A program made the translations under genes and the position numbers. Of a stretch of 64,000 bases of DNA, positions 1 to 64,000 are shown in pieces. Under the pieces are notes generated by a model that made no database searches, was not told where the DNA came from, and saw nothing but the letters and a program-made list of their open reading frames with translations. How positions within the stretch are numbered: the stretch's first letter is position 1; every line of letters begins with the position of its first letter. The stretch is from Pseudomonas helvetica. Its GTDB lineage: Bacteria > Pseudomonadota > Gammaproteobacteria > Pseudomonadales > Pseudomonadaceae. Location: positions 1,336,501 through 1,400,500 of the forward strand of contig NZ_CP150917.1 of NCBI RefSeq assembly GCF_039908645.1, given 5' to 3'.

Positions 1-1
1 G

Positions 2-1231
2 CTGGACCAGCAATTGCCGGCAGCGAGCTTCGCGCAATTTGTGGTCCTGGCAAAAACCATCGAGGAGCGCGAAAGCCTGCGCACCTGGCTGATCGAAACC
101 CTGAACGAACAATTCCCGGCCTTGCGCTCGCGGGTCACGCGCCTGGAAAACGGTCCGCCAGTGGGGTATCCGGTGCAGTTCCGGGTTACCGGTGAACACA
201 TTGAAGAAGTCCGCGCGCTGGCACGTAAAGTCGCGGCCAAGGTGCGTGAGAACCCGCATGTGGTCAACGTGCACCTGGACTGGGAAGAGCCGAGCAAAGT
301 GGTGTACCTGAACGTCGATCAGGACCGCGCGCGAGCCTTGGGCGTGAGCACGGCAAACCTGTCGAGGTTCTTGCAAAGCTCACTGACAGGTTCCAGCGTC
401 AGCCAGTACCGTGAAGACAACGAGTTGATCGAGATCCTCTTGCGCGGCACCTTGCACGAACGCACCGAACTGTCGCGGCTGTCGAGCCTGGCGGTGCCGA
501 CCGACAACGGCAAAAGTGTCGCGCTGTCGCAGGTGGCGACCCTGGAATACGGCTTTGAAGAAGGCATTATCTGGCACCGCAACCGCTTGCCAAACGTGAC
601 GATTCGCGCCGACATCTATGACAAGGAGCAGCCGGCAACCCTGGTTAAGCAGATCCTTCCGACACTCGAGCCGATTCGCGCCGAATTGCCTGACGGCTAT
701 TTGCTGGACGTCGGCGGCACGGTAGAAGACTCGACCCGTGGCCAGGATTCGGTGAATGCCGGTGTGCCGTTGTTCATCGTGGTTGTACTGACCTTGCTGA
801 TGCTGCAACTGCGCAGCTTCTCACGCACGGCGATGGTGTTTCTGACAGCGCCGTTGGGATTGATCGGTGTCACCTTGTTCCTGATGGTGTTCCGTCAGCC
901 GTTCGGTTTCGTGGCCATGCTCGGGACCATCGCGCTGTCGGGGATGATCATGCGTAACTCGGTGATCCTGGTCGACCAGATCGAACAGGACATCCTCGCC
1001 GGGCTCAAACCCTGGCAAGCGATCATCGAAGCCACGGTGCGGCGCTTCCGGCCTATCGTGCTGACTGCACTGGCCGCCGTGCTGGCGATGATTCCGCTGT
1101 CACGCAGCGTGTTCTTCGGCCCGATGGCGGTAGCGATCATGGGTGGCTTGATCGTCGCGACGGCGCTGACCTTGCTGTTCCTGCCGGCGCTGTATGCGGC
1201 GTGGTTCAGGGTCAAGAAAGAACCGGTTTGA
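2..1231 (+). CDS. RND-family efflux transporter permease, C-terminal part (5' end outside window)
   Basis: The frame is open from the first bases, so the gene starts upstream; about 409 residues are visible. Roughly residues 1-250 look like the second periplasmic porter/docking loop of an RND pump. Five hydrophobic segments follow (about residues 250-405), matching TM8 to TM12, with the conserved stretch GMIMRNSVILVDQIE between them. RND pumps are inner-membrane, proton-driven exporters working with a periplasmic adaptor and an outer-membrane channel, whose genes would lie upstream and are not visible. Substrate cannot be told; an organic-compound (HAE-type) pump is more likely than a metal pump. 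The stop is followed at once by a REPIN. Confidence 0.85.
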   Translation: MDQQLPAASFAQFVVLAKTIEERESLRTWLIETLNEQFPALRSRVTRLENGPPVGYPVQFRVTGEHIEEVRALARKVAAKVRENPHVVNVHLDWEEPSKVVYLNVDQDRARALGVSTANLSRFLQSSLTGSSVSQYREDNELIEILLRGTLHERTELSRLSSLAVPTDNGKSVALSQVATLEYGFEEGIIWHRNRLPNVTIRADIYDKEQPATLVKQILPTLEPIRAELPDGYLLDVGGTVEDSTRGQDSVNAGVPLFIVVVLTLLMLQLRSFSRTAMVFLTAPLGLIGVTLFLMVFRQPFGFVAMLGTIALSGMIMRNSVILVDQIEQDILAGLKPWQAIIEATVRRFRPIVLTALAAVLAMIPLSRSVFFGPMAVAIMGGLIVATALTLLFLPALYAAWFRVKKEPV

Positions 1232-1241
1232 CACAGGAACC

Positions 1242-1327
1242 GTAGGAGCAAAGCTTGCTCGCGATGGCATCAACGCGGTCATCAGGTCGACCGCGTCGCC
1301 TGCATCGCGAGCAAGCATTGCTCCTAC
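1242..1327. repeat. REPIN (paired inverted REP sequences)
   Basis: A 25-base sequence starting GTAGGAGCAAAGCTTGCTCG returns as an almost exact inverted copy at 1303-1327, with a variable middle of 36 bases. This is the Pseudomonas REP/REPIN type: a non-autonomous palindromic doublet between genes, mobilised by a RAYT transposase encoded elsewhere. It lies between the RND gene and fic and may also act as a transcript-end hairpin. Confidence 0.85.
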
Positions 1328-1333
1328 AGATAT

Positions 1334-1409
1334 CTCAGTTTTGGCTGATATTGAGACATGGGCGTCGTTATGTTGTACTCATAACTCAGTTTCTCGAGTT
1401 TTTGAGACA
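1334..1409 (+). promoter_or_regulatory. Two copies of a 25-bp dyad motif upstream of fic (candidate operator)
   Basis: Positions 1334-1358 and 1385-1409 each begin CTCAGTTT and end TTGAGACA with the same total length of 25, and the outer CTCA/TGAG bases form a dyad. The copies start 51 bp apart and the second ends three bases before the fic start codon. That placement suits an operator, perhaps for the winged-helix end of the Fic protein itself. The repetition is visible; the function is inferred. Confidence 0.35.
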
Positions 1410-1412
1410 GCG

Positions 1413-2768
1413 ATGATAAAAAGCCCTCCAGCCATAGACCCGAGTCTTTTCGACGCACTCGGCCAATCGCCTCACAAGGAAAAGCTGGTCGACTATCTGG
1501 CACTGCTCAAGCCGCTGGATGATCAGGGGCGTTACTTGCCGTTCGATGATCTGCGTTTTCGCTGGCCGCCCGGTCTTGATCCGACCTTATGCTGGGCCTT
1601 GGTGAAAAAGGCCCGCGTGGCGCAATACGTGCGTTTGTTGCCGCTGGGCGAGCCGAGCCAATGGGGCCAGTTCGTCCTGACACCGCTGGCACAGAAAACC
1701 CTCTCGACGGTTGATCGTCAGGCCACGACCGCCGCGCTGGAATACATGACTCATCATATCGGTGAGACGGCGCATTTCAGTTACCTGCTCAATGACCTGA
1801 TCGAAGACGAAGCGATCAGCAGCAGCCAGCTCGAGGGCGCCGCGACCACCGCGCTGGTGGCCAAGGACATGCTCAAGCGCAATCGCCTGCCGCGTACCCC
1901 GGACGAGCGAATGGTTATCGGCAACTACAAAATGATGATCTTCGCCTGGGAAAAACGTCACGAGCCATTGAGTGTCGAACTGATCCGGCAACTGCATCGT
2001 GTCGGCGTCGAAGGCATTGATGACGCGCTGTATTCGCCGGGACTTTTTCGCAGCAATGATCAAGTGGTGGTGCAGGATGGCGAAGGCAATACCGTTCATA
2101 CACCGCCGCCATCCACGGGCATCAGCGCTCGGCTCGATGGATTGGCGAGCTGGATCAACCAGCCCCACGACGACCCTCTACGCGTTGATTATGTGCACCC
2201 GATGATCAAGGCCATCGCCCTGCATTTTGCCCTGGGCTACGAGCATCCGTTTCGCGATGGCAATGGCCGGGTGGCGCGGGCGTTGTTTTACTGGTTCATG
2301 TTCAAGAATGACTTCTCGGCATTTCGCTACATCGCGATCAGCATTCTGCTGCGCAATGCGCCGGTGAAGTACGGTCGGTCTTATGTGCATACCGAGAGCG
2401 ACGCGCTGGACCTGACGTACTTCATCGATTACCAGTGTTCGGTGATTTTGCGGGCCGTGACCGGGTTCACGGCGGCTTATCAAAAAAGCCTGGTTGATGC
2501 CGAAGGTTTTGATCGCTGGCTGGAGGAATCCGGGCTTTTCGAGCAGTTGACCGAGAAGCAGCGCACGCTGTTTCAGATTGCCAAGAGCGGCAGGGCCAAG
2601 GAATTCACCGCGGTCAATGTGAAGGACAACCTGAACTGCTCCTACAACACGGCGGCCACGACCTTGAACGGTTTGGTTGAGTTGAAGCTGTTCGAGAAGA
2701 AAAAGATGGGCCGTGAGTGGGTGTTCTTTTTGCGCGAGTCATCACACATCAAAACAGACTGGTCGTAG
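1413..2768 (+). CDS. Fic-domain protein with winged-helix C-terminus (class II, self-inhibited)
   Basis: The 451-residue protein has the Fic catalytic motif HPFRDGNGR starting at H278 and an inhibitory motif SSQLEG at residues 137-142, which matches (S/T)xxxE(G/N) placed before the Fic core, i.e. class II. Fic enzymes transfer AMP or related groups from nucleotides to hydroxyl side chains. An N-terminal DUF4172-like region and a C-terminal winged-helix segment (about residues 385-440) suggest DNA binding or autoregulation. The ATG at 1413 is chosen because the open frame further upstream runs through the REPIN and the paired motifs. No antitoxin gene is adjacent, as expected for a class II protein. 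Target unknown. Confidence 0.9.
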   Translation: MIKSPPAIDPSLFDALGQSPHKEKLVDYLALLKPLDDQGRYLPFDDLRFRWPPGLDPTLCWALVKKARVAQYVRLLPLGEPSQWGQFVLTPLAQKTLSTVDRQATTAALEYMTHHIGETAHFSYLLNDLIEDEAISSSQLEGAATTALVAKDMLKRNRLPRTPDERMVIGNYKMMIFAWEKRHEPLSVELIRQLHRVGVEGIDDALYSPGLFRSNDQVVVQDGEGNTVHTPPPSTGISARLDGLASWINQPHDDPLRVDYVHPMIKAIALHFALGYEHPFRDGNGRVARALFYWFMFKNDFSAFRYIAISILLRNAPVKYGRSYVHTESDALDLTYFIDYQCSVILRAVTGFTAAYQKSLVDAEGFDRWLEESGLFEQLTEKQRTLFQIAKSGRAKEFTAVNVKDNLNCSYNTAATTLNGLVELKLFEKKKMGREWVFFLRESSHIKTDWS

Positions 2769-2800
2769 GCTGCGATCCAAACATCAAAAGATCGCAGCCT
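2767..2800. terminator. Hairpin repeat closing fic and the convergent DUF6124 gene
   Basis: AGGCTGCGATC (2767-2777) pairs perfectly with GATCGCAGCCT (2790-2800) around a 12-base loop; the hairpin overlaps the last base pairs of the fic stop. The flanking GCGGCAGCTCCTAC belongs to a repeat type seen again in part near 49720. It sits between two convergent genes and probably ends transcription from both sides, though there is no U-tract. Confidence 0.5.
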
Positions 2801-2826
2801 GCGGCAGCTCCTACGCGGTGGTGCTG

Positions 2827-3201
2827 TTAAGTCTCTGGCTGATCAATGTTATCCAGCGCGCGGTTTACCGCCAGTTCCGCCAGGGCCACCATCTGCTGAA
2901 TCGCCAGTGCGCTGTTGCGCTTGGGGCCGTCGAGTTCAAACGCCAGGTCGCTGGCCATGACATTGGCCGAGGCCAGGGTTTCGCAGGCGTGGGCCAGCAG
3001 GGTTTCGCTGTCGACCTCTGGGGCGATGACGAAGATGCAGCTGGGGCGGCGGTCGGTCAGCAACTTCTTGGTTTCAGGTAACAGCAGGTAATGATCGAGC
3101 GCCCGGTGGGCGGCGGCGTGGAGTTCTTTCGAGTCGAGGGACGCGTAGGGGGAGACGCTTTCGGCGTCGGCTTCGGGGGGATTGGGTGTGGGCTTGAACA
3201 T
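2827..3201 (-). CDS. DUF6124-type small protein
   Basis: A 124-residue protein starting MFKPTPNPPEAD, with an acidic, proline-rich start and a helical remainder (ALDHYLLLP, ETLASANVMASDLAFEL, IQQMVALAELAVNRAL). I recognise it as one of the small Pseudomonas proteins of the DUF6124/DUF3077 kind, which have no known function. No signal peptide or membrane segment is seen. The ATG at 3201 has AGGAG seven bases upstream; an in-frame extension to 3351 would run through a highly structured leader and is not used. The leader suggests strong post-transcriptional control. It is convergent with fic and otherwise isolated. Confidence 0.8.
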   Translation of the reverse strand: MFKPTPNPPEADAESVSPYASLDSKELHAAAHRALDHYLLLPETKKLLTDRRPSCIFVIAPEVDSETLLAHACETLASANVMASDLAFELDGPKRNSALAIQQMVALAELAVNRALDNIDQPET

Positions 3202-3208
3202 GATGAAA

Positions 3209-3426
3209 CTCCTAGTACGTAAGTAAGGAGCCGACACCATCGCTACCAAACGATTAGGGTGGCGGCCATACGCAGGTTGGTAGACCGGTGTACTAGGAAC
3301 CCGGCGCACCCGAAGGCGCCCTGCGCATGGCCACCATTTAGCAGAGGCCAAAATATGGCTCCGCAGAAGTGACGCTTTGCGCCTAGTACCACCGGGCTAC
3401 CAAACCCGATCGCTGATTTTCAGCGA
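3209..3426 (-). promoter_or_regulatory. Structured leader of the DUF6124 gene with three mutually complementary arms
   Basis: Read on the minus strand, arm A (3405-3382) is followed by its near-exact inverted copy B (3297-3276), then by A' (3251-3234 plus 3218-3211), a split direct copy of A. B can pair with A or with A' but not with both. The B/A' pairing covers part of the AGGAG ribosome-binding site (3213-3209). A perfect hairpin with a 7-bp stem and 3-base loop (3426-3410) precedes arm A. This resembles a translation switch or a repeated cis element; the arms are seen, the switching is inferred. Confidence 0.5.
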
Positions 3427-3604
3427 CCCGGAGACGATAGAGCCCAGTGCCCAAGCGCACAAGCCGGCGGATTCTGGCGTAGGTGTAGGGCGCAACGCAA
3501 GACGCTGTGGCTTGTGACGAACGCAGTCGCCATGCAATTAAACACCACCAAACTGATGTGGGGGCGGGCAAGCCCTAATCCCCATAGTCAAGCCGTTACG
3601 CGAC

Positions 3605-3755
3605 CCTGTAGCAGCTGGCGAAGCCTGCGTTCGAGTGCGAAGCGCTCGCAAAATGGCAAACTTCGTCCTTTCAGGGACACCGCATATCGCCTATTTGCGA
3701 CCGCTTCGTCCGGATGCGGCCCAGACCTAACGCAGGCTGCGCCAGCTGCTACAGG
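3605..3755. repeat. Long inverted-repeat element with matching 25-bp ends
   Basis: CCTGTAGCAGCTGGCG at the left end (3605-3629) returns inverted at the right end (3731-3755). The intervening ~100 bases contain further dyads (GCGAAGCGCTCGC). It is a REPIN-like element of a different sequence class from those beginning GTAGGAGC. The rest of the gap 3427-3853 holds no convincing gene. Confidence 0.65.
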
Positions 3756-3814
3756 GAATGTGCCGAGGCTGACATTCTTTGACTTACAGGCATTAAGGCA
3801 AGCCCGCTTGTATT

Positions 3815-3840
3815 GATCGTTCCCGCGCGTGGGAACGATC
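3815..3840. terminator. Perfect hairpin downstream of the DUF4197 gene
   Basis: GATCGTTCCC and GGGAACGATC form a 10-bp perfect stem around GCGCGT, 13 bases past the stop of the minus-strand DUF4197 gene. The U-tract is missing, so it could be a repeat rather than a strong intrinsic terminator. Confidence 0.45.
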
Positions 3841-3853
3841 AGCGGGGGGAGGG

Positions 3854-4543
3854 TTACAGCGCGCCGAAGACTTTCTTCGCCAGGCTGGTCGCGGCTTCCG
3901 CCGGGTTGGCGCGGATGCCTTCTTCTTTCTGGGCGATCATCTTGAACAGGCCGTCCAGGGCCTTTTCCGTCACGTAGCCTTCAACGTTGGCACTCTTGGC
4001 ATCGAGCACGCCGAAGGTTGCCGCCTGGCTGGCGAACGAGTTGTACTGCTTGGCCAGGCCCACCTGGTCAGTGGCTTGTTTGACGATCGGCAGGAACTTG
4101 GCGCGGATTTGTTCGCGGCTGGTCTTGTCCAGGTATTGGGTGGCCGAATCCTTGCCGCCGGTGAGGATGCCCTTGGCATCGGTCACGGTCATCTTTTTCA
4201 CCGCATCCACCAGCAGCGCCTGGGCCTGCGGCATGGCCGCTTCCGCCGCCTTGTTCATGCTGGTTTCCAGTTGATCGACCTGGTCCCCCATGCCGAACTG
4301 TTTCATCTTGCTGGCGACCTTGCCCAGTTTGCCCGGCAGTTCGATCTTCACTTCAGGGTTGTTGCTGAAACCGCCCGGTTTGCCGAGCGTGGTAACGGCC
4401 GCTACGGCCCCTTGGGCCAGGGCGTCCTTGAGACCGCCCGAGGCTTCGCCCTGGGAAAGACTGCCCAGCGACAGGGCCAGCGCGTTGGCGGAGATCAGCA
4501 GGCCAGCACAGAGGCTGGCGAAGCGAAAGGTAGAGCGGAGCAT
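3854..4543 (-). CDS. DUF4197 family exported protein
   Basis: A 229-residue protein with a clear signal peptide (basic start MLRSTFR, hydrophobic core, then ANALA as probable signal-peptidase I site near residue 23). The mature part has the features I associate with DUF4197: GLKDALAQG near its start, repeated helical segments, and a C-terminus rich in Ala/Lys. The function of the family is unknown; location is probably periplasm or outer envelope. The ATG at 4543 is preferred over one nine codons upstream because AAGGAA lies just before it and the signal peptide then begins properly. It is transcribed in the same direction as plsB, whose stop lies to the right of it, 56 bases upstream. Confidence 0.8.
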   Translation of the reverse strand: MLRSTFRFASLCAGLLISANALALSLGSLSQGEASGGLKDALAQGAVAAVTTLGKPGGFSNNPEVKIELPGKLGKVASKMKQFGMGDQVDQLETSMNKAAEAAMPQAQALLVDAVKKMTVTDAKGILTGGKDSATQYLDKTSREQIRAKFLPIVKQATDQVGLAKQYNSFASQAATFGVLDAKSANVEGYVTEKALDGLFKMIAQKEEGIRANPAEAATSLAKKVFGAL

Positions 4544-4599
4544 GGCAGTTTCCTTATTCGATAAAAGCAATTAACGGACCGCGGACGGCTTTAAATCAT

Positions 4600-7104
4600 T
4601 TAGTCGGTTTGCAGCGCAGGTGCGGGTTGATCCGCCGCATCTTCGCTGCGATGCAGCGCCACTTGACGGATCGACAAGCGAATCTCCGCCGGCAACACGC
4701 GTTTGGCCGCGCCTTCAGCCAGTTCGCCGAGCAGTTCGTGGTGGCTCAGCTTGCCGGCTTCGTCGCGCTTGAGCACGTCGAGGTTCAGCAGGGTCTGGAT
4801 GAAGTGGCGGAACAGGCTCTTGTCGAAGAACTCCGGGGCGTTCAGGCCATGCAGGATCGACAGGCGCTGGGCCATGACCGTGCACAGGTCTTCCAGTTCT
4901 TCGGCGCTGAGGGTGTTCTGGCCGCTGTTGAGCAGCAGGGAAACGGTCATGTAGAAGCGCTGCAAGGTCTGCGCGATGCTCTTGGACAGCAAGGTCAGCA
5001 GCACGAAATGCCGGGAGCTTGGCGCCGGGCGCAAGTACACGTTGTTCTCGAAACGCAGCAGGCCTTGTTCGACAAAGGCTTCGAGCCATTGGTCGATCAC
5101 CGCATCCAGTTCGTCCAGCGACCAGCGAATGAACAGCTCCGATTGCAGGTACGGATACAGCGCGCGCGCGTAGCGCAGGATTTGTTCGCGGCTCATGCGC
5201 GAGGCGCTCTGGAAGAAGCTCGCGAGCAACGCCGGCAGGGCGAAAATGTGCAGCACGTTGTTGCGGTAGTAGGTCATCAGGACGGCGTTTTGCTCGTCCA
5301 GGTAAAGAATCTTGCCCAGCGCATCGCTTTGCTCAGAGAGCAGGTCCATGTCCTTGACGTGTTCGATCAACGCCCGGCCGTCACCTTCCGGCAGCGTGGT
5401 GTGTGGCGAGTAAGGCACTTTGCGCAGCAAGGCCAGATACAAATCGAGCACTCGCGCCATGGCGCGGTCGTCCAGCGCCAGACGGCTGGTGGAGAGCAGA
5501 GCCAGCGCCACCAGGTTCACCGGGTTGATCGCGGCGGCTTCGTTCAAATGCCGCGCCACGCGCTCGCCGAGGCGGTTGGTGGTTGCGTTGAGCCAGGCCG
5601 GCTTGAACTGTGGGCCAAGCTCCTGGGTGCGCCAATCCGGTTGCTCGCTGTCGAGGAACTCCGCCAGTTTGATCGGCTCGCCGAAGTTCACCGCCACCTG
5701 GCCGAAGCGCTGCTTGAGCGCGCCGATGACTTTGAAAATGTCGAAGATCGACTCTTTCTTCTTGCTTGCGCCACGCAGTTCACCGAGGTAGGTCCGGCCT
5801 TCGAGCACTCGCTCGTAACCGATGTACACCGGGATGAAGACGATCGGCATGCGCGACGAGCGCAGGAAGCTGCGCAGGGTGATCGCCAGCATCCCGGTTT
5901 TCGGTTGCAGCATGCGCCCGGTGCGCGAACGGCCGCCCTCGACGAAGTACTCCACCGGGAAGCCTTTGGTGAACAGCGTGTGCAGGTATTCGTTGAACAC
6001 CGAGGTGTAGAGCGGATTGCCCTTGAAGGTGCGGCGCATGAAGAACGCCCCGCCGCGCCGCAGCAGGCTGCCGATCACCGGCATGTTGAGGTTGATCCCG
6101 GCGGCGACGTGCGGCGGCGTCAGGCCGTTGCGAAACAGCAGGTAGGAGAGCAGCAGGTAATCGATGTGGCTGCGATGGCACGGCACGTAGATCACTTCGT
6201 GACCTTGGGCGACTTTCTGCACGCCTTCGATGTGGTTGACCTTGATCCCGTCGTAGATCTTGTTCCAGAACCAGCTCAGCACCACTTCCAGAAAACGGAT
6301 CGCGGTGTAGGTGTAGTCCGAGGCAATTTCGTTGCCGTAACGCAGAGCCTGCGCCTTGGCTTTCTCGGGCGAAATGTTTTCGCGCTCGGCTTCGTCGAGG
6401 ATCGCCTGTTTGACCAATGGCTGATTCAGCAGGCCTTTGACCAGGTTGCGCCGGTGGGAAATGTCTGGGCCGATGACCGCGGCTTTGAGGTTGCGAAAGT
6501 GCACCCGCAAAATGCGTTGGGCCATGCGCACGGTGCGTTCATGGCCCTTGTTGTGCTCGATCAACTCGCGCAGGTGGATCGGCGCGGAGAATTGCACGCG
6601 GGTCTTGCGCCCCAGGATCATAATGCTCAGCAGTCGGCGCAGACGTCCGGTCACCGCCCAGCTATCAGCGAAGAGCAGTTTCCACGGGCTCGATTCGCTG
6701 TCCGGCGACTGGCCCCAGAACACGCTGACCGGGATGATCTGCGCGTCTTCGGCGCCATTCTGGCTCAGGGCGCTGACCAGCCGGGTCAGGGTGGGCGGTG
6801 CGCCGCGCTTGTCCTGGCGGCCGAGCCAGTCGGGCTCAGGCGTCAGGTAGAAAAACGCCGCAGGCTCCAGCAGATTGCCCACTGATGTCGGCAGCACCGG
6901 ACGCGGCAGTCCGGCCTTGCTGCATTCGGTATCGACCACGGCAAGATCAGTCAGCGAAGGATTTTGCAGGACGTAGAACACCGGACGACTGCGGTCGAGG
7001 TTGAGGGTGAAGGACGACTGATTGATCGTCTCCGAGCGAACCCAGAGGTACAACAGTCGGCGCAAGGCGCCAAACACCAGACGGCGGAACGGGGAGCGGG
7101 TCAT
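4600..7104 (-). CDS. plsB: Glycerol-3-phosphate 1-O-acyltransferase PlsB
   Basis: The 834-residue length is normal for PlsB. The acyltransferase block I motif HRSHID has its catalytic pair at H310 and D315 (HX4D), and block [14 protein letters not shown] and block IV with IPVYIGYE follow at the expected distances. The enzyme moves a fatty acyl group from acyl-ACP or acyl-CoA to position 1 of glycerol-3-phosphate, the first step of phospholipid synthesis, at the inner membrane. The gene is divergent from a cold-shock gene, with 245 bases between the start codons. cdsA, later in the window, acts further down the same pathway. Confidence 0.97.
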
Positions 7105-7204
7105 ACGGCTTCTGCTTTAGTTGAAAAAACCGAGCAAGCGCTCGGGGCCGGTAGTGTGCCGTATTCGTCGAAAGTCGGCAAAAAAGCGCCGAAGTAATCT
7201 TGAG

Positions 7205-7232
7205 TTGAGAGTTTTTACCACTGTCATATACT
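7205..7232 (+). promoter_or_regulatory. Sigma-70 type promoter of the cold-shock gene
   Basis: TTGAGA (7205-7210) and TATACT (7227-7232) are separated by 16 bases. A start near 7239 would give a 5' leader of about 110 bases, long like those of other cold-shock mRNAs. Inferred from consensus only. Confidence 0.5.
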
Positions 7233-7240
7233 CGGCCAGT

Positions 7241-7292
7241 CGTTTGCCACTATCGGCGCTGTTTCTTACAGTCAACCGAGCGCTGGCAAACG
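7241..7292 (+). promoter_or_regulatory. Hairpin in the 5' leader of the cold-shock mRNA
   Basis: CGTTTGCCA (7241-7249) pairs perfectly with TGGCAAACG (7284-7292). Inside, GCGCT (7256-7260) can pair with AGCGC (7279-7283), or CTGT/ACAG can form a small inner stem. The structure ends about 45 bases before the ribosome-binding site. It could act in cold stability or translation of the mRNA, as leaders do in the cspA family. Confidence 0.45.
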
Positions 7293-7349
7293 TTCACAAG
7301 GCGTGTTCATGAGCACGCCGACCAATAATAAAAATAGGGGGATTGATTG

Positions 7350-7559
7350 ATGGCAACGCGCGAGACCGGCAACGTGAAGTGGTTCAACGACGCCAAGGGC
7401 TACGGCTTCATTCAGCGTGAGGACGGGGCAGACGTGTTCGTGCATTACCGCGCGATCCGTGGCGAAGGCCACCGCTCGTTGGCCGAAGGCCAGCAGGTTG
7501 AATACGCCGTGGTCGATGGGCAGAAAGGTTTGCAGGCTGAGGATGTAGTCGGCCTGTAA
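7350..7559 (+). CDS. Cold-shock domain protein (CspA family)
   Basis: A 69-residue single cold-shock domain with RNP1 (KGYGFI) and RNP2 (VFVHY). Such proteins bind single-stranded RNA and act as RNA chaperones or antiterminators in the cytoplasm. The ATG at 7350 follows AGGGGGATTG, a good ribosome-binding site; the TTG one codon earlier is less likely. Compared with CspA, the segment after RNP2 ([17 protein letters not shown]) is typical of the Pseudomonas paralogues. It is monocistronic, divergent from plsB, and followed by a REPIN. Which of the several Csp paralogues it is cannot be told from sequence alone. Confidence 0.95.
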
Positions 7560-7589
7560 CCCACGGACTGCGAAATCACCATCATTCCC

Positions 7590-7722
7590 TGTGGCGAGCG
7601 GGCTTGCCCGCGTTGGGTCGCGAAGCGGCCCCAAATTCAGCAAACGCAGTGTTTCAGGAAGTACGCGTTCGCTGGTTTTACGGCTGCTGCGCAGTCGAAC
7701 GGGGGCAAGCCCCCTCGCCACA
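7590..7722. repeat. REPIN
   Basis: TGTGGCGAGCGGGCTTGCCC (from 7590) returns inverted as GGGGCAAGCCCCCTCGCCACA ending at 7722, with some differences. An inner dyad (TTGGGTCGCGAAGCGGCCCCAA) lies beside the left arm. It separates the cold-shock gene from the convergent gene at 7739. Confidence 0.8.
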
Positions 7723-7738
7723 CGGCTGTCTAGCAGGG

Positions 7739-8116
7739 TTAAGCGGTTTTCCAGGTGATCTCTTCTTCACCGTCGACGCTGATCCGAATCCAGCGATCCG
7801 CCGTCTCTTCACCTTCTTCCTCGACCCAGGTCCCTGGCGCGCAGCGCACTTCGACATTCAGTGCGGCAAAGGCGGCGCGGGCGCAGGCGATGTCGTCGTC
7901 CCACGGCGTCTGGTCGCTTTCCAGGTACAGGCTGTTCCACTTGCCCACGGCTTTTGGTAGCCAGGTCACAGGCACGTTGCCGGCCTTGCACTTGTAGGTC
8001 TGACCTTTCTGAACCCAGTCGGTGCAAGGGCCCAGCGCCGCGCCGAGCCAGGTGGCGATGGCCTTGTAGTCGACGTCGGCGTCTTTCAGGTAAATCTCGA
8101 TATCGGGTTGGCGCAT
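7739..8116 (-). CDS. Conserved hypothetical protein, acidic, 125 residues
   Basis: I do not recognise a named family. The protein is acidic, rich in Trp (eight), with no signal peptide or membrane segment; features include WLGAALGPCTDW near residue 23, three cysteines, and a C-terminal acidic strand-like part (WVEEEGEETADRWIRISVDGEEEITW). The start MRQPDIEIYL has GAGGAACATCC upstream. Codon use fits the host, and it stands alone between a REPIN and the rlmA end, 99 bases from rlmA and in the same direction. It is probably a small cytosolic protein. Confidence 0.7.
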   Translation of the reverse strand: MRQPDIEIYLKDADVDYKAIATWLGAALGPCTDWVQKGQTYKCKAGNVPVTWLPKAVGKWNSLYLESDQTPWDDDIACARAAFAALNVEVRCAPGTWVEEEGEETADRWIRISVDGEEEITWKTA

Positions 8117-8215
8117 GGATGTTCCTCACTGCGGGTTTCGAAAAATCCATTCGCGGATTTAGCCGGTCTCAAGCCACTGCTCAAGACCAAAAGTTTAAGG
8201 GGTGCTCTGAAATAA

Positions 8216-9025
8216 TTACTGCAGAACGAAGTAATCGTAGCGCATCGACACACTGACCTCGAACGGCTCGGCCTGTTCGATGACGGCCGCCCGGCGTTCG
8301 GCACTGGCGCGCCAGCCGTGAGGCGTCATGGCCAGCAGGTTGGCGCGGTCCTGGCCGCTGACCAGGTTCAGTTTGAATTCGAGGATTTCGCTGTGTTGCA
8401 GCGTCATGCCTTCCGGCACCAGGGCCAGGTGCTTGTCATCAGTGTATTCGCGCACTTCGTCATACAGACGCTCACGCAGTTCCATCAGATGGCCGCTGGT
8501 CGGTCCGACTTTCATCAAGCCGCCACCCGGGCTGAGCAGGCGTTTGGCTTCCTGCCAGTCGAGCGGGCTGAACACGCTGGCGAGGAACTGGCAGCTGGCA
8601 TCGGCCAACGGCACCCGGGCCATGCTGGCGATCAACCAGGTCAGCTGCGGGTTACGTTTGCAGGCGCGTTTGACCGCTTCGCGGGAAATATCCAGCGCGT
8701 AGCCATCGGCGTTTGGCAGCGCGTCGGCGATTTGCGCGGTGTAGTAACCCTCGCCACAACCGATGTCCAGCCAGCGCTGTGGCGCACGTTCCGCCGCCAG
8801 TTCGGCGAGACGCTTGGCCACCGGCGCGTAGTGCCCAGCGTTCAAGAAGTCGCGACGGGCTTCGACCATCGCCTGGTTGTCGCCGGGGTCACGGCTGTTC
8901 TTGTGCTGCACCGGCAGCAGGTTCAGGTAACCCTGGCGGGCGCGGTCGAAGCGATGCCCGGCCGGGCACGCGACGCCGTTGTCGACCGCGTTCAGCGGCG
9001 CGCTGCAGATAGGACAGGCAAGCAT
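8216..9025 (-). CDS. rlmA: 23S rRNA guanine-N1 methyltransferase RlmA
   Basis: The 269-residue protein has an N-terminal zinc site with C4, C7, C20 and H24 (CPICSAPL, CPAGHRF), then a class I SAM-binding fold (WLDIGCGEGYY near residue 89). This arrangement is characteristic of RlmA, which methylates N1 of guanine in 23S rRNA helix 35 (G745 in E. coli; RlmA-II paralogues modify G748). A C-terminal region with MTPHGWRAS fits the family. Its start codon overlaps the dapE stop (ATGA arrangement), so the two are translationally coupled. Confidence 0.9.
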   Translation of the reverse strand: MLACPICSAPLNAVDNGVACPAGHRFDRARQGYLNLLPVQHKNSRDPGDNQAMVEARRDFLNAGHYAPVAKRLAELAAERAPQRWLDIGCGEGYYTAQIADALPNADGYALDISREAVKRACKRNPQLTWLIASMARVPLADASCQFLASVFSPLDWQEAKRLLSPGGGLMKVGPTSGHLMELRERLYDEVREYTDDKHLALVPEGMTLQHSEILEFKLNLVSGQDRANLLAMTPHGWRASAERRAAVIEQAEPFEVSVSMRYDYFVLQ

Positions 9026-10176
9026 CAGGCGAGCAACTTGATCAGGGTCTGGTAGTAGATTTCGGTCAGCAGATCGAGGTCGCTGGCCAGCACGCGCTCG
9101 TTGACCTGGTGAATCGTCGCGTTGACCGGGCCAAGCTCGACCACTTGCGTACCCATGGTGGCGATGAAGCGCCCGTCCGACGTACCACCGCTGGTGGATG
9201 CCTTGGTTTCGCGTCCGGTGATGGTCTTGATGCTTGCCGACACCGCATCGAGCAGGGCGCCCGGCTCGGTGAGGAACGGCAAGCCGGACAGCGCCCAGTC
9301 GATGTGCCAGTCCAGGCCATGTTTGTCGAGGATGTCGGCTACCCGCTGTTGCAGGCCTTCGACGGTCGATTCGGTGGAAAAACGGAAGTTGAACACCGCC
9401 ACCAGATCACCGGGGATCACGTTGGTCGCGCCGGTACCAGAGTTGACGTTGGAAATCTGGAAACTGGTCGGCGGGAAGAAATCGTTGCCGTGGTCCCAGT
9501 GCTCGGCGGCCAGTTCGGCCAGGGCCGGGGCGGCGAGGTGGATCGGGTTCTTCGCCAGGTGCGGGTAGGCCACGTGACCTTGCACACCGCGCACGGTGAG
9601 CTTGGCGCCAAGGGAGCCGCGACGGCCGTTCTTGACCACGTCACCGACCAGGGTGGTGCTCGACGGTTCGCCGACGATGCACCAGTCCAGACGCTCTTTG
9701 CGCGCTGCGAGGCGTTCGATCACTGCTTTAGTGCCGTGATGCGCCGGGCCTTCTTCGTCGCTGGTGATCAGGAAGGCGACCTTGCCCTTGTGGTCCGGGT
9801 AGTCGGCGACAAAACGTTCGGCCGCCACGGTCATGGAGGCCAGGCTGCCTTTCATGTCTGCCGCGCCACGGCCGCAGAGCATGCCGTGTTCGTCGATCAC
9901 CGCGTCGAACGGATCGATCTGCCAGGCCTGCACCGGGCCGGTCGGCACCACGTCGGTATGACCGGCGAAGCACAGCACCGGACCGTCGTGTTTGCCGTGG
10001 GTGGCCCAGAAGTTATCCACATCCTCGATGCGCATCGGCTCAAGCGCAAAACCGGCATCGCCCAGGCGCTGCATCATCTGCTTCTGGCAATCGGCGTCGA
10101 CCGGCGTCACGGACGGACGACGGATCAGGTCGATGGCGAGTTGGAGGGTCGGCGAAAGGTCGGCGTGGGCCGTCAT
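9025..10176 (-). CDS. dapE: Succinyl-diaminopimelate desuccinylase DapE
   Basis: A 383-residue M20-family zinc peptidase homologue of normal DapE length. Metal and catalytic residues are visible: H73 and D75 in [12 protein letters not shown], the RGAADMKGS segment, and the TSDEEGPA glutamates. It hydrolyses N-succinyl-L,L-diaminopimelate to L,L-diaminopimelate and succinate in lysine and peptidoglycan synthesis; dapD and dapC in this window supply the earlier steps. The ATG at 10176 follows a GGAG-like site. The stop overlaps the rlmA start by one base. A REPIN lies directly upstream. Confidence 0.97.
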
Positions 10177-10200
10177 GGGAGAACTCCGGAAGCTTATTGT

Positions 10201-10287
10201 GTAGGAGCAAAGCTTGCTCGCGATGAACGATTATGAGGACTTTCTGTTACACCGAGTCGCGTAATCGCGAGCAAGCTTTGCTCCTAC
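10201..10287. repeat. REPIN
   Basis: GTAGGAGCAAAGCTTGCTCG at the left and its inverse GAGCAAGCTTTGCTCCTAC at the right are identical over about 22 bases. It lies between dapE and the terminator of ndvB and is the same class as the REPIN at 1242. Confidence 0.85.
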
Positions 10288-10331
10288 AGGAATTGGGGCT
10301 GACCCCACAAAATGGCAGATATCTTAAAGCA

Positions 10332-10356
10332 AAACGGCGGCCAGAGGCCGCCGTTT
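10332..10356 (-). terminator. Intrinsic terminator of ndvB
   Basis: AAACGGCGGCC and GGCCGCCGTTT form an 11-bp stem with a 3-base loop; on the minus strand it is followed by TTGCTTT. It stands 16 bases after the ndvB stop. Confidence 0.75.
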
Positions 10357-10372
10357 AGTGGTTTGCGCAGAT

Positions 10373-12964
10373 TTAAGCGGCAGGTGCCGGCTCGGTTTCT
10401 GGCGCAGGTTTTGGCAGCGAAGACAGGAAGGCCATGATCAGCGCGGCCAGATACGGCAGCGACTGCACCAGCAACATGGTCACCCAGAAGCGCATGTCGT
10501 TGCTCGGGATGCCCTGCACCAGGTAAATCCCCAGTGCCGCGCCCCACAACAGCAGCATGATGAACAGCTCTTCGCGCGCTTCCGAAATCGCTACCCAGAA
10601 GCCGTGGTTATCGGCATTTTTCGGGGTGCGGAAAAACGGAATGCTGCTGGTGAAGAAACCGTACAGCACCGCTTTGGCGATGGTGTGCGACAACGCCAGG
10701 CCGGCCAATGCCGCGCAGAATGCATCCTTCAGGTTGACCCCGACCGCACGGCGGTAGAGGAAAATGATCTTGCCGACCTTGAACACAAACAGCGCCAGGG
10801 GCGGGATTGCGAAGATCAGCAGCGGTGGATCGACCCGTTGCGGCACGATGATCATCGCCGCCGACCAGAGCAGGGCGCCGACGGTGAAGAAGATGTTCAT
10901 GCCATCCGCGACCCACGGCAACCAGCCCGCGAGGAAGTGGTAACGCTGGCCACGGGTCAGTTCGGTGTCCTTGCCACGCAACAGGCTGGCGGTGTGCCGC
11001 TTGATGATCTGAATCGCTCCGTAGGCCCAGCGGAAACGCTGTTTTTTGAAGTCGATAAAGGTATCGGGCATCAGGCCCTTGCCATAGCTGTCGTGGTAGT
11101 ACGCCGCCGACAGACCTTTTTCAAACACCCGCAGACCCAACTCGGCGTCTTCGCAGATGCACCAGTCAGCCCAGCCGAGCTCTTCGAGTACAGAACGGCG
11201 GGTCATGGTCATGGTGCCGTGCTGAATGATCGCGTCACGGTCGTTACGGGTGACCATACCGATATGGAAGAAGCCTTTGTATTCCGCGTAGCAGAGCTTC
11301 TTGAAAGTGCTTTCGTTCTGGTCGCGATAATCCTGTGGCGACTGCACCACGGCGATTTTCGGATCGGCGAAGTGCGGCACCATGTGCTTGAGCCAGTTCG
11401 GGTCGACGCAGTAGTCCGAGTCGATCACCGCGATGACTTCGGCATCCTTGGCAGTGTGCGGGATCAGGTAGTTCAGCGCACCGCCCTTGAAACCGGCCAA
11501 TGGCGAGACGTGGAAGAACTTGAAGCGCGGGCCGAGGGTTTCGCAATAGGCCTGCACCGGTTCCCAGACGGCCGGGTCCTTGGTGTTGTTGTCGATGATC
11601 AGGACTTCGAAGTCCGGATAGTCGAGGTTGGCCAGGGCGTTGAGGGTCTGTTTGACCATCTCCGGCGGCTCGTTGTAGCACGGCACATGGATCGAGACTT
11701 TCGGACGGTAGTCCGAGTCGCCCACCACCGGCAGGAATTCACGCCGACGTTTGTGGGTCCAGACGGTCTCGGCCAGTTCGTGGGCTTCGGTCAGCAGTAC
11801 GATAAATACCCCGAGCGCACCGAGGGCGAGCAGAAAGCCCACCGTCAGGCTGAACCAGGTGCTGTATTGCTGGCTGTAGTCGTAACCGATCCACACCAGT
11901 GCCGAACCGCCGAGGAACGCGGTGAAGGTCAGGAAGGTCCGACCGCGCTGGCGCAGTGCCGAGCCGTCGATCATCAGCAGGGTCAGGGACAACAACGCCA
12001 GGACCACGGAGCCGACCGCCAGTACTCGCCATTGCGGAATCGCTACGACCGGGCCTTCGAAGTTGAATTTCTGCTGACGCGCAGCGTTGAACACGCCCCA
12101 ATAGGCGCCTACCGAACCTTCGTCGCTGGCTTTCCATGGCTGGTCAAACGCTTCGATCACGAAGTAGTTGAAGCCCTGGCGGTTGAGCTTGTTCACCAGC
12201 GTACGCAGGTAAATCGCCTGGTCAGCCGGGGTCGCATCAGCACCACCGCGCATGCGGCCATTGCTCGGCCAGCCCACTTCGGACAGCAGCAGCGGTTTTT
12301 TCGGGAAGAGTTTTTTCAGGTCGCGGGCACGGTCCAGAACAAACTGGCCGGCCTGGTCCACCGGAATGAATTCCCAATACGGCAGGATGTGAGCCGCGAT
12401 CAGGTCGACGTGCTTGGCCAGCATCGGGTTTTCTTCCCAGACGTGCCACTGCTCGGACGTGGTCACCGGGACCTTTACCGCTGCGCGCACGCGATCGAGG
12501 ATCACGCTCAATTGCTCGGCGGTGATTTCCTTACGGAAGATCGCTTCGTTACCGACCACCACGCGCACGACGCTGCGCGAGCTGTTGGCCAGTTCGATGG
12601 CGCGCTGGATCTCGCGCTCGTTACGCTCAAGGTCCGGGCTGATCCAGATCCCGAGCGTTACGCGCAGGCCGAATTCTTCCGCCAGTTTCGGGATGTCCTC
12701 CAGCGTACCGTCGACGGAGTAAGTCCGGATGTTGTCGGTCAGCTTGCTCATGATCTCCAGGTCGCGACGCATTTCATCGTCGGACGGGAACTGGTTTTTC
12801 TGTGGGAACTGGCCTTGCTGGAACGGCGAGTAAGAAAAACCGGAGATCTGCTCAGGCCAGTTGGGGGTCGTGACGGGGCGGTTGATCAGCGCCCAGAAAC
12901 CGGTGAACAGCGCGGCAATCGCCAGCACTACCACCAGATTGAGTCCAAATTTACGCGATGACAT
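10373..12964 (-). CDS. ndvB: NdvB-type glucan synthase: GH17-like domain fused to a family 2 glycosyltransferase
   Basis: An 863-residue membrane protein. After a TM anchor (residues 8-27) comes a periplasmic GH17-like beta-glucan domain to about residue 310 (VVVGNEAIFR, LLSEVGWPSNGR carrying the family's glutamates). Two or three TM segments lead to a cytosolic GT2 domain (HVPCYNEP, DSDYCVDPNW, QRFRWAYGA near the end), then four to five C-terminal TM segments. This matches P. aeruginosa NdvB, also next to dapE, which makes cyclic beta-(1,3)-glucans that bind aminoglycosides in biofilms. The ATG at 12964 is used because the longer frame adds a charged, non-conserved stretch before the TM anchor. 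Divergent from tcdA. Confidence 0.85.
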   Translation of the reverse strand: MSSRKFGLNLVVVLAIAALFTGFWALINRPVTTPNWPEQISGFSYSPFQQGQFPQKNQFPSDDEMRRDLEIMSKLTDNIRTYSVDGTLEDIPKLAEEFGLRVTLGIWISPDLERNEREIQRAIELANSSRSVVRVVVGNEAIFRKEITAEQLSVILDRVRAAVKVPVTTSEQWHVWEENPMLAKHVDLIAAHILPYWEFIPVDQAGQFVLDRARDLKKLFPKKPLLLSEVGWPSNGRMRGGADATPADQAIYLRTLVNKLNRQGFNYFVIEAFDQPWKASDEGSVGAYWGVFNAARQQKFNFEGPVVAIPQWRVLAVGSVVLALLSLTLLMIDGSALRQRGRTFLTFTAFLGGSALVWIGYDYSQQYSTWFSLTVGFLLALGALGVFIVLLTEAHELAETVWTHKRRREFLPVVGDSDYRPKVSIHVPCYNEPPEMVKQTLNALANLDYPDFEVLIIDNNTKDPAVWEPVQAYCETLGPRFKFFHVSPLAGFKGGALNYLIPHTAKDAEVIAVIDSDYCVDPNWLKHMVPHFADPKIAVVQSPQDYRDQNESTFKKLCYAEYKGFFHIGMVTRNDRDAIIQHGTMTMTRRSVLEELGWADWCICEDAELGLRVFEKGLSAAYYHDSYGKGLMPDTFIDFKKQRFRWAYGAIQIIKRHTASLLRGKDTELTRGQRYHFLAGWLPWVADGMNIFFTVGALLWSAAMIIVPQRVDPPLLIFAIPPLALFVFKVGKIIFLYRRAVGVNLKDAFCAALAGLALSHTIAKAVLYGFFTSSIPFFRTPKNADNHGFWVAISEAREELFIMLLLWGAALGIYLVQGIPSNDMRFWVTMLLVQSLPYLAALIMAFLSSLPKPAPETEPAPAA

Positions 12965-13232
12965 AGCTATATCGGGTTCCAAAAGGTGTGGAACGAGGGG
13001 ACGGTTGGCACGCGCCAATCGGCGCGCATCCTACACTGGCGTTCAACTGAGCGTACAGCAGACAGAAAAAAGCCGGACATTGGGCAAGCCATCTTCGCTT
13101 AAGTTCTTTTGTGTGACAAAAAATGTACATATGCCGGCACAAATAAAGCACGACCTGCTGCCGTTTATAGCGCAAAGATGTTCTTGGCACGTATCGGCCC
13201 TATAATGCGCGCCGGTTTTTAGGGTAGTGGTC

Positions 13233-14045
13233 ATGAGTACAGAAGATCCGCGGTTTGCTGGCATTGCCCGGTTGTATGGCATCGAAGGCCTGGCGCGTTT
13301 GCGCGCGGCCCATGTGGCAATTGTTGGCGTCGGTGGCGTCGGTTCCTGGGCGGCGGAAGCCATGGCCCGTTGCGGTGTCGGCGAAATCTCGCTGTTCGAC
13401 CTCGATGACGTGTGCGTCAGCAACGTCAATCGCCAGTTGCATGCACTGGACAGTACTGTCGGCAAACCCAAGGTCGAGGTGATGGCCGAGCGCCTGCGCG
13501 GGATCAACCCGGAGTGCACCGTGCACGCGGTGGCGGATTTCGTCACCCGCGAAACCATGGCCGAGTACATCACGCCAAATATCGACTGCGTGATCGACTG
13601 CATCGACAGCGTCAACGCCAAGGCTGCGCTGATCGCCTGGTGCAAACGTCGCAAGATCCAGATCATCACCACGGGCGGTGCGGGCGGGCAGATCGATCCG
13701 ACGCTGATCCAGGTGTGTGACCTGAACCGTACCTTCAATGACCCGCTGGCCTCGAAAGTGCGCTCCACGTTGCGTCGCGATTATGGTTTCTCGCGCACTG
13801 TGACCCGTCACTACAGCGTGCCGTGCGTGTTCTCCACCGAGCAACTGCGCTATCCGAAACCCGATGGCAGCATTTGCTTGCAGAAGAGCTTTGTCGGCGA
13901 TGGGGTGAAACTCGACTGCGCAGGTGGTTTTGGCGCGGTGATGATGGTGACCGCGACTTTTGGCATGGTCGCCGCGACCAAGGCTGTGGATAAGATTGTG
14001 GCGGGTGTGCGGCGCCCGGCAGACAAGATCAAACCGGCGCAATAA
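13233..14045 (+). CDS. tcdA: tRNA threonylcarbamoyladenosine dehydratase TcdA
   Basis: A 270-residue E1-like (ThiF/MoeB/HesA) protein with the nucleotide-binding GVGGVGSW motif near residue 33 and TTGGAGGQIDP later. TcdA (CsdL) uses ATP to cyclise t6A at position 37 of ANN-decoding tRNAs to ct6A, and receives help from the CsdA/CsdE sulfur-transfer pair. Those two genes lie just downstream on the opposite strand, which supports the assignment over MoeB or ThiF. The ATG at 13233 is preferred to a GTG two codons earlier. A TATAAT box at 13201-13206 would give a very short leader of about 20 bases. Confidence 0.93.
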   Translation: MSTEDPRFAGIARLYGIEGLARLRAAHVAIVGVGGVGSWAAEAMARCGVGEISLFDLDDVCVSNVNRQLHALDSTVGKPKVEVMAERLRGINPECTVHAVADFVTRETMAEYITPNIDCVIDCIDSVNAKAALIAWCKRRKIQIITTGGAGGQIDPTLIQVCDLNRTFNDPLASKVRSTLRRDYGFSRTVTRHYSVPCVFSTEQLRYPKPDGSICLQKSFVGDGVKLDCAGGFGAVMMVTATFGMVAATKAVDKIVAGVRRPADKIKPAQ

Positions 14046-14055
14046 TCCTGCTGTT

Positions 14056-14197
14056 GTGGCGAGGGAGCTTGCTCCCGCTGGGTCGCGAAGCGACCCAAAA
14101 ATCGAGCGCCGCAGGTTGTCAGACACACCGTATTCATCGATTTACGACTGCTGCGCCCGAACGCGGACCGGCCGACGGGAGCAAGCTCCCTCGCCAC
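14056..14197. repeat. REPIN
   Basis: GTGGCGAGGGAGCTTGCTCC at the left returns inverted as GGAGCAAGCTCCCTCGCCAC at the right end. An inner dyad, GGGTCGCGAAGCGACCC, lies beside the left arm. It fills the gap between the convergent tcdA and csdE. Confidence 0.85.
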
Positions 14198-14202
14198 TGG
14201 TG

Positions 14203-14607
14203 TCAGGCGGCCAACTCATTCATCCGCTGCAACACCGCATTGAGGCCATTGCTGCGCGACGACGACAGTTGTCGCGATAACCCCAGTTGATTGAACCAAT
14301 CGGGCAAATCCACCTGTTGCAACTCGGCGGCAGTCAAGCCGTTGACCCGCGCCAGCAGCAACGCCACCAACCCGCGAATCAATCGTGCATCGCTGCTGGC
14401 AGCAAACTGCCAATGGCCGTCCTGCAACGCGCCCACCAGCCACACCTGACTTTCGCAGCCGTGTACGCGATTGGCCTCGGTCTTGTCTGCATCGCTCAAT
14501 GCCGGAAGCCGTTCGCCCCATTGCATCAGCAAGCGAGCGCGTTGTTCCCAGCCGGCAGCGGCCTGAAAGGTTTCCAGTGCCGTAATGGCATCCGCCGGCA
14601 GGCTCAT
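14203..14607 (-). CDS. csdE: SufE-family sulfur acceptor CsdE
   Basis: A 134-residue SufE-like protein with the acceptor cysteine C51 in RVHGCESQVWL. SufE/CsdE proteins take persulfide sulfur from a cysteine desulfurase and pass it on. The start overlaps the end of csdA by four bases (ATGA), so both products are made together; this pairing and the nearby tcdA favour CsdE over SufE. No suf or isc scaffold genes are near. Confidence 0.88.
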   Translation of the reverse strand: MSLPADAITALETFQAAAGWEQRARLLMQWGERLPALSDADKTEANRVHGCESQVWLVGALQDGHWQFAASSDARLIRGLVALLLARVNGLTAAELQQVDLPDWFNQLGLSRQLSSSRSNGLNAVLQRMNELAA

Positions 14608-15809
14608 CGCAACAACTCCAGCGCTTGATCAAGGGCTTCGAAAAAGTGCTCAAGGTCTTCCGAGTCGTTGTACAGCGCCAACGAAACCCGAATCGCTCCC
14701 GCCAGTTCAAAGCTTTTCAGCAACGGCATCGCGCAGTGGTGTCCGGCGCGTACGGCGATGCCCTGTTCGGTGAGCAGATGCGCCAAATCGGCGTTGTGCA
14801 CGCCTTCGACGACAAAACTGGCCAGCGCCAGTTGTGGTTTGCCCAACAGGCGAATGCCATTGCGCGCCTGCAAGCCCTTCAACAGGTAATCATGCAGCGC
14901 GGCTTCGTGGGCGCACACGGCGTCCTGGTCGAGACCGGCGAGATAGTCGAGGGTCGCGCCCAGGCCAATCACGCTGGCAATCGGCGGTGTGCCGGCTTCA
15001 AAGCCCAGCGGGGCTGGGCGGAAGCGTGCGTCGTGGTAGTTGGCGTCCAGCACCATCTCGCCGCCGAACTGCCATGGGCGCAACTGCTGCAAGGCTTCGT
15101 TGCGGCCATACAGCACGCCGAGACCGTCCGGGCCATAGAGTTTGTGGCTGGAAAAAACGTAAAAGTCGCAACCCAGTGCCTGCACGTCATGGCGGCCATG
15201 GACCACGCCTTGGGCGCCATCGACCACGGTCAAGGCGTTCTGCGCCTTGGCCAGCGCCAGTAACGGCGCTAACGGCTGCCATGCGCCGAGCACGTTGGAC
15301 AACTGGCTGACCGCCAGCAATCGCGTGCGCGGGCCGATCAACCGGGTGGCGGCGTCGAGATCGATCAGGCCGTCCGCGTCCAGTGGCAACACCACCAATT
15401 TCAGCTCGCGACGGTGCGCCAATTGCTGCCATGGCAACAGGTTGGCGTGGTGTTCCAGGGCGCTGATGACAACCTCATCGCCCGGATTGAACAGGTGTTC
15501 CAGGCCGTAGGCCAGGAGGTTCAGCGCAGAGGTTGCGCCGTGGGTAAAGATGATTTGCCCGCTGTTGCCGGCATTGAGCCAATGCGCGACTTTGCTGCGG
15601 CTGCCTTCGAACGCCTGCGTGGCATGGGCGCCGGGCAGGTGTTGCGCACGATGAACGTTGGCCGCGCCGTTGGCGTAGTAGTGCGCCAGCGCATCGAGCA
15701 GGGCTTGGGGTTTCTGGGTGGTGGCGGCGTTGTCCAGATAGGTCTGGTCTTGCCGTTGCAGAGCGGCGATGGCCGGAAAATCGGCGCGCCAGGGAGAAGG
15801 AATCATCAT
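14604..15809 (-). CDS. csdA: Cysteine desulfurase CsdA (SufS/CsdA class)
   Basis: A 401-residue class II, PLP-dependent desulfurase. It has YLDNAATTQKP near residue 29, the PLP lysine in VFSSHKLYGPDG, and the persulfide cysteine in RAGHHCAMPLL near residue 354. It removes sulfur from L-cysteine, giving alanine and an enzyme persulfide for CsdE. The first two codons are both ATG, so either could be the start; no strong ribosome-binding site is visible before them. It forms a two-gene operon with csdE. Pseudomonads also carry iscS elsewhere, so this is probably the accessory system. Confidence 0.9.
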   Translation of the reverse strand: MMIPSPWRADFPAIAALQRQDQTYLDNAATTQKPQALLDALAHYYANGAANVHRAQHLPGAHATQAFEGSRSKVAHWLNAGNSGQIIFTHGATSALNLLAYGLEHLFNPGDEVVISALEHHANLLPWQQLAHRRELKLVVLPLDADGLIDLDAATRLIGPRTRLLAVSQLSNVLGAWQPLAPLLALAKAQNALTVVDGAQGVVHGRHDVQALGCDFYVFSSHKLYGPDGLGVLYGRNEALQQLRPWQFGGEMVLDANYHDARFRPAPLGFEAGTPPIASVIGLGATLDYLAGLDQDAVCAHEAALHDYLLKGLQARNGIRLLGKPQLALASFVVEGVHNADLAHLLTEQGIAVRAGHHCAMPLLKSFELAGAIRVSLALYNDSEDLEHFFEALDQALELLR

Positions 15810-15851
15810 GCCATCGGGCCCTGATAAACATGGGCGGGTGTACGCCTGGCC

Positions 15852-15938
15852 CTGTAGGAGCAGAACTTGCTCGCGATGCTTTTGGCGGCCTCAAGGGCCC
15901 CATCGCGAGCAAGAGCTAGGCGCCCCCTGCTCCTACAG
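15852..15938. repeat. REPIN
   Basis: CTGTAGGAGCAGAACTTGCT at the left and an imperfect inverse ending CTGCTCCTACAG at the right; the right arm carries a small insertion (AGCTAGGCGCC), so this copy is partly degraded. It sits between dapD and csdA. Confidence 0.75.
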
Positions 15939-15957
15939 AGATCGTTTGGTGCACTGC

Positions 15958-16992
15958 TTAGTTGTGAGCGTGCAGCGCTTCGTTCAGTTCGATGGCCGAT
16001 TTGTGGGTTTTGCATTCCACGGCACCGGTCTCCGAATTGCGGCGGAACAACAGGTCAGGCTGGCCGGCCAGTTCGCGGGCCTTGAGTACTTTGACCAGTT
16101 TGTTGTTCTCGTCCAGCAGTGCCACTTTGGTGCCAGCGGTCACGTACAGGCCCGACTCAACAGTGTTGCGGTCGCCCAATGGAATGCCGATACCGGCGTT
16201 GGCGCCGATCAGGCAGCCTTCGCCGACCTTGATCACGATGTTGCCGCCGCCCGACAGGGTGCCCATGGTCGAGCAACCGCCGCCCAGGTCCGAACCCTTG
16301 CCGACGAACACGCCCGCAGAGACGCGGCCTTCGATCATGCCAGGGCCTTCGGTGCCGGCGTTGAAGTTGACGAAACCTTCGTGCATCACAGTGGTGCCTT
16401 CGCCCACGTAGGCACCCAGACGAATACGTGCCGCGTCAGCGATACGCACGCCAGCCGGTACGACGTAATCGGTCATTTTCGGGAACTTGTCGACCGAGAA
16501 CACTTCCAGCAGCTCGCCACGCAGACGGGCTTCCAGTTGATGTTCGGCCAGCTCGTTCAGGTCGATTGCGCCCTGGCTGGTCCAGGCCACGTTCGGCAGC
16601 AACGGGAAGATCCCGGCCAGGTTCAGGCCGTGTGGCTTGACCAGGCGATGGGACAGCAGGTGCAGCTTGAGGTAGGCCTCAGGGGTGGAGCTCAGTTGTG
16701 CGTCTTCGGCCAGCAGGGTGGCGACCAGCGGCTTGTGGCTTTCGGCCAGGCGGGTCAGCAACGCCGCTTGAGCAGCGTCGGCACCTTTCAGGGCTTCAGC
16801 CAGTTGCGCGGCCTGGGCGGTAGTGAAAGCGATAGCCTGATTGCCTTCGGTGTAGCCCAGAATCGGCGCGATAGCGGCGACCAGCTCAGCCGATGGCTTG
16901 AGTACCGGAGCTGCGTAAAACACTTCCAGCCATGCACCTTGACGGTTTTGAGTGCCGACACCAAAGGCCAGGCTGAACAGGGTAGTGGACAT
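15958..16992 (-). CDS. dapD: Tetrahydrodipicolinate N-succinyltransferase DapD
   Basis: The 344-residue length matches the longer DapD form of pseudomonads (E. coli DapD is about 274). A left-handed beta-helix of hexapeptide repeats is visible in residues 170-300 (VGEGTTVMHEGFVNFNAG, GGNIVIKVGEGCLIGANAGI). It transfers succinyl from succinyl-CoA to tetrahydrodipicolinate, and DapC then acts on the product. The start MSTTLFSLAFG has AGAGGTATAAAC upstream. An ArsC-like gene starts upstream in the same direction 34 bases away, and dapC beyond that. Confidence 0.95.
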   Translation of the reverse strand: MSTTLFSLAFGVGTQNRQGAWLEVFYAAPVLKPSAELVAAIAPILGYTEGNQAIAFTTAQAAQLAEALKGADAAQAALLTRLAESHKPLVATLLAEDAQLSSTPEAYLKLHLLSHRLVKPHGLNLAGIFPLLPNVAWTSQGAIDLNELAEHQLEARLRGELLEVFSVDKFPKMTDYVVPAGVRIADAARIRLGAYVGEGTTVMHEGFVNFNAGTEGPGMIEGRVSAGVFVGKGSDLGGGCSTMGTLSGGGNIVIKVGEGCLIGANAGIGIPLGDRNTVESGLYVTAGTKVALLDENNKLVKVLKARELAGQPDLLFRRNSETGAVECKTHKSAIELNEALHAHN

Positions 16993-17025
16993 GTTTATAC
17001 CTCTAACAAAATTGAACGGGCTGGC

Positions 17026-17388
17026 TTACTTGAGCGCTGCCGCGTAAATGTCTGGCTTGAAGCCAATCAGGGTTCGGTCACCGAGATCGAGCACCGGGCG
17101 CTTGATCATCGAAGGTTGTGCGAGCATCAATTCGATAGCTTTCGCCTGGTCGAGATCGGCTTTACGTTCGTCGTCGAGTTTGCGAAAGGTCGTGCCTGCA
17201 CGGTTGAGCACCACTTGCCAGCCGTGCTCGTTGCACCACTGGGTCAGGTGTTCACGGTCGATTCCGGCCGTTTTGTAATCATGAAAGTCAAAATGCACAG
17301 CGTTTTCATCGAGCCAGGTGCGCGCCTTTTTCATGGTGTCGCAGGCTTTGATGCCGAAAAGGTGCAACGTTTTGCTTGAAGCGGTCAA
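17026..17388 (-). CDS. ArsC/Spx-family reductase-like protein (YffB type), TTG start
   Basis: A 120-residue thioredoxin-fold protein of the arsenate-reductase/Spx family with a single N-terminal cysteine in GIKACDTMKKA, a FHDYKTAGI segment, and IKRPVLDLGDRTLIGF near the end. It matches YffB-type proteins, which bind glutathione and are commonly linked to dap genes; true arsenate reduction is doubtful. The start is read as TTG at 17388 because AGGGGGGC lies six bases upstream and homologues begin close to this point. The in-frame ATG further up (17571) would add 61 non-conserved residues. Located between dapC and dapD in the same direction. Confidence 0.85.
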   Translation of the reverse strand: MTASSKTLHLFGIKACDTMKKARTWLDENAVHFDFHDYKTAGIDREHLTQWCNEHGWQVVLNRAGTTFRKLDDERKADLDQAKAIELMLAQPSMIKRPVLDLGDRTLIGFKPDIYAAALK

Positions 17389-17570
17389 GGAATTGCCCCC
17401 CTTTGGAGGTGCTGGAAATAAAAGATCAAGGATTATGCCATGAGCGAGCGGGTTCGGCGTCGGCCATGACCGGGCTTTGTCGCATTGCCGATGGCAGCTG
17501 TCAGCGGGCAGCTTAAGCGACCAATATGGCACTTCAACGGCGATTGATCGGGAACTCTGGTCGGATTTCA

Positions 17571-17599
17571 TGCAGGAGCTGCCTGCGGCAACTCCTGCG
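17571..17599. terminator. Hairpin between dapC and the YffB-like gene
   Basis: TGCAGGAG and CTCCTGC, with inner complementary bases, form a stem of about 12 bp just past the dapC stop (minus strand). The rest of the 224-base gap 17389-17612 shows no gene; a promoter for the YffB-like gene probably lies in it. Confidence 0.5.
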
Positions 17600-17612
17600 G
17601 GCGATGTAACAG

Positions 17613-18812
17613 TTATCGACGGCGCAGAATGAAGTCGCGAATCCGTTCTGCCGCTTCAACGCATTCCGCCAAAGGCGCGACCAATGCCAGGCGCACTCGG
17701 CCAGCCCCCGGATTGAAACCGTCAACCTCGCGGGACAGGTATGAGCCTGGCACCACCGTCACGTGTTCTTCGACAAACAGATCACGGCAGAAGGCGGCAT
17801 CATCGCCTTCGACGTTCGGCCACAGGTAGAAACCGCCGTCCGGGCGCTGTACGTCCATCACCGGGCTGAGGATTTCCAGTACCGCATCGTACTTCTCGCG
17901 GTACAGCGCACGGTTGGCCCGCACATGCACTTCGTCATTCCACGCGGCAACGCTGGCGAGTTGGGTCTGAACCGGCATGGCGCAGCCATGGTAGGTGCGA
18001 TACAGCAGGAAGCCCTTGAGAATCTCGGCATCGCCGGCGACGAAACCCGAGCGCAGGCCCGGCAGGTTGGAACGCTTGGACAGGCTGTGGAACACCACGC
18101 AGCGTTTGAAATCCTTGCGACCCAGTTCCACGCAGGCGCTGAGCAGGCCTGGCGGTGGGGTCTGTTCGTTGAAGTAGAGCTCGCTGTAGCACTCGTCGGC
18201 AGCGATCACGAAGTCGTGTTCATCGGCCAGGGCGATCAGTTTCTTCAGGGTTTCGACCGGGATCAGCGCCCCCGTCGGGTTGCCCGGCGAGCACAGGAAG
18301 AGGATCTGGCAGCGCTTCCAGATATCGTCCGATACGGCGTCGAAGTCCGGGTTGAAGCCGTTTTCATCCAGGCACGGCAGGTAATGCGGCTTGGCGCCTG
18401 CGAGGAACGCTGCGCCTTCATAGATCTGGTAGAACGGGTTCGGGCTGACGATCAGTGCATCGTCGCCGCGATTGACCACGGTCTGGGTGAAGGCGAACAG
18501 CGCTTCGCGAGTGCCGTTGACCGGCAGCACGTTGCGCGCCGGATCGATCCAGCCACTCGGCACGCCAAAGCGCCGCTCGCACCAGCCGGCAATGGCTTCC
18601 CGCAGGGCCGGGATGCCAAGCGTGGTCGGGTACACCGCCATCTGATCCAGATTGCTCGCCAGCGCTTCAGCGACAAAGCTTGGCGAACGGTGCTTCGGTT
18701 CGCCGATGGACAACGCAATCGGGCGCTTGTCCGGGTTTGGCGTCACCGCACCGAGCAGGGCGCGCAGTTTCTCGAACGGGTAAGGCTGGAGCTGGTTCAG
18801 AGCGTTGTTCAT
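17613..18812 (-). CDS. dapC: Succinyldiaminopimelate transaminase DapC
   Basis: A 399-residue fold-type I, PLP-dependent aminotransferase. The PLP lysine is in FHSLSKRSNLPGLRSG, with SPGNPTGALIP and AADECYSELYF before it. This sequence class in proteobacteria makes N-succinyl-L,L-diaminopimelate from the keto precursor with glutamate as amino donor. Its position near dapD and dapE and upstream glnD supports DapC over a general aspartate aminotransferase. The ATG at 18812 begins MNNALNQLQPYPFEKL, the usual family start. Confidence 0.93.
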   Translation of the reverse strand: MNNALNQLQPYPFEKLRALLGAVTPNPDKRPIALSIGEPKHRSPSFVAEALASNLDQMAVYPTTLGIPALREAIAGWCERRFGVPSGWIDPARNVLPVNGTREALFAFTQTVVNRGDDALIVSPNPFYQIYEGAAFLAGAKPHYLPCLDENGFNPDFDAVSDDIWKRCQILFLCSPGNPTGALIPVETLKKLIALADEHDFVIAADECYSELYFNEQTPPPGLLSACVELGRKDFKRCVVFHSLSKRSNLPGLRSGFVAGDAEILKGFLLYRTYHGCAMPVQTQLASVAAWNDEVHVRANRALYREKYDAVLEILSPVMDVQRPDGGFYLWPNVEGDDAAFCRDLFVEEHVTVVPGSYLSREVDGFNPGAGRVRLALVAPLAECVEAAERIRDFILRRR

Positions 18813-18856
18813 CGGTGCGGGGTCTCACTCAAAAGCAGTTAAATCATGGCGCGCAT

Positions 18857-21559
18857 TCAGATGCTGATGCGCGACAGTTCGATAGAGGGTTCGGGGCTGA
18901 CGCTCAGTTGTTCGACGATCGCATCCTGCAAGCGACTGCACAGTTGCGGGTCGGACAACGGGTGATTGCTCGCGTCGGTGATGAAGAACACGTCTTCGAC
19001 CCGCTCGCCGAGGGTGGCAATCTTGGCATTCTGCAGCGACAGGTCGAATTCGAGAAAGATTGTTCCGATCCGTGCCAACAGACCCGGACGGTCGGGGGCG
19101 CTGAGTTCCAGCACCGTCACCTGACGCTGGGCGTCGTTGTGGATCGTCACTTGCGGTGCGAACGCAAAGTGCTTGAGCTGACGCGGCACCCGACGCTGGA
19201 TGATGGTCGGGTAGTTGTCCGGGTTGCGCAGGGCCTCGGTCAGGCCGTCGCGGATCTGTTTGACCCGCGCCGGGTTGTCGCCAATCGAGTCGCCGTCGGT
19301 GTCGAGCACGATATAGGTGTCGAGGGTGAACTGGCTGGTCGAGGTGATCACCCGGGCGTCGTGAATGTTCAGGTTGAGCTGGTCCATCGCCGCCACGGTC
19401 ACGGCGAAGAAGTCGTGCTGGTCCGGCGCATAGATGAAGATCTGCGTGCCGCCCTCGAACTCGCGCTGGGTGGTTTCCTTGATCAGTACCAGTGGCCCGC
19501 CGTCGGCTGGCTGCTGGAGGATCGCCTCAGTGTGCCAGGCCACGTCGCCAGCGGTGTGACGCAGGAAATAGTCGTCGCCCAGTTGCGACCAGAGCTGTTC
19601 GACATCATCCGGGTCAGTGCCGCCGCGTACCAGAATATCCAGGGCGGCGCGTTGGGTCTGGCGGATCTGTTCTTCACGATCGACCGGGTTTTCCAGGCCA
19701 CGGCGCAAGGCGCGCTTGGTTTCGGTGTAGAGCTGGCGCAACAGACTGGCGCGCCAGGAGTTCCACAGCGTCGGGTTGGTAGCGTTGATGTCCGAAACGG
19801 TCAGCACGTACAGGTAGTCGAGGCGGGTTTCGTCGCCGACGATCTGCGCGAAGTCGTGGATCACTTGCGGGTCGGACAGGTCTTTGCGCTGGGCGGTGGT
19901 CGACATCACCAGGTGGTTTTGCACCAGCCAGACAATCAGTCGGCTGTCCCACAGAGGCAGTTGATGGCGTTGGCAAAACGCTTCGGCGTCGACCGCCCCG
20001 ATATCCGAGTGATCGCCATGCCGGCCCTTGCCAATGTCGTGGTACAGCCCGGCAAGGTAGATCAGCTCCGGCTTGGGCAGTTTGCCCATGAGCTTGCTGG
20101 CCAGCGGGAATTTCTCGGACACCTGGGTGTACTGCAGCTTACGCAGGTGTTTGATCAGGTTCAGGGTGTGGGCGTCGACCGTATAAATATGGAACAGGTC
20201 GTGCTGCATCTGCCCGACGATAAAACCGAACTCTGGCAGGTAGCGCCCGAGAATGCCGTAACGGTTCATCCGTCGCAGGTTGCGGTGGATGCCGATCTTG
20301 CATTTGAACAGTTCGATGAACAGGCTGGTATTGCGAATGTCGTTGCGGAAGTCGTCATCGATCAGGTGCCGGTGTTCGCGCAGCAGGCGAATGGTGTCAG
20401 CCCGCACGCCCTTGATTTCCGGCTGTTGGGCCATCAGCACGAAAATTTCCAGCATGGCAAACGGTGTGCGTCTGAACACGTTGGTGTTGATCGCCTCGAT
20501 GTAGCCGTCATGCAACTGGAAGCGCGAGTTGATCGGTTGCGGCGGCGCTTCATCTTCCGGCGCGAGGATGACTTCCTCGAAATGCTGGATGATCAGGTCG
20601 CTGAGCTGGGCAATGCTCATCACCACCCGGTAGTACTGCTGCATGAAGTTTTCGATGGCGTGCTTGGCGTCATCGCCTTCAAAGCCCAGCAGCCCGGCGA
20701 TCGAGCGTTGGTGATCGAACAGCAAGCGGTCTTCGGCGCGGCCAGCAAGCATGTGCAGGGCGTAACGAACCTTCCACAAAAACTCCTGGGACGAGGCGAG
20801 AAGGGCGTTTTCGCTTTCGACCAGGAAGCCTTCGCCCGCCAGTGCGCGCAGGTTCAGCGTGCCGTATTGGCGGCGTGCCACCCACAGAATCGTCTGAATA
20901 TCCCGTAGGCCGCCAGGCGAGCCTTTGACGTTGGGTTCCAGGTTGTATTCGGTGTCGTTGTATTTGTGGTGACGTGCCTTCTGTTCAGCACGTTTGGCCA
21001 GGAAAAAATCCTTGGCCGGCCACATGTGCTCAGTGCTGGTGACATCGAGCATGCGCTGGCGCAAGTGCTCGGGGCCGGCAATGGTGCGGCTCTCCATCAG
21101 GTTGGTGATGATGGTCAGGTCGGCGCGGGCTTGTTCGGCGCATTCGTCCACCGAGCGTACGCTTTGGCCAACTTCCAGGCCGATGTCCCATAGCAGCGTC
21201 AGAAAACGCTCGATGGAGTCGCGGAAAACTTCGTGATCGGCGTTATCCAGCAGAATCAGCAAATCGATGTCGGAGTAGGGGTGCAGTTCGCCGCGACCGT
21301 AGCCGCCGACCGCGACCAGCGCGATGTCGGCGTCTTCACTCCAATTGAACTGCTCCCAGGCCTGTTGCAGGATGTTGTCGACGAACCAGGCGCGATCTTC
21401 TATCAGCCGGCGAATATCCCGTCCGCTGCGAAATCGCGCGTCGAGCACCTCTTGTGCCTGGCGGATGGCCTTCTTGAAGGCCGCGATCGGGCTTGCCTTC
21501 AGGGCCAGTTCTGCCTGGAACTGGCCGCGGTCGAAGAGTTCGGGATCCACCTGCGGCAT
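18857..21559 (-). CDS. glnD: Bifunctional uridylyltransferase/uridylyl-removing enzyme GlnD
   Basis: At 900 residues it has normal GlnD length. Domains in order are a nucleotidyltransferase ([17 protein letters not shown] near residue 87, with the metal-binding DID), a PII-UTase helical domain, an HD phosphohydrolase ([13 protein letters not shown] near residue 505), and two C-terminal ACT domains that sense glutamine. GlnD adds UMP to PII (GlnB/GlnK) at low glutamine and removes it at high glutamine, so controlling NtrBC and GlnE. AGGAAAG precedes the ATG at 21559. map lies upstream in the same direction, 43 bases away; dapC follows. Confidence 0.97.
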
Positions 21560-21602
21560 CGATTGGCTTTCCTTCTATAGGCTGGGTGCAGAACTTGTCG
21601 GA

Positions 21603-22385
21603 TCAGGCCGAAACGCGAGGGATGGTGTCATCGCTGCGCAGGGTGAAGATCTCGTAGCCGGTTTCGGTCACCAGCAGGGTATGTTCCCACTGGGCCGACA
21701 GCTTGCGATCCTTGGTGATCGCGGTCCAGCCATCGCCGAGGACCTTGGTGTCGGCACGGCCCTGATTGATCATCGGCTCGATGGTGAAGGTCATGCCGGC
21801 TTTCAGTTCCATGCCGGTACCGGCGCGGCCGTAATGCAGGATTTGCGGTTCTTCGTGGAACACCTTGCCGATGCCATGGCCGCAGAACTCGCGAACCACC
21901 GAGAAGCCGTTCTTTTCAGCGTGCTTCTGGATGACTTCGCCGATATCGCCGAGGCGGCAGCCGGGCTTGACCAGTTCGATGGCCTTGTACATGCATTCCT
22001 GGGTGACCTGCGACAGGCGCTCGGCCCAGACCGGCACGGTGCCGACGTGGAACATGCGGCTGGTGTCGCCGTGATAGCCATCCTTGATCACGGTGACGTC
22101 GATGTTCAGCGTGTCGCCGTCTTTCAGTGGCTTCTCGTTCGGGATGCCGTGGCAGACCACGTGGTTGATCGAGGTGCAGATCGACTTCGGAAAGCCTTTG
22201 TAGTTGAGCGGGGCAGGGATGGCTTTCTGCTCGTTGACGATGTAGTCGTGGCAGATGCGGTCCAGCTCTTCGGTCGTGACGCCCGGCTTGACGTATTCGG
22301 CAATCATTTCCAGCACGTCGGCGGCAAGCTTGCCGGCGATCCGCATTTTTGCGATGTCCTCTGGGGTTTTGAGGGTGACGGTCAT
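21603..22385 (-). CDS. map: Type I methionine aminopeptidase
   Basis: A 260-residue type Ia aminopeptidase with the full metal site: H79 in NHVVCHGIP, aspartates in LNIDVTVIKDGYHGDT, H in GHGIGKVFHEEP, and glutamates in FTIEPMIN and QWEHTLL. It removes the initiator methionine from new proteins when the second residue is small. It is divergent from rpsB, an arrangement common in gamma-proteobacteria, and is followed by glnD. Confidence 0.97.
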   Translation of the reverse strand: MTVTLKTPEDIAKMRIAGKLAADVLEMIAEYVKPGVTTEELDRICHDYIVNEQKAIPAPLNYKGFPKSICTSINHVVCHGIPNEKPLKDGDTLNIDVTVIKDGYHGDTSRMFHVGTVPVWAERLSQVTQECMYKAIELVKPGCRLGDIGEVIQKHAEKNGFSVVREFCGHGIGKVFHEEPQILHYGRAGTGMELKAGMTFTIEPMINQGRADTKVLGDGWTAITKDRKLSAQWEHTLLVTETGYEIFTLRSDDTIPRVSA

Positions 22386-22587
22386 ACAGGTTCTCTCTAC
22401 GCTCAGTGGCGCTTTCTATACGGAATGGGCCTGCGTGATGCTGCTCGCAGCCCTGAAAAACACGATTCTAACAGACGATCACGGCGAATCCGCGCCTCTG
22501 TGCATCGCTTCTCTCTATAGAATGGCGCATTCTGGGGGGATTCCAAGGGCCGGAACCAAAGCACTGATCAGGTTTTAAGAATCCGGG

Positions 22588-22616
22588 TTTCGTTTTCGCC
22601 CTCCTTGTGATATAAA
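22588..22616 (+). promoter_or_regulatory. Promoter of rpsB-tsf
   Basis: TATAAA at 22611-22616 is preceded by TGA, which makes an extended -10 element (TGnTATAAA). The -35 position 17 bases upstream reads TTTCGT, a weak match. The site lies in the 370-base gap between map and rpsB. The remainder of the gap towards map shows no gene. Confidence 0.5.
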
Positions 22617-22624
22617 ATGCGCCG

Positions 22625-22755
22625 CTTTCCGGGTATACCCCGAAAAGCTTAAATCCACACACGTGTCGACACGATGACCTGGGTGCCTTCAGCTGATGCT
22701 GCTGGTTGGTCATTGGGATACGTGGAGGCCAAACCCGACTTATTAAGGAACTATC
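22625..22755 (+). promoter_or_regulatory. Long 5' leader of rpsB, probable S2 autoregulation site
   Basis: About 130 bases lie between the promoter and the rpsB ATG. They hold several small stems (TTCCGGGTATACCCCGAA-like dyad at the start, CAGCTGATGCTGCTGG in the middle) and GTGGAGG near the end. Gamma-proteobacterial rpsB mRNAs are known to carry a structured leader bound by ribosomal protein S2; position and length fit that, but I have not folded it. Confidence 0.45.
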
Positions 22756-23493
22756 ATGTCCCAAGTCAACATGCGCGATATGCTGAAGGCCGGTGTGCAC
22801 TTCGGTCACCAGACCCGTTACTGGAACCCGAAAATGGGTAAGTACATTTTCGGCGCGCGTAACAAGATCCACATCATCAACCTTGAAAAAACCCTGCCAA
22901 TGTTCAACGAAGCTCTGACTTTCGTAGAGCGTCTGGCCCAGGGCAAAAACAAGATTCTGTTCGTCGGCACCAAGCGTTCCGCTGGCAAGATCGTTGCTGA
23001 AGAAGCAGCACGTTGCGGTTCGCCGTACGTCGATCACCGCTGGTTGGGCGGCATGCTGACCAACTTCAAAACCATCCGTGCTTCCATCAAGCGTCTGCGT
23101 GACCTTGAAGTGCAAGCCGAAGACGGTACTTTCGCCAAGCTGACCAAGAAAGAGGCGCTGATGCGCACTCGCGACCTGGAAAAGCTCGATCGTTCCCTGG
23201 GTGGTATCAAGGACATGGGCGGTCTGCCTGACGCACTGTTCGTTATCGACGTTGATCACGAGCGCATCGCGATCACCGAAGCCAACAAACTGGGCATCCC
23301 GGTTATCGGCGTAGTCGATACCAACAGCAGCCCGGAAGGCGTTGACTACATCATCCCAGGCAACGATGACGCAATCCGCGCTATCCAGCTGTACATGGGT
23401 TCGATGGCTGACGCTGTAATCCGCGGTCGCAACCACGTTGCTGGCGGCACCGAGCAGTTCGTTGAAGAAGCTCCGGTAGCAGCAGCTGAGTAA
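22756..23493 (+). CDS. rpsB: 30S ribosomal protein S2
   Basis: The 245-residue protein has the S2 hallmarks [19 protein letters not shown] at the start, [10 protein letters not shown], and [14 protein letters not shown] in the middle, with [28 protein letters not shown] conserved sequence. S2 binds the 30S subunit with S1. Codon use is strongly biased, as in highly expressed genes. A hairpin terminator and then tsf follow. Confidence 0.99.
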
Positions 23494-23521
23494 TTGACGC
23501 CTTGGCGTTGACTCAGTAAGC

Positions 23522-23546
23522 AAAAAGGGGGCTTGGCCCCCTTTTT
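23522..23546 (+). terminator. Intrinsic terminator/attenuator between rpsB and tsf
   Basis: AAAAAGGGGGC and GCCCCCTTTTT form a strong stem with a tiny loop and a U-tract, 28 bases after the rpsB stop. Because tsf follows in the same direction, it probably works as a partial terminator that sets the S2/EF-Ts ratio. Confidence 0.85.
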
Positions 23547-23697
23547 GCCACCTCGAAAACCATTTGTTGGCGCCTGTTTTCAGGATGCCGCTACTGCATC
23601 TGTAATGTGCAGCAGCTAACAAGGGTGGTTCGGGAAGAATTGAACGCCCGTTCGATCGGGTGGAATGGTTGATAACCTATCCAAGAGGAATTTTGAA

Positions 23698-24561
23698 ATG
23701 GCAGAGATTACTGCAGCGTTGGTCAAAGAACTGCGCGAGCGTACTGGCGAAGGCATGATGGACTGCAAGAAAGCCTTGACCAAGGCTGGCGGCGACATCG
23801 AGAAAGCCATTGATGACATGCGTGCTTCGGGCGCCATCAAGGCCGCCAAAAAAGCAGGCAACGTTGCTGCTGAAGGCGCGATCGCTCTGAAAGAAGACGG
23901 TAAATCCGCAGTCCTGCTGGAAGTGAACTCGCAGACTGACTTCCTGGCTCTGCAGGACGACTTCAAGGTATTTGTTGCTGCTAGCGTTGAAAAAGCGTTC
24001 GCCGACAAGATGACTACCGTTGAGCCTCTGATCGAAGCTCAAGAAGCTGCTCGCCTGGTATTGGTCGGCAAGGTTGGCGAAAACGTCAACATCCGTCGCC
24101 TGACTCGCGTTGAAGGTGATGTTGTTGGTGGTTACCTGCACGGCAACAAGATCGGTGTAGCTGTTGTTCTGAAGGGCGGCGACGTTGAGCTGGCCAAAGA
24201 CATCGCTATGCACGTAGCGGCTACCAACCCTGAATTCCTGCTGCCGTCGGAAGTTTCCGCTGAAGCGATCGAGCGCGAGAAAGGCGTGTTCCTGACCCTC
24301 AACGCTGACAAAATCGCCGGCAAGCCAGAAAACATCGTTGAAAACATGGTCAAAGGCCGTATCAGCAAGTTCCTGGCTGAAGCGAGCCTGGTTGAGCAGG
24401 CGTTCGTCAAGAACCCTGAAATCAAGGTTGGCGAACTGGCCAAGAAAGCCGGTGCTGAAATCGTTTCTTTCACTTACTTCAAAGTAGGCGAAGGCATCGA
24501 GAAGCCAGTCGACAACTTCGCTGAAGAAGTTGCTGCTCAACTGGCTGCTGCCAAGCAGTAA
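23698..24561 (+). CDS. tsf: Elongation factor Ts
   Basis: A 287-residue EF-Ts. The N-terminal UBA-like domain holds MAEITAALVKELRERTG and GMMDCKKAL, and the core has SQTDFLA. EF-Ts exchanges GDP for GTP on EF-Tu. The ATG at 23698 follows AAGAGGAATTTTGAA; an in-frame start 11 codons upstream is rejected since the family begins at MAEIT. Downstream is a terminator and then pyrH. Confidence 0.99.
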   Translation: MAEITAALVKELRERTGEGMMDCKKALTKAGGDIEKAIDDMRASGAIKAAKKAGNVAAEGAIALKEDGKSAVLLEVNSQTDFLALQDDFKVFVAASVEKAFADKMTTVEPLIEAQEAARLVLVGKVGENVNIRRLTRVEGDVVGGYLHGNKIGVAVVLKGGDVELAKDIAMHVAATNPEFLLPSEVSAEAIEREKGVFLTLNADKIAGKPENIVENMVKGRISKFLAEASLVEQAFVKNPEIKVGELAKKAGAEIVSFTYFKVGEGIEKPVDNFAEEVAAQLAAAKQ

Positions 24562-24584
24562 GACGGTTTTTTAACTGTCGCCCT

Positions 24585-24619
24585 GAAGAGGCTGCCCGCT
24601 TACGCGCGCAGCCTCTTTT
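24585..24619 (+). terminator. Terminator after tsf
   Basis: GAAGAGGCTGC and GCAGCCTCTTTT form an 11-bp stem around a 12-base loop, followed by a short T run. The stop of tsf is 24 bases upstream. Confidence 0.7.
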
Positions 24620-24771
24620 CAGATGGGGAAGCCAATTTATTTGGTTTTCCGTCGGAACTGGCTTACAAAGCCGTGTTCCGATGGCGCTGTGACAGCGTCA
24701 CGTTAGAGTAAACGCAGGCTGCAAACAGCCCGCAAAGAATTTTTTAAAATACGCCGCAGGAGAGATTCGCA

Positions 24772-25515
24772 ATGGCTCAGCAGGGCAGTGGTTATCAGGC
24801 TCGCTATAAACGCATTCTACTCAAGCTTAGCGGCGAGGCCTTGATGGGCTCCGAAGAGTTCGGGATCGACCCCAAGGTTCTGGATCGCATGGCACTGGAA
24901 GTCGGCCAACTGGTCGGTATCGGTGTTCAGGTCGGTCTGGTGATTGGTGGTGGTAATCTGTTCCGCGGCGCGGCACTGAGTGCGGCCGGCATGGATCGGG
25001 TGACTGGCGACCACATGGGCATGCTTGCCACTGTGATGAACGCCCTGGCCATGCGTGATGCGCTGGAACGTGCGAATATCTCGGCCATCGTGATGTCGGC
25101 TATTTCGATGGTGGGCGTGACCGATCACTACGATCGCCGCAAAGCCATGCGTCACCTGAACTCCAAGGAAGTGGTCATTTTCGCTGCCGGTACCGGCAAC
25201 CCGTTCTTCACCACCGACTCGGCAGCCTGCTTGCGTGCGATCGAGATCGATGCTGACGTTGTGTTGAAGGCGACCAAGGTTGATGGTGTTTACACCGCTG
25301 ACCCATTCAAAGACCCGCATGCCGAGAAGTTCGATCATCTGACCTACGATGAAGTACTGGATCGCAAGCTGGGTGTGATGGATCTGACGGCTATTTGCCT
25401 GTGCCGCGACCACAAGATGCCGCTGCGCGTATTTAATATGAACAAGCCCGGCGCCCTGCTGAACATCGTACATGGCGGCGCTGAAGGAACCCTGATCGAG
25501 GAAGGCGAGCAATGA
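24772..25515 (+). CDS. pyrH: UMP kinase
   Basis: A 247-residue amino-acid-kinase fold protein with [11 protein letters not shown] at the start and [21 protein letters not shown] and [10 protein letters not shown] further on. It phosphorylates UMP to UDP as a hexamer, and UTP inhibits it. GCAGGAGAGATTCGC precedes the ATG. Its stop overlaps the frr start by four bases, so the two are coupled. pyrG later in the window converts the resulting UTP to CTP. Confidence 0.99.
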
Positions 25516-26069
25516 TCAACGAAATCAAGAAAGACGCTCAAGAGCGCATGACCAAATCCCTGGAGTCCCTGGCCCACGCTTTTGGTCAGATTCGTACAGG
25601 CAAGGCGCACCCAAGCATCCTGGGCAGCGTGATGGTGCCTTACTACGGTTCGGATACTCCTTTGAGCAGTGTGGCCAACGTCACCGTGAAGGACTCCCGG
25701 ACCCTGCAAGTCGTGGCTTTCGAGCGCAACATGCTCGCCGCGGTCGACAAGGCGATCCAGAGTGCTGGCCTGAACCTCAACCCGACGAACCTGGGTGAGT
25801 TGCTGCTGATCTCCATGCCGGCCTTGACCGAGGAGACCCGCAAGGGCTTCACCAAGCAAGCGCGCAGCGCAGCCGAAGATGCTCGTGTCGCGGTGCGTAA
25901 TATTCGCCGTGATGCACTGGGCGACCTGAAGAAGCTGGTCAAGGATAAGGAAATCAGCGAAGACGAAGAGCGTCGCGCGAGTGCCGATATCGACAAGTTG
26001 ATCAAAGACTTCGAGGCTCAGATCAACAAGCTCACTGAAGACAAAGAAAAGGACCTGATGGCCGTATAA
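25512..26069 (+). CDS. frr: Ribosome recycling factor
   Basis: A 185-residue RRF of exact family length, with [20 protein letters not shown] and [12 protein letters not shown]. It splits post-termination ribosomes together with EF-G. The ATG lies within the end of pyrH (ATGA overlap). uppS starts 17 bases after its stop. Confidence 0.99.
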
Positions 26070-26086
26070 GGGGTCAGGACGCCTTC

Positions 26087-26842
26087 ATGGAAAAGACCAA
26101 GCAGCCAGTGCTGTCCTCGGTGCCGCGCCACGTCGCGATCATCATGGACGGTAATAATCGCTGGGCTAAAAAACGTTTCTTGCCCGGTGTTGCCGGGCAC
26201 AAGGCTGGCGTCGATGCTGTGCGCGCGGTTATTGAGGTGTGCGCTGAGGCCGGGGTTGAAGTACTGACCCTGTTCGCCTTCTCCAGTGAAAACTGGCAGC
26301 GTCCGGCCGATGAAGTCAGCGCCTTGATGGATTTGTTTTTCAAGGCGTTGCGTCGCGAGGCCAAGCGCCTCAACGACAACAACATCACGTTGCGTATTAT
26401 CGGCGATCGTTCGCGCTTTCATCCCGAGCTTCAGGCCGCCATGCGTGAGGCGGAGGCAATGACCGTCGGCGCCAATCGTTTTGTCCTGCAGATCGCGGCC
26501 AACTACGGCGGCCAATGGGATATCGCCCAGGCAGCCCAACGTCTGGCGCGAGAGGTTCAGGCCGGGCATTTACGTCCGGACGACATTACTCCGCAATTGC
26601 TGCAGACCTGTCTGGCTACCGGTGATCTGCCGTTGCCGGATTTGTGCATTCGTACCGGTGGCGAGCATCGCATCAGCAACTTCCTGCTGTGGCAATTGGC
26701 GTACTCCGAGCTGTATTTCTCCGACCTGTTCTGGCCGGACTTCAAACACGAAGCCATGCGTAACGCATTGGCCGATTTCGCTTCTCGCCAGCGTCGCTTC
26801 GGTAAAACGAGTGAGCAGGTCGAGGCTGGAGCCCGGGTTTAA
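26087..26842 (+). CDS. uppS: Undecaprenyl diphosphate synthase
   Basis: A 251-residue cis-prenyltransferase with the catalytic IIMDGNNRWAKKR near residue 17, LTLFAFSSENW, and RTGGEHRISNFLLWQ-type C-terminal motif. It builds C55 undecaprenyl diphosphate from farnesyl diphosphate and IPP, the carrier lipid for peptidoglycan and O-antigen. Its last base is the first base of the cdsA ATG. The isoprenoid enzyme Dxr is encoded two genes downstream. Confidence 0.98.
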   Translation: MEKTKQPVLSSVPRHVAIIMDGNNRWAKKRFLPGVAGHKAGVDAVRAVIEVCAEAGVEVLTLFAFSSENWQRPADEVSALMDLFFKALRREAKRLNDNNITLRIIGDRSRFHPELQAAMREAEAMTVGANRFVLQIAANYGGQWDIAQAAQRLAREVQAGHLRPDDITPQLLQTCLATGDLPLPDLCIRTGGEHRISNFLLWQLAYSELYFSDLFWPDFKHEAMRNALADFASRQRRFGKTSEQVEAGARV

Positions 26843-27648
26843 TGCTTAAACAACGAATCATCACTGCGCTGATCCTGCTGCCGATCGCCCTGTGCGGATT
26901 TTTTCTGCTCGAGGGCTCCGGTTTTGCGCTGTTTATCGGCCTGGTCGTGACTCTTGGTGCCTGGGAATGGGCGCGTCTGGCAGGTTTCACTGCTCAACCA
27001 ATGCGTGTCGCTTATGCCGCGTTGGTCGCGGCGATGCTGTTTGTCATGCATGTGCTGCCGGGGCTTTCGCCCTGGGTGCTGGGTGCTGCCGTGCTCTGGT
27101 GGGCGGTGGCAACCTACCTGGTGCTGACCTACCCCAAGACCAGTGAGCATTGGGCCAGTGCGGCCTGCAAGCTGGTTATCGGCCTGCTGATCCTGTTGCC
27201 GGCCTGGCAAGGTTTGATCCTGATCAAGCAAGAGCCGCTGGGTAACTGGTTGATCATGGCGGTGATGGTATTGGTCTGGGGTGCAGATATTGGCGCTTAC
27301 TTTTCCGGTCGGGCATTCGGCAAGCGCAAGCTTGCTCCGCAGGTCAGTCCTGGCAAGAGCTGGGAAGGCGTGTACGGCGGCTTGCTGCTGAGCCTGGTGA
27401 TCACCGCCATCGTTGGTCTGGTGCGTGACTGGACGGTCGGCGAGATGCTGAAAGGGTTGATCGGCGCGGCGATTATCGTGTTTATCTCGGTGGTCGGCGA
27501 TTTGACCGAAAGTATGTTCAAGCGCCAGTCGGGTATCAAGGACAGCAGTAATCTGCTGCCGGGTCATGGCGGCATTCTGGATCGTATCGACAGTCTCACT
27601 GCGGCGATTCCGGTGTTTGCGGTATTGCTGTGGATGGCAGCATCGTGA
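26842..27648 (+). CDS. cdsA: Phosphatidate cytidylyltransferase
   Basis: A 268-residue integral membrane protein with about seven hydrophobic segments. The signature near the C-terminus reads [20 protein letters not shown] and includes the metal-binding residues, ending with [13 protein letters not shown]. It makes CDP-diacylglycerol from phosphatidate and CTP. The ATG overlaps the uppS stop, and its own stop overlaps the GTG start of dxr. Confidence 0.98.
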
Positions 27649-28835
27649 GCCGCCCACAACAGATCACTGTCCTGGGGGCGACCGGTTCTATTGGCCTGAG
27701 CACCCTTGATGTCATCGCGCGTCATCCTGAGCGCTACCAAGTCTTTGCCTTGAGCGGCTTCTCTCGCCTGAGTGAGCTGTTGGCCTTGTGCGTCCGCCAT
27801 GTGCCGCGCTTTGCTGTTGTGCCGGAGCTCGTGGCTGCCCGGCGTCTGCAAGACGATTTGCGGGCTGCGGGCCTTTCTACGCGCGTGCTGGTGGGGGAGG
27901 AGGGTCTGTGTCAGGTCGCTTCCGACGCTGAAGTCGATGCGGTGATGGCGGCGATTGTCGGTGCGGCGGGGTTGCGTCCGACGCTGGCGGCGGTGGAGGC
28001 GGGCAAGAAGATTCTGCTGGCCAACAAGGAGGCGCTGGTGATGTCCGGCGCCCTGTTCATGCAGGCCGTGCACAAGAGCGGGTCGGTGCTGCTGCCGATC
28101 GACAGCGAGCACAATGCGATCTTTCAGTGCATGCCCGCAGATTTTTCTCGTGGACTCGGCGCTGTAGGCGTTCGACGGATTTTGCTGACAGCGTCTGGCG
28201 GTCCGTTCCGGCAGACATCCATGGCTGAGTTGGCGCATGTTACGCCAGAGCAGGCATGTGCCCATCCCAATTGGTCGATGGGGCGCAAGATTTCGGTCGA
28301 TTCGGCCAGCATGATGAACAAAGGCCTGGAGCTGATCGAGGCCTGTTGGCTGTTTGATGCCAAGCCGTCACAGGTTGAGGTGGTGATTCATCCGCAAAGC
28401 GTGATTCATTCGCTGGTCGACTATGTTGATGGTTCGGTATTGGCGCAGTTGGGCAATCCGGATATGCGGACGCCGATCGCTAATGCACTGGCATGGCCTG
28501 AGCGCATCGATTCCGGGGTTGCGCCGCTGGACCTGTTTGCAATCGCGCGTCTGGACTTCCAGGCGCCTGACGAAGAACGTTTCCCGTGCTTGCGTCTGGC
28601 GCGCCAGGCGGCAGAGGCCGGGAACAGTGTTCCGGCCATGCTGAACGCCGCGAATGAGGTGGCTGTTGCGGCCTTTCTCGATGGACGTGTCCGTTACCTG
28701 GAAATCGCGAGTATCATCGAAGAGGTGTTAAACCTCGAACCTGTGGTTTCGGTCGATGATCTCGATGCGGTTTTCACTGCGGACGCGAAAGCGCGTGTCC
28801 TGGCCGAGCGTTGGTTGAGTCGTCACGGGCGATAG
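27645..28835 (+). CDS. dxr: 1-deoxy-D-xylulose 5-phosphate reductoisomerase
   Basis: A 396-residue protein with the NADPH-binding [12 protein letters not shown] at the start, [12 protein letters not shown], and the metal/substrate motifs [11 protein letters not shown] and [10 protein letters not shown]. It makes MEP, the second step of the non-mevalonate isoprenoid pathway; ispD and ispF in this window are later steps. GTG at 27645, overlapping the cdsA stop, is chosen because homologues begin at this position ([10 protein letters not shown]); another GTG five codons upstream is possible. Confidence 0.97.
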
Positions 28836-28889
28836 GTGTTGCGGCGGGTTTGCCCACAGCAGCACTGAATAGGATTGCGGAGAAAGTAG

Positions 28890-30242
28890 ATGAGCGCGCT
28901 CTATATGATTGTCGGCACCCTGGTGGCTTTGGGCGTGCTGGTCACCTTCCATGAATTTGGCCATTTCTGGGTCGCGCGTCGCTGTGGCGTCAAGGTTCTG
29001 CGTTTCTCCGTGGGCTTCGGCCTGCCATTGCTGCGCTGGCATGACCGGCGTGGCACCGAGTTCGTGATCGCTGCCATCCCTTTGGGTGGTTACGTGAAGA
29101 TGCTTGATGAGCGTGAAGGCGAAGTTCCGGCTGAGCAGCTTGATCAGGCCTTCAATCGCAAATCCGTTCGTCAGCGCATCGCCATCGTAGCTGCCGGGCC
29201 TATCGCCAACTTTTTGTTGGCACTGGCGTTTTTCTGGGTGCTGGCGATGCTTGGCACCGAGCAGGTGCGTCCTGTCATCGGCGCCGTTGAAGTCGGCAGC
29301 ATGGCCGCCAAGGCCGGTTTGAGTCCGGGGCAGGAAATCGTCGCCATCGATGGTGAGCCGACTTCGGGTTGGGCAGCGGTGAATCTGCAGCTGGTCCGGC
29401 GTCTTGGTGAAAGTGGTTCGTTGCAATTGCTGGTGCGCGAACAGGGCTCTACCGCCGATTCGCCGCGCGAGCTGGTCCTGGATCACTGGCTCAAGGGGGC
29501 TGATGAGCCGGACCCGATTCGTTCGTTGGGTATCCGTCCTTGGCGTCCGGCATTGCCGCCTGTGTTGGCAGAGTTGGACCCTAAGGGCCCGGCGCAGGCA
29601 GCAGGCCTGAAGACCGGTGACCGTCTGCTGGCGCTCGATGGCCAGGCGCTGACCGATTGGCAGCAAGTGGTCGATTGGGTGCGTGTGCGTCCTGATACCA
29701 AAATTGTGCTGCATATCGAGCGTGACGGTGCTCAAATCGACGTCCCGGTTACCTTGGCAACTCGCGACAAGGCGAAAGTAGCCAGTGGTTATCTGGGTGC
29801 CGGGGTGAAGGCCATCGATTGGCCACCAGAGATGATTCGCGAGGTCAGCTACGGTCCCGTGGCCGCGATTGGCGAAGGTGCTCGACGCACCTGGACCATG
29901 AGTGTGCTGACCCTTGATTCACTAAAGAAAATGTTGTTCGGCGAGCTCTCGGTAAAAAACTTGAGTGGACCGATAACCATTGCTAAAGTGGCGGGCGCTT
30001 CTGCCCAGTCGGGTGTCGCTGATTTCCTGAATTTCCTGGCTTATCTGAGTATTAGCTTGGGTGTTCTGAATTTGCTGCCCATTCCTGTACTGGATGGGGG
30101 GCATCTGTTGTTTTATCTGATCGAGTGGGCGCGTGGTCGTCCCTTGTCGGATCGGGTGCAGAGTTGGGGGATACAGATCGGTATCAGTTTGGTGATCGGG
30201 GTGATGTTGCTTGCTCTGGTCAACGATCTGGGTCGACTGTAA
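28890..30242 (+). CDS. rseP: Site-2 protease RseP
   Basis: A 450-residue inner-membrane zinc protease. The active-site HEFGH lies at residues 21-25 in the first TM segment, two PDZ domains fill about residues 115-310, and PVLDGGHLLFY provides the third metal ligand near residue 400. RseP makes the second cut in the anti-sigma factor (RseA/MucA), releasing sigma E/AlgU in response to envelope stress, and clears signal-peptide remnants. Being upstream of bamA ties it to outer-membrane quality control. Confidence 0.97.
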   Translation: MSALYMIVGTLVALGVLVTFHEFGHFWVARRCGVKVLRFSVGFGLPLLRWHDRRGTEFVIAAIPLGGYVKMLDEREGEVPAEQLDQAFNRKSVRQRIAIVAAGPIANFLLALAFFWVLAMLGTEQVRPVIGAVEVGSMAAKAGLSPGQEIVAIDGEPTSGWAAVNLQLVRRLGESGSLQLLVREQGSTADSPRELVLDHWLKGADEPDPIRSLGIRPWRPALPPVLAELDPKGPAQAAGLKTGDRLLALDGQALTDWQQVVDWVRVRPDTKIVLHIERDGAQIDVPVTLATRDKAKVASGYLGAGVKAIDWPPEMIREVSYGPVAAIGEGARRTWTMSVLTLDSLKKMLFGELSVKNLSGPITIAKVAGASAQSGVADFLNFLAYLSISLGVLNLLPIPVLDGGHLLFYLIEWARGRPLSDRVQSWGIQIGISLVIGVMLLALVNDLGRL

Positions 30243-30316
30243 CGCTTCGCTGAATTGCGAATCTGCCGCATTTTGCGGCAGTTTGTTTATTGCCAGTTGG
30301 AATAAGAAAGGACTTC

Positions 30317-32707
30317 ATGAAACGTCTGCTGCTAACTGCGGTTCTCACCGTATTGATGATCGCCGAAGTTCACGCCGAGTCCTTCACTATCTCCGATATT
30401 CGTATCAATGGCCTCCAGCGGGTATCCGCGGGTAGCGTCTTTGGTGCCTTGCCGTTGAACGTCGGTGAACAGGCGGATGATCGTCGCCTGGTGGAATCCA
30501 CTCGTGCGCTGTTCAAAACCGGTTTCTTTCAAGATATCCAGCTGGGCCGCGATGGCAATGTCCTGGTCATTACTGTAGTCGAGCGCCCGTCGGTCGCCAG
30601 TATCGAGATCGAAGGCAACAAGGCGATCTCCACTGAAGACCTGATGAAAGGCCTTAAACAATCCGGTCTGGCCGAAGGCGAGATCTTCCAGCGTGCGACG
30701 CTTGAAGGCGTGCGTAACGAGCTGCAGCGCCAGTACGTCGCTCAAGGTCGCTACTCGGCCACCGTTGACACTGAAGTTGTTCCTCAGCCGCGCAACCGCG
30801 TTGGCTTGAAGGTCAATATCAACGAAGGCACTGTCGCGGCTATCCAGCACATCAACGTGGTGGGTAACACGGTTTTTCCTGACGAAGACCTGATCGACCT
30901 GTTCGAACTCAAGACCAGCAACTGGTTGTCGTTCTTCAAGAACGATGACAAGTATGCTCGTGAAAAACTTTCCGGTGACCTGGAACGTCTGCGTTCCTAC
31001 TACCTGGACCGTGGCTATATCAACATGGATATCGCTTCGACCCAGGTGTCGATCACTCCGGACAAAAAGCACGTCTATATCACCGTCAACATCAACGAAG
31101 GTCAGAAGTACAACGTTCGTGACGTGAAGCTCAGCGGAGACCTGAAGGTCCCTGAAGACCAGGTCAAGGCGCTGCTGCTGGTGCAAAAAGGTCAGGTGTT
31201 CTCGCGCAAGCTGATGACCACGACTTCCGAGTTGATCACCCGTCGCCTGGGTAACGAGGGCTACACCTTCGCCAACGTCAACGGCGTACCGACTCCGCAT
31301 GACGACGATCACACCGTTGATATCACCTTTGTGGTCGATCCGGGCAAGCGTGCCTACGTAAACCGTATCAACTTCCGCGGCAACACCAAGTCGGAAGACG
31401 AAGTGCTCCGTCGTGAAATGCGCCAGATGGAAGGTGGCTGGGCTTCGACCTACCTGATCGACCAGTCCAAGACCCGTCTGGAACGTCTGGGCTTCTTCAA
31501 GGAGGTCAACGTCGAGACTCCGGCTGTACCGGGTGTCGATGACCAGGTTGACGTGAACTACGCCGTTGAAGAGCAACCTTCCGGTTCGATTACTGCCAGC
31601 GTTGGTTTTGCTCAGAGCGCCGGTTTGATCCTGGGTGGTTCGATTACCCAGAACAACTTCCTGGGTACCGGTAACAAGGTCAGCATCGGCTTGACCCGTA
31701 GCCAATACCAGAGCCGTTATAACTTCGGTTATGTCGACCCGTACTGGACAGCCGATGGCGTGAGCCTGGGTTACAACGCTTTCTATCGCACCACTGACTA
31801 CAAAAACCTCGACGTCAACGTATCGAGCTATGCGGTAGACAGCTTGGGCGCAGGTGTCAACGTCGGTTATCCGATCAGCGAGACTTCGCGTCTGACCTTT
31901 GGTCTGACGGCGCAGCAAGACAAGATCAAGACCGGTCAGTACACCGTTGACGAGATTTTCAACTTTGTTAACACGCAAGGCGACCAGTACCTGAACTTCA
32001 AGGCTTCGGCCGGTTGGTCTGAATCGACCCTGAACAAAGGCGTGCTGGCGACCCGTGGTCACTCGCAAAACCTGACACTGGAAGCCACTACCCCGGGCAG
32101 CGATCTGTCCTTCTTCAAGCTCGACTACCGTGGTCAGTTGTTCCAGCCATTGTCTGAGAACTACACCATGCGCCTGCACACCGAACTGGGTTACGGTGAT
32201 GGTTATGGTTCTACGAACGGGCTGCCGTTCTACGAGAACTATTATGCTGGTGGTTTCAACTCGGTACGCGGTTTCAAGGACAGTACATTGGGGCCTCGTA
32301 GTACGCCGAGTCGGGGTGCTGGGACAACCGGGAATCAGGGCACACTCGCCGACCCGGACCAGGATCCGCTGCCATTTGGTGGTAACGTCCTGATTCAAGG
32401 TGGTGTAGAAGTTCTCTTCCCATTGCCTTTCGTCAAGGACCAGCGATCCCTGCGTACCTCTGTGTTCTGGGACGTCGGTAACGTGTTCGACTCCAAGTGC
32501 GACCAGGTCAAGAATACCAATGGCACTCCTTCCAATACGCAGTGCAACGACATCAGCCTGAGCAATATGGCCAGTTCGGTGGGTGTAGGTGTGACATGGG
32601 TTACCGCCCTTGGTCCGTTGAGCTTTGCCTTGGCAATGCCGGTCAAGAAACCGGACAGCAATGCGGAGACTCAGGTGTTCCAATTCTCCCTCGGTCAGAC
32701 TTTCTAA
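30317..32707 (+). CDS. bamA: Outer-membrane protein assembly factor BamA
   Basis: A 796-residue precursor with a signal peptide ending VHA, five POTRA domains in residues 22-420 and a 16-strand barrel behind. The VRGF motif of the Omp85 family is present (GFNSVRGFKD), and the C-terminal residue is Phe in LGQTF, the usual barrel signal. BamA inserts barrel proteins into the outer membrane. ATG at 30317 follows AGAAAGGACTTC. A longer frame starting nine codons earlier lacks a proper signal start. Skp, encoded next, delivers its clients. Confidence 0.98.
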   Translation: MKRLLLTAVLTVLMIAEVHAESFTISDIRINGLQRVSAGSVFGALPLNVGEQADDRRLVESTRALFKTGFFQDIQLGRDGNVLVITVVERPSVASIEIEGNKAISTEDLMKGLKQSGLAEGEIFQRATLEGVRNELQRQYVAQGRYSATVDTEVVPQPRNRVGLKVNINEGTVAAIQHINVVGNTVFPDEDLIDLFELKTSNWLSFFKNDDKYAREKLSGDLERLRSYYLDRGYINMDIASTQVSITPDKKHVYITVNINEGQKYNVRDVKLSGDLKVPEDQVKALLLVQKGQVFSRKLMTTTSELITRRLGNEGYTFANVNGVPTPHDDDHTVDITFVVDPGKRAYVNRINFRGNTKSEDEVLRREMRQMEGGWASTYLIDQSKTRLERLGFFKEVNVETPAVPGVDDQVDVNYAVEEQPSGSITASVGFAQSAGLILGGSITQNNFLGTGNKVSIGLTRSQYQSRYNFGYVDPYWTADGVSLGYNAFYRTTDYKNLDVNVSSYAVDSLGAGVNVGYPISETSRLTFGLTAQQDKIKTGQYTVDEIFNFVNTQGDQYLNFKASAGWSESTLNKGVLATRGHSQNLTLEATTPGSDLSFFKLDYRGQLFQPLSENYTMRLHTELGYGDGYGSTNGLPFYENYYAGGFNSVRGFKDSTLGPRSTPSRGAGTTGNQGTLADPDQDPLPFGGNVLIQGGVEVLFPLPFVKDQRSLRTSVFWDVGNVFDSKCDQVKNTNGTPSNTQCNDISLSNMASSVGVGVTWVTALGPLSFALAMPVKKPDSNAETQVFQFSLGQTF

Positions 32708-32752
32708 TAGCCTGATCCAAGATAACGACAATGGATTTTGTAGGAGTGCATC

Positions 32753-33256
32753 GTGCGTAAGTTGACTCAATTGGTTCTCCTGGCAACTGTCCTGGTAGCA
32801 ACCCCGGCATTTGCCGAAATGAAAATCGCGGTACTGAACTATCAAATGGCTCTGCTGGAATCTGACGCGGCGAAGAAGTACGCCGTGGATGCCGAGAAGA
32901 AGTTCGGGCCACAGCTGACCAAGCTGAAAACCCTGGAAAGCAGTGCCAAAGGCATTCAGGATCGTCTGGTAAGCGGTGGCGACAAGATGGCCCAGGGCGA
33001 GCGTGAGCGTCTTGAGCTTGAATTCAAGCAAAAGGCCCGTGACTTCCAGTTCCAGTCCAAAGAACTGAACGAAGCCAAAGCCGTTGCTGACCGTGAAATG
33101 CTGAAGCAGCTCAAGCCGAAACTGGACAGCGCTGTGGAAGAAGTCATCAAGAAAGGTGCTTTTGACCTGGTCTTCGAGCGTGGCGCAGTGATTGATGTCA
33201 AGCCTCAGTACGACATCACTCGCCAGGTTATCGAGCGCATGAATCAGCTGAAGTAA
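32753..33256 (+). CDS. skp: Periplasmic chaperone Skp (OmpH)
   Basis: A 167-residue precursor with a signal peptide ending AFA near residue 21, then MKIAVLNYQMALLESDAAKK and long charged helices (residues 45-120) that form the tentacle coiled coils of the trimer. It shields unfolded outer-membrane proteins on the way to BamA. TAGGAGTGCATC precedes the GTG start. Three bases separate it from lpxD. Confidence 0.96.
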   Translation: MRKLTQLVLLATVLVATPAFAEMKIAVLNYQMALLESDAAKKYAVDAEKKFGPQLTKLKTLESSAKGIQDRLVSGGDKMAQGERERLELEFKQKARDFQFQSKELNEAKAVADREMLKQLKPKLDSAVEEVIKKGAFDLVFERGAVIDVKPQYDITRQVIERMNQLK

Positions 33257-33259
33257 TCC

Positions 33260-34315
33260 ATGACAGCGACTATAAAGCTCGGTCAATTGGCCGAGTTCCT
33301 CGGGGCCACTCTCCGTGGCTCCGCGGAGAAAGAAATCACTGGGCTAGCCACCTTGCAGGAGGCTGGCCCAGCTCAGTTGAGCTTTCTGGCAAACCCCCAA
33401 TACCGTAAATATCTGGCTGACAGCCAGGCCGCAGCCGTGTTGCTGAAGGCCGCTGACGCAGAAGGTTTTGCCGGTGATGCGCTGGTTGTGCCTGATCCGT
33501 ATGCGGCGTACGCCCGGGTTTCCCATCTGTTCGACCCCAAGCCCAAGGCTGCTGCCGGTATCCATCCGACAGCGGTGGTGGCAGCGGACGCAGTGGTTGA
33601 TCCGGCTGCGAGCATTGGCGCGTTTGCCGTGATCGAAAGTGCTGCGCGAATTGCCGCCGGCGTGACGGTCGGTGCCCACTGCTTCATCGGTGCGCGCAGC
33701 GAGATCGGTGAGGGCGGCTGGTTGGCCCCGCGTGTGACGCTGTACCACGACGTACGCATCGGCAAGCGCGTGGTGATTCAGTCCGGTGCCGTGCTCGGTG
33801 GTGAAGGCTTTGGTTTTGCCAACGAAAAAGGCATCTGGCAGAAGATCGCCCAGGTGGGTGGGGTATTGATCGGTGACGATGTGGAGATTGGCGTGAATAC
33901 CGCCATCGACCGCGGTGCGTTGGCTGACACCATCATCGGCAATGGCGTGAAGCTCGATAACCAGATTCAGATCGCCCACAACGTGCAAGTCGGTGATCAC
34001 ACCGCCATGGCGGCGTGCGTGGGGATTTCCGGCAGCACCAAAATCGGCAAGCACTGCATGCTGGCAGGTGGTGTGGGGCTGGTCGGACACATTGATATTT
34101 GCGACAACGTATTCCTGACCGGGATGACCATGGTGACTCACTCGATTACCGAGCCGGGTTCCTATTCCTCCGGGACAGCTATGCAACCGGCTGCCGAGTG
34201 GCGCAAAAGCGCCGCACGTATCCGTCAACTCGATGATATCGCGCGACGTCTGCGACAGCTGGAAAAGCGTGTTGGGGACGTGACCCCTGACGGCAATGCT
34301 TCATCAGATGGCTGA
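33260..34315 (+). CDS. lpxD: UDP-3-O-(3-hydroxyacyl)glucosamine N-acyltransferase
   Basis: A 351-residue protein with an N-terminal uridine-binding domain and a hexapeptide beta-helix ([43 protein letters not shown] carrying the catalytic His). It adds the N-linked hydroxyacyl chain in the third step of lipid A synthesis. A short C-terminal helix with [18 protein letters not shown] binds ACP in homologues. The fabZ-lpxA-lpxB genes follow. Confidence 0.98.
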
Positions 34316-34423
34316 TACCATTTCCATATCAAGTGTGCACAGCCGTTAGACTGCCTCCTTGATTTGCTAGAGGAGTGTGCGTCAGTCGCGCGCTCCCAAT
34401 CTTTACATAGGCTTCCCCCCGAA

Positions 34424-34864
34424 ATGATGGACATCAACGAGATTCGCGAATACCTGCCTCACCGTTACCCGTTCCTGTTGGTGGACCGGGTAGTGGAGCT
34501 GGATGTTGAGGGCAAGCGCATTCGCGCCTACAAGAATGTCAGCATCAACGAGCCGTTCTTCAATGGTCACTTCCCGGCGCATCCAATCATGCCAGGCGTA
34601 TTGATCATTGAAGCGATGGCTCAGGCTGCCGGGATCCTTGGTTTCAAAATGCTCGACGTCAAGCCGGCCGATGGCACGCTTTACTACTTCGTCGGCTCCG
34701 ACAAGCTGCGTTTCCGCCAGCCGGTTCTGCCGGGCGATCAGTTGATTCTTGAAGCCAAGTTCATCAGTTGCAAGCGTCAGATCTGGAAGTTCGAATGCCA
34801 GGCTTCGGTCGATGGCAAGCCAGTCTGCTCTGCTGAAATCATCTGTGCGGAACGCAAGCTATGA
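34424..34864 (+). CDS. fabZ: (3R)-hydroxyacyl-ACP dehydratase FabZ
   Basis: A 146-residue hotdog-fold protein with catalytic H49 in [11 protein letters not shown] and E63 in IIEAMAQ. It dehydrates 3-hydroxyacyl-ACP in fatty-acid elongation and competes with LpxA and LpxD for the same hydroxyacyl-ACP pool. The start has two ATG codons in a row (34424, 34427); CCCCCCGAA lies upstream instead of a clear ribosome-binding site. The stop overlaps the lpxA ATG by four bases. Confidence 0.98.
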
Positions 34865-35637
34865 GTTTGATTGACCCTCGCGCAATCATCGATCCGACGG
34901 CCATTCTGGCCGACGACGTCGAGGTCGGCCCATGGTCGATCGTCGGCGCTGGTGTGGAAATCGGCGAGGGAACAGTGATTGGCCCGCACGTGATTCTCAA
35001 AGGGCCGACGCGTATTGGTAAGCACAACCGCATTTACCAGTTTTCCTCGGTAGGTGAGGACACGCCCGATTTGAAGTACAAGGGTGAAGAAACCCGTCTG
35101 GTGATCGGTGACCACAATGTGATCCGTGAAGGCGTGACGATTCACCGTGGCACCGTTCAGGATCGTTCCGAAACGACCCTGGGCGACCACAACCTGATCA
35201 TGGCCTATGCCCACATTGGTCATGACAGCGTTATCGGCAATAACTGCATCCTGGTCAACAACACCGCGTTGGCTGGTCATGTGCATGTCGATGACTGGGC
35301 GATCCTGTCAGGCTTTACCCTGGTTCATCAGTATTGCCATATTGGCGCCCACAGCTTTTCCGGTATGGGCACAGCCATTGGCAAGGATGTTCCAGCCTAT
35401 GTCACGGTGTTCGGCAACCCTGCCGAAGCCCGCAGCATGAACTTCGAAGGCATGCGTCGCCGTGGTTTCAGCGAAGAGGCGATCCACGCATTACGCCGTG
35501 CCTACAAAGTGGTTTATCGCCAGGGTTTGACAGTCGAACAAGCGCTTGCCGAGTTGGCCGAGCCGTCGGAAGAGTTTCCGGAAGTCGCGATATTCCGTGA
35601 CTCCATTCAGTCTTCGACTCGCGGCATCACCCGTTAA
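34861..35637 (+). CDS. lpxA: UDP-N-acetylglucosamine O-acyltransferase LpxA
   Basis: A 258-residue left-handed beta-helix protein ([19 protein letters not shown] repeats) with the catalytic His in [17 protein letters not shown]. It adds 3-hydroxyacyl to UDP-GlcNAc, the first lipid A step. Start and stop overlap or adjoin fabZ and lpxB (two bases to lpxB), so the three are co-translated. Confidence 0.98.
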
Positions 35638-35639
35638 TC

Positions 35640-36773
35640 ATGGCCAGTCTGCGTGTTGCACTGGTGGCGGGCGAAGCCTCCGGCGATATTCTGGGCGCAG
35701 GTCTGATGCGGGCGCTCAAGGCACAGCATCCTGCGGTTGAGTTTATCGGTGTCGGCGGTCCGCTGATGCAGGCTGAAGGTCTGACGTCTTACTTCCCGAT
35801 GGAGCGTCTGGCGGTCATGGGCCTGGTCGAGGTGCTCGGCCGCTTGCGTGAGCTGTTGGCTCGTCGCAAAAAACTGATCGCGACCCTCATCGCCGAAAAG
35901 CCAGATGTTTTCATCGGCATCGACGCTCCGGATTTCACCCTTAACATCGAACTCAAACTGCGTCAGGCCGGGATCAAGACCGTGCATTACGTCAGCCCAT
36001 CGGTTTGGGCATGGCGTCAAAAGCGCGTGCTGAAGATTCGCGAAGGCTGCGATCTGATGCTCACGCTGTTCCCGTTTGAAGCCAAATTCTATGAAGAGAA
36101 AGGCGTGCCGGTGCGGTTTGTCGGTCACTCCCTGGCCGATGCGATTCCTCTTGAGGCTGACCGCTCGGCTGCGCGCGCCGAACTGGGATTGCCAGAAGAC
36201 GCCCCGTTGGTTGCGCTGATGCCAGGCAGTCGGGGTGGGGAGGTTGGGCGCCTGGGGGCCTTGTTCCTCGACACCGCCGAGCGTTTGCGGGCCATGCGGC
36301 CGGGTGTGCGGTTCGTCATGCCGTGCGCCAGCCCCGAGCGCCGTGTGCAGCTCGAAGAACTGTTGGCGGGCCGCGATTTGCCGGTGACCTTGCTCGATGG
36401 CCGTTCCCATCAGGCGCTGGCCGCTTGCGACGCGGTGCTGATTGCTTCGGGAACCGCCACGCTGGAAGCGCTGTTGTACAAGCGGCCGATGGTCGTGGCG
36501 TACCGCTTGGCGCCGCTGACGTTCTGGATTCTCAAGCGCATGGTGAAAAGCCCTTACATCTCCTTGCCGAATTTGCTGGCCCAGCGTCTGCTGGTGCCCG
36601 AATTGCTGCAAGACGATGCGACCCCCGAGGCATTGGCGCTGACGCTGTCGCCATTGATCGATGGTGGTGAAGAGCAAACCACCGGTTTTGACCAGATTCA
36701 CCGGACCTTGCGTCGCGACGCCTCGAACCAGGCCGCAGATGCCGTCCTCAATCTGATCGGCAAATCTCAGTGA
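35640..36773 (+). CDS. lpxB: Lipid A disaccharide synthase LpxB
   Basis: A 377-residue GT19 glycosyltransferase, starting [19 protein letters not shown], with [24 protein letters not shown] and [11 protein letters not shown] further on. It joins UDP-diacylglucosamine and lipid X at the inner face of the inner membrane. rnhB follows directly. Confidence 0.98.
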
Positions 36774-36784
36774 GTAACGTAAAG

Positions 36785-37411
36785 ATGCAAATGGGTCTGG
36801 ATTTTACCCTCGTCGCAGACGTCGAAGATCTGGTCGCCGGTGTCGATGAGGTGGGTCGTGGCCCGCTTTGCGGCGCTGTGGTGACGGCGGCGGTGATCCT
36901 CGATCCGAACCGGCCGATTCTCGGGCTCAATGACTCGAAAAAACTCACCGAAGCACGCCGTGAAAAGCTCTACGACGAAATCTGCGAGAAAGCCCTGAGC
37001 TGGTGCATCGCACGTGCCGAAGTCGAAGAAATCGATGAGCTGAATATTCTGCACGCCACCATGCTGGCCATGCAGCGTGCCGTCGAAGGTCTGCACATCA
37101 CGCCGAAGCTGGCGATGATCGACGGCAACCGCTGCCCGAAGCTGGCCATGCCGGCTGAAGCGGTGGTCAAAGGCGATAGCAAGGTTCCGGCCATCGCAGC
37201 GGCATCGATTCTGGCGAAAGTCAGCCGTGATCGCGAAATGGCGGCATTCGAATTGGTTTACCCGGGTTATGGTATCGGCGGCCACAAAGGCTACCCGACG
37301 CCCGTTCATCTGGAAGCCTTGGCCCGACTGGGGCCGACACCAATTCACCGGCGTTCGTTCGCGCCGGTGCGCCTTGCTTATGAGGCCCGCGAGGGTTTGA
37401 TCGAGAGCTAG
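36785..37411 (+). CDS. rnhB: Ribonuclease HII
   Basis: A 208-residue RNase HII with [16 protein letters not shown] (first catalytic Asp/Glu pair), [21 protein letters not shown] and [12 protein letters not shown]. It cuts the RNA strand of RNA-DNA hybrids and single ribonucleotides in DNA. The ATG at 36785 (MQMGLDF) is used because Pseudomonas homologues begin here; a GTG five codons upstream, overlapping the lpxB stop, is an alternative. Confidence 0.95.
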
Positions 37412-37432
37412 TCACAAGGCTGATGTTTTTGC

Positions 37433-37458
37433 CAAGGCCCGGTACAATCCGGGCCTTG
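37433..37458 (+). terminator. Hairpin between rnhB and dnaE
   Basis: CAAGGCCCGG and CCGGGCCTTG form a perfect 10-bp stem around TACAAT. It is 21 bases past rnhB and 29 before dnaE. It has no long U-tract; the loop resembles a -10 box, so it may be both a partial terminator and part of a dnaE promoter. Confidence 0.5.
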
Positions 37459-37487
37459 TTGTCTTCACGTTTTCAGACAGGATCACT

Positions 37488-41009
<3,522 letters not shown>

Positions 41010-41162
41010 CGGTCAGGTGCCATTCTTTACCTTTGAAAGCTTGGCCTTGACCTTGACCCAATTTTTAATCTCGACCTGAACGCGCCTGTCCCTTAAGGTA
41101 AGGCGCGAATAGACAACCGGCCGGCCCAAGCTCTCTTGGACGTCGACCCAAGACGGACGCCT

Positions 41163-42110
41163 ATGAACCCGAATTTTCTTGATTTCGAACAGCCGATCGC
41201 CGACCTGCAAGCCAAGATCGAAGAGTTGCGCTTGGTCGGTAATGACAATTCGCTGAATATCGGCGATGAAATCTCCCGCTTGCAGGACAAGAGCAGCACG
41301 CTCACCGAAGACATCTTCGGCAAGTTGACCAGCTGGCAGATCGCGCGTCTGGCGCGTCACCCACGTCGCCCGTACACCCTGGACTACATTGAACACATTT
41401 TCACCGAGTTCGATGAATTGCACGGTGACCGTCACTTCTCCGACGACGCTGCGATTGTCGGCGGTGTTGCCCGTCTGGACGACCAGCCGGTGATGATCAT
41501 CGGCCACCAGAAAGGCCGCGAAGTGCGCGAGAAGGTTCGCCGCAACTTCGGCATGCCGCGCCCTGAGGGCTACCGCAAGGCCTGCCGTCTGATGGAAATG
41601 GCCGAGCGTTTCAAAATGCCGATCCTGACGTTCATCGACACCCCGGGTGCATACCCTGGTATCGACGCTGAAGAGCGTAACCAGAGCGAAGCGATTGCCT
41701 GGAACCTGCGTGTCATGGCCCGCCTGAAAACCCCAATCATCGCCACCGTGATCGGTGAGGGTGGTTCCGGCGGTGCGCTGGCGATCGGCGTTTGCGACCA
41801 GCTGAACATGCTGCAGTACTCGACCTACGCGGTGATCTCGCCGGAAGGTTGCGCCTCGATCCTGTGGAAAACCGCCGAGAAAGCCCCGGATGCCGCTGAA
41901 GCCATGGGCATCACCGCCGAGCGCCTGAAAGGCCTGGGTATCGTTGATAAAGTGATCAGCGAGCCGCTGGGTGGCGCGCACCGTGATCCGGCCGCTGCTG
42001 CTGCCTCGATCCGTGCGGAACTGAGCTCGCAACTGGCGATGCTGAAGAAGTTCGACAACGACGCGCTGCTGGCCCGCCGTTATGAGCGCCTGATGAGCTA
42101 CGGTCTCTGA
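41163..42110 (+). CDS. accA: Acetyl-CoA carboxylase carboxyltransferase alpha subunit
   Basis: A 315-residue protein of normal AccA length, starting [20 protein letters not shown], with [14 protein letters not shown] and [20 protein letters not shown]. With AccD it moves the carboxyl from biotin to acetyl-CoA, making malonyl-CoA for fatty acid synthesis. ATG at 41163 is chosen over an in-frame start nine codons upstream because the family begins at MNPNFLDFE. The 153-base gap from dnaE shows no gene but may hold an accA promoter. Confidence 0.98.
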
Positions 42111-42124
42111 TCGAGCACAGCTCT

Positions 42125-42298
42125 CTGTAGGAGCGAGTCTTGTTGTGGTGAGGGGGCTTGCCCCCGTTGGACTACGAAGTAGTCCCAAATACAGTCGATG
42201 CGATCGAACGAATCGACCTTTTTGCGACGGCTACGCCGCCGAACGGGGGGCAAGCCTCCTCACCACAAGTTCATCGCGTGCAAGCTTTGCTCCTGCAG
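42125..42298. repeat. Nested REPIN: one doublet inside another
   Basis: An outer pair (CTGTAGGAGCGAG... at 42125 and the inverse GCAAGCTTTGCTCCTGCAG ending 42298) encloses an inner pair of another REP type (TGTGGTGAGGGGGCTTGCCC at 42144 and its inverse ending CCTCCTCACCACA at 42267). It lies between accA and tilS. The arms are imperfect. Confidence 0.7.
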
Positions 42299-42312
42299 GT
42301 TTGGGGATGTTC

Positions 42313-43626
42313 ATGAGCCTTTCAGCTGCACTTCTCAAACGCCTGGCTCCCTGGCACACCGCGCCGACCTGGCGTGTCGCTTTCTCCGGTGGTCTCGACT
42401 CCACCGTTCTGCTGCACCTTCTTGCGCAACTCGCAAAAAAACACTCCCTGCCTGAACTCAAAGCCATTCACATCCATCACGGTCTCCAGGCTGCGGCTGA
42501 TGCGTGGCCGGGGCATTGTCAGACGGTGTGTGACGCCCTGGGGGTGCCATTGGAGGTTATTCACGTTCAGGTTCAGCCTGGGGCGAGCCTGGAGCGCGCG
42601 GCGCGCGAGGCGCGGTATGGCGCCTTTGTCGAGGCGACTCAAGCCAATGAGCTGCTACTCACGGCGCAACACCAGAACGATCAGGCGGAAACCCTCTTGT
42701 TCCGCCTGTTGCGCGGGGCAGGGGTGAGAGGTTTGTCGGCGATCCCGTCACAGCGTCCTTTGGGCCGTGGTTTTTTGCTGCGACCGTTGCTTGAGGTGTC
42801 GCGGGCTGAACTCGAAGCCTATGCCGTCGAGCATCAGTTGAGCTGGATCGAGGATCCGTCGAACGCCGATCAACAGTTTTCTCGTAATTACCTTCGCCAG
42901 CAGATTTTTCCAGCGCTCACTCAGCGTTGGCCACAGGCCGTGGCCACCATCGCCCGCAGCGCCGCGCATTTGAGTGAAGCGCAGGGTTTGCTCGATGATT
43001 TGGCCGAGATGGATCTGGCGCCCGCCGCAACGGTCAGCGAATTCGATTGGCTGGGCGTGCCGTCGTTGGAAATGGCTGCGCTTGAAACGCTTTCCGCCGC
43101 CCGCCAGCGCAATGCTCTCAGCCACTGGCTGGCGCCGTTGACGCGGATGCCGGACAGCGACCATTGGTCGGGTTGGGAAAATTTGCGCGATGCAGCGACG
43201 GATGCTCGGCCGATCTGGCGCCTGGCGGACGGTGAGTTGCATCGTGCGAACGGGCGAATCTGGTGGTTGTCCGGCCATTGGCTGAACCGCCCCGAGCCGG
43301 CTCCGCTTTGGCCTGATCCGTCGCTGGCACTGCTGCTGCCGAACAACGGCCGGTTGACCTTCTGCGGGACCATCCCTGCCGGCGTATTAAGCGTGCGCTA
43401 CCGGCAGGGCGGTGAAATCATGCATTTGCCGGGGCGCGGGCATCGCGACCTCAAGCGTTTGCTCAATGAAAGCGGCCTGCCGCTGTTTGCCCGTGGCAGA
43501 TTGCCGCTGCTCTTCTGCAATGAACAATTGCTCGCGGTGGCAAACCTGCGTGGGCTCGACGGTAGTGCGGGGGGAAACGGTCTTTTGCGGTGGCAGCCAG
43601 CGATCAACGATCAAGGTTTGAGCTGA
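42313..43626 (+). CDS. tilS: tRNA(Ile)-lysidine synthase TilS
   Basis: A 437-residue PP-loop ATPase with VAFSGGLDSTVLLHLL near residue 25, HHGLQAAADAWPGHC and AQHQNDQAETLLFRLLRGAG. It adds lysine to C34 of tRNA-Ile(CAU), so that it reads AUA. The C-terminal third is the usual TilS substrate-binding domain (RYRQGGEIMHLPGRGHRDLKR). The ATG at 42313 lies six bases after GGGG; another ATG two codons earlier is possible. The longer open frame upstream is REPIN sequence and is not counted. Confidence 0.95.
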   Translation: MSLSAALLKRLAPWHTAPTWRVAFSGGLDSTVLLHLLAQLAKKHSLPELKAIHIHHGLQAAADAWPGHCQTVCDALGVPLEVIHVQVQPGASLERAAREARYGAFVEATQANELLLTAQHQNDQAETLLFRLLRGAGVRGLSAIPSQRPLGRGFLLRPLLEVSRAELEAYAVEHQLSWIEDPSNADQQFSRNYLRQQIFPALTQRWPQAVATIARSAAHLSEAQGLLDDLAEMDLAPAATVSEFDWLGVPSLEMAALETLSAARQRNALSHWLAPLTRMPDSDHWSGWENLRDAATDARPIWRLADGELHRANGRIWWLSGHWLNRPEPAPLWPDPSLALLLPNNGRLTFCGTIPAGVLSVRYRQGGEIMHLPGRGHRDLKRLLNESGLPLFARGRLPLLFCNEQLLAVANLRGLDGSAGGNGLLRWQPAINDQGLS

Positions 43627-43879
43627 AAGGGGCTTTCCGGTAGACTACGCTCCCTTCTTGATACAACTTCTGTGGATTCAGCTGAATTGCAGGAGTTGCC
43701 GATTACCAAGCAGTCTTTGCTGGGCGATTCCAAAAAATGTGTAGCGAGCAACGTACCGGTGATTCTTCTTCCGGTCTGTCCCAACGCGGCGGTTTTTTTG
43801 AAAGATGCACTGTAATTAATGCAGGTGATCGGGGGCTTCGGCCTTCCTTCGCTTTCCCCGGCGGCTCGGACCGCTTTAA

Positions 43880-47836
<3,957 letters not shown>

Positions 47837-47883
47837 GCTTGGGTAGTTAAAAAGACACCGGATTGTGTCGAAAAAATCGCAGC

Positions 47884-48027
47884 ATCAGTCCCTGTAAAAA
47901 CGTAGCGAGCGCAGAAAAGACAAGGCAAAAACAGGCGAGGACGCGGAGTTTACGTGTTGTAAATGAACAGTCCGAGCCTGTTTTTAACGCAGTATTTTCA
48001 AACGCAGTAGTTTTTACAGTGACTGAT
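47884..48027. repeat. 144-bp near-palindromic element (MITE-like) between eno and ftsB
   Basis: Terminal inverted repeats of 18 bases (47884-47901 and 48010-48027) differ at one position. Inside, AAAAACAGGCGAGGAC pairs at 14 of 16 bases with GTCCGAGCCTGTTTTT, and TTTAC/GTAAA closes the centre, so the element can fold into one long hairpin. No ORF with a usable start is present. It is unlike the REPINs in sequence. The rest of the 311-base gap shows no gene. Confidence 0.75.
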
Positions 48028-48147
48028 CGGGATTTTTGCCACTAATCTGATGCCTTATAAGTACGAGCCTGGTTCTTCCAGGCTTCGTGCTATCAGAAGC
48101 TTTAAAGTTGGCATGGCTGTCTTTTTTCACTGGATACCTGATATTCG

Positions 48148-48426
48148 ATGCGCAGTCCTTACTGGTTGTTTCTTGTCTTGCTCTTGCTGCTGGCTGGTTT
48201 GCAATACCGCCTGTGGGTGGGTAATGGCAGTCTGGCGCAAGTGGCCGAGTTGACTCAGCAAATTGCTGATCAGCATGCTGAGAACGAGTCGTTGCTGGAG
48301 CGCAATCGGGTCATGGACGCCGAGGTCAGTGAGTTGAAAAAAGGCATGGAGACCGTTGAAGAACGGGCTCGCCATGAGTTGGGCATGGTCAAGGATGGTG
48401 AAACCCTTTACCAGTTGGCCCAATGA
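48148..48426 (+). CDS. ftsB: Cell division protein FtsB
   Basis: A 92-residue bitopic membrane protein: short cytoplasmic start, one TM segment (residues 5-22, YWLFLVLLLLLAGLQYRLW), a periplasmic coiled coil (about 30-70) and the conserved ERARHELGMVKDGETLYQL end. It forms the FtsQLB complex that activates septal cell-wall synthesis. Its stop overlaps the ispD ATG by four bases. The eno-ftsB-ispD order is the usual one. Confidence 0.95.
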   Translation: MRSPYWLFLVLLLLLAGLQYRLWVGNGSLAQVAELTQQIADQHAENESLLERNRVMDAEVSELKKGMETVEERARHELGMVKDGETLYQLAQ

Positions 48427-49130
48427 TGAATACGTTACCGGCCTTCTGGGCCGTGATTCCTGCCGCGGGCGTCGGTGCCCGTATGGCCGCGGACCGTCCC
48501 AAGCAATATCTGCAACTGGGCGGACGCACTATTCTCGAACACAGCCTTGGCTGTTTCCTCGATCATCCAGCCTTGAAAGGCCTGGTGGTCAGTCTTGCCG
48601 TTGATGATCCTTATTGGCCAACCCTGGCGTGTGCCACCGACCCGCGTATCCAGCGGGTGGACGGTGGTGAAGAGCGCTCGGGTTCGGTGCTGAACGCGTT
48701 GCTGCATTTGCACGCGCAAGGCGCTGCCGATGAAGACTGGGTGTTGGTCCACGACGCTGCGCGACCGAACCTGGCTCGCGACGATCTCGACAAGTTGTTG
48801 TCGGAATTGGCTGACGATCCTGTCGGCGGGTTACTGGCTGTGCCTGCGCGTGACACGCTCAAGCGTGTGGACAAGCATGGTCGGGTCCTTGAAACGGTTG
48901 ATCGCAGTTTGATCTGGCAGGCGTATACGCCGCAGATGTTTCGTTTGGGGGCTTTGCATCGGGCGTTGGCGGACAGTCTGGTGGCTGATGTGACCATTAC
49001 TGATGAGGCGTCTGCGATGGAGTGGTCGGGTCAGGCGCCACGCTTGATCGAGGGGCGGGCGGATAATCTCAAGGTTACTCGGCCTGAAGACCTTGAATGG
49101 CTGCGGCTGCGTTGGGCTAATCGCCGCTGA
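48423..49130 (+). CDS. ispD: 2-C-methyl-D-erythritol 4-phosphate cytidylyltransferase
   Basis: A 235-residue nucleotidyltransferase with AVIPAAGVGARMAADRPKQYL at the start, VHDAARPN and TDEASAMEW. It couples MEP with CTP in the isoprenoid pathway, after Dxr and two steps before IspF. Its stop is followed by a 638-base region with repeats and no gene. ispF lies 3.6 kb away rather than next to ispD, because the frm genes and repeats lie between. Confidence 0.98.
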   Translation: MMNTLPAFWAVIPAAGVGARMAADRPKQYLQLGGRTILEHSLGCFLDHPALKGLVVSLAVDDPYWPTLACATDPRIQRVDGGEERSGSVLNALLHLHAQGAADEDWVLVHDAARPNLARDDLDKLLSELADDPVGGLLAVPARDTLKRVDKHGRVLETVDRSLIWQAYTPQMFRLGALHRALADSLVADVTITDEASAMEWSGQAPRLIEGRADNLKVTRPEDLEWLRLRWANRR

Positions 49131-49156
49131 TTCCTCTGTCGCTCCGCTCAACTGAT

Positions 49157-49372
49157 GTGGGGGGGCCGGGCTTGCCCGCGATGGCGGCCGGACAGCCGAC
49201 CAATCTCCCGCAGATGTACATAGATCTCCTGTGGGAGCCGAGCTTGCTCGCGATGGCGGCCTGACAGCCGACCAATCTCCCGCAGATGTACATAGATCTA
49301 CTGTGGGAGCTGAGCTTGCTCGCGATGACGGCCTGACAGCCGACCTATCTCTAAGCAGGTGTACATATCCAT
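49157..49372. repeat. Three tandem copies of a 72-74-bp REP-containing unit
   Basis: Units start near 49157, 49231 and 49303 and share GTGGGAGC-like, GCTTGCTCGCGATG, GGCCTGACAGCCGACC and GTACATAGATCT parts. The first unit differs most (GGGCTTGCCCGCGATG) and the third has a changed end (CTATCTCTAAGCAGGTG). All REP cores point the same way, unlike the head-to-head REPINs. No gene is present. Confidence 0.8.
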
Positions 49373-49387
49373 TTCTGCGGTAACGGC

Positions 49388-49675
49388 CGCTTGGGGTTTC
49401 GCCCTTACGGCGAGTCCCTTTTTCAAACGCCAAAAAGGAACCAAAAGGCTTCGCCCCAAGCGTACGGCACCTCGCCTAGGCTCGGCGTTCCCTCACTCCG
49501 GTATTCATCAGGGGGCATCGCCTACGGTCTGCTTCGCGACGACCTCCTCTCGATGTGTCCGGCTGCGCCGTACGGCGCTGCGCGCCCACCCCCTGATGAA
49601 CACCTGCGCTCGGCCTTCCGATAGGGGCGGGTGGATCAAGATCAGCAGCGGCAGGCGAGCTAACGCTCGGCCTGT
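49388..49675. repeat. Conserved ~290-bp non-coding repeat block
   Basis: The block starts CGCTTGGGGTTTCGCC, which pairs with GGCTTCGCCCCAAG at about 49453, and carries several short dyads (GGCTGCGCCGTACGGCGCTGCG) before ending around TAACGCTCGGCC. It has open frames on both strands, rich in Arg and Pro, without a ribosome-binding site. I associate similar blocks (TTACGGCGAGTC, GGGGGCATCGCCTACGG) with repeated non-coding sequence in Pseudomonas genomes; this is memory, not a search. Confidence 0.55.
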
Positions 49676-49731
49676 TGAGTGGTGGGGGGCGTGTCATTGG
49701 TTATCTTTGGAGCTGCGGTAGGCTGCGATTC

Positions 49732-49771
49732 TTTGATTCTTTGATCCTTTGATCCTTTGATCCTTTGATCA
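49732..49771. repeat. Five tandem copies of the 8-mer TTTGATCC
   Basis: Copies at 49732, 49740, 49748, 49756 and 49764; the first and last vary by one or two bases. The array reaches into the stop codon of the minus-strand LysR gene. Just before it lies TAGGCTGCGATT, which is the left arm of the hairpin repeat seen at 2767. Confidence 0.85.
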
Positions 49772-50665
49772 AAGTTGGTATTCCGGCCTTTTTGCCAACC
49801 CTTCTTTCAGATAGTCCACGAGTTTGCGCACTTTCGGCGATAGATGCCGTTGCTGCGGATACAGTGCCCAGACGGCGGTGTTCGGTGGTTGATGGGCATC
49901 CAGCAACGACACCAGTGCGCCATTGTTCAGGTGCTCCAGCACGTAATAGTCCGGCAGCTGACACAACCCGACACCTTGTAGTGCTGCGTCCAGCACCGCT
50001 TGCCCGCTGTTACAGCGCCAATTGCCTTGTACTCGCTGGGAAAATTCTCTGCCGTCCTGTTCCAGTTGCCAGATATCCGAGCTGCCGATCAGGCAGTTGT
50101 GTCGACTCAGCTCGGACAAACTATGCGGTCGGCCATACCGTTCCAGATAGGACGGTGATGCGCACAAGTACATACGTCGTGGCGCCAGGCGCGTGGCCAC
50201 TAGCCGTGAGTCTTGCAGGCGGCCGAGCCGGATTGCCAGGTCCAGGCCCTCGTGCACCAGGTCGAGCGGGCGGTTGCTCAGCTCGATATCGACCCGCAAT
50301 TGTGGGTAAAGCCCCATGAAGCTGGTCACCAGCGGAACGATGAAACGTTCGCCGTACGCCACTGCACAGGTCATGCGCAGCATGCCTTTGGGTTCGCTGG
50401 TCAGGTCGCCGACGGCGCGCAAGGCTTCTTCGCGTCCGTCTTGCAAGCGTTGGCAGTGTTGCAGGAAAGTCTGCCCGGCTTCGGTCAGCGTCACCCGACG
50501 GGTACTGCGGTAAAGCAGGCGGGTTTGCAGGCGCTCTTCAAGGCGTACGATTTGTCGACTGATGTGCGAGGACGAAACCCCGAGGCGTTCGGCGGCAGCC
50601 GTGAACTGGTTGCATTCGGCGACGGCGACGAATTCATCGATGCCTTCCCAGCGGTTCTCGGACAT
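49769..50665 (-). CDS. LysR-family transcriptional regulator
   Basis: A 298-residue LTTR with the N-terminal helix-turn-helix (residues about 8-66: EFVAVAECNQFTAAAERLGVSSSHISRQIVRLEERL-type conserved sequence) and a periplasmic-binding-like effector domain. It is divergent from frmA, with 106 bases between starts, so it is a likely regulator of the formaldehyde genes; the effector is unknown. It falls in the CrgA-like group with DFxxRLG-type sequence (LDLAIRLGRL). Its 3' end abuts the 8-mer array. Confidence 0.9.
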   Translation of the reverse strand: MSENRWEGIDEFVAVAECNQFTAAAERLGVSSSHISRQIVRLEERLQTRLLYRSTRRVTLTEAGQTFLQHCQRLQDGREEALRAVGDLTSEPKGMLRMTCAVAYGERFIVPLVTSFMGLYPQLRVDIELSNRPLDLVHEGLDLAIRLGRLQDSRLVATRLAPRRMYLCASPSYLERYGRPHSLSELSRHNCLIGSSDIWQLEQDGREFSQRVQGNWRCNSGQAVLDAALQGVGLCQLPDYYVLEHLNNGALVSLLDAHQPPNTAVWALYPQQRHLSPKVRKLVDYLKEGLAKRPEYQL

Positions 50666-50684
50666 GAGGATTATCCCTGTGCAG

Positions 50685-51884
<1,200 letters not shown>

Positions 51885-51892
51885 GGTCGGTC

Positions 51893-52738
51893 ATGAGTCT
51901 GGAAAATCTCTCATGCCAGAAGAGTTTCGGTGGCTGGCATAAACGCTACAAGCATCATTCCGAAGTGCTGGGCTGCGACATGGTGTTTGCCGTGTACTTG
52001 CCGCCGCAAGCGGAGCAGGGCGGTAAGCTGCCGGTGTTGTACTGGTTGTCGGGATTGACCTGCACCGACGAAAACTTCATGCACAAGGCCGGCGCGATGC
52101 GCATGGCGGCCGAGCTGGGGTTGATCATCGTCGCGCCGGACACTAGTCCGCGAGGTGCCGATGTTCCGGGCGACCCGGATGGCGCATGGGATTTCGGCCT
52201 CGGTGCCGGGTTCTATCTGAACGCCACGCAGGAACCCTGGGCCAAGCACTATCGGATGCACGACTATGTGGTGCAGGAATTGCCTGCGTTGGTCGAAGCG
52301 CATTTTCCGGCCTCGGACAAACGTGGCGTCAGCGGCCACTCCATGGGCGGGCACGGCGCACTGGTCTGTGCCTTGCGCAACCCTGGGCGGTATCAGTCGG
52401 TGTCGGCCTTCGCGCCTATCAACAATCCAATGGATTGCCCTTGGGGTCAGAAGGCGTTTTCGCGCTACTTGGGCGAAGAGCGTTCGAAGTGGCGCGAATG
52501 GGATGCCTGCGTGCTGATCAGCGAGGCCAGCGAAAAACTCCCGCTGCTGGTGGATCAGGGTGATCGGGATGACTTCCTCGCCACTCAGCTCAAACCCGAA
52601 GCACTGCAGCAGGCGGCGAAACTGGCCGGCCATCCGCTGACCTTGCGTCTGCAACCGGGCTACGACCACAGCTATTTCTTTATCGCCAGCTTTATTGATG
52701 AACACTTGCGACATCACGCACACGCTCTAGGCGCCTAA
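51893..52738 (+). CDS. fghA: S-formylglutathione hydrolase
   Basis: A 281-residue alpha/beta hydrolase of the esterase D family with the nucleophile Ser in [11 protein letters not shown] and a [12 protein letters not shown] end that contains the catalytic His. It cleaves S-formylglutathione to formate and glutathione, the step after FrmA. It forms an operon with frmA. Confidence 0.96.
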
Positions 52739-52780
52739 AGCAGGTAGAATCACGCCCTGACTAAATCGGGGCGTTTTTTT

Positions 52781-53254
52781 ATGCGTATTGGCCACGGCTA
52801 TGATGTGCACCGTTTCGCTGAAGGCGATTTCATCACTCTGGGCGGCGTGCGAATTGCACACGGTTTCGGGCTGCTTGCCCATTCCGACGGCGACGTCTTG
52901 CTGCATTCATTGAGCGATGCCTTGCTCGGCGCAGCGGCGCTGGGCGATATCGGTAAACACTTTCCAGACACCGACCCGCAATTCAAAGGTGCTGACAGCC
53001 GCGTACTGTTGCGTCACGTTGTCGCGCTGATCCACGCCAAGGGCTGGAAGGTCGGTAATGTCGATAACACCATCGTTGCCCAGGCGCCGAAAATGGCCCC
53101 GCATATCGAATCGATGCGTGCGCTGATCGCCGCGGATCTTCAAGTTGAGTTGGATCAAGTGAACGTGAAAGCTACCACCACCGAAAAGCTCGGCTTTGTC
53201 GGTCGCGAAGAAGGCATCGCCGTGCACTCCGTTGCCTTGTTGCTGCGCGCATGA
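52781..53254 (+). CDS. ispF: 2-C-methyl-D-erythritol 2,4-cyclodiphosphate synthase
   Basis: A 157-residue protein with the metal ligands in GYDVHRF near the start, [19 protein letters not shown] and [13 protein letters not shown]. It forms the cyclic diphosphate of the MEP pathway as a trimer. Its stop overlaps the truD ATG. A hairpin-like GCGTTTTTTT (52769) just before the ATG probably ends the frm transcript. Confidence 0.98.
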
Positions 53255-54296
53255 ATGAACTGCAATTGCTCGGCCCGCGCGCTTACGGTGAAGCCCTCGG
53301 CACTGCCGTATTGAAAGCCATCGCGGAAGATTTTCAGGTCGATGAAGTCCTCGATATCCCGCTGACCGGCGAAGGCGAACACCTGTGGATCTGGGTGGAA
53401 AAACGCGGCTTGAACACTGAAGAGGCGGCCCGGCGGATTGCCAAGGCTGCCGGCGTGCCATTGCGCACCGTCAGTTATGCCGGCTTGAAAGATCGCCAGG
53501 CACTGACCCGCCAGTGGTTCAGCGTGCAATTGCCGGGCAAGGCCGATCCTGACTTGTCCGCGGCAGAAAACGACACACTGAAAATCCTCAAGACCGCACG
53601 CCATAAACGCAAGCTGCAGCGCGGTGCGCATTCGGCCAATGGCTTTACCTTGCGCTTGACCCAGTTTGCTGGCGACAAGGACGCGATTGACGCGCGTCTG
53701 CAATTGATCGCCAAACAAGGCATTCCCAACTACTTCGGCGCGCAGCGTTTCGGCCACAATGGCGGCAACGTGGTGGATGCCCGTGACTGGGCGGCACGTA
53801 AAGCCTTGCCGGAGCAGCGCAACGTGCGTTCACGCCTGCTCTCTACCGCGCGCAGCTTTCTGTTCAATCAGGTGTTGGCGGCGCGAGTTGCCGATGGCAG
53901 CTGGCAGCGCGCCCAGGTCGGTGACCTGCTGGCTTTCACCGACAGCCGCAGCTTCTTCCCGGCAGGTGAGGCCGAATGCAGCGATCCGCGCCTGGCAATC
54001 CTCGACCTGCACCCGACCGGGCCGCTGTGGGGCGAGGGCGAGTCCCCCGCGACCGGTGCGACTCATGAACTGGAGCAGCGGGTCGCGGCAGGCGAAGCGG
54101 ATCTGCGCGATTGGTTGATAAACGCTGGAATGAGCCATGAACGTCGCATCCTGCGGCTGCCCATTGGCGGGTTGACGTGGCATTATCCCTCGCTGGACAT
54201 TCTGCAACTGGAATTCGTCCTTCCGGCCGGATGCTTCGCCACCGTATTGGTGCGTGAACTCGTCGATCTGGTGCCGGTGGGGCAGACGGACAGCTC

Positions 54297-54309
<13 letters not shown>
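53251..54309 (+). CDS. truD: tRNA pseudouridine(13) synthase TruD
   Basis: A 352-residue TruD with the catalytic Asp in [15 protein letters not shown] near residue 77 and [15 protein letters not shown]. It makes pseudouridine 13 in tRNA-Glu. It overlaps ispF by 4 bases and surE by 13 bases, so it is translated in a packed operon. Confidence 0.97.
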
Positions 54310-55723
<1,414 letters not shown>

Positions 55724-55934
55724 GCATTTATTTAACGACGCTGAATTCTATTTGATTACCTTGGTCTTACAGCGGCATTGATCGGTTAAACGCGATTGAA
55801 CAGCGATAAGCAAACGTGCGCGCGTGTCGATTTTGTTTTGCCGACGGTAAAGCCCGGACGGCCAGTTATACTTGCGACATTTCATGCCTGAATACGGCGA
55901 TTTTTATTTTCAACCACCACAAAGGGAGCGGCGG

Positions 55935-56792
55935 GTGAGTCTCACAGTCATTGCGCAGCGTATCGGTACAACAAGCTTTCAGCGCCTGGTGACTGGCCTT
56001 GTCTTGAGTTCCTTGTTGGTCGGTTGCTCCAGCACGCGTTCGGGCGATGTGCGAGTGGTCGATCGTAATAATGCGGCGGCCCAACGCCCCGCAGTAACCA
56101 CCGGCCAATACGTGGTCCGTCGCGGCGATACCCTGTTCTCGATCGCGTTTCGCTACGGCTGGGACTACAAGGCCCTGGCGGCACGCAACAACATTCCTAC
56201 GCCTTACACAATCCATCCAGGTCAGACGATTCGCTTCGACGGACGTTCCGGTTCAACGCCGACAGAGGTGGTGACCCCGTCCGGAACAACCGCTTCTCCT
56301 TCGAGCAAATTTACCGTAACCCGGGGTCCAGCCTCGGGTGCGACCACCGCGAAACAGACGGCTGCGCCGTCCGTCGCAAACAAGCCGACACCTGCGCCAT
56401 TGCCTCCTGCAGGGCCCGCGCCGACAGGCTGGGGATGGCCATCCAACGGCATTTTGATTGGAAAATTCTCTTCAAACGGTAGTTTGAATAAAGGAATTGA
56501 TATCGCCGGGGATTTGGGACAGCCTGTTTTAGCTGCGTCTGATGGGACCGTGGTTTATGCCGGGAGTGGCTTGCGGGGCTACGGCGAATTGGTCATCATC
56601 AAACACAGCGATACCTACGTCAGTGCCTACGGTCACAACCGCAGGCTGTTGGTTCGGGAGGGGCAGCAGGTCAAAGTCGGACAGACAATTGCCGAAATGG
56701 GGTCCACGGGTACAGACCGGGTGAAACTGCATTTTGAGATTCGCCGACAAGGTAAACCTGTAGATCCGCTGCAATTCCTGCCACGTCGTTGA
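55935..56792 (+). CDS. nlpD: LysM/LytM lipoprotein NlpD (amidase activator)
   Basis: A 285-residue lipoprotein from a GTG start at 55935 with AAGGGAG upstream. The lipobox LLVGC lies near residue 33, then LysM (YVVRRGDTLFSIAFRYGWDYK, about 55-100), a Thr/Pro/Ala-rich linker, and a LytM domain (about 170-283). The LytM metal ligands are incomplete: KGIDIAG lacks the first His and LHFEI replaces HxH, so it should activate an amidase (AmiC in E. coli) rather than cut peptidoglycan. Earlier ATG codons (55872, 55884) would spoil the signal peptide. rpoS follows, and pseudomonad rpoS promoters lie inside nlpD. Confidence 0.93.
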   Translation: MSLTVIAQRIGTTSFQRLVTGLVLSSLLVGCSSTRSGDVRVVDRNNAAAQRPAVTTGQYVVRRGDTLFSIAFRYGWDYKALAARNNIPTPYTIHPGQTIRFDGRSGSTPTEVVTPSGTTASPSSKFTVTRGPASGATTAKQTAAPSVANKPTPAPLPPAGPAPTGWGWPSNGILIGKFSSNGSLNKGIDIAGDLGQPVLAASDGTVVYAGSGLRGYGELVIIKHSDTYVSAYGHNRRLLVREGQQVKVGQTIAEMGSTGTDRVKLHFEIRRQGKPVDPLQFLPRR

Positions 56793-56897
56793 TTTGTTAC
56801 CAGCCTGTTCCGTCACGTAGAGGGAACAGGCTCCAGCGTTGCCAAGGATAAAGGCGTCGCTTGAGCTTGAGGTCGAACTCACCAAAGGACTATAACA

Positions 56898-57902
56898 ATG
56901 GCTCTCAGTAAAGAAGTGCCGGAGTTTGACATCGACGATGAGGTTCTCCTGATGGAGACCGACGTCGCATCGGATGAGATGTCGAATGAAGGATCAGCTA
57001 CGCCTTCAGTTCGCTCCAAATCCAGGCACTCCGCAACACTCAAGCAGCATAAGTACATCGACTACACCCGAGCGCTCGATGCTACCCAGTTGTACCTCAA
57101 CGAAATCGGCTTTTCCCCCTTGTTGTCACCGGAAGAAGAAGTTCATTTTGCGCGACTGTCGCAAAGTGGCGATCCGGCTGGGCGCAAGCGCATGATTGAA
57201 AGCAACCTGCGACTGGTGGTGAAAATCGCCCGACGCTATGTCAATCGTGGACTGTCGCTGCTCGACCTGATCGAGGAGGGCAACCTCGGCCTGATCCGGG
57301 CAGTGGAAAAGTTCGACCCAGAGCGCGGCTTCCGTTTTTCGACCTACGCGACCTGGTGGATACGCCAGACCATCGAGCGTGCAATCATGAATCAGACCCG
57401 GACCATCCGGCTGCCGATTCATGTGGTGAAAGAGCTCAACGTCTACCTTCGTGCGGCACGGGAGCTGACGCAAAAGCTCGATCATGAACCCTCACCCGAA
57501 GAAATCGCCAACCTGCTGGAAAAACCGGTAGGAGAGGTCAAGCGCATGCTGGGCCTGAACGAGCGGGTTTCTTCGGTCGACGTCTCGCTGGGTCCGGATT
57601 CGGATAAAACCCTGCTGGACACCCTTACGGATGACCGCCCTACCGATCCTTGTGAGCTGCTTCAGGATGATGACCTGTCGCAGAGCATCGATCAGTGGCT
57701 CTCGGAGCTGACGGACAAACAGCGCGAAGTGGTGATCCGCCGCTTCGGCCTGCGCGGCCACGAGAGCAGTACGCTGGAAGACGTAGGCCTGGAGATTGGC
57801 CTGACCCGTGAGCGGGTCAGACAGATTCAGGTTGAAGGTCTGAAACGTCTGCGTGAAATCCTTGAGAAGAATGGCCTGTCGAGTGAGTCGCTGTTCCAGT
57901 AG
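56898..57902 (+). CDS. rpoS: RNA polymerase sigma factor RpoS
   Basis: A 334-residue sigma-70 family protein with an acidic N-terminus ([16 protein letters not shown]), region 2 ([19 protein letters not shown] and TIERAIMNQ), region 3, and the region 4 helix-turn-helix ([24 protein letters not shown]). It directs stationary-phase and stress genes. It is followed by its own terminator and the rsmZ sRNA, so two global regulators sit side by side. Confidence 0.98.
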
Positions 57903-57928
57903 CAGGAGCGCGTTCACCTGATAACAAT

Positions 57929-57954
57929 AAGCCCCGTCTGTTTCGGGGCTTTTT
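57929..57954 (+). terminator. Intrinsic terminator of rpoS
   Basis: AAGCCCCG and CGGGGCTT form a stem with loop TCTGTTT and then TTTT, 26 bases after the stop. Confidence 0.85.
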
Positions 57955-58019
57955 GTTATTCGCCGATTGGTAGGCTGTTTAAGCTTCGTAAGAGCTATTC
58001 GGACGCTTTCGCAGGTTAA

Positions 58020-58037
58020 CGTAAGCCATGGCTTACT
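58020..58037 (+). promoter_or_regulatory. GacA upstream activating sequence of rsmZ
   Basis: CGTAAGCCATGGCTTACT matches the GacA box TGTAAG-N6-CTTACA at 16 of 18 positions by dyad, with the usual AT in the middle. It lies about 175 bases before the rsmZ start, the normal distance. GacA is the response regulator of the GacS/GacA system that turns on rsm sRNAs. Confidence 0.85.
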
Positions 58038-58174
58038 CTTTCGTAAGTGTTCGGTTTTTCTACCGGGTAGTGGTCGTCTATCTTTGTCGGCTTAATTATG
58101 TAAATTATTGATTTATAACAATATTTTTCATAGATAAACATGTCGTTTCATTCGGGCTTACCCGTGGCAGGTGA

Positions 58175-58202
58175 TTGCTCTTACCGGGGAACTCTTTAAT
58201 AT
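58175..58202 (+). promoter_or_regulatory. Core promoter of rsmZ
   Basis: TTGCTC (58175-58180), 16 bases, TAATAT (58197-58202), then eight bases to the expected start TGTCGACG. The region between UAS and promoter is AT-rich (58095-58140), typical of the IHF-bent spacer in rsmZ promoters. Confidence 0.6.
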
Positions 58203-58210
58203 CAGCCCTG

Positions 58211-58341
58211 TGTCGACGGATAGACACAGCCATCAAGGATGATGGTCAAGGAACATCGCAAGGACGTGATTCATCAGGACGATGAAAAGGAACACAAGGA
58301 ATAGGGAAAAAATGTGGGCGGGTCATACCGCCCCTTTTTTT
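58211..58341 (+). ncRNA. rsmZ: RsmZ small regulatory RNA
   Basis: The transcript from TGTCGACGGATAGACACA at 58211 carries seven or more GGA motifs (CGGAT, AAGGAT, AAGGAA, AAGGAC, CAGGAC, AAGGAA, AAGGAA), several in loops of hairpins such as CCATCAAGGATGATGG, and ends in a terminator (GGGCGG...CCGCCC then T7). This is RsmZ, which binds and titrates RsmA/RsmE and so relieves repression of secondary-metabolism and biofilm mRNAs. The place between rpoS and fdxA is the standard one. Length about 130. Confidence 0.93.
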
Positions 58342-58375
58342 GCCCGCAGAAAAGGATCGCAACCCCCTGAAACGC

Positions 58376-58399
58376 AAAAAGGCCCGCAAGGGGCCTTTT
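58376..58399. terminator. Terminator of fdxA (bidirectional)
   Basis: AAAAAGGCCC and GGGCCTTTT form a symmetric stem with a short loop, 18 bases past the fdxA stop on the minus strand, and could also stop read-through from rsmZ. Confidence 0.8.
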
Positions 58400-58416
58400 C
58401 AAGAGCGCGACAATGA

Positions 58417-58740
58417 TCAGCGAGCGAGGTCTTTGATCTTGCCTTTAACGCCATCAAACTCTGCCGCGTCTGGCAGCGGATCTTTCTTCTCAGTGATGTT
58501 GGGCCAGATCTCGGCCAGTTCAACGTTCAGCTGAATGAATTCTTGCATCTCACTCGGGACTTCGTCTTCAGAGAAGATGGCCACAGCAGGGCATTCCGGC
58601 TCGCACAGGGCGCAGTCGATGCACTCATCCGGGTGAATCACCAGGAAGTTCGGGCCTTCGTAAAAGCAGTCCACCGGACACACTTCTACGCAGTCGGTGT
58701 ACTTGCACTTGATGCAGTTGTCGGTGACGACGAAGGTCAT
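58417..58740 (-). CDS. fdxA: 7Fe ferredoxin FdxA
   Basis: A 107-residue ferredoxin with Cys motifs for one 3Fe-4S and one 4Fe-4S cluster ([17 protein letters not shown] near residue 9 and [12 protein letters not shown] near 40). It moves electrons in the cytoplasm; its exact partners are not known here. GAGGAGAGAATTAGA precedes the ATG at 58740; an ATG 14 codons upstream is not used because the family begins MTFVV. Convergent with rsmZ. Confidence 0.96.
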
Positions 58741-58882
58741 TCTAATTCTCTCCTCAGGCGGCGGCGTGCTGCGCCCCTTCACGGTGGGGTCGCCAGGTTT
58801 GGGAGCGATAGTCTGCAGACCAGGCTATTTGCCTGCAGCATCCCAAACCGCGCGAGATTCTAACAGCTTGCAGGCCAGTGCG

Positions 58883-61462
58883 TTAGATCCGTGTCTTTAA
58901 TGTATAGAGCATTTCGAGCGCCCTACGGGGGGTCATGTCATCCAGATTAAGCTTGGCAAGTTCATCGAGCACTGGATGCGGCAGGCTGGCGAACATATCG
59001 CTCTGCTGCGGTGCGGCCGGTTTGCCTTTGCTTGGCTGCGCCGTTTCGTGAGGCAGTGCCGTGGCTTCCAGTCGCCCCAGATGCTCGCGAGCCCGCACAA
59101 TCACCTCGGTGGGAACGCCGGCCAGCTGTGCAACCGCCAATCCGTAGCTCTGGCTGGCAGGGCCAGGCAGTACGTGATGGAGGAATACGATGCGCTCGTT
59201 GTGCTCGGTGGCATTGAGGTGGACGTTGGCCACCAGCGGCTGGCTTTCCGGCAGTACCGTCAGCTCGAAGTAATGGGTGGCGAACAGCGTATAAGCGCGC
59301 AGCTGAGCCAGACGCTCGGCCGCAGCCCAAGCCAGCGACAGACCGTCGAAGGTGCTGGTGCCGCGACCGACTTCGTCCATCAGCACCAGGCTGCGTTCGG
59401 TAGCGTTGTGCAGGATGTTCGCGGTTTCGCTCATCTCGACCATGAAGGTCGAACGGCCACCGGCCAGGTCATCACTGGAGCCGATCCGGGTGAAAATCCG
59501 GTCCACCAGCGACAATTCGCAGCTGGCGGCAGGCACGAAGCTACCGATATGCGCCAGCAGCACGATCAGCGCGGTTTGCCGCATGTAAGTGGATTTACCG
59601 CCCATGTTCGGGCCGGTAATCACCAGCATCCGCGTGCTGTCGTCCAGGCTCAGGTCGTTGGCCACGAACGGCGTGGTCAATACTTGTTCAACCACCGGGT
59701 GACGGCCCTGGCTGATGCGCATGCACGGCTCGCTGACGAACCGTGGGCAGTTCAGGTCAAGGTTCAGCGCACGCTCGGCCAGGTTGCTCAAGACATCCAG
59801 CTCGGCCAGTGCCGCGGCAGTGTCCTGCAGCGGTGGCAGTTGGCTGATCAGGTCTTCGAGCAGGGCTTCGTAAAGCATCTTCTCGCGGGCCAGCGCGCGG
59901 CTCTTGGCTGACAGGGCCTTGTCTTCGAAGGCTTTGAGTTCTGGCGTGATGAAACGCTCGGCACCCTTGAGGGTCTGGCGGCGGATGTAATCGGCCGGTG
60001 CCTGCTCGGCTTGCTTGCTTGGCAGCTCGATGAAGTAACCGTGAATCCGGTTGTAGCCGACTTTCAGGTTGGCCAGGCCGGTGCGAGCCTTCTCGCGGGC
60101 TTCGAGGTCGATCAGGAATTGTCCGGCGTTTTCGCTCAGCGATTGCAGCTCGTCGAGTTCGGCGTCGTAACCGGTTTTCAACACGCCGCCGTCGCGGATC
60201 ACCGCCGGCGGGTTGTCGATGATGGCTTTTTCCAGCAGGGCGGCCAGCTCGGGATAGGTGCTGGTAGTCACCGCCAGTTGGTGAAGGTGTGGCGCCTCAA
60301 GCTCGGTCATCGCCACTTGCAGTTCTGGCAGGGCACCGAGAGCGTCGCGCAGGCGAGCCAGGTCACGCGGGCGAGCGTTACGCAGGCCGATACGCGCCAG
60401 GATCCGCTCGATGTCACCGATCTCTTTCAACTGCGGTTGGAGTTTCTCGAAGCGGTAACCGTCGAGCAGGCAGGTGATCGAGGTCTGGCGTGCCAGCAGC
60501 ACGCTCAAGTCGCGCAGTGGGCGATTCAGCCAACGGGTCAGCAAGCGGCTGCCCATGGCGGTCTGGCAACGGTCGACGACCGATTGCAGGGTGTTCTCGC
60601 GGCCACCCGCCAGGTTGGTGTCCAGCTCCAGGTTGCGACGGCTCGCACCGTCCAGCACCACGGTATCGTCCAGACGCTCATGACGCAGGCTGCGCAAATG
60701 CGGCAGGGCGGTGCGTTGGGTTTCCTTGGCGTAGCTCAACAGGCAGCCGGCGGCACCGATCGCCAGGGTCAGGTTCTCGCAGCCGAAACCTTTGAGGTCC
60801 TGGGTGGAAAATTGCTGGCAAAGACTTTTCAGCGCCGAATCACGCTCGAAATCCCACGGTGCACGACGACGAACGCCACGGCGCTTCTCCGCCGGCAAGT
60901 CTTTTGGCCAATCGTCCGGAATCATCAGCTCGACCGGATTGACCCGCTCCAGCTCCGCCAGCAGGTTTTCCCAGCCTTTGATCTCCAGCACGCTGAAGTT
61001 GCCGCTGGTGATGTCCAGCACGGCCAGGCCGAACAGGCGCTCGTCACCCAGTACGGCGGCGATCAGGTTGTCGCGGCGCTCATCCAGCAGCGCTTCATCG
61101 CTGACGGTGCCGGGGGTGATGATTCGTACAACTTGACGGTCTACCGGACCTTTGCTGGTCGCCGGGTCGCCGACCTGTTCACAGATCACCACCGACTCAC
61201 CGAGCTTGACCAGTTTCGCCAGGTAACCTTCCGCAGCATGGTAAGGAATCCCACACATAGGAATCGCCTGCCCGGCCGACTGCCCACGGGCGGTCAGGGT
61301 GATGTCCAGCAATTTGGCGGCCTTCTTCGCGTCTTCATAGAAGATCTCGTAGAAGTCGCCCATGCGGTAGAACATCAACTGGTCAGGATGCTGGTTCTTC
61401 AGACGCCAGTACTGCTGCATCATCGGGGTGTGGGAAGACAGATCGGAGAGTGCTTTATTCAT
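58883..61462 (-). CDS. mutS: DNA mismatch repair protein MutS
   Basis: An 859-residue MutS. The mismatch-reading Phe-x-Glu motif is in [14 protein letters not shown] near residue 36, the Walker A is in [15 protein letters not shown] near residue 620, and [18 protein letters not shown] follows. It recognises mispaired bases and recruits MutL. It is divergent from the tailocin repressor, and fdxA lies downstream in the same direction. Confidence 0.99.
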
Positions 61463-61653
61463 CAGGTAATCAGGCGAATTCGTTGAAAGGGGTGGGGCAA
61501 AAGAGGGACATCAGCCCGGCTTTTCCGCGATGGGCGCAAGGTTACCATGGGCAGTCCGACCTACGCAGGGATGAAAGGCCCGATGCACAACTCTGCGTTT
61601 TATGCACTGGTTATGCAAAACAGCATTTGTCATCTTCGATAAGAACAAGCACT

Positions 61654-62397
61654 ATGCGTGTTATGCAAAAACGCAATGTTTCTACCGTCTTAAGAGCACT
61701 GCTCGATCAGCACGGGATCTCCCCCACGGAGCTTCACCGTCGCACCGGCGTGCCTCAATCTACCCTCTCGCGGATTCTCAGCGGGAAGATCGTCGATCCT
61801 TCGGATAAACACATCTCGAAGATCGCCGAGTACTTCCGTGTGAGCACTGACCAGTTGCGTGGCCGCGCCGATGTTGCGTCGGCCAATGCGCCTGCACGCG
61901 AAGAGTCGCATTCGGAACTCAAGGACATAAGTCTGTGGGATGACGATACCCCCGTCGATGACGACGAGGTCTCGGTCCCCTTTCTTCGCGAGGTTGAATT
62001 GGCTGCTGGATCAGGAAGATTCGTCATCGAAGAGAGCGAGCGCTCAAGCTTGCGCTTCGGCAAGCGCAGCTTGCGGCATAACGGTGTGCAGTTCGACCAG
62101 GCCAAATGCGTGACCGTGCGCGGCAACAGCATGTTGCCGGTGCTGCGCGACGGCGCCACGGTTGGGGTCAATGCCGGCAAGTCCGGGATTGGCGATATCG
62201 TTGATGGTGATTTGTATGCCATCAACCATAACGGCCAGCTGCGGGTGAAGCAGCTCTATCGTCTGCCAACCGGTATTCGTCTGCGCAGCTTCAATCGCGA
62301 TGAACACCCGGATGAGGACTACACCTTCCAGGAAATCCAGGAAGAGCAAATCGTCATCCTCGGCCATGTCTTCTGGTGGGGCATGTACGCCCGCTAA
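61654..62397 (+). CDS. LexA-like (S24) phage/tailocin repressor, PrtR type
   Basis: A 247-residue protein with an N-terminal helix-turn-helix (GVPQSTLSRILSGK near residue 30) and a C-terminal S24 peptidase domain. The self-cleavage site is A118-G119 in ELAAGSGRF, with the dyad S159 (RGNSMLPVL) and K199 (LRVKQLYRL). RecA-stimulated self-cleavage would relieve repression after DNA damage, as for P. aeruginosa PrtR. The first ATG is used; a second at 61663 is equally plausible and neither has a clear ribosome-binding site. TTATGCA repeats at 61600, 61611 and 61661 suggest self-regulation. Confidence 0.9.
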   Translation: MRVMQKRNVSTVLRALLDQHGISPTELHRRTGVPQSTLSRILSGKIVDPSDKHISKIAEYFRVSTDQLRGRADVASANAPAREESHSELKDISLWDDDTPVDDDEVSVPFLREVELAAGSGRFVIEESERSSLRFGKRSLRHNGVQFDQAKCVTVRGNSMLPVLRDGATVGVNAGKSGIGDIVDGDLYAINHNGQLRVKQLYRLPTGIRLRSFNRDEHPDEDYTFQEIQEEQIVILGHVFWWGMYAR

Positions 62398-62413
62398 CGC
62401 TTAGCTGTCAGAC

Positions 62414-62441
62414 AAAACCCGCTATCAAGCGGGTTTTTTTT
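62414..62441 (+). terminator. Terminator of the repressor gene
   Basis: AAAACCCGCT and AGCGGGTTTT form a stem with a four-base loop followed by T8, 17 bases after the stop. Confidence 0.85.
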
Positions 62442-62502
62442 CGCCCGACGAAAACCATCCCACCCTTTGTTTACGGGGCTTTCATGCGTCCGTGCATTTC
62501 TT

Positions 62503-62556
62503 ATGCATAAATAAATGCATTTATGCATTGACTGTATATGCATCCATGCATATTCT
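62503..62556 (+). promoter_or_regulatory. Tailocin promoter covered by five ATGCAT operator-like hexamers
   Basis: TTGACT (62528-62533), exactly 17 bases, TATTCT (62551-62556). ATGCAT occurs at 62503, 62515, 62523, 62538 and 62546; the last overlaps the first -10 base. The S24 repressor is the obvious candidate binder because its own leader has TTATGCA repeats. A perfect palindrome ATAAATGCATTTAT is included. Confidence 0.7.
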
Positions 62557-62729
62557 TTGTCTCAAGCCGCTCAACAACGGCTCGCAACGAAGCTCTTTAG
62601 TTCCACAGCAAAGGCAGCGATGAACCGGCCTCAACGGTTCAGAGGGTTGGCAACTGACCCGGGTGTGCAGCGTAAAGCACCGTAAGCAGTTATCCGGCGG
62701 ACAGGGTCGCGGTCGGAGGAACAATTTGA

Positions 62730-62783
62730 ATGGATCCGTACCGCGCCAGTAGCGCCGAAAGATCGGAAGGACCGTATTACTGA
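62730..62783 (+). CDS. Possible 17-residue leader peptide before the tailocin terminator
   Basis: ATG at 62730 follows TCGGAGGAACAATTTGA, a strong ribosome-binding site ten bases away, and reads MDPYRASSAERSEGPYY. Its stop TGA (62781-62783) runs into the left arm of the terminator at 62783. Such an arrangement is used in translation-dependent attenuation. The ORF is too short for statistics to confirm it is coding. Confidence 0.4.
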   Translation: MDPYRASSAERSEGPYY

Positions 62784-62806
62784 AAAGCCCGGGCGACCGG
62801 GCTTTT
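62783..62806 (+). terminator. Intrinsic terminator inside the tailocin leader
   Basis: AAAAGCCCGG and CCGGGCTTTTT form a strong stem with a short loop and U5, about 92 bases before the holin ATG and 227 after the promoter. Transcription of the tailocin genes from that promoter must pass it, so antitermination or attenuation is likely. Confidence 0.75.
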
Positions 62807-62897
62807 TGGAATGCCTACCTACCGTCAGGCACATCAAGAGACAGCGTTTGAACAACACACAAACCCATCACCTATTTATCAACGCAGGAGGCGTGAC

Positions 62898-63245
62898 ATG
62901 ACAAACGAGCAGCAAGCGTTGGCGGACATGCCTATCTGGCTGGTCATCGCTCTGGCGGTGGTCGGCGGGGTGTCCGGCGAAATGTGGCGCGCCGACAAGG
63001 AGGGCGCTCGCGGCTGGCCACTGTTGCGGCGTCTGGTGCTGCGCTCCGGGGCCTGCATGGTCTGCGGGGTCTCGACCATCATGCTGCTGTATGCCGCTGG
63101 CGTGTCGATCTGGACCGCCGGCGCTTTCGGTTGCCTCACCGCGATGGCCGGTGCCGATGTCGCCATTGGCTTGTATGAGCGCTGGGCGGCGAAGCGGATT
63201 GGCGTCGATGAAATGGCGCCGCGTGACTCCAGCCAGGACCGCTAA
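62898..63245 (+). CDS. Phage/tailocin holin
   Basis: A 115-residue protein with three hydrophobic segments (about 10-29, 45-65 and 72-92) and a charged C-terminal tail (YERWAAKRIGVDEMAPRDSSQD), as in LydA/HP1-type class I holins. It would open the inner membrane for release of tailocin particles. GCAGGAGGCGTGAC is a very strong ribosome-binding site for ATG 62898; the longer frame from 62811 crosses the leader. It is the first gene after the terminator, with a phage-type gene after it. Confidence 0.85.
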   Translation: MTNEQQALADMPIWLVIALAVVGGVSGEMWRADKEGARGWPLLRRLVLRSGACMVCGVSTIMLLYAAGVSIWTAGAFGCLTAMAGADVAIGLYERWAAKRIGVDEMAPRDSSQDR

Positions 63246-63361
63246 TGGTACTGGCAGCAAAGAGGTCACCGCTGAACAAGTCCAATGGACTGGCTGACGG
63301 GGGGCGTAGACAACGACCCCGACCTGCAAGGATGCAGGTCATCGGCGGTAATTTCCCTTAA
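63245..63361 (+). CDS. Possible 38-residue ORF coupled to the holin stop
   Basis: The ATG at 63245 overlaps the holin TAA (TAATG) and gives a basic 38-residue peptide (VLAAKRSPLNKSNGLADGGR...). No homology is known to me. The stretch also contains a small hairpin (GACCTGCAAGGATGCAGGTC at 63331), so it may just be spacer. Confidence 0.2.
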   Translation: MVLAAKRSPLNKSNGLADGGRRQRPRPARMQVIGGNFP

Positions 63362-63403
63362 CTCAACAACTGACACTGTGACACTTGAACAGGAAACCGC
63401 TTT

Positions 63404-63928
63404 ATGTCTCCAAGCGTTATCAATAAACCCTCGGAGCTGATTCTCGCTATCGGTGAGGCACTTCGGCCGATTTATCCAGGCCTGAAGGTTGGGGGATATC
63501 AGGATTTCGATGGGGTTGTCGATGATGCCTGGGTCCTGATCGCGATTCAGCGCGATGCCGCGGGCACCCGCGCCAACGATGGGCGTATCGCTCATGTCCT
63601 GACGATCTCGCTGCAAGGCGTGGTCGCCGGGAAGAGCGGGCATTCAGGGCTTGAGGCCTGCAATCTCGCCAGCGCACTGAAGGATATCGTCACGGATAAC
63701 CGTTGGGGCGTATCGGGAGGGCAATGCGACCTGCCGATGAGCATCGAGGCAGTGCCGTCGACGTTCACCAGCGGTGAGCAGGTGTACGACGCATGGACGG
63801 TTTCATTTTCCCAGACGCTGTACTTCGGCTCGCCGTTGCTCGATGAGCCAACGGGGACGCCAAAGTTCGCGTTCACCTCGCAAGTCTCGAACATCGACGA
63901 TCCGGATCAATACACAGCGCTTGTTTAA
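63404..63928 (+). CDS. Phage-type protein of the tailocin cluster, 174 residues
   Basis: I cannot assign a firm name. The product is soluble with no signal peptide, has alternating strands (WVLIAIQRDAAGTRAND, AHVLTISLQGVVAG, WTVSFSQTLYFG), and its place after the holin and before a baseplate-type start suggests a Mu/SfV-like phage structural protein, perhaps of the gp37 (DUF1834) tail kind. AGGAAACCGCTTT precedes the ATG. Confidence 0.65.
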   Translation: MSPSVINKPSELILAIGEALRPIYPGLKVGGYQDFDGVVDDAWVLIAIQRDAAGTRANDGRIAHVLTISLQGVVAGKSGHSGLEACNLASALKDIVTDNRWGVSGGQCDLPMSIEAVPSTFTSGEQVYDAWTVSFSQTLYFGSPLLDEPTGTPKFAFTSQVSNIDDPDQYTALV

Positions 63929-63949
63929 CAAGCACTCAAGGAGTGGCCC

Positions 63950-64000
63950 ATGTTTGACGCTCTTCTACGTATGCAACTCGGTCCGATCATTGAGCGTTTG
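63950..64000 (+). CDS. Start of a phage baseplate-type gene, cut by the window end
   Basis: ATG at 63950 follows AAGGAGTGGCCC and reads MFDALLRMQLGPIIERL to the window edge. This start resembles gpV-type baseplate assembly proteins (MFDALLRM...), the usual next gene in such clusters, but only 17 codons are visible. Confidence 0.5.
   Translation, partial: MFDALLRMQLGPIIERL

Follow-up and report, generated by a model that had tools for sequence, protein, structure and literature searches.

A chromosomal C4 antisense RNA that probably holds a DUF6124 gene off in Pseudomonas helvetica

How is the DUF6124 gene on the minus strand of the window controlled? By the window, we mean the whole stretch of 64,000 nt of P. 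helvetica DNA that was analysed. An initial annotation of its sequence had described, in the leader of this gene, a perfect hairpin, an arm A, its inverted copy B and a second, split copy A', and had read them as a two-state translation switch or a repeated cis-acting element with an undescribed layout. A read-out of the sequence found the hairpin and all three arms where they had been placed. B is unable to pair with A and A' simultaneously, and pairing of B with A' covers part of the Shine-Dalgarno sequence, as b2 lies over it. The features of the locus, in 5' to 3' order, are as follows.

3462-3434, minus strand: candidate sigma-70 promoter from a scan for promoter-like sites, with TTGTGC (3462-3457), 17 nt and TATCGT (3439-3434)
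3440-3389, minus strand: c4-a1b1 motif RF03163, the upstream target of C4 (57.0 bits, gathering 46.7, model 1-53 of 53)
3426-3410, minus strand: perfect 5' hairpin TCGCTGA-AAA-TCAGCGA, the opening element of the c4-a1b1 motif
3403-3397, minus strand: a1 word TTGGTAG, complement of a', inside arm A (3405-3382)
3389-3382, minus strand: b1 word GTACTAGG, complement of b', inside arm A (3405-3382)
3341-3255, minus strand: C4 antisense RNA RF01695 (84.7 bits, gathering 45, model 1-87 of 87)
3297-3290, minus strand: b' word CCTAGTAC in the C4 hairpin loop, inside arm B (3297-3276)
3283-3277, minus strand: a' word CTACCAA in an unpaired joining segment of C4, inside arm B
3266-3258, minus strand: 3' strand of the C4 closing stem, GCCGCCACC, with 3238-3230 as alternative partner
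3249-3243, minus strand: a2 word TTGGTAG, first part of the split arm A'
3238-3230, minus strand: GGTGTCGGC, alternative-stem partner of the C4 3' strand
3218-3211, minus strand: b2 word GTACTAGG, overlapping the Shine-Dalgarno, second part of arm A'
3213-3209, minus strand: Shine-Dalgarno AGGAG, read from the sequence
3201-2827, minus strand: DUF6124 CDS of 124 aa, the ORF under putative control (PF19619, 103.9 bits, cut-off 27)

The leader is more than a chance arrangement. At -117 kcal/mol, the fold of its 256 nt lies far below those of 200 dinucleotide-shuffled versions (mean -87.4, sd 4.8; z = -6.1), and two curated Rfam families match at full length and above their gathering thresholds, namely C4 (RF01695) and, upstream of it, its target motif c4-a1b1 (RF03163). 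The latter is listed for gamma-Proteobacteria and phages in PMC2864571, and its match in the window shows no difference at the motif level. The Rfam model match places the a' and b' words in unpaired parts of C4. Both are complementary to a1b1 and again to a2b2 at the Shine-Dalgarno, in the order known from phage P1. At this locus (C02), the contiguous pairs number 7 for a1, 7 for a2, 8 for b1 and 12 for b2; the last count includes G-U pairs, runs over 3218-3207 and covers AGGAG. The leader is of an already described type, a C4 antisense RNA flanked by its a1b1 and a2b2 targets, and the layout that the initial annotation held to be undescribed is found in the phage P1 record and in these two Rfam families.

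These matches also bear on whether the leader represents a new class of ligand-binding riboswitch. A complex conserved leader, mutually exclusive pairings and a Shine-Dalgarno that is buried in the predicted fold would suit such a class. However, the full-length C4 and c4-a1b1 matches led us to reject it, and b', the fastest-changing part of C4, is a pairing word. No Rfam riboswitch family scored above gathering in the window, and none appeared up to E 1 in 2700-3900. We assign this reading next to no probability.

The immI region of phage P1 (c4-icd-ant) shows the same order, promoter-a1-b1-C4-a2-b2-ORF, and there, too, C4 is part of the transcript that it targets. The words are equally long in both (7, 8, 7 and 8 nt for a1, b1, a2 and b2), and in both, 7 nt separate a1 from b1. 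In the P1 record, a1 and b1 are annotated as putative, and the mature C4 has 77 nt. The target is icd-ant in P1, whereas it is a chromosomal DUF6124 gene here, and 26 copies occur in one genome here. A phage icd or antirepressor target, as in an immunity operon of the P1 type, was not found at the window locus; the next ORF with a Pfam match beyond DUF6124 is a convergent Fic-domain gene just downstream (1452-2768, plus strand). P1 has, by eye, a terminator-like stem before C4, but none was found at the window locus, where the one call was the a1 hairpin. Outside Pseudomonas, such a stem lies between b1 and C4 in 21 of 22 loci (from L214-L239) versus 12 of 66 shuffles, and in Pseudomonas the counts (9/26, 12/29 and 8/29) are little above those of the shuffles (14/78, 22/87 and 22/87). 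A terminator before C4 was, therefore, rejected as a general part of the arrangement, the Pseudomonas counts being near shuffle level.

In our assessment, the chromosomal C4 cassette most probably holds the DUF6124 gene off. A single promoter would give a transcript through a1b1, C4, a2b2 and the DUF6124 gene. C4 would fold into its own multi-stem form, from which point RNase P would probably excise it. The a' and b' loops of the freed RNA would pair with a2 and b2 of the mRNA of the same gene, and b' would mask the Shine-Dalgarno and stop translation. In P1, blocked translation lets Rho stop the transcript. The upstream a1b1 repeats the same two words and may act as a decoy or sponge, which makes it a candidate for relief of repression; DUF6124 would be released when C4 becomes limiting.

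Several observations are consistent with these steps. The best promoter-like site ends 7 nt 5' of the hairpin, so that a transcript from it would begin with a1b1; the promoter is probably at 3462-3434 and the transcript start at or just 5' of the hairpin. A stricter scan of the window locus reported no promoter. Promoter scores of at least 8 occurred at 12 of the 19 P. helvetica loci with a script-found hairpin versus 7% of shuffles, the loci being related to each other and the count leaving out the 7 of 26 C4 loci for which the script gave no hairpin. Marks compatible with RNase P are regular in P. helvetica, with GG[TAC] near the 5' end in 26/26 loci and CCACC at the 3' end in 25/26; CCACC is less regular elsewhere (20/29, 22/29 and 15/22). 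For phage C4, PMC5320573 describes processing at a GGW site by RNase P and pairing that blocks the ribosome. By analogy with that account and the P1 record, the mature C4 of the window probably has ~77-78 nt, starting from GG near 3336. The role of a1b1 as a sponge would be in line with IsrK, which on being supplied in trans activated its target ~140-fold, as given in PMC4825925.

As to the two-state switch or repeated cis-acting element of the initial annotation, what stands is a cis-encoded RNA element over the Shine-Dalgarno, repeated at 26 loci of the P. helvetica genome and with conserved pairings. B as the middle arm of a ligand switch does not stand; it is the recognition segment of an antisense RNA that folds on its own and that is probably freed by RNase P and capable of acting in trans. 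Both pairings are kept and co-change across loci (permutation tests without a phylogenetic null), so the lack of conservation or covariation that was to count against the annotation was not seen.

A two-state leader acting in cis would have B pair with A or A' and free no antisense RNA, as in the competing structures by which IsrK is controlled according to PMC4825925. A, B and A' are able to pair in this way. In the Salmonella Gifsy-1 IsrK-orf45-AnrP system described there, a leader RNA likewise precedes a gene that is silent in translation, but that system also comprises an intrinsic terminator and the gene of a prophage antirepressor, neither of which is present at the window locus. The isrK model (RF01394) matches the window leader with 33.2 bits, below its gathering threshold of 50, so that the leader is not assigned to this family. 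An alternative stem between the 3' strand of C4 and the stretch after a2 (3266-3258 with 3238-3230; 8 Watson-Crick pairs and 1 mismatch by eye, 5 contiguous pairs by script) recurs among loci. It covaries clearly in two of the four data sets (0/5000 permutations) and weakly in the other two, where 479/5000 and 219/5000 permutations reach the observed value. However, the C4 fold (-113.3 kcal/mol) is more stable than the cis pairings A:B (-103.1) and B:A' (-94.9) by 10 and 18 kcal/mol, respectively, and the closing stem of C4 covaries in all four sets (0/5000 permutations in each). In addition, neither word is paired within C4, which suits an intermolecular contact. We, therefore, regard a purely cis-acting leader as unlikely and a freed C4 as the better reading; a two-state contribution in cis may exist beside it. 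RNAcofold, which is blind to loop-loop contacts, gave no gain for mature C4 with either target (ddG 0.0). A hairpin between the Shine-Dalgarno and an anti-Shine-Dalgarno was also considered and rejected: the complement is visible, but covariation is weak, with 683, 2090, 129 and 474 of 5000 permutations reaching the observed value.

Next to folding, we matched the C4 words of each locus both to its own targets and to those of every other locus. The P. helvetica tests used 25 loci, C07 being left out as it has neither an ORF nor an a2. The permutations keep word composition and ignore relatedness, and the data sets are partly non-independent. In 25/25 P. helvetica loci, the a word fits both own targets by at least 6 nt, with 17 distinct a words by hand count. 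The b word fits b2 by at least 6 nt in 23/25 loci (not C01 and C21) and b1 in 18/25. Mean contiguous matches to own versus other loci were 7.6 versus 5.5 nt for a1, 7.0 versus 4.5 nt for a2, 7.4 versus 5.5 nt for b1 and 8.5 versus 5.5 nt for b2, and 0/20,000 re-pairings reached the observed mean score for each of the four pairings. The cognate C4 was best or tied best for a1 in 19, a2 in 21, b1 in 15 and b2 in 21 of the 25 loci. Ranking by duplex energy, which is noisier than word matching, placed the cognate first in 19/26 cases for the upstream target and in 13/26 for the Shine-Dalgarno target.

The same holds in other genomes. An a2 fit of at least 6 nt was counted by hand in 29/29 loci of genome G010 (30 of its 36 C4 matches were fetched and 29 used), in 24/29 loci of five other Pseudomonas genomes (exceptions L278, L283, L289, L293 and L295) and in 22/22 loci of other genera; in each of these sets, 0/5,000 re-pairings reached the observed mean for each pairing. 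The in-house C4 profile used here found no C4 in 1/59 Pseudomonas loci and 4/26 loci of other genera. Among 63 units from named genomes, drawn from the 65 C4-bearing loci among the best 80 of 329 DUF6124 loci, the fit reaches 6 nt or more for a2 in 62 and for b2 in 61.

Might the copies, instead, have been re-aimed at other host mRNAs, as is suggested, next to one other possibility, for a 21-member group of Acinetobacter baumannii in PMC5320573? The loop words do vary strongly between C4 copies. In pairs with a scaffold 90-95% identical, b' has a mean identity of 43% and is the same in 9/338, and a' has a mean of 76% and is the same in 128/338. A few DUF6124 genes without C4 also fit another C4 (L059 and L060 that of C07, L063 that of C13). 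Against this, the a word fits its own two targets in all 25 P. helvetica loci, and orthologous loci change their words while the gene stays. Moreover, a search for exact matches found the two-word target of the window in the 6.44 Mb genome only at its own a1b1 and a2b2; a third match is C4 itself on the opposite strand, and the reversed two-word pattern, used as a control, gave five matches. For the window locus at least, the word fit thus argues against a new role on host mRNAs, and we consider this alternative very improbable compared with a C4 addressed to its own gene. C4-less genes as trans targets were rejected as well, as the word fits are too few to clearly exceed chance.

How private is a word pair? 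The a word of the window is shared with C05 and C10, and judging from the compared sequences, the combination of a and b is private to the window locus within the genome, whose 25 other C4 copies mostly carry other words. Among 398 Pseudomonas genomes, the pair of the window was found in one, P. helvetica itself. It is also present in P. fluorescens HK44, which is evidently outside that sample. Full cross-matches, in which both words of a foreign C4 match no worse than the cognate ones, are so few (1/600 ordered pairs in P. helvetica and 3/812 in G010, two of the latter three in a close tandem pair) that the word pairs are largely distinct. We rejected the idea that a genome actively avoids using the same words twice, as cross-matches are no rarer than expected for independent words (2.4 in P. 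helvetica and 1.95 in G010) and rise to 57 and 33, respectively, with a looser margin.

The P. helvetica genome (6.44 Mb, one contig) contains 26 C4 matches, all above threshold, and 30 DUF6124 matches, 4 of them partial. By position, 17 C4/DUF6124 pairs are formed; nine full-length DUF6124 genes and four fragments have no C4. Nine C4 loci lack DUF6124: DUF3077 genes follow C01, C06 and C12, a Bro-N gene follows C03, and proteins without a Pfam family follow C09, C14 and C15. The protein at C20 resembles that of C14 by eye only, and C07 is followed by no plausible ORF. C07 (C1:425656-425742, locus L037) has no second target, and its a' fits its own a1 poorly but matches the leader word of two C4-less DUF6124 genes, L059 and L060; it is either a decaying remnant or a trans regulator. 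Seven of the nine C4-less full-length genes (L056-L061 and L063) keep, by eye, the 5' hairpin and an a-type word, as if C4 had been deleted between the repeated words. In one of the 17 pairs, C25 (locus L051, C1:5324265-5324746) beside C21, the DUF6124 gene is apparently frameshifted near its start. At L052 (C1:4299587-4304138), an intact C4-DUF6124 gene is followed by four partial DUF6124 copies; three of these copies recur at ~370-bp spacing with the intergenic sequence included.

Across the genus, 110 of the 119 sampled Pseudomonas genomes (P. helvetica included) have a C4 match, 109 of them above threshold, and 95/119 have a DUF6124 match. By hand count, more than 20 C4 copies occur in 42/119, the highest count being at least 33; a fuller search of G010 gave 36 matches, 35 above threshold. 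In the class-wide sample, C4 was found in 17/273 other genomes with 1-6 copies, up to 15 candidates being scored per genome. Among the best 80 of 329 DUF6124 loci, 65 have a C4 match, and the distance from the C4 end to the ATG is 45-55 nt in 62 of 67 C4 matches. In the closely examined Pseudomonas genomes, C4 stands mostly ahead of small proteins (DUF6124, DUF3077 and others). The other ORFs after C4 (L065-L094 and L240-L297) include ~52-aa proteins similar to MHALNPSKIRAAAHRAMALAALHANSSL; many proteins that otherwise differ have a [TV]P[ND]PP motif in common at the N-terminal end. Outside Pseudomonas, several C4 loci (L214-L239) precede ORFs in which we see a likeness to the phage regulators Rha, AntA and Bro-N. 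The DUF6124 protein itself matched 1 of 50,697 phage records and no plasmid record in tblastn searches.

Loci with the same flanks in P. helvetica and close relatives were then compared in 20 pairs. Outside these 20 are L171 and L175 (CDS 73-74%), L146, L160, L163 and L167, which lost C4, and the distant L184 and L185. The cassette is the same in 7/20 comparisons (96-100% identical). In 13/20, a different cassette (62-88% identical) lies between a conserved promoter (82-100%) and a conserved gene (89-98%); these do not equal 13 events, as L134, L136 and L137, for example, share one, and the change may lie on either side of a comparison. For L162 and L164, the flanks give evidence from a single side, and for L147 and L153, one of the two flanks is short. 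HK44 shares the cassette of the window locus, and FW300-N2E3, H3(2019) and 48H11 have another there, FW300-N2E3 being 97-99% identical over kilobases around it. The 11 differing cassettes that were checked (L162 and L166 left out) are all self-consistent, with a2 fits of at least 7 nt and b2 fits of at least 6 nt; a2 is seemingly lost in L166. Some of these cassettes also turn up at a different locus elsewhere (L144/L147 97%, L149/L148 95%) or at a different P. helvetica locus (L153/L043 95%, L142/L037 91%). Orthologues without C4 keep the a1 hairpin in L160, L163 and L167, and C4 is lost in L146.

These differences suggest that conserved genes exchange the regulatory RNA as one piece, and coded switches appear to change places among related strains in this way. 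Most simply, cassettes would be exchanged between loci by recombination in the conserved promoter and gene, which would leave the DUF6124 protein under purifying selection. For L144 and L149, orthologues with different cassettes, dN is 0.004 and dS 0.365, values that indicate purifying selection on DUF6124 orthologues.

In the predicted structure of the DUF6124 protein, a C-terminal helical hairpin (helices 65-89 and 93-118) is modelled with a block pLDDT of 83-93; the whole model has a pLDDT of 73, and its N-terminal half is of low confidence. For the structure alignment, 33 loci from the best 80 of 329 were taken together with the DUF6124 protein of the window. DUF6124 and DUF3077 look related, as hhalign gives a probability of 98% over the C-terminal helical hairpin with a DUF3077 set that came from a short profile search and may include intermediates. 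The DUF6124 protein matched no NCBIfam and no PHROGs entry, PADLOC returned no match for three proteins, and P1 Icd showed no relation to DUF6124. FadD10, the sole solved-structure sequence match up to E 1, was discarded as not credible (E 0.024).

Compared with other chromosomal C4-like RNAs, the case resembles the sRNAs of A. baumannii AB5075, for which the available part of PMC5320573 reports 21 chromosomal copies with variable a' loops and higher read coverage from the GGW motif. That part suggests incoming phages or other bacterial RNAs as targets, whereas here the words fit the own gene, and it makes no mention of matching own targets or of cassette exchange. The literature searched (titles and the beginnings of abstracts, with subscription journals and supplements outside) held no C4 ahead of DUF6124 and no matched words across chromosomal copies; within the same reach, DUF6124 was not mentioned and DUF3077 only in passing. 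As far as searched, the Pseudomonas scale, the words matched per locus and the differing whole cassettes at orthologous loci are, therefore, new.

C4 is best known as a phage immunity switch, and here it is widespread in Pseudomonas chromosomes. If each copy mainly silences its own gene, a genome would supply ~25 natural pairs of antisense RNA and target, each readable through two code words; they could serve studies of RNA recognition and circuit building, and the C4 lock would give a direct way into the role of DUF6124. More speculatively, and with rather low confidence, Pseudomonas may have made a phage-type immunity RNA into self-addressed locks for a family of small proteins (DUF6124, DUF3077 and others), which are interchangeable and pooled across the genus, the set of word pairs possibly serving as an RNA identity tag. 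Each genome would then have its own set, and a cassette swap would alter the set and not the proteins. Under such a tag, a gene that enters the cell with a word pair lacking a matching C4, or is left with one, would be expressed until that C4 accumulates, and bursts of DUF6124 would be expected when DNA is transferred or recombination has occurred.

Upstream of the C4 locus, the window contains a REP-like 28-nt inverted repeat (3604-3631 and 3729-3756, 96% complementary and 97 nt apart), of whose 16-nt core no third copy was found in the window at up to 2 mismatches. Further Rfam matches in the window are a PrrB/RsmZ RNA at 58209-58341 and a t44 RNA at 22638-22734, both on the plus strand.
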